In this document: positions 1 through 16,262 of the stretch, in pieces | Layout: each line of letters begins with the position of its first letter | How positions within the stretch are numbered: position 1 is the first letter of the stretch | Assembly (NCBI GenBank): GCA_021813595.1 | Contig: JAKAKF010000286.1 | Location: 1-16,262 of the forward strand | Source of the DNA: a bacterium | GTDB lineage: Bacteria; SZUA-79; Acidulodesulfobacterales; Acidulodesulfobacteraceae | Direction: 5' to 3' | DNA: 16,262 nt | Notes under the pieces: model-generated | Databases searched by the model: none | Seen by the model: only the letters and a program-made list of their open reading frames with translations | What the model was told of the DNA's origin: nothing | Made by a program: the position numbers and the translations under genes

Positions 1-6
1 CGGTAA

Positions 7-753
7 TTAAAAAGAATGTATTATTAGGCCGATAGACGCTAAAGATAAAATTATTAATACCGAATAATAAAAAGTTTTTTGATTTATTTTAAAATGCATC
101 TTGTTTCCTAAAAACAGACCTATTAATAAAGACGGTATAAGTAAGCCGGAAAATCTTAAAACTTTCACAGTTATTAGCCCGAACGATATATAAATAGCAG
201 CCCTAACGATACTGTCGGTAATGGCGACTATCTGGAACGTAGCCCGAAACGTACGTTTGTCATGGTGTTTCATCTGCAGGTAAGCTACGATAGGCGGACC
301 GCCTCCGCCGTATAAACTGCCTATAAAACCTCCCAGAAAACCTAACGGAACTCCTACCGTGTTTTTAACGTAAGGCAGTTTATCCTGCTTTACTTTGAGA
401 GCATATATTATATACATCAAAATAAAAATACCCAGAAAAATTGTAAGTTTTTGCGGATCTGCATATTTTAATATATAAGCTCCCAGCAAAAGCCCTAAAA
501 CAGTCGAGGGCAGTAAGTATGAAAGGTCGTTCCACTTTACTTCTTTAAAATCATATGCTCCAAGTATTATGCTTCCTATAAAATCAAGTATAAATACTGC
601 GGGAACAGTAATTTTTATAGGGAGCAGGATTGTTAAAAAGGAAACCGATATTAAACCGGAACCAAAACCTATGGTTGCCCTAACGAAGAATGCGAATAGA
701 ACGATTAATATTCCTGCAATTACGTCAAATATCGGTATTGATATAAAGTTCAT
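7..753 (-). CDS. TauE/SafE-family membrane permease
   Basis: This 248-residue protein consists almost entirely of hydrophobic segments. Near the N-terminus it has a glycine-rich stretch (FVRATIGFGSGLISV, about residues 23-37), and in the middle a second one (GGFIGSLYGGGGPP, about 140-153). These paired glycine-rich repeats, in an inner-membrane protein of about 250 residues, are typical of the TauE/SafE (DUF81) family, whose members export sulfite, sulfoacetate or related organosulfur anions. The ORF is complete and its stop is 7 bases from the window edge. The start lies 5 bases downstream of the stop of the decayed tetR-like gene, so the two were probably one operon. With a DsrE-family gene next door, a sulfur-anion substrate is a reasonable inference; the exact substrate cannot be read from the sequence. 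Confidence 0.88.
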   Translation of the reverse strand: MNFISIPIFDVIAGILIVLFAFFVRATIGFGSGLISVSFLTILLPIKITVPAVFILDFIGSIILGAYDFKEVKWNDLSYLLPSTVLGLLLGAYILKYADPQKLTIFLGIFILMYIIYALKVKQDKLPYVKNTVGVPLGFLGGFIGSLYGGGGPPIVAYLQMKHHDKRTFRATFQIVAITDSIVRAAIYISFGLITVKVLRFSGLLIPSLLIGLFLGNKMHFKINQKTFYYSVLIILSLASIGLIIHSF

Positions 754-758
754 TCAGA

Positions 759-1161
759 TTAATTCAATTTGTTTAAATTTTTCAAATAATTCTTAAGATT
801 CAGAAAACATTCCTCTAATAATTTTTCGCTCTGCGATGATTTAGAAAGCATTATGCATCCTTCGAATGAACCGATAATGAAATTTGCCGCACTTCTAATA
901 TTTATATTTTTATTGACTATTTTTTTAATATCGCTTTTTTAAAGCCTTTTTGATAAAATTCCGCCCCAGTTTTTGCATAAGCCGGTTTAATAGCTTCATT
1001 TATACGGCGACGGCAATATCTTGTTTTTATTTAAATTGATAATAAATACATCCTTTTGTAGCGTTAATTCTATCCATTATATCCTTAATCTCCATGCCTT
1101 CATTGCCACTTTCTAAAAGAAGGGCGCATGCGGCGTCTATGATTTCTTCTCTTTTAAGCAA
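759..1161 (-). pseudogene. TetR/AcrR-family regulator, broken by a stop and two frameshifts
   Basis: Reading the minus strand from a TTG at 1161 (GAGG ribosome site at 1168-1171) gives a classic TetR N-terminal HTH: REEIIDAACALLLESG, then EIKDIMDRINATKGCIYYQF. An in-frame TAA at 1027-1029 follows, where an Asn codon is expected (YYQFK-N-K). The reading then continues as KQDIAVAV, shifts frame to NEAIKPAYAKTGAEFYQKGF, and shifts again at a poly-A run near 920-926 to SAANFIIGSFEGCIMLSKSS. It ends at the TAA at 759-761. The pieces together give a normal TetR length of about 130-190 residues with the expected ligand-domain motif. Three separate lesions make sequencing error an unlikely sole cause. 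It probably once regulated the adjacent tauE-like gene and the dsrE-like gene, whose promoter carries a TetR-style dyad. Confidence 0.85.
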
Positions 1162-1181
1162 TTTAATTTCCTCAAAAATGA

Positions 1182-1247
1182 CTAATCCGCATTAATTTAA
1201 AGTTATAAAATTATACAATATAACTTTTATAATTATATGCGGATTAG
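1182..1247. promoter_or_regulatory. Nested inverted repeat between dsrE-like and tetR genes
   Basis: CTAATCCGCAT (1182-1192) is perfectly complementary to ATGCGGATTAG (1237-1247). Inside lies a second perfect pair, AAAGTTATA (1199-1207) with TATAACTTT (1219-1227). The dyads are nearly concentric and sit just upstream of the GAGG and TTG start of the tetR pseudogene, and downstream of the dsrE stop. Possible roles are an operator for the tetR-tauE transcript, or a terminator/attenuator for leftward transcription, since a short T run follows the 3' arm. Which of these it is cannot be decided from the sequence. Confidence 0.6.
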
Positions 1248-1268
1248 GCATTAAAATAAACTAAAAAG

Positions 1269-1619
1269 TTAAAAAGTTAACGGCTGGTATCCGTCGGACA
1301 TAAATCCTGCTATTGCCTGTCCGACGTGGACAAGTTCCATTTTTTTACCGGTTAAAATAGGTGCAACGCCATATCCTTCAGCTATTGCAACACACGCTTG
1401 GGGAATGATATTATTGGCGAGAACCTGTTCATACGCTTCCAATATTTCTTTGTCGTCGGTTTTTGCAATAAAATCTTCTCCGGGACCGAAAAAAACAAGT
1501 TTTACATCTTCGAATGCTCCGCCGTTTTTTGTTCTCCATGCAAAGTTAAGTCCGATTTTGACTTTTACAGGATTATCGCTACCGGACATGATAATTACTA
1601 AAGCTTTTGCCTTTGACAT
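1269..1619 (-). CDS. DsrE/DsrF-like family protein
   Basis: A soluble protein of 116 residues beginning MSKAKALVIIMSGSDNPVKV, with a Rossmann-like alternation of short beta strands and helices and a DVKLVFFGPGED segment at about 39-50. Both features are usual in the DsrE/DsrF/YchN family. Family members bind or transfer sulfur, or serve as small sulfur-trafficking partners. The only cysteine is in the segment QACVAIAEGYG (about residue 76), a common position for a persulfide-carrying Cys in this family. The start has a strong AGGAGG site at 1628-1633. Its neighbours, a TauE-like permease and a TetR-type regulator gene, form a sulfur-responsive cluster often seen in sulfur oxidisers and reducers. 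The biochemical partner is unknown. Confidence 0.85.
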   Translation of the reverse strand: MSKAKALVIIMSGSDNPVKVKIGLNFAWRTKNGGAFEDVKLVFFGPGEDFIAKTDDKEILEAYEQVLANNIIPQACVAIAEGYGVAPILTGKKMELVHVGQAIAGFMSDGYQPLTF

Positions 1620-1666
1620 AATAAAGCCTCCTTTAAATAATAAAGTTTTATATTAAGGCCGGAAAC

Positions 1667-1711
1667 ATACCGACCAGTCTGTATTTTATATCGGTAATTT
1701 TTAAAAGTCAA
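1667..1711 (-). promoter_or_regulatory. Promoter of the dsrE-like gene with TetR-type operator
   Basis: On the minus strand TTGACT (1711-1706) and TAAAAT (1688-1683) are separated by exactly 17 bases, a near-consensus sigma70 promoter. An 18-base imperfect dyad, ATACCGACCAGTCTGTAT (1667-1684), overlaps the -10 and the likely start of transcription; 7 of its 9 base pairs are symmetric. Dyads of the ACCGAC-GTCGGT kind are typical TetR-family operators, and the decayed TetR-type gene lies just downstream. Binding here would block RNA polymerase. Confidence 0.7.
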
Positions 1712-1802
1712 ATCTTAACTCATTTCTTTAGCCCTAAATTATTTTTGTCAAATTTATTTAGATTTATCATCGGGAAACGCTTGATATTACTACGGTTTTA
1801 AA

Positions 1803-1852
1803 TGGTGCGTCCAGCAGGATTCGAACCTGCGACCCACAGCTTAGAAGGCTGT
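1803..1852 (-). repeat. attL-like site: 3' fragment of tRNA-Arg(TCT)
   Basis: The minus strand shows, in order, an anticodon arm (ACAGC CTTCTAA GCTGT, anticodon TCT at 1845-1843), a variable stretch, a perfect T arm (GCAGG TTCGAAT CCTGC), the 3' acceptor strand TGGACGC, a discriminator A, and CCA at 1805-1803. The D arm and 5' acceptor strand are missing: sequence from 1853 onward does not fold as tRNA. This is therefore not a working tRNA gene but the displaced 3' end left when a tyrosine integrase inserts into a tRNA gene. The intact tRNA, restored by the element's own copy of the 3' end, is predicted at the other end of the element, beyond the window. Confidence 0.85.
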
Positions 1853-1926
1853 TTACTGAGTGCCATAAAATATCCTTTTAAATCAATACTTTTAAGGCTT
1901 TGCGGTTTTTCCTCTAAAGATTTATC

Positions 1927-1960
1927 TTGCCTTTTTAGTCCGTAAAATGCTATATTTTAC
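1927..1960 (+). promoter_or_regulatory. Possible integrase promoter with overlapping dyad
   Basis: TTGCCT (1927-1932) and TATATT (1951-1956) are spaced by 18 bases upstream of the integrase. A perfect 7-bp dyad, GTAAAAT-GCTAT-ATTTTAC (1942-1960), covers the -10. It could be a regulator site or an integrase arm site. The call rests on motif matches only. Confidence 0.4.
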
Positions 1961-2016
1961 CGTATCGTATTTTTATTTTGGACACAAAAACGACCACATT
2001 ACTTTACGGCTAAAAT

Positions 2017-3060
2017 ATGGCAAATATCTATAAAAGAGGCGATATTTATTGGTATCAAATCCGTTTTGACGGACTCAGATATCGCGGTTCTACCAAAACC
2101 GACAATAAAAAACTCGCACAACAAATCGCAAATACAATCGAAGCCGATTTGGTCCGGAAAAAATTCAGCATGCCGGTTAAAAATAATTATATATTTTTGA
2201 CGGCGTGGGAGCAATACAAAAAAAGTCTTACAAATATCAATAGGACGATTAAAAATAAAGAGTTTGCCGCTAATCATTTTTTACCTGTTTTTAAAGACAA
2301 GAACATCTCGGAAATTACACAATCCGATATTAAAGAATATCAATTAAAAAGAAGATTGGAAGTCTTATCTTTGCCAAAAAATCAACAAAAAAAGGAAAGC
2401 GAAATAAACTTCCGTTGGATTAATCTTGAAATTTCAACCTTACATCATTTTTTTAACTTCTGCATTGAAAAGGGACTCATCGAAAAGAATCCGGCAAGCG
2501 GCGTTAAAAAACTAAATGAATTATCCCGTCTTAAAACCCTTTCCGATTCCGACATCGAGAAGCTCATCGCCGGCGCAACGAATAAATTAACCAGAGACTT
2601 AATAACCTTTTTAATTTATACCGGCTGTCGGAAAGGCGAGGCTCTTAACCTTAAATGGGACGACGTGGATATGCAGAACGACGTCATAGCAATTAAGGGG
2701 ACGAAAACGAAATACGACAGATATATTCCTATCAGCAAGCCCCTAAAAATGCTTTTGAGCGGCATTAATAAAATTCAGGACTGTTTATACGTATTTAACA
2801 AAAACGGGGCTAAATTAGGCGATTTTAAGAAGTCTTTCCATACCGCCTGTAAAAATGCAGGATTTAAGGATATGCACATTCACGATTTAAGGCACGTCTT
2901 CGCGAGTAAAATGGTAATGGACGGGACATCGCTTTATATTACAGGGGAGCTTCTGGGACACAGGACGACGCAGATGACGAAAAGGTATTCGCATTTAGTT
3001 CCAAGCACTTTACGCAAGGCCGTTGACGACGTGTGGAATAAGAGTAGTAAAAAAGATTAA
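2017..3060 (+). CDS. int: Tyrosine recombinase/integrase
   Basis: A full-length (347-residue) phage-type tyrosine integrase. The N-terminus (KRGDIYWYQIRFDG) matches the small arm-binding domain of tRNA-targeting integrases. A SAM-like core-binding domain covers about 60-170. The catalytic domain shows TGCRKGEAL with Arg205, a beta-hairpin lysine (probably Lys230 in TKTKYDR), HDLRH with His289 and Arg292, LLGH with His315, and the nucleophile Tyr324 in KRYSHL. All catalytic residues are present, so it should be active. It integrates and, with an excisionase, excises the element by strand exchange at the tRNA-Arg end that lies 165 bases upstream. There is no strong Shine-Dalgarno site before the ATG, which suggests weak or leaderless translation. 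The probable excision partner is the HTH protein at 6909. Confidence 0.95.
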   Translation: MANIYKRGDIYWYQIRFDGLRYRGSTKTDNKKLAQQIANTIEADLVRKKFSMPVKNNYIFLTAWEQYKKSLTNINRTIKNKEFAANHFLPVFKDKNISEITQSDIKEYQLKRRLEVLSLPKNQQKKESEINFRWINLEISTLHHFFNFCIEKGLIEKNPASGVKKLNELSRLKTLSDSDIEKLIAGATNKLTRDLITFLIYTGCRKGEALNLKWDDVDMQNDVIAIKGTKTKYDRYIPISKPLKMLLSGINKIQDCLYVFNKNGAKLGDFKKSFHTACKNAGFKDMHIHDLRHVFASKMVMDGTSLYITGELLGHRTTQMTKRYSHLVPSTLRKAVDDVWNKSSKKD

Positions 3061-3113
3061 TGGTTTTATAACTAAATAAAAAGTCAAAGGCCTTAAAACG
3101 CAAATATGAACGG

Positions 3114-3129
3114 ATTTTTTATAAAAAAT
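3114..3129. repeat. AT-only perfect palindrome between convergent genes
   Basis: ATTTTTTATAAAAAAT is a perfect 16-bp palindrome between the integrase stop and the toxin stop, which converge here. It may help end transcription from both sides, but it has no GC stem, so this is tentative. Confidence 0.3.
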
Positions 3130-3131
3130 GA

Positions 3132-3473
3132 TTATAAGGATAGTAATTCTTTTAGCGTTTTATCTAACAAATCTAAATCGCCGGATGACAATGCCCCTAA
3201 TTTTTTCAAAATCAGGGATTTATCTATCGAAGATATAGCGGACTTAATAACCGAAGGCTTTAGGAGTCCGGCGGAAACGTAATCCCCGATAAGACACTCT
3301 CCGATTCTAAGAGGATTTTGGGTATTGCTTGTAACTGCCATTATAATTATATCTAAATAACAGCTATTGTAAACATCGGAACTTATTACGACCGCGGGTC
3401 TTTTTTTAGAAAATGTTTGATCGCTAAAAGGAAAGGGAACGAGAATTATATCGCCCTTTTTATAAGGCGTCAT
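3132..3473 (-). CDS. PemK/MazF-family toxin (mRNA interferase)
   Basis: The protein has the PemK/MazF hallmark N-terminus (KKGDIILVPFPFSDQTFSKK, followed by RPAVVIS) and the family length, 113 residues from the chosen start. Such toxins cleave mRNA in the cytoplasm and are neutralised by the partner encoded just upstream. The reading frame is open further upstream to 3509. The ATG at 3473 is preferred because GAGG (3486-3483) lies 9 bases before it and it gives only a 14-base overlap with the antitoxin gene, typical of coupled toxin-antitoxin pairs; the ATG at 3482 has no spacing from that site. In a mobile element the pair probably stabilises inheritance. The target sequence is not predictable. 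Confidence 0.9.
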   Translation of the reverse strand: MTPYKKGDIILVPFPFSDQTFSKKRPAVVISSDVYNSCYLDIIIMAVTSNTQNPLRIGECLIGDYVSAGLLKPSVIKSAISSIDKSLILKKLGALSSGDLDLLDKTLKELLSL

Positions 3474-3651
3474 ATGCGGCATCCTCGGCGTTATCCCATA
3501 TCTTTTCAAAAATTCTTTCGGAAAGAACCTGCGAAGAATGAATCGTATGTTCTTCTTTAACTTCTAAAAATTTAATAAAATCCAATATTTCGGGAAGAAA
3601 TTCTTCCGGTAATCTATCAATTTCATTAATTATTAAATCTCTGCCCGACAT
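3460..3651 (-). CDS. Antitoxin of the PemK/MazF pair (DUF2281-like)
   Basis: This small acidic protein of 63 residues starts MSGRDLIINEIDRLPEEFLP and continues with EILDFIKFLEVKEE, a pattern of the DUF2281/VapB-like antitoxins in which an N-terminal helical segment mediates dimerisation or DNA contact. The tail (EKIWDNAEDAAYDAL) is the acidic, aromatic-rich type that binds into a MazF-like toxin. AGAGG precedes the ATG at a good distance. It overlaps the toxin start by 14 bases and shares its promoter at 3691-3719. A DNA-binding role in autoregulation is inferred from the dyad at the promoter, not seen directly. Confidence 0.82.
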   Translation of the reverse strand: MSGRDLIINEIDRLPEEFLPEILDFIKFLEVKEEHTIHSSQVLSERIFEKIWDNAEDAAYDAL

Positions 3652-3690
3652 CGTAAACCTCTGTTTAAAAATTTATAACTCTATAAAATA

Positions 3691-3719
3691 AATATAGCAC
3701 TATACGGAAAGATAATCAA
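3691..3719 (-). promoter_or_regulatory. Toxin-antitoxin promoter with dyad operator
   Basis: On the minus strand TTGATT (3719-3714) and TATATT (3696-3691) are spaced by 17 bases. The dyad TATAG-CA-CTATA (3693-3704) overlaps the -10 and is a plausible site for autorepression by the antitoxin or the antitoxin-toxin complex. Confidence 0.6.
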
Positions 3720-3753
3720 GTTTAGGAAAAAGCATTATTACTCTCTAAAGCAA

Positions 3754-4515
3754 TTAAGAAAGGCTTTGCGCCATAAAAGCGACTTCACCTATTACGCTAT
3801 CTATATTAATATTTTTAAGAGAGAAAAACGGTTCTTGATTTAATCGTTTAAGATTATTAATATTGATTAAATCAGATAAAGAAAAAGTTTTAAGCGGTAG
3901 TTTAGAATTTTCAGAGCCTAATTTAATCTTATCGTTTTTTCCGTCAATTTCGACAATTCTTCGAATAAAAATTCCGATATTTGCAAAATTAATAAGTATC
4001 AGTTGACCTTCAAATAATTCATTAATAGTTTGATTAAAGTTTTTTTTGAACTGAAAAAAAGTTAATTCTTCAGCGGTTTTTTTATTTAAAAAAAGAGGCG
4101 AAATACCGACGTAAGCACCGTTTTTAATTATAGGAAACATAGAATCGTCTGAAATTTGAATAATGAAAGAACAGAATAAATCGCGCGGCAAAGATAAGAA
4201 AGAATAATTATTTTCAGGATAATAAAAAAAGTTATTTTTGCCAGTGGTTCCGATTAATTTTTTCCGGGCGATTTTAATATCTAAATGATTATTAGTATCT
4301 TCTTTAAAAAAGGACGTAATATCGACATTAAAAAACTCTGCAAGTTTATATAAATTATGGATTGGAATTTTATCGATTCCAAGTTCATATTTAGTTAGAG
4401 AACCTTTATTTATTTGAAGTTTTGTAGAGACATCGAGAATAGTTAAATTACGGCTTTTCCGTAAAAACCTCAATTTTAGACCAATATTTTTATATATTTC
4501 TATTTCTTTATCCAT
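3754..4515 (-). CDS. cI-like repressor: XRE HTH plus S24/LexA-like domain
   Basis: Residues 8-70 form a Cro/cI-type HTH (IGLKLRFLRKSRNLTILDVS, then KLQINKGSLTKYELG). The C-terminal half has the S24 signature ISDDSMFPIIKNGAYVG with the nucleophile position Ser125, and ends in the usual VIGEVAFMAQSL strand. The second catalytic position, a Lys in the usual VKRL motif, reads IRRI here (Arg185), and no clear Ala-Gly cleavage site is visible in the linker. It may therefore dimerise through the S24-like fold without RecA-stimulated self-cleavage. It is divergent from the replication/transfer operon, the classic place for the element's master repressor, with AT-rich regulatory DNA between them. No good Shine-Dalgarno site precedes its ATG. 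Confidence 0.88.
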   Translation of the reverse strand: MDKEIEIYKNIGLKLRFLRKSRNLTILDVSTKLQINKGSLTKYELGIDKIPIHNLYKLAEFFNVDITSFFKEDTNNHLDIKIARKKLIGTTGKNNFFYYPENNYSFLSLPRDLFCSFIIQISDDSMFPIIKNGAYVGISPLFLNKKTAEELTFFQFKKNFNQTINELFEGQLILINFANIGIFIRRIVEIDGKNDKIKLGSENSKLPLKTFSLSDLININNLKRLNQEPFFSLKNINIDSVIGEVAFMAQSLS

Positions 4516-4655
4516 ATCAAAATTTTAACATTTTTATAAATACTTTTAAAGAATTTTTTTAATTATTATTAATATTTTAAATATATAACGTTTAAAAGAA
4601 TGTAATTATTAATAATAATCTTTAAAATTAAATATTTTATTTTAGTCTAAAAAAA

Positions 4656-4689
4656 ATACTTGACAAGTATAAATAAAATAATTTAAAAT
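4656..4689 (+). promoter_or_regulatory. Main operon promoter with a perfect 15-bp operator
   Basis: ATACTTGACAAGTAT (4656-4670) is a perfect dyad with 7-bp arms around a central A. It contains a consensus -35, TTGACA (4660-4665). TAAAAT (4684-4689) follows after 18 bases as the -10. A repressor bound to the dyad would cover the -35. The divergent cI-like protein at 3754-4515 is the obvious candidate. The remainder of the 4516-4655 intergenic DNA is almost pure A/T, with a 12-bp inverted repeat (4562-4573 with 4608-4619). Confidence 0.75.
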
Positions 4690-4728
4690 AATTTAAAGTT
4701 AGCTAAATAAACTTAATGGTATAAACAA

Positions 4729-6009
4729 ATGCAATTTAAAGCTAATACTAATACTATCCAACTGCAACAACCTGCTCCTGCTAATATATTGGCGGAGCAG
4801 GCATTATTAGCGGCAATTATAATTGATAATGCAAACATGAAACAAGCCGCAATGCTTACGCCTTCCGATTTTTACGATTCACAGAACCAAGAAATTTTTG
4901 CGATAATCAAAGAATATTATAACTCCAAAAAAACAATAGACCTTACGAGCTTTGTTGGAACCGAGTATGAAGATTATATGCTTGAACTAATGGATCTTCC
5001 GGCGGGATTAATTAATCTAAATAAATATATTCAAGACATAAAAGACAATTCAAATAAACGCCAAAGGATATCACTAATTAACGATTTTAGGGAGAATAAA
5101 ATCGATTACGAAAACTTCATTAGTTCGTTGCAAAGACTATATATAACAAAAAAAGAAGTAATTAAAACCAGCGAATTAACCCAAAACATCCAACCAATAA
5201 ACGAAAAAAACATATTCGGCATAAAAGTCCAGTACGGAGCTATCTTTACGCTTGCTGGCGCCACGTCGGCCGGAAAAACCGAATTTGCGATTGAGATTGC
5301 AGATGTGCACGCTCACATAGATAATTGTGTATCAATATATTGCGTATTTGAAGGCGGAATTAATGAGTTCGGAATCAGACTGAAAAAGAAAAATATAAAT
5401 AACGAAAATCTATATATGCTTCATAATCCAAGCATAGAAGACATTCAAGCCGCAATTAACCAATTTATTGATAAAAAAATATTAGTAATAATCGACTATC
5501 TTCAAATGTTTGCGCGTCGATTACAGGCTAATGATACCAGACCTTCAGACTTTCTTAAAAAATATACAAGCTATATATACGCAAAACTCGACGAAATAAG
5601 GTCTAAACAAGATGTTTGTTTTTGTTTTTTGTCTGCATTGAATAATCAGGGAATAGGAGAATTAAGACAGTTAAAGAGTTTCGATGATATAACCTTCCTA
5701 AAATCGATGAAAGAAGACGGAAATATTCAATATGACAGCGATTACATATATGCTATGCTTTTCGCTGACGAAGGCGAAAAAAACGAAAATAAATGGTCCT
5801 TAGGGAGGAAAAAATTAGGCGCAAATATGCGGAAATATATATTATTGCACCCAGCTAAAATGTCAAGAATAGGCGAAGATACGCAAGATGTTCTATATGT
5901 TTATGATAACGACAGTGGACGATATGATAGGCTTGCACTCTTAGACACTGACTTAAATAATGAAAAAAATGAATTCAGGAGGAAATATGCGACATCATAT
6001 TTCGAGTAA
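4729..6009 (+). CDS. DnaB-type replicative helicase
   Basis: Residues 17-80 match the DnaB N-terminal domain (NILAEQALLAAIIIDNANM, then SDFYDSQNQEIF). The RecA-fold ATPase domain has a Walker A GATSAGKT (177-184, Lys183) and a Walker B LVIIDYLQM (252-260, Asp256). At 426 residues it is slightly shorter than chromosomal DnaB (about 450-470), and the N-terminal domain and linker look reduced. The protein should form a hexamer that unwinds DNA at a replication fork. As first gene of the operon and overlapping the initiator gene by 23 bases, it most likely serves the element's own replication, as plasmid- or phage-borne DnaB homologues do. The ATG lacks a clear Shine-Dalgarno site. Confidence 0.9.
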   Translation: MQFKANTNTIQLQQPAPANILAEQALLAAIIIDNANMKQAAMLTPSDFYDSQNQEIFAIIKEYYNSKKTIDLTSFVGTEYEDYMLELMDLPAGLINLNKYIQDIKDNSNKRQRISLINDFRENKIDYENFISSLQRLYITKKEVIKTSELTQNIQPINEKNIFGIKVQYGAIFTLAGATSAGKTEFAIEIADVHAHIDNCVSIYCVFEGGINEFGIRLKKKNINNENLYMLHNPSIEDIQAAINQFIDKKILVIIDYLQMFARRLQANDTRPSDFLKKYTSYIYAKLDEIRSKQDVCFCFLSALNNQGIGELRQLKSFDDITFLKSMKEDGNIQYDSDYIYAMLFADEGEKNENKWSLGRKKLGANMRKYILLHPAKMSRIGEDTQDVLYVYDNDSGRYDRLALLDTDLNNEKNEFRRKYATSYFE

Positions 6010-6835
6010 CGTAATTAAATTCGATCCCAACATATTGCACAATTTACCGTTTTTGCCGTCGAAAATAAGACAAAAAACTTTTAAAATTACGAGGACTTTT
6101 GGAACCCAAAAATTGACTTTAACGGCTTTTGAAACTTTAAATCACTTAGATCTATTAACGCTTTTTCAGCTTGTGAAAGATTATATAGTTAATAAATCTA
6201 ATTATGCCGAAGCGGGACAATTCGAAAATTTTGAGGTACTAAGAGCAAAAATAAACCTCGAGAAATTAGTAAAACAAAGAGGAATCTTAAATAAAAAAAT
6301 AAATAGAAAAACAATATGGGACTCTATCGATAGATTCCAAAATGTCAAAGTAGAACTATCCTACACAGATTCGGCAAAAGTAGTGAGAACGAAATATATA
6401 TTTCAAAGCGAAACAGACAACGCAAATGAACTATATAATTGCGAAATTTTTATAAATAAAAAATTTTTCGATTTTTGCGCTGAAAGCGGAATATTAATCG
6501 AGATAGAAAGACTATTTAGGTATAGTTCAGCATATACTTTATTGCTTGATGTATTTATTCAGTCAACAAAATGGCAAAAATATAGCGAAGAACTACTATT
6601 CGAGCGCATAGGACTAAATGACTCAAATCTCGCAAAGAAAGAAAAAAGAAGAATTTTAAAAAAAGCATTTTTTGAATTTAATGAGTTTAATAAATTTAAT
6701 TTCACTTTTGGAAATGAAGAATGGAAAAAGGAAATTTCAACACACGTTCGGGAAATTTCAACACACGTTCGGGAAATTTCAACACACCAAGCCGCCCGCA
6801 ACACCTACGGGGATAAGGCTTTAAAATCTATATAA
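5987..6835 (+). CDS. Plasmid-type replication initiator (Rep), winged-helix
   Basis: The protein has 282 residues from the ATG at 5987, chosen because AGGAGG at 5977-5982 is just upstream; the frame is open to an earlier ATG at 5960. Hydrophobic helical segments such as RLFRYSSAYTLLLDVFIQST and YSEELLFERIGL resemble the second winged-helix domain of TrfA/RepA-like initiators, followed by a basic KKEKRRILKKAF helix. The assignment comes from pattern and context, not a catalytic motif. The last 30 residues contain the repeat EISTHVR, EISTHVR, EISTH encoded by a 21-bp DNA repeat that looks like iterons. It follows the DnaB-type helicase gene. An alternative is another DNA-binding replication accessory protein. 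Confidence 0.65.
   Translation: MRHHISSNVIKFDPNILHNLPFLPSKIRQKTFKITRTFGTQKLTLTAFETLNHLDLLTLFQLVKDYIVNKSNYAEAGQFENFEVLRAKINLEKLVKQRGILNKKINRKTIWDSIDRFQNVKVELSYTDSAKVVRTKYIFQSETDNANELYNCEIFINKKFFDFCAESGILIEIERLFRYSSAYTLLLDVFIQSTKWQKYSEELLFERIGLNDSNLAKKEKRRILKKAFFEFNEFNKFNFTFGNEEWKKEISTHVREISTHVREISTHQAARNTYGDKALKSI
6731..6787 (+). repeat. 21-bp tandem repeats (candidate iterons) inside rep
   Basis: GAAATTTCAACACACGTTCGG occurs as two perfect tandem copies at 6731-6751 and 6752-6772 and a 15-base partial copy at 6773-6787. Each begins with the palindrome GAAATTTC. The unit length of 21 and the position next to an AT-rich tract match initiator-binding iterons of plasmid origins. Because the unit is 7 codons, the repeats also read as the peptide EISTHVR. 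Confidence 0.75.
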
Positions 6836-6879
6836 TATATATAATATATATAATAGGCGGCATAATAAGAATGCCGCCT
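6831..6879. other. Candidate oriV: AT-rich 9-bp repeats plus hairpin
   Basis: Starting at the rep stop codon, TATAATATA repeats at 6831-6839 and 6840-6848 with a partial copy at 6849-6855. A perfect 9-bp hairpin, AGGCGGCAT (6855-6863) with ATGCCGCCT (6871-6879), follows. Together with the iterons 44 bases upstream this is the standard layout of an iteron origin with an easily melted element. The hairpin is followed by A, not T, so it is unlikely to be a rightward terminator. Confidence 0.6.
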
Positions 6880-6908
6880 AAAAAAGACAAAAAAGGGGGC
6901 AAAAAAAA

Positions 6909-7259
6909 ATGCAGGAAGCGATAATAAAACAAAATGACGATGAACGGGTAGCGGTCAAATCGTTTATATCAATGCTCATCGACGAAATTAAAAATGTAAA
7001 GGCTAATAATAATGAAAGCGACGAAAAGAGACTATTGACTGGCGAAGAAGTATGTAAAATCTTAAACATTAAGAAATCCAAACTTTACGACCTAATCAGT
7101 AAGAGAGAGATAGAGTTTGTGCGGTTTTCGCGTCATATTATGTTCGACAAAAAGGATATCGACAAATTCATCGAAAATAATAAGGTAAAAACCGTTAATT
7201 TTTTTAAAAATTATAGCGTTAACGACTTAAAAGGCAGTAAATACAATAAAAAGAGGTAA
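6909..7259 (+). CDS. HTH_17 (MerR-like) DNA-binding protein, Xis-like
   Basis: A coiled, charged N-terminus of about 40 residues precedes a helix-turn-helix of the excisionase type: LLTGEEVCKILNIKKSKLYD, then FVRFSRHIMFDKKDIDKFIE (about 42-92). This domain is shared by phage and ICE excisionases and small plasmid regulators. An integrase at the other end of the module makes a recombination directionality factor the leading guess; a transcription factor for the transfer genes is the alternative. AGGGGG lies 9 bases before the ATG. It begins 30 bases after the origin hairpin, and the next gene starts 5 bases after its stop. Confidence 0.8.
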   Translation: MQEAIIKQNDDERVAVKSFISMLIDEIKNVKANNNESDEKRLLTGEEVCKILNIKKSKLYDLISKREIEFVRFSRHIMFDKKDIDKFIENNKVKTVNFFKNYSVNDLKGSKYNKKR

Positions 7260-7264
7260 ATAGT

Positions 7265-7552
7265 ATGAACTATGATGTCAAAAAAATGCAAAAGACAGCC
7301 CAATTTCTCGTTCCAAAGATACGCGACAATTATAAGTTGATTATTATAGCTGCAACGATACAGCAGTTTATATCGATAATTGGTGCATTTATCTTATTTT
7401 ATTATTCTTTAACTTTTTCGGTTTATCTAATTTTTCCGTCGATATTTTTATTTTTATATTTTATGTATATATCTATGAATAAAAGCACAGTTAAGGCTAT
7501 AAACAAAGAAATCAGGAGGCAGACAAAATGCAAACAATACAGAAAAAAATAA
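7265..7552 (+). CDS. Small two-TM membrane protein, unknown function
   Basis: 95 residues. A basic N-terminus is followed by two hydrophobic segments at about 26-46 (LIIIAATIQQFISIIGAFIL) and 51-70 (FSVYLIFPSIFLFLYFMYI), and a strongly basic tail (KAINKEIRRQTKCKQYRKK). AGAGG precedes the ATG. It overlaps traH by 25 bases, so translation is probably coupled. I do not recognise the family. Its size and place just before traH suggest an accessory inner-membrane part of the mating apparatus, like the small TraL/TraQ/TrbA-type proteins of F, but there is no sequence evidence for any of these. Confidence 0.75.
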   Translation: MNYDVKKMQKTAQFLVPKIRDNYKLIIIAATIQQFISIIGAFILFYYSLTFSVYLIFPSIFLFLYFMYISMNKSTVKAINKEIRRQTKCKQYRKK

Positions 7553-9156
7553 TAATTGTAGCTCTGTTTTTTTTCATTATGACTTCTTATCTAAGTTTTA
7601 TTGGTTTTTATCGCGTCAGGCCTGCGTTTGCAGGCGTTAATTCTTTCGTTTCCGCAGGTCTTAACGGCGCAAACTCGGTATCTACGAGCGGCGGAGCAGG
7701 GGTATTTCATACGCAGGGCGAAAATATTTACGCTTTAGGCTATAGCAACGTAAGATTCAATACCGCCGGACAGAGCTTGCAGTTATTTACCATAACCCCG
7801 CCTAATTTCTCGATAGGATGTTCAGGTATAAGCGCCGAATGGGGAGCTTTTGCTATGCTTGGTTCCGAATTAATGCAGGTTTTACAGTCAATAGTCCAAT
7901 CGGGCGAAGTATTGGTATTCGCTTTCAACATGGTTTTAGGCGTCCTATGTAAGCAGTGCCAGACCATCATGACGCAAATAGAAGGTATCGCCAATAAGCT
8001 TAACGGGCTTAATTTTAATTCTTGTCAAACGGCCGAAGCGATGGGAAATATTGCAGGGGCGGAATTAGGAAATATGATAGGTAAAACAGGCGTAGCGGGT
8101 GCTACAAACGCTTTCGCCGACCAAGTTAGTAATACTTTAGGCAATGTTTCTAATGCCGTTGGAAACTTTGTTAATACCGTTAACGGCACAATGAATTGCG
8201 CTTCTACTGAAGCCGGAGCGCAGGCGCTAGTAAACTCAGGATTTTCGAGTTGCGGACAGCAGGCGGCGGCTCATCAGTTTCAACTCGGTTCTATGCTAAG
8301 GTATGCTTTATCTCAAGCGCATATCGGTTTAATAGCTGGTTCGAAACCCGGGTCCGGCGGTAAAGACGATTTAATTGGAATTTTAAGGGGAGAATTTATA
8401 GGGGATATAGTCGGATATCCATCTCAAAGCAATACCGGTCAAAATGTTCTCAGACCCATACCGCCTTCCGCGCCGGTTTCTCAAAACACGGAAGGAAGTT
8501 ATATGACCGATCTCGTACATGCTTTGCTATACGGCAGTCCGGGTATGAGCGTTATAAAAATAGCCCCGATAAACCCTACGACTCCGACTACGTTAAGTCA
8601 GGTTGAAGAGGGTCCGACTCCCGATTGTTTCCCCGGCTTTTATTTTTACTATCAGTTTTATCTGGACGAGTTGGAAAGCAGTTACTTTCAAATGGCCGTG
8701 CCTTCGTCGGCATCCGTTTCAAGCATATGTCCAAATGTAACATTGTCCGGTTTAAGTCAGCAGCAGCTTAATAATTTCATCACCAACTCTACGCTTCCGG
8801 TAATACTTATATCGAAACTCGCTTACGTCAACCAGGACCCCGGATTAATGAACGAAGCCGCAAAAGCAATGGCATTAGGGTATTTGCATAATATATTTAC
8901 GGATATGTTAAAAGCGGTGGAAAATAATGTCGCTGCGGGTAAAAACGCCGATAAACAACCTCAGCTTAAAATGGACGAAAAATATGCTTCGCAAATTAAC
9001 GTTATAGTTAGATATATTAACACTGAATACCAGCAGCAATTAAGCAAGCTAAATATTCAGCAGGCTAATGTAACTTATTACGCAAATCTTAATAAGGAAT
9101 GGGTAAGTTCGCTATCGCAATATGGGCTTGCGGGAAATTATAATTACAATCCTTAA
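7528..9156 (+). CDS. traH: TraH, F-type conjugative pilus assembly protein
   Basis: It has a long signal peptide with probable cleavage after Ala35 (RPAFA/GVNS), so it acts in the periplasm. The TraH signature follows in order: FSIGCSGIS (Cys98, in place of the usual GCGGID), SELMQVLQSIVQSG, a CxxC motif LCKQCQTIM (Cys141, Cys144), and NSCQTA (Cys166). In F-type systems TraH works with TraF and TraW at the outer membrane and is needed for pilus extension; disulfide formation is important. At 542 residues it is longer than F TraH (about 460), with extra Gly/Ser/Asn-rich sequence in the middle. AGGAGG lies 8 bases before the ATG, inside the preceding gene. Confidence 0.9.
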   Translation: MQTIQKKIIIVALFFFIMTSYLSFIGFYRVRPAFAGVNSFVSAGLNGANSVSTSGGAGVFHTQGENIYALGYSNVRFNTAGQSLQLFTITPPNFSIGCSGISAEWGAFAMLGSELMQVLQSIVQSGEVLVFAFNMVLGVLCKQCQTIMTQIEGIANKLNGLNFNSCQTAEAMGNIAGAELGNMIGKTGVAGATNAFADQVSNTLGNVSNAVGNFVNTVNGTMNCASTEAGAQALVNSGFSSCGQQAAAHQFQLGSMLRYALSQAHIGLIAGSKPGSGGKDDLIGILRGEFIGDIVGYPSQSNTGQNVLRPIPPSAPVSQNTEGSYMTDLVHALLYGSPGMSVIKIAPINPTTPTTLSQVEEGPTPDCFPGFYFYYQFYLDELESSYFQMAVPSSASVSSICPNVTLSGLSQQQLNNFITNSTLPVILISKLAYVNQDPGLMNEAAKAMALGYLHNIFTDMLKAVENNVAAGKNADKQPQLKMDEKYASQINVIVRYINTEYQQQLSKLNIQQANVTYYANLNKEWVSSLSQYGLAGNYNYNP

Positions 9157-9184
9157 TAAAAAAGGATAAAAAAGGAGAAAAATT

Positions 9185-9550
9185 ATGGAAAAACAAAAAA
9201 TCGGGAAGTTGCACAAAATTATTAAAAAAATGAAACATAGCATAGATGAAGAAGATGTTTTAGGCAAATATAAATTTTTGGAACATAACGAAAAATATAT
9301 AAAAATATTAAACAAAATCGCCGATGTTCTTATTTTCATTTTTTCGCCGTTGTTTATTATATTTTTTGCTATATTTTTTTTGCCATTACCAACAAAAATT
9401 GAAGAATTAATAGCAAAATATTCGATAACTTTACCTTTATTTTTTGGCAGTTTATTTCTATTTTTTGTTTATTTAATCATTAAAATAGAACTTGCTAAAT
9501 TTAAAAGATATGTCAAAACAAAAAACGAAGATAAAGATATAGACTACTGA
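9185..9550 (+). CDS. Small two-TM membrane protein between traH and traG
   Basis: 121 residues: a lysine-rich cytoplasmic N-terminus of about 45 residues, two hydrophobic segments (about 47-67, IADVLIFIFSPLFIIFFAIF; and about 82-101, ITLPLFFGSLFLFFVYLI), and a charged tail (KFKRYVKTKNEDKDIDY). AGGAG precedes the ATG, and it is 28 bases after traH and 23 before traG. No family is recognised. It has the same two-TM layout as the proteins at 7265 and 12641 but no evident sequence identity with them. A structural or assembly role in the mating channel is inferred only from position. Confidence 0.75.
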   Translation: MEKQKIGKLHKIIKKMKHSIDEEDVLGKYKFLEHNEKYIKILNKIADVLIFIFSPLFIIFFAIFFLPLPTKIEELIAKYSITLPLFFGSLFLFFVYLIIKIELAKFKRYVKTKNEDKDIDY

Positions 9551-9573
9551 TTTTTTATAAATAAGGAGTTATC

Positions 9574-12516
9574 ATGTACACTGTTTACGCTTTCGGAAAC
9601 GGCTATCTGCTTTACGGAATGTTTCAGGCGATAGCCTTGTTTTTTAAAAATAATAATATCGGGGTTCTGTTTACTATATTGGCTTTAATAGCGGCGATTT
9701 ATTATGCTATCAGAGTTACTATTTATCATCAGCATTCGCTTCTTTCTACCGCTAAATACGTTATAGTTTTCAGCATAATACTGACGGGGCTCGTTTATAA
9801 TCAGACTACCGTTATTATTAACGACGTTTCTAATCCCGGAGCGCCGACTAACGCCCAACCTATAAGTAACGTTCCTTGGGGAATAGCGGCTTTATGGTCG
9901 GATTTTACGACTATTCAATACGGGCTTGCCGAAGATTTTACTAATGATTTTTCAGTTCCTGCCGGAGATAATATGTTATCGGAAGGCTTAGGCGTTTCAA
10001 TAATACAGCAGGCGGACAGCGCGACTATTTCGACGTCTAATTCCTATCTTTATCAGGATTATAACCAGTATATTTCAAACTGCGTAGCGCCCGGAATATC
10101 CGCCGGATATTTAGACGTTTCCGAACTTTTGGGAGCAGGAGACGCAACCGATACCGCGTCCCTAACTTATAACGCTAACGCCGCAAACAGTATTTGGACG
10201 GTTATGAGCGCTTATACGAACGGTTTTGGCGGTAATATATTGACGACTTGGTATTCAGGCAGTTCCTCAACTTCCGTTACCGAAACGGCTTCGGGTCAAA
10301 GCGATCCCGGCGGAACGACGGTCACCTGCTCTCAGGAAACCACTTGGCTTCAAACCGCCGTTCAGGATTATATAACAAATAACGCAGGTCCGGCTATAGC
10401 GGGCGGTTTACAAATGGCTTCCTTTTCCGACTTGTCAAATGCCATAGGCGCGGTTAATCCTTATATATTTAATATGCAGCAGGGCGGTCAGGCTCAGCTT
10501 ATGCAGGCAATAGGCGTCAATATGTATGCTCCCGCAATTTTAAAAATGGCTCAGGCGTCCGGTTCAAACGCTTCTTCTTTGGCCGTAGCGACCGGAACGG
10601 GAGAAATTTCTACCCAGACGGGCATGATGGAGTCCGGCATACTTGCAGGACAATATATGCCGATAGTTTTCGGCATATTCGAAGCGATTTTACTCGGCGC
10701 TTCCGTTATTATTTTTATTCTTATTTTAACGCACATGGGCGTGTCATACCTTAAGCTCTTATTTCAGCTTATGATTATGATAACGATTTGGCCGTCTTTG
10801 ACCGCAATATTTAATTATATAACGCAGCTTATAATTCAAGCAAAATATTTGCCTATAGCCGGACTTGGTTATTCGGTTTCCGGAAGCGGAACCGTAAACG
10901 CTTTTCTTGCAGAATCTTTGTCATGGATGGGTTATTTCTCTTGGTCAGTCCCCATGGTCGCCTATATGATAGCAAGCGGCTCAAGTTACGCCGTTACAAG
11001 CGTGGTCGGCGGAATGGACAGCGCAATATCTAAAAACGCTTCGGTTAGGGGGGCGGAGGCCGGAATGGGCAATATGACGGCGGGGCAGATTAAGGATAAC
11101 AATTATCTTGCTAATGCGACTAACGTTACGCATACGCAGAATACTGGATATAAAGCACCGCATGCCACTATTCAGGAAGGTACAAAAGAAGAAACTGTAA
11201 CGCTTGGTCATGGCATTACGGCGAATGAAACAATTCAAAATGGACAAGTAGTAGCGGCTCAGCTTACTCAGGCTGGAACTAATAATGTAGTAGATTTAAA
11301 AAGGGGATCGAACGGTCAGTTGGAGGCATTCAATTACAAAGGTAATTTAGCCGGCAAAAATGAACAAAGTTGGGTAGCCGGAATAAAAAAAGATATAAGT
11401 TCTGAGAACAAAGAATTACTTTCCAAAAAAGAAGCATTTAGTAGCAGCATTAATCAAGTAGATAGCGCCATAAATACTAAAACCGCAAGTATGAATGCTT
11501 CGAGGGGTAAAGGCGTAAATAGAGACGCAATAGTTAGCAGCGGCAATAAGACCGGCGATCAAAATAATTACAATACAAAATCCACGGCGTCTGGAGGAGC
11601 GGGAATTGCGGGGTATCTTGGCGGTATTTTTAGCGCTGTCTTTGATTTCAACGAAAGCAACGGAATAATGAAGTCGGTTGGTAACGGCTCCGGCGCGGGA
11701 GTAAAACACGCAATTAATCAACAAATGCACAGGCTCAAAGTTTTAAGCAACGCAAACCTTGGTTCTATTTCTACCGCTGCAAGCAAAGAATTAAGCGCAT
11801 TAACTTCATACGATAAAACTTTAACTAAGATAGACAGTTACAAAACTGATTTGAGCGAAGCCGAACATGGTAAATTGAATGTTTCCGGAGGAATAATGCC
11901 TTCCGTAATAAACAATATGACTCAGGACAGGAGTATCGGCGGTTTTGCTTCGACATTTAACAAATTAAATAATGCGAGTGCTAATGCGGCAACGCTCGGT
12001 AATTTTATAAGCATGACCGCTGATAATTATAAAGGAATGAATACTGTTTTAAGCGGAGTCTCGCCCGCCATAAAAGCGCAAGGATCAAAGTTAAAAGGTG
12101 AAACTTCCAATCTTACTCCTTCAGTTATAGGTCGAAAAGTGAATGAGGCAATATTAAGCAATAACGGCGAATTTAATTATCTTACTGGTTTATATAATGA
12201 AAAATCCAGTGAGAGTACTCAATATTATAATAAGCCTATAGCTCCGCAGTATTTTATTAAAGCGCCGACCGCAAGTAATATAAGTCCAGGAAGTCCTATT
12301 ATAAATAGTGCGCTTAATAGTGTTGAAACAGGTTCTGATTATTTTATGGGTTTAGGCAATGGGATTGTTTATGGAAACAAAGCATATGAAATAAATACAT
12401 CTTCCCAGCTTGTGGGTCTAAACGGAAAACCTGGTGCTTATTGGGCGGGAGTTAAAGGCGGACAGTTGTTGTCTCCTTATAATTTAGGATATACACTTAT
12501 TCATCCAGATCTCTAA
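9574..12516 (+). CDS. traG: TraG-like mating-pair stabilisation protein
   Basis: The N-terminus (MYTVYAFGNGYLLYGMFQAI) matches the TraG N-terminal domain of F-type systems. Predicted inner-membrane segments lie at about 28-46, 60-77, 361-390 (MPIVFGIFEAILLGASVIIF), 393-416 and 455-475, with a large Ser/Ala/Gly/Asn-rich region between the second and third. Residues 480-980 form a soluble, low-complexity, helix-prone domain. The whole is 980 residues, near F TraG (938). In F the N-terminal half is required for pilus assembly and the C-terminal half stabilises mating pairs and takes part in entry exclusion. AAGGAG precedes the ATG. The C-terminal half shows little recognisable family similarity, which is common since it evolves fast. 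Confidence 0.87.
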   Translation: MYTVYAFGNGYLLYGMFQAIALFFKNNNIGVLFTILALIAAIYYAIRVTIYHQHSLLSTAKYVIVFSIILTGLVYNQTTVIINDVSNPGAPTNAQPISNVPWGIAALWSDFTTIQYGLAEDFTNDFSVPAGDNMLSEGLGVSIIQQADSATISTSNSYLYQDYNQYISNCVAPGISAGYLDVSELLGAGDATDTASLTYNANAANSIWTVMSAYTNGFGGNILTTWYSGSSSTSVTETASGQSDPGGTTVTCSQETTWLQTAVQDYITNNAGPAIAGGLQMASFSDLSNAIGAVNPYIFNMQQGGQAQLMQAIGVNMYAPAILKMAQASGSNASSLAVATGTGEISTQTGMMESGILAGQYMPIVFGIFEAILLGASVIIFILILTHMGVSYLKLLFQLMIMITIWPSLTAIFNYITQLIIQAKYLPIAGLGYSVSGSGTVNAFLAESLSWMGYFSWSVPMVAYMIASGSSYAVTSVVGGMDSAISKNASVRGAEAGMGNMTAGQIKDNNYLANATNVTHTQNTGYKAPHATIQEGTKEETVTLGHGITANETIQNGQVVAAQLTQAGTNNVVDLKRGSNGQLEAFNYKGNLAGKNEQSWVAGIKKDISSENKELLSKKEAFSSSINQVDSAINTKTASMNASRGKGVNRDAIVSSGNKTGDQNNYNTKSTASGGAGIAGYLGGIFSAVFDFNESNGIMKSVGNGSGAGVKHAINQQMHRLKVLSNANLGSISTAASKELSALTSYDKTLTKIDSYKTDLSEAEHGKLNVSGGIMPSVINNMTQDRSIGGFASTFNKLNNASANAATLGNFISMTADNYKGMNTVLSGVSPAIKAQGSKLKGETSNLTPSVIGRKVNEAILSNNGEFNYLTGLYNEKSSESTQYYNKPIAPQYFIKAPTASNISPGSPIINSALNSVETGSDYFMGLGNGIVYGNKAYEINTSSQLVGLNGKPGAYWAGVKGGQLLSPYNLGYTLIHPDL

Positions 12517-12521
12517 ATACC

Positions 12522-12546
12522 TTGATTTATCAATTTGATAAATCAA
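12522..12546 (+). terminator. Stem-loop after traG
   Basis: TTGATTTATC (12522-12531) and GATAAATCAA (12537-12546) form a perfect 10-bp stem with a 5-base loop, 5 bases after the traG stop. The stem is AT-rich and the following sequence is T-rich but not a clean U tract. It may be a weak terminator or an mRNA 3'-end stabiliser. Confidence 0.5.
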
Positions 12547-12581
12547 CTATCTTACTTTGTTATTGTTTATGTCATTGTTTA

Positions 12582-12609
12582 TTGTTTTTCAAGAAAAATA
12601 TAATATAAT
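12582..12609 (+). promoter_or_regulatory. Possible promoter before the 12641 gene
   Basis: TATAAT (12604-12609) is a consensus -10; TTGTTT (12582-12587) is a weak -35 at 16 bases. It lies between the post-traG hairpin and the next gene and could give separate expression of it. Confidence 0.4.
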
Positions 12610-12640
12610 TAAAAAAAGACATATAAAAAAGGGGGTATAT

Positions 12641-13042
12641 ATGAACATCTTAATAATTTTAGGATCTGTTGTCGGTTTTTATTTGGTTCTTTTTTTTATT
12701 ACAAGAATTAATCGAAATAAAGATAGACAATTAAAATCTAATGTTGATGTTGTAAAATCGCCGCGACGGCGGGAAATAGAACACCAAGACATTAAAGGTA
12801 AATCGGTATTTGGCGGAGATAAATACGTGCTTGATTTTGCTAATGAGAAATATAATATAGACAATAAGCCTGCAAAAAGAGGAGACCCTTTAACATTTAC
12901 GTCATACACGCCTGCACCTTTACATAAAGATGAGAAAAAAGGTTCTTTGCTGATTACTCTTTTATTTTTGGATAATCCGCTTATGTGGGCTTTATTTCCG
13001 TCTATCAGACGTTCTATAAGGGATTATTTGAATAGAGATTAA
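12641..13042 (+). CDS. Small membrane-anchored protein downstream of traG
   Basis: The chosen ATG at 12641 follows a GGGGG site (12631-12635) and gives 133 residues; an upstream in-frame ATG at 12557 lacks such a site. One clear N-terminal membrane segment (NILIILGSVVGFYLVLFFIT, about 2-21) is followed by a basic soluble stretch with KSPRRREIEHQD. A second hydrophobic segment comes near the end (SLLITLLFLDNPLMWALF), before a basic tail. No family is recognised. In F, the gene after traG is traS, a small inner-membrane entry-exclusion protein of similar size. The matching position makes an exclusion or accessory role possible, but the sequence itself does not show it. Confidence 0.7.
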   Translation: MNILIILGSVVGFYLVLFFITRINRNKDRQLKSNVDVVKSPRRREIEHQDIKGKSVFGGDKYVLDFANEKYNIDNKPAKRGDPLTFTSYTPAPLHKDEKKGSLLITLLFLDNPLMWALFPSIRRSIRDYLNRD

Positions 13043-13255
13043 TTTTTTTCAAACTGATTTCCGCGCAGATAAAATCATTTGTTTTTCTAAATTTATTTAC
13101 TAAAAAGGCTTTAATTTAGATAGACGACCCGTTTGTTTTTTATGTTTAAAAACGACAAAACCGCTTCAAACTGCAATTGGAGTGATGACTTTTGATGAAT
13201 TTTGGAGTAAAAAATTAGATTCTATTTAATTTTTTTTATAAAAAACAGCTAAATT

Positions 13256-14086
13256 ATGACGATAGATTTTTCAAAAATTAAAGATTCATTAAGCAAAAAG
13301 AGAATAGAATTACAAAATAATGATAAACTTTTATTGCAATTTATAGCAGACAATAAATATATTGACGACGTAACCGCCAAAATTTTATTGAATAAAAAAA
13401 GTGACAGAGCTTTTTGGGACAGAATTAAAAAACTAATCTCTTACAATTATATTCGTAAAACAAGAATCACGATAAATTCCGCTGATTGGAATGCAAAACC
13501 TGAACTGCTGACGGCATTTAGTCTTGATACTCAAGGTTGTAAATTATTTGGCAAAGAAAAAATAAAAACAGTAGGCGTTCAGGGCGAACATCTTAAACAT
13601 AATTTATACGTCCGCAGGGTAGCCGCGATAGTAGAAAGATTTAGGATAGATGAAAACTGTAACAAAAACGAACTCCTAAATTATGAAACGGAATCGGTTT
13701 TGGACGACTATAACGACGAAAGAATTTACATAGACAAAAAGAATAAATATAAAATCCGTCCCGATATTCTTATTCGAAATTTAAACTTATTAATAGAAAT
13801 AGAACTTAACATAAAACCAGACCACAAGCATTACGGTAAGCGTCTTTTTTGGTCGCAATATCTTAAGGAATACGATAAGACGGTATGGTTTGTGTATAGT
13901 CAAAAAGATAAAGAAAGATTAATAAAAATATTTATGAATTACGCCGGCGAGTCGTTTAAATATGATTCGGTTTTAGACAAAAAAATGATTTTTTCGGATG
14001 CGGCAGATAAAAATTTAGTCGTAGTTTTCGATGATTTCTTTTCTAATCCTGAAACTTTTTTGAAACTCTGGACTGGACTGAATTAA
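13256..14086 (+). CDS. Replication-relaxation / MOBC relaxase-like protein
   Basis: 276 residues. The N-terminal half (about 20-110) looks like a winged helix: LLQFIADNKYIDDVTAKILL, then RAFWDRIKKLISYNYIRKTR. The C-terminal half has a PD-(D/E)xK-like pattern: IRPDILIRN with Asp170, then LLIEIELNIK with Glu181, Glu183 and Lys187. A winged helix followed by a PD-ExE-K core is the architecture of the replication-relaxation family (PF13814) and of the CloDF13 MobC group of relaxases. Such proteins nick or bind DNA at a mobilisation or replication origin. The assignment is from pattern and transfer-gene context. Alternatives are a restriction-type endonuclease or a Rep accessory factor. No good Shine-Dalgarno site precedes the ATG. 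The next 2.2 kb has no gene and is a natural place for its target site. Confidence 0.6.
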   Translation: MTIDFSKIKDSLSKKRIELQNNDKLLLQFIADNKYIDDVTAKILLNKKSDRAFWDRIKKLISYNYIRKTRITINSADWNAKPELLTAFSLDTQGCKLFGKEKIKTVGVQGEHLKHNLYVRRVAAIVERFRIDENCNKNELLNYETESVLDDYNDERIYIDKKNKYKIRPDILIRNLNLLIEIELNIKPDHKHYGKRLFWSQYLKEYDKTVWFVYSQKDKERLIKIFMNYAGESFKYDSVLDKKMIFSDAADKNLVVVFDDFFSNPETFLKLWTGLN

Positions 14087-14757
14087 GATTATTTTTATCA
14101 TTTTTCACGCCGGAAATTAATTTTATCCTGCGTTTTTTTTGCGTAAAATCGATTTTAAGCCCGCCTATTTTTAACCTGATAGTAATAAACGTCCTAAACG
14201 AAAAAAACAAGCCTTAAAATTAAAATTTGAAAGCCGTTTTTAATTCAAAAATCATCTAAAAGTTAAAAACTTTTTGACGGAATTAACTTAAATTTTATAT
14301 TGTTTTTTATTTTTTTTTTATAAAAAAGCGGAATGATTATCGTTAAATTTTTTTTAATTTTTAAGTTTAAAATTGCAAATCTTTGTTTTTAAAATGACAA
14401 AATTTCAATCCATTTTTATTAAAAAATAATGTTCTTAAAACCGTTTTTAAGGTCGTCTTTTTTTATTTAATAAAGAATATTCAGACATAAAATCGTCGCC
14501 TTTAAATGCAAAATACGGTCGATTTTTAAGCATAAAAAAACATAAAAAAATGCACCTACCCCCCGTAGTTACCCCCAACTCAAATATATACGGTAATTTG
14601 CCATGATTAAGTATTTAATATTATTAATAAATTTCAAATTTGAAAAACACCGACTACTTGTTGATTTGTGTGGCATTCACTTTTATTTTTTTTATCGGGG
14701 ACGAACCTATGTTTTTATATTTATATATTTTGATTTAATTAGCTGTTTAGATTATCC
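14087..14757. other. AT-rich non-coding stretch after the relaxase-like gene
   Basis: No convincing gene is present. The stretch is extremely A/T-rich with long T and A runs. It holds a 7-bp hairpin, AAAAGTT-AAA-AACTTTT (14258-14274), and several scattered variants of CCGTTTTTAA/CGATTTTTAA near 14148, 14234, 14440 and 14520. A short C-rich patch (TACCCCCCGTAG) lies near 14557. The low complexity would melt easily. The function is unknown. Confidence 0.5.
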
Positions 14758-14779
14758 GCCGAAAAAAAATAAAAGCGAC

Positions 14780-14840
14780 CGCTTAACGATAAAACGCTGT
14801 TAAGCGCCTGCAAGCAGGTAAAAGTCAAAATACCGACTTT
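14780..14840. repeat. Three consecutive small hairpins
   Basis: CGCTTAAC (14780-14787) pairs with GTTAAGCG (14799-14806). CCTGC (14807-14811) pairs with GCAGG (14814-14818). AAAGTC (14821-14826) pairs with GACTTT (14835-14840). All arms are perfect and nearly abut. They open the hairpin-dense tract. Confidence 0.65.
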
Positions 14841-14857
14841 AAGTCGTTCATCGCATA

Positions 14858-14976
14858 AAGCGCGCCGACCGCTCGAATGAATGCCGAAAAATAAATTTTA
14901 CAGAGGAGGTTGCTTCGCAACATTTCTTCTGAAAATTTATTTTTCCCACCCCTACGGGCTACCCCTCGGCGCGCTT
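14858..14976. other. Large nested hairpin, candidate structured RNA or oriT
   Basis: The outer arms AAGCGCGCCGA (14858-14868) and TCGGCGCGCTT (14966-14976) are perfect complements. Inside them GAAAAATAAATTTT (14886-14899) pairs perfectly with 14932-14945. The tip GTTGC-TTC-GCAAC (14909-14921) forms a third stem. All three are coaxial, which is strong evidence for a folded unit about 119 bases long. It is more GC-rich than its surroundings. The strand cannot be decided. Confidence 0.7.
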
Positions 14977-15021
14977 CCATTTCGTTGTGGGCTCACCAGT
15001 TTTGTTAGTTGTGCATAGGTC

Positions 15022-15121
15022 AGGTTTTTATTCGGATAATGATATGCTGCGCTATTGTTAATCTGTCTTTTCGTTTCCACTTGCGAACCTGTTTTGTTTA
15101 TCGAACTCCGAATAAAAACCT
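15022..15121. repeat. 15-bp perfect inverted repeat, 70-base loop
   Basis: AGGTTTTTATTCGGA (15022-15036) is the exact reverse complement of TCCGAATAAAAACCT (15107-15121). The spacing suggests a long stem-loop or two binding half-sites. The loop carries the first copy of the 23-base direct repeat. Confidence 0.7.
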
Positions 15122-15251
15122 TGCAGAGTCCTTAAGAAACTTGCTCATGAATGTCGCAAGTTTCCCTACAACGATGTTGAAGGTGATACGACCGTTGCGT
15201 AGAAGAATTTTTTACATCGTTTTCTTGCTTTCGTTTCCACTTGCGAACCTG
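15069..15251 (+). repeat. 23-bp direct repeat, two copies 160 bases apart
   Basis: A perfect 23-base sequence beginning TTTCGTTTCCACTTGCG and ending AACCTG occurs at 15069-15091 and 15229-15251. The shorter ACAACGATGTTG (itself a dyad) also occurs twice, at 15168-15179 and 15252-15263. With only two copies it is not a CRISPR array. It could be a pair of protein sites or a partial tandem duplication of a structured unit. Confidence 0.7.
15136..15164. repeat. 9-bp perfect hairpin
   Basis: GAAACTTGC (15136-15144) pairs with GCAAGTTTC (15156-15164) around an 11-base loop, between the two copies of the 23-base repeat. Confidence 0.65.
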
Positions 15252-15269
15252 ACAACGATGTTGTGTTTT

Positions 15270-15570
15270 TAAAATCTCACTCGTAGTGAACTGTATAAAT
15301 AATTTTTGCTTGCGGTATTATAATAAATATTTTTTCCGCTTTGTCCTTTTCCCTTTTTTTCTTTTTCTTTTCTTTTAATTTCACTTCGTCCCTCGTTCGC
15401 CTTGCGGCTCTCTCGGAACACCGCCCTAACCGAACATCGTCATTTTATTCCGGCTTATTATCCGTCCGTTCTTTTATTTCGGCAACCCCGCTTTTACTTT
15501 TTTATTCTTACACATAAGCTATATATCTTTTCGTTTCAAAATTGTAACGGCTTGCGCCGCTTATTTTTCT
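15270..15570. other. Pyrimidine-rich non-coding stretch
   Basis: No gene is supported. The + strand is strongly T+C-biased, most of all at 15331-15380, where nearly every base is a pyrimidine, so the complementary strand is purine-rich. GC-rich islands interrupt it (near 15390-15425). Such strand asymmetry fits a leftward-transcribed purine-rich RNA or a replication strand signal; neither is proven. Confidence 0.45.
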
Positions 15571-15574
15571 TACA

Positions 15575-15678
15575 CAAGAAAGACGGCGGGAGCGGACATC
15601 TTCGTTTGAGCTTCTTTTATTTTAAAAGTCTTTTCGTCTTTATTGTTTTGTAGTGGAATACCCCGCCTGTCTTTCTTG
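15575..15678. repeat. 16-bp inverted repeat with one-base bulge, 71-base loop
   Basis: CAAGAAAGACGGCGGG (15575-15590) is the reverse complement of CCCGCCTGTCTTTCTTG (15662-15678) apart from one extra T. The loop length is nearly the same as that of the inverted repeat at 15022-15121. Confidence 0.65.
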
Positions 15679-15800
15679 AACCCTGCACGTGCTTTACTAC
15701 TACTACCGGACTATCTATCTACTCGTACATTTACTACATGCTTATCCGGCTATACGTATTTATATTATCTTATCTGCCATAGAGTATCTTTATAGTTTTA

Positions 15801-15821
15801 GCCCATTGCTTCGCAACGGGC
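15801..15821. repeat. Hairpin sharing its tip with the nested hairpin at 14.9 kb
   Basis: GCCCATTGC-TTC-GCAACGGGC folds with one A.C mismatch. Its tip, TTGCTTCGCAAC (15806-15817), is identical to 14910-14921 in the nested hairpin about 900 bases away. Confidence 0.55.
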
Positions 15822-15890
15822 GCCCGATTCTTTTTTGCATCGTGCCGCAATAGCAGAGTATCGGTAACTTAACCTGAGTGCATTTTTCGG

Positions 15891-15952
15891 ACTTAATTTA
15901 AGTTAATCCAGCTTTTTTCTTTGGACAGGCTTTTAAGATTAACGTTCTTAAA
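15891..15952. repeat. Two short AT dyads
   Basis: ACTTAA-T-TTAAGT (15891-15903) and TTTAAGA-TTAACGT-TCTTAAA (15932-15952) are perfect dyads 28 bases apart, just before the paired long hairpins at the right end of the window. Protein binding sites or small hairpins are both possible. Confidence 0.5.
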
Positions 15953-16015
15953 TCGATTTAGTGGGGCGCTGCGTCGCTCGCTCCTTGCGCCCGTCTATAA
16001 GGCAAAAATTTCACA

Positions 16016-16144
16016 GGCGGTTTTTAACGGAGAATTTGACAGGCGGGGAGTCGGAGACTTTAGGAACGCAAGGTCAGACGACGGCGTTTTTGACTTCGAT
16101 AAATATTTCGTCGTCCCCCGCCTATCAAATTCTCCTAAACCGCC
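16016..16144. repeat. Long hairpin unit A
   Basis: GGAGAATTTGACAGGCGGGG (16029-16048) pairs with 16116-16135 with a single mismatch. The stem extends outward, after a small asymmetric internal loop, by GGCGGTTT (16016-16023) with AAACCGCC (16137-16144). GACGACG (16077-16083) pairs with CGTCGTC (16109-16115) in the loop. The total is about 35 base pairs over 129 bases. Confidence 0.75.
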
Positions 16145-16148
16145 CGAC

Positions 16149-16252
16149 GGGGAATTGCGACAGGTTTGCTCACAGGCTTCGGCGGATAGTTTTTTAACTT
16201 GGATAAGTTATCCCATAACGTCCGTCCTGTGACCAAACCTATCGAATTCTCC
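16149..16252. repeat. Long hairpin unit B, related to unit A
   Basis: The left arm 16149-16176 (GGGGAATTGCGACAGG and onward to CACAGG) pairs with 16226-16252 with about four differences over 27 positions. The arm sequences resemble those of unit A: GGNGAATT-GACAGG on the left and CCTATC-AATTCTCC on the right. The 49-base loop contains the perfect dyad GGATAA-G-TTATCC (16201-16213). Units A and B are separated by four bases, so they form a tandem pair that may continue past the window. Confidence 0.72.
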
Positions 16253-16262
16253 TTGAAATTTT

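Follow-up and report, generated by a model that had tools for sequence, protein, structure and literature searches.

Integron attC sites and the ends of IS200/IS605 elements are recognized as folded single strands, and their structure is kept while their sequence changes. Both carry fixed unpaired or mismatched bases, and both have variable tips. The adeno-associated virus terminal repeat folds into a T in which two small arms sit on an outer stem. Among repeats without genes, the MITE-like RU and ERIC elements of enterobacteria are about 130 to 330 bp long, intergenic, and dispersed. REP/BIME sequences are likewise intergenic palindromes found at many places and tagged at one end, and an Escherichia coli RAYT, an HUH Y1 transposase, is reported to recognize REP DNA in single-stranded form and to cut it at the GTAG tag (PMC3733652).

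Here, we describe a T-shaped palindromic element that resembles each of these systems in part. Its dispersal and its one-sided tag recall REPs, but a REP is a hairpin of 20 to 40 bp with a GTAG tag and a high copy number, whereas this element is a two-armed T of 130 to 260 bases with a GCCG tag, 1 to 5 copies per genome, and a weak link to RAYTs. It shares the size range, intergenic location, and lack of genes of RU and ERIC, yet differs from them in sequence and in its T-shaped fold with two fixed mismatches. Kept structure, fixed mismatches, and variable tips liken it to attC sites and IS200/IS605 ends, although it has two arms on one outer stem and no partner integrase or transposase came to light. 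The likeness to the adeno-associated virus terminal repeat is one of shape only, as the element is dispersed and internal in contigs and does not form a genome end. Literature screened by title or the start of the abstract yielded no description of the element, and viral, phage, and plasmid collections gave no match except one viral pattern match in an open frame (12.3 bits), which we took as chance.

The copy that led us to this family lies at one end of the window, by which we mean the whole 16,262-nucleotide stretch of DNA analyzed. The window carries the integrase side of an apparent integrative conjugative element, with the following genes, hairpins, and repeats.

2017 to 3060: tyrosine integrase gene
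3132 to 3509: PemK-like toxin gene
3754 to 4515: XRE-S24 repressor gene
4729 to 6009: DnaB-like helicase gene
7528 to 9156: TraH gene
9574 to 12516: TraG_N gene
13256 to 14086, plus strand: gene for a 276-amino-acid (aa) protein, with no family match and an N-terminal part that shows winged-helix-like resemblances in its model
14886 to 14945, no strand assigned: hairpin with a 14-bp perfect stem, no comparative support
15022 to 15121, no strand assigned: hairpin with a 15-bp perfect stem and a loop of 70, no comparative support
15069 to 15091 and 15229 to 15251, no strand assigned: two copies of a 23-base direct repeat

A DsrE-like protein encoded in the window's flank is 66% identical to a homologue from Candidatus Acididesulfobacter diazotrophicus, the only genus-level name among the matches listed, the others being labeled Deltaproteobacteria bacterium or bacterium. 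The group thus probably stands close to the Candidatus Acidulodesulfobacterales, and the phylum in which the element family occurs includes Candidatus Acididesulfobacter or its kin. The nearest of the compared genomes, G001, has 23% of sampled words in common with the window. Just before the integrase gene, positions 1806 to 1863 on the minus strand give a weak tRNA match (29.9 bits, with a gathering score of 29) that ARAGORN does not call and that is possibly the attachment site. Beside the DsrE-like gene, positions 1177 to 1252 hold an inverted repeat of 82 aligned columns with a fold z score of -4.1.

The 276-aa gene follows TraG_N and is itself followed by AT-rich DNA and then by a tract, 14760 to 16262, that the initial annotation described as gene free, more GC rich than the DNA before it, and dense with at least ten inverted repeats. 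The absence of a supported gene was borne out, as the mechanical open reading frames (ORFs) span only 66 to 103 aa and the five that were checked have no Pfam match. So was the rise in GC content, from 0.23 to 0.24 at 14001 to 14750 to between 0.37 and 0.45 in the windows that follow. Counting non-overlapping perfect stems of at least 8 bp with loops of up to 80, we found 7 in the tract versus 1.8 ± 1.2 in 100 dinucleotide shuffles, and 2 versus 0.15 for stems of at least 10 bp. The excess of stems is thus real, but ten is reached only when imperfect stems are counted, and other 1.5-kb stretches of the window reach 8 to 10 stems by the same count. In 200-base windows, the RNA-fold z score of the tract falls to -3.0, no lower than the -4.1 found at 1051 or 12601.

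The right boundary of the tract is simply the window end. In G001, gene-poor DNA continues beyond the corresponding point, with small ORFs interspersed, up to a reverse transcriptase (RT) gene; on contig C2 this comprises kilobases after the 276-aa homologue, including a run of small ORFs, and contig C5 carries a related tract together with an RT gene. The C2 stretch nearest the 276-aa homologue has a z score of -13.7 over 200 bases. Most of the tract nevertheless lacks a conserved fold by the counts that we made, which outside the T element used single minimum-energy folds and may miss local hairpins: 15195 to 16003 gave 2 to 7 two-sided changes versus 17 to 36 broken pairs, two further parts of the G001 tract gave 2 to 4 versus 6 to 27, and the C2 part nearest the gene, set against two relatives, gave 2 to 4 two-sided changes and 6 to 9 broken pairs. 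A search of 30 genomes of the phylum with positions 14698 to 15195 returned only two stretches of 29 to 35 bases, at the left edge of that segment, and positions 14858 to 14977 scored 11.3 bits against model R2 (E = 0.14), which is not significant. Strong comparative support is confined to the last 259 bases of the tract, 16004 to 16262, the parts of which are as follows.

16004 to 16262, minus strand: T-shaped palindromic element, outer stem plus two arms; model matches of 53.0 and 61.5 bits, covariation, DNA fold
16254 to 16262, minus strand: 5' arm of the outer stem, paired with 16005 to 16013 in the DNA fold and in helix 1 of the alignment
16150 to 16252, minus strand: arm A, with a fixed mismatch C16161/A16241 on the plus strand (T.G on the minus strand)
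16014 to 16146, minus strand: arm B, with a long tip, a bulge beside the arm base, and a fixed mismatch C16040/A16124 on the plus strand
16005 to 16013, minus strand: 3' arm of the outer stem, paired with 16254 to 16262 in the DNA fold and in helix 1 of the alignment

Read on the minus strand, this copy is cut at its 5' side by the window end. Folded as single-stranded DNA, it has a z score of -9.8 on the minus strand and -8.4 on the plus strand, and none of 200 shuffles was as stable. A first model built from six copies identified 32 places in 14 of the 30 genomes, and a second model, built from 31 aligned copies, identified 36 copies in 15 of the 30. The 31 rows of that alignment are 30 of the 32 first-model places plus the window; those at G005:C64 and G017:C68 were left out. 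Across it, 93.7% of cells are paired (93.3% in the outer stem, helix 1), and both partners have changed in 45 of 55 pairs. The covariation score reaches 0.585, compared to 0.174 when shuffled and at most 0.145 when slid. Because the alignment was fitted to this structure, all of these figures are biased toward it. An alignment of homologues with a covariation test had been proposed as a check on the hairpins, and for 16004 to 16262 it returned strong two-sided covariation.

Each arm keeps one position that is not a Watson-Crick pair. In arm A, 28 of 31 copies have U.G at the alignment column pair 24:148, and in arm B, 22 of the 28 copies with letters at 188:279 have it there, so that T.G as read on the minus strand, or C.A on the plus strand, fills 50 of 59 cells over both arms. 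A mismatch fixed within near-perfect stems suggests that a protein may recognize the element. The tip of arm B is variable: in two G001 copies, 13 bases stand in place of 16042 to 16122, which a third copy retains, and long and short forms are swapped between otherwise near-identical copies, even within G001. The sequence GCCG stands within 40 bases 5' of the fold in 25 of the 30 copies with flank sequence and on the 3' side in 2 of 30, against a background of 12.8% in random 40-mers from the examined loci; in the window copy, this position falls beyond the window edge. GTAG, the tag of classical REPs, stands at the foot of the element in none of the 30 copies with flank sequence.

We next consider whether the fold is kept in RNA or in DNA. 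RNA stems accept G-U pairs, whereas A-C is not tolerated. For the element, we counted within the stem cores, which exclude the two fixed positions and eight edge pairs, and obtained 26 G-U and 17 A-C cells, with 18 one-sided and 342 two-sided changes. An RNase P control, built from 21 of the 28 genes found in this phylum, gave 278 G-U and 14 A-C cells and 98 two-sided changes, together with 133 one-sided changes that are not strictly comparable because RNase P is less diverged, which raises its one-sided share. Read on the wrong strand, RNase P gave 178 G-U and 47 A-C. The ratio of G-U to A-C differs between element cores and RNase P (Fisher P = 2e-9), and 12 non-redundant copies of the element repeat the pattern, with 12 G-U, 11 A-C, 9 one-sided, and 142 two-sided changes. 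This DNA-like result is one for the stem cores, since inclusion of the edge pairs, with the two fixed pairs excluded, gives 100 G-U versus 37 A-C. Because G-U is hardly commoner than A-C in the cores, we read the fold as one kept in DNA, and judging from these substitutions, the element seems to evolve like folded DNA rather than RNA.

The initial annotation had offered a structured RNA as one of its two readings, and a small structured RNA transcribed from the minus strand and spread by mobile DNA could account for several of our observations. The covariation is strong, and on the minus strand the fixed position in each arm would form a U.G wobble. Minus-strand RNA has a slight folding advantage in 11 of 13 copies, and its RNAalifold energy is -51.1 versus -41.2 for the plus strand. 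This advantage could be due largely to the T.G position in each arm. The core substitutions are unlike those of RNase P, and a search of the tract against Rfam 15 found no match at the gathering score, only below-threshold matches that were mostly miRNA hairpins; the search extended to an E value of 5 on the window tract and of 1 on three relatives. We consider such an RNA quite improbable. In a neighboring part of the G001 tract, a tmRNA fragment appears below threshold, at 22.1 bits versus 47.

A retron-like RT lies past the tract on G001 contigs C2 and C5, G017 contig C108, and G005 contig C64, at the following positions.

L012:6915 to 7676, minus strand: retron-like RT
L013:5985 to 6692, minus strand: retron-like RT
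G017:C108:26032 to 26760: retron-like RT
G005:C64:3559 to 4287: retron-like RT

This RT resembles retron RTs but falls below the NCBIfam cutoff. We rejected the element as a retron RNA, as close RT relatives occur in 3 of the 30 genomes versus 15 for the element, which is thus present in 12 genomes that lack a close RT relative. About 75 bases before the RT recur, at 74% identity, after the genes that follow it; this stretch looks like a retron msr, and one RT may possibly have two non-coding RNAs. Beside the same conjugative element in G001, L012:14947 to 16502 (minus strand) encodes an IscB-like RRXRR plus HNH protein, and immediately upstream of it lies a match to the HEARO omega RNA. The tract itself was rejected as the HEARO/omega RNA of IscB, since the only RF02033 match in L012 is at 16278 to 16502, outside the tract. 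At about 12900 to 13330, L012 also holds nested, very stable hairpins side by side (z scores down to -13.7), some of which match the model weakly (21.6 and 18.3 bits); the window tract differs there in sequence.

Copies of the element occupy plasmid, type IV secretion system (T4SS), and chromosome-like sites. Their neighbors include TraC and TraD-type genes, Replicase, ParA, repressors, integrases, Cas12a, an epimerase, cytochrome c, and an MFS transporter, and no neighboring gene family recurs in more than 4 of 24 contexts of dispersed copies. At L086 (G026:C55), around 7522 to 8184, the element adjoins a Cas12a gene and what appears by eye to be a CRISPR array. The T core is contained in three types of ORF-less unit at unrelated sites: one of about 330 bp (six copies, of which those at L086 and L089 have a common left flank), one of about 260 bp (L097, L098, and L102), and one of about 210 bp (five copies). 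The outer stem of the core forms an inverted repeat, and the ends of whole units are not sharp. On its left side, the 260-bp unit consists of a repeat that is widely dispersed in its own right. A repeat of variable length beginning about GGAGCGTTAGATATTTCGTGTCAGTCTG, at L097:7252 to 7350, recurs in many of the 30 genomes, and a similar sequence directly follows a Y1 transposase gene at L160.

Matching sites are found both with and without the element. The junction between traD and the next gene measures 360 bp, unit included, in G008:C199 versus 12 bp in G017:C126, and the two flanking proteins are 97% and 84% identical between them. Elsewhere in this operon, G017:C126 carries two units at other junctions. 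At the junction between traC and the next gene, the element is present in G017:C126 and G003:C1, and there is no model match above 8 bits in G012:C20, G008:C51, or G005:C49. Such filled and empty sites fit a MITE or small mobile repeat, and the presence/absence pattern is compatible with both insertion and deletion.

These distributions bear on the other reading of the initial annotation, in which the tract is the origin of transfer (oriT) of the conjugative element, nicked by the product of the 276-aa gene. The tract does follow a gene whose product is DNA-binding-like in its N-terminal part, and the element also carries TraH and TraG_N. That gene had been called relaxase-like, a label that found no backing: it has no match to a relaxase family in Pfam, NCBIfam, or PADLOC, its 14 relatives are all unnamed, and a PDB search with the predicted structure, itself of low confidence (mean pLDDT of 59), gave no match at an E value of 0.001 or better. 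An oriT would be expected as one site per element beside the relaxase, whereas the structured core is multicopy, dispersed over varied sites in 15 of the 30 genomes, and missing at matching junctions of related operons, the very absence in homologues that had been named as counting against an oriT. We regard this reading as highly improbable. The suggestion that the hairpins matter as folded DNA finds support at 16004 to 16262, where strong covariation occurs and the stem cores lack the usual preference for G-U over A-C, even as the specific oriT and RNA readings do not hold up; these judgments apply to that module and not to the hairpins of 14760 to 16003.

A single-strand origin or promoter of plasmids and conjugative elements would make different use of the same fold: the strand exposed in the course of transfer or replication would fold into the T, and a primase or RNA polymerase would start synthesis there. 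The DNA-like pattern of change and the fixed mismatches are in keeping with this, as are copies beside T4SS, ParA, repressor, and integrase genes. Relatives of the conjugative element fetched with the tract also carry the T (G001 C2 and C5, G017 C108 and C92, G005 C64, and G010 C40), but these were found partly by the T-element sequence itself and are not independent. As circumstantial evidence, a copy lies no more than 4 kb from 3 of the 7 Replicase genes (PF03090), while the other 4 have none within 4 kb on their contig. Against such an origin stand the empty matching junctions, two copies within one operon (L054), and chromosome-like sites such as those beside epimerase, cytochrome c, and MFS genes. 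On balance, we find this explanation unlikely.

Y1 (HUH) transposase genes, another candidate source of a partner, occur in 12 of the 15 genomes with the element and in 7 of the 15 without. Among ten loci with a longer Y1 gene, which we take to be RAYT-like, only L104 (59.8 bits) and L168 (36.3 bits, plus 29.7 on the other strand) have a model match close by, and one of these two is weak. The link to RAYTs is thus a weak one. Neither the Y1 nor the Replicase association settles the partner protein.

Taken together, we favor a reading of 16004 to 16262 as one copy of a gene-less mobile palindrome family, MITE- or REP-like, that acts as folded DNA, with a probability of roughly 0.5. A protein supplied in trans would recognize the element as a folded single strand or a cruciform, by features such as the hairpin, the mismatch, and the one-sided tag. 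REP and IS200/IS605 HUH transposases use features of this kind. The same protein would move the palindrome. A broader proposal, doubtful but possible, is that the T palindrome, with a mismatch in each of its two arms and GCCG on one side, represents a new class of structure-recognized DNA site, a folded single strand read by a protein of plasmids and conjugative elements across the phylum. It would serve both its own dispersal and, once transferred, the start of expression or of DNA synthesis.

Such strong covariation would normally lead to the announcement of a new RNA, and it is the missing clear preference for G-U in the stem cores that points instead to folded DNA. If that reading is true, other orphan structured families could be sorted by the same comparison of G-U with A-C. 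The search for the protein that recognizes the element, in a group for which metagenomes are the main source of knowledge, could also start from the one-sided tag and the fixed mismatch.
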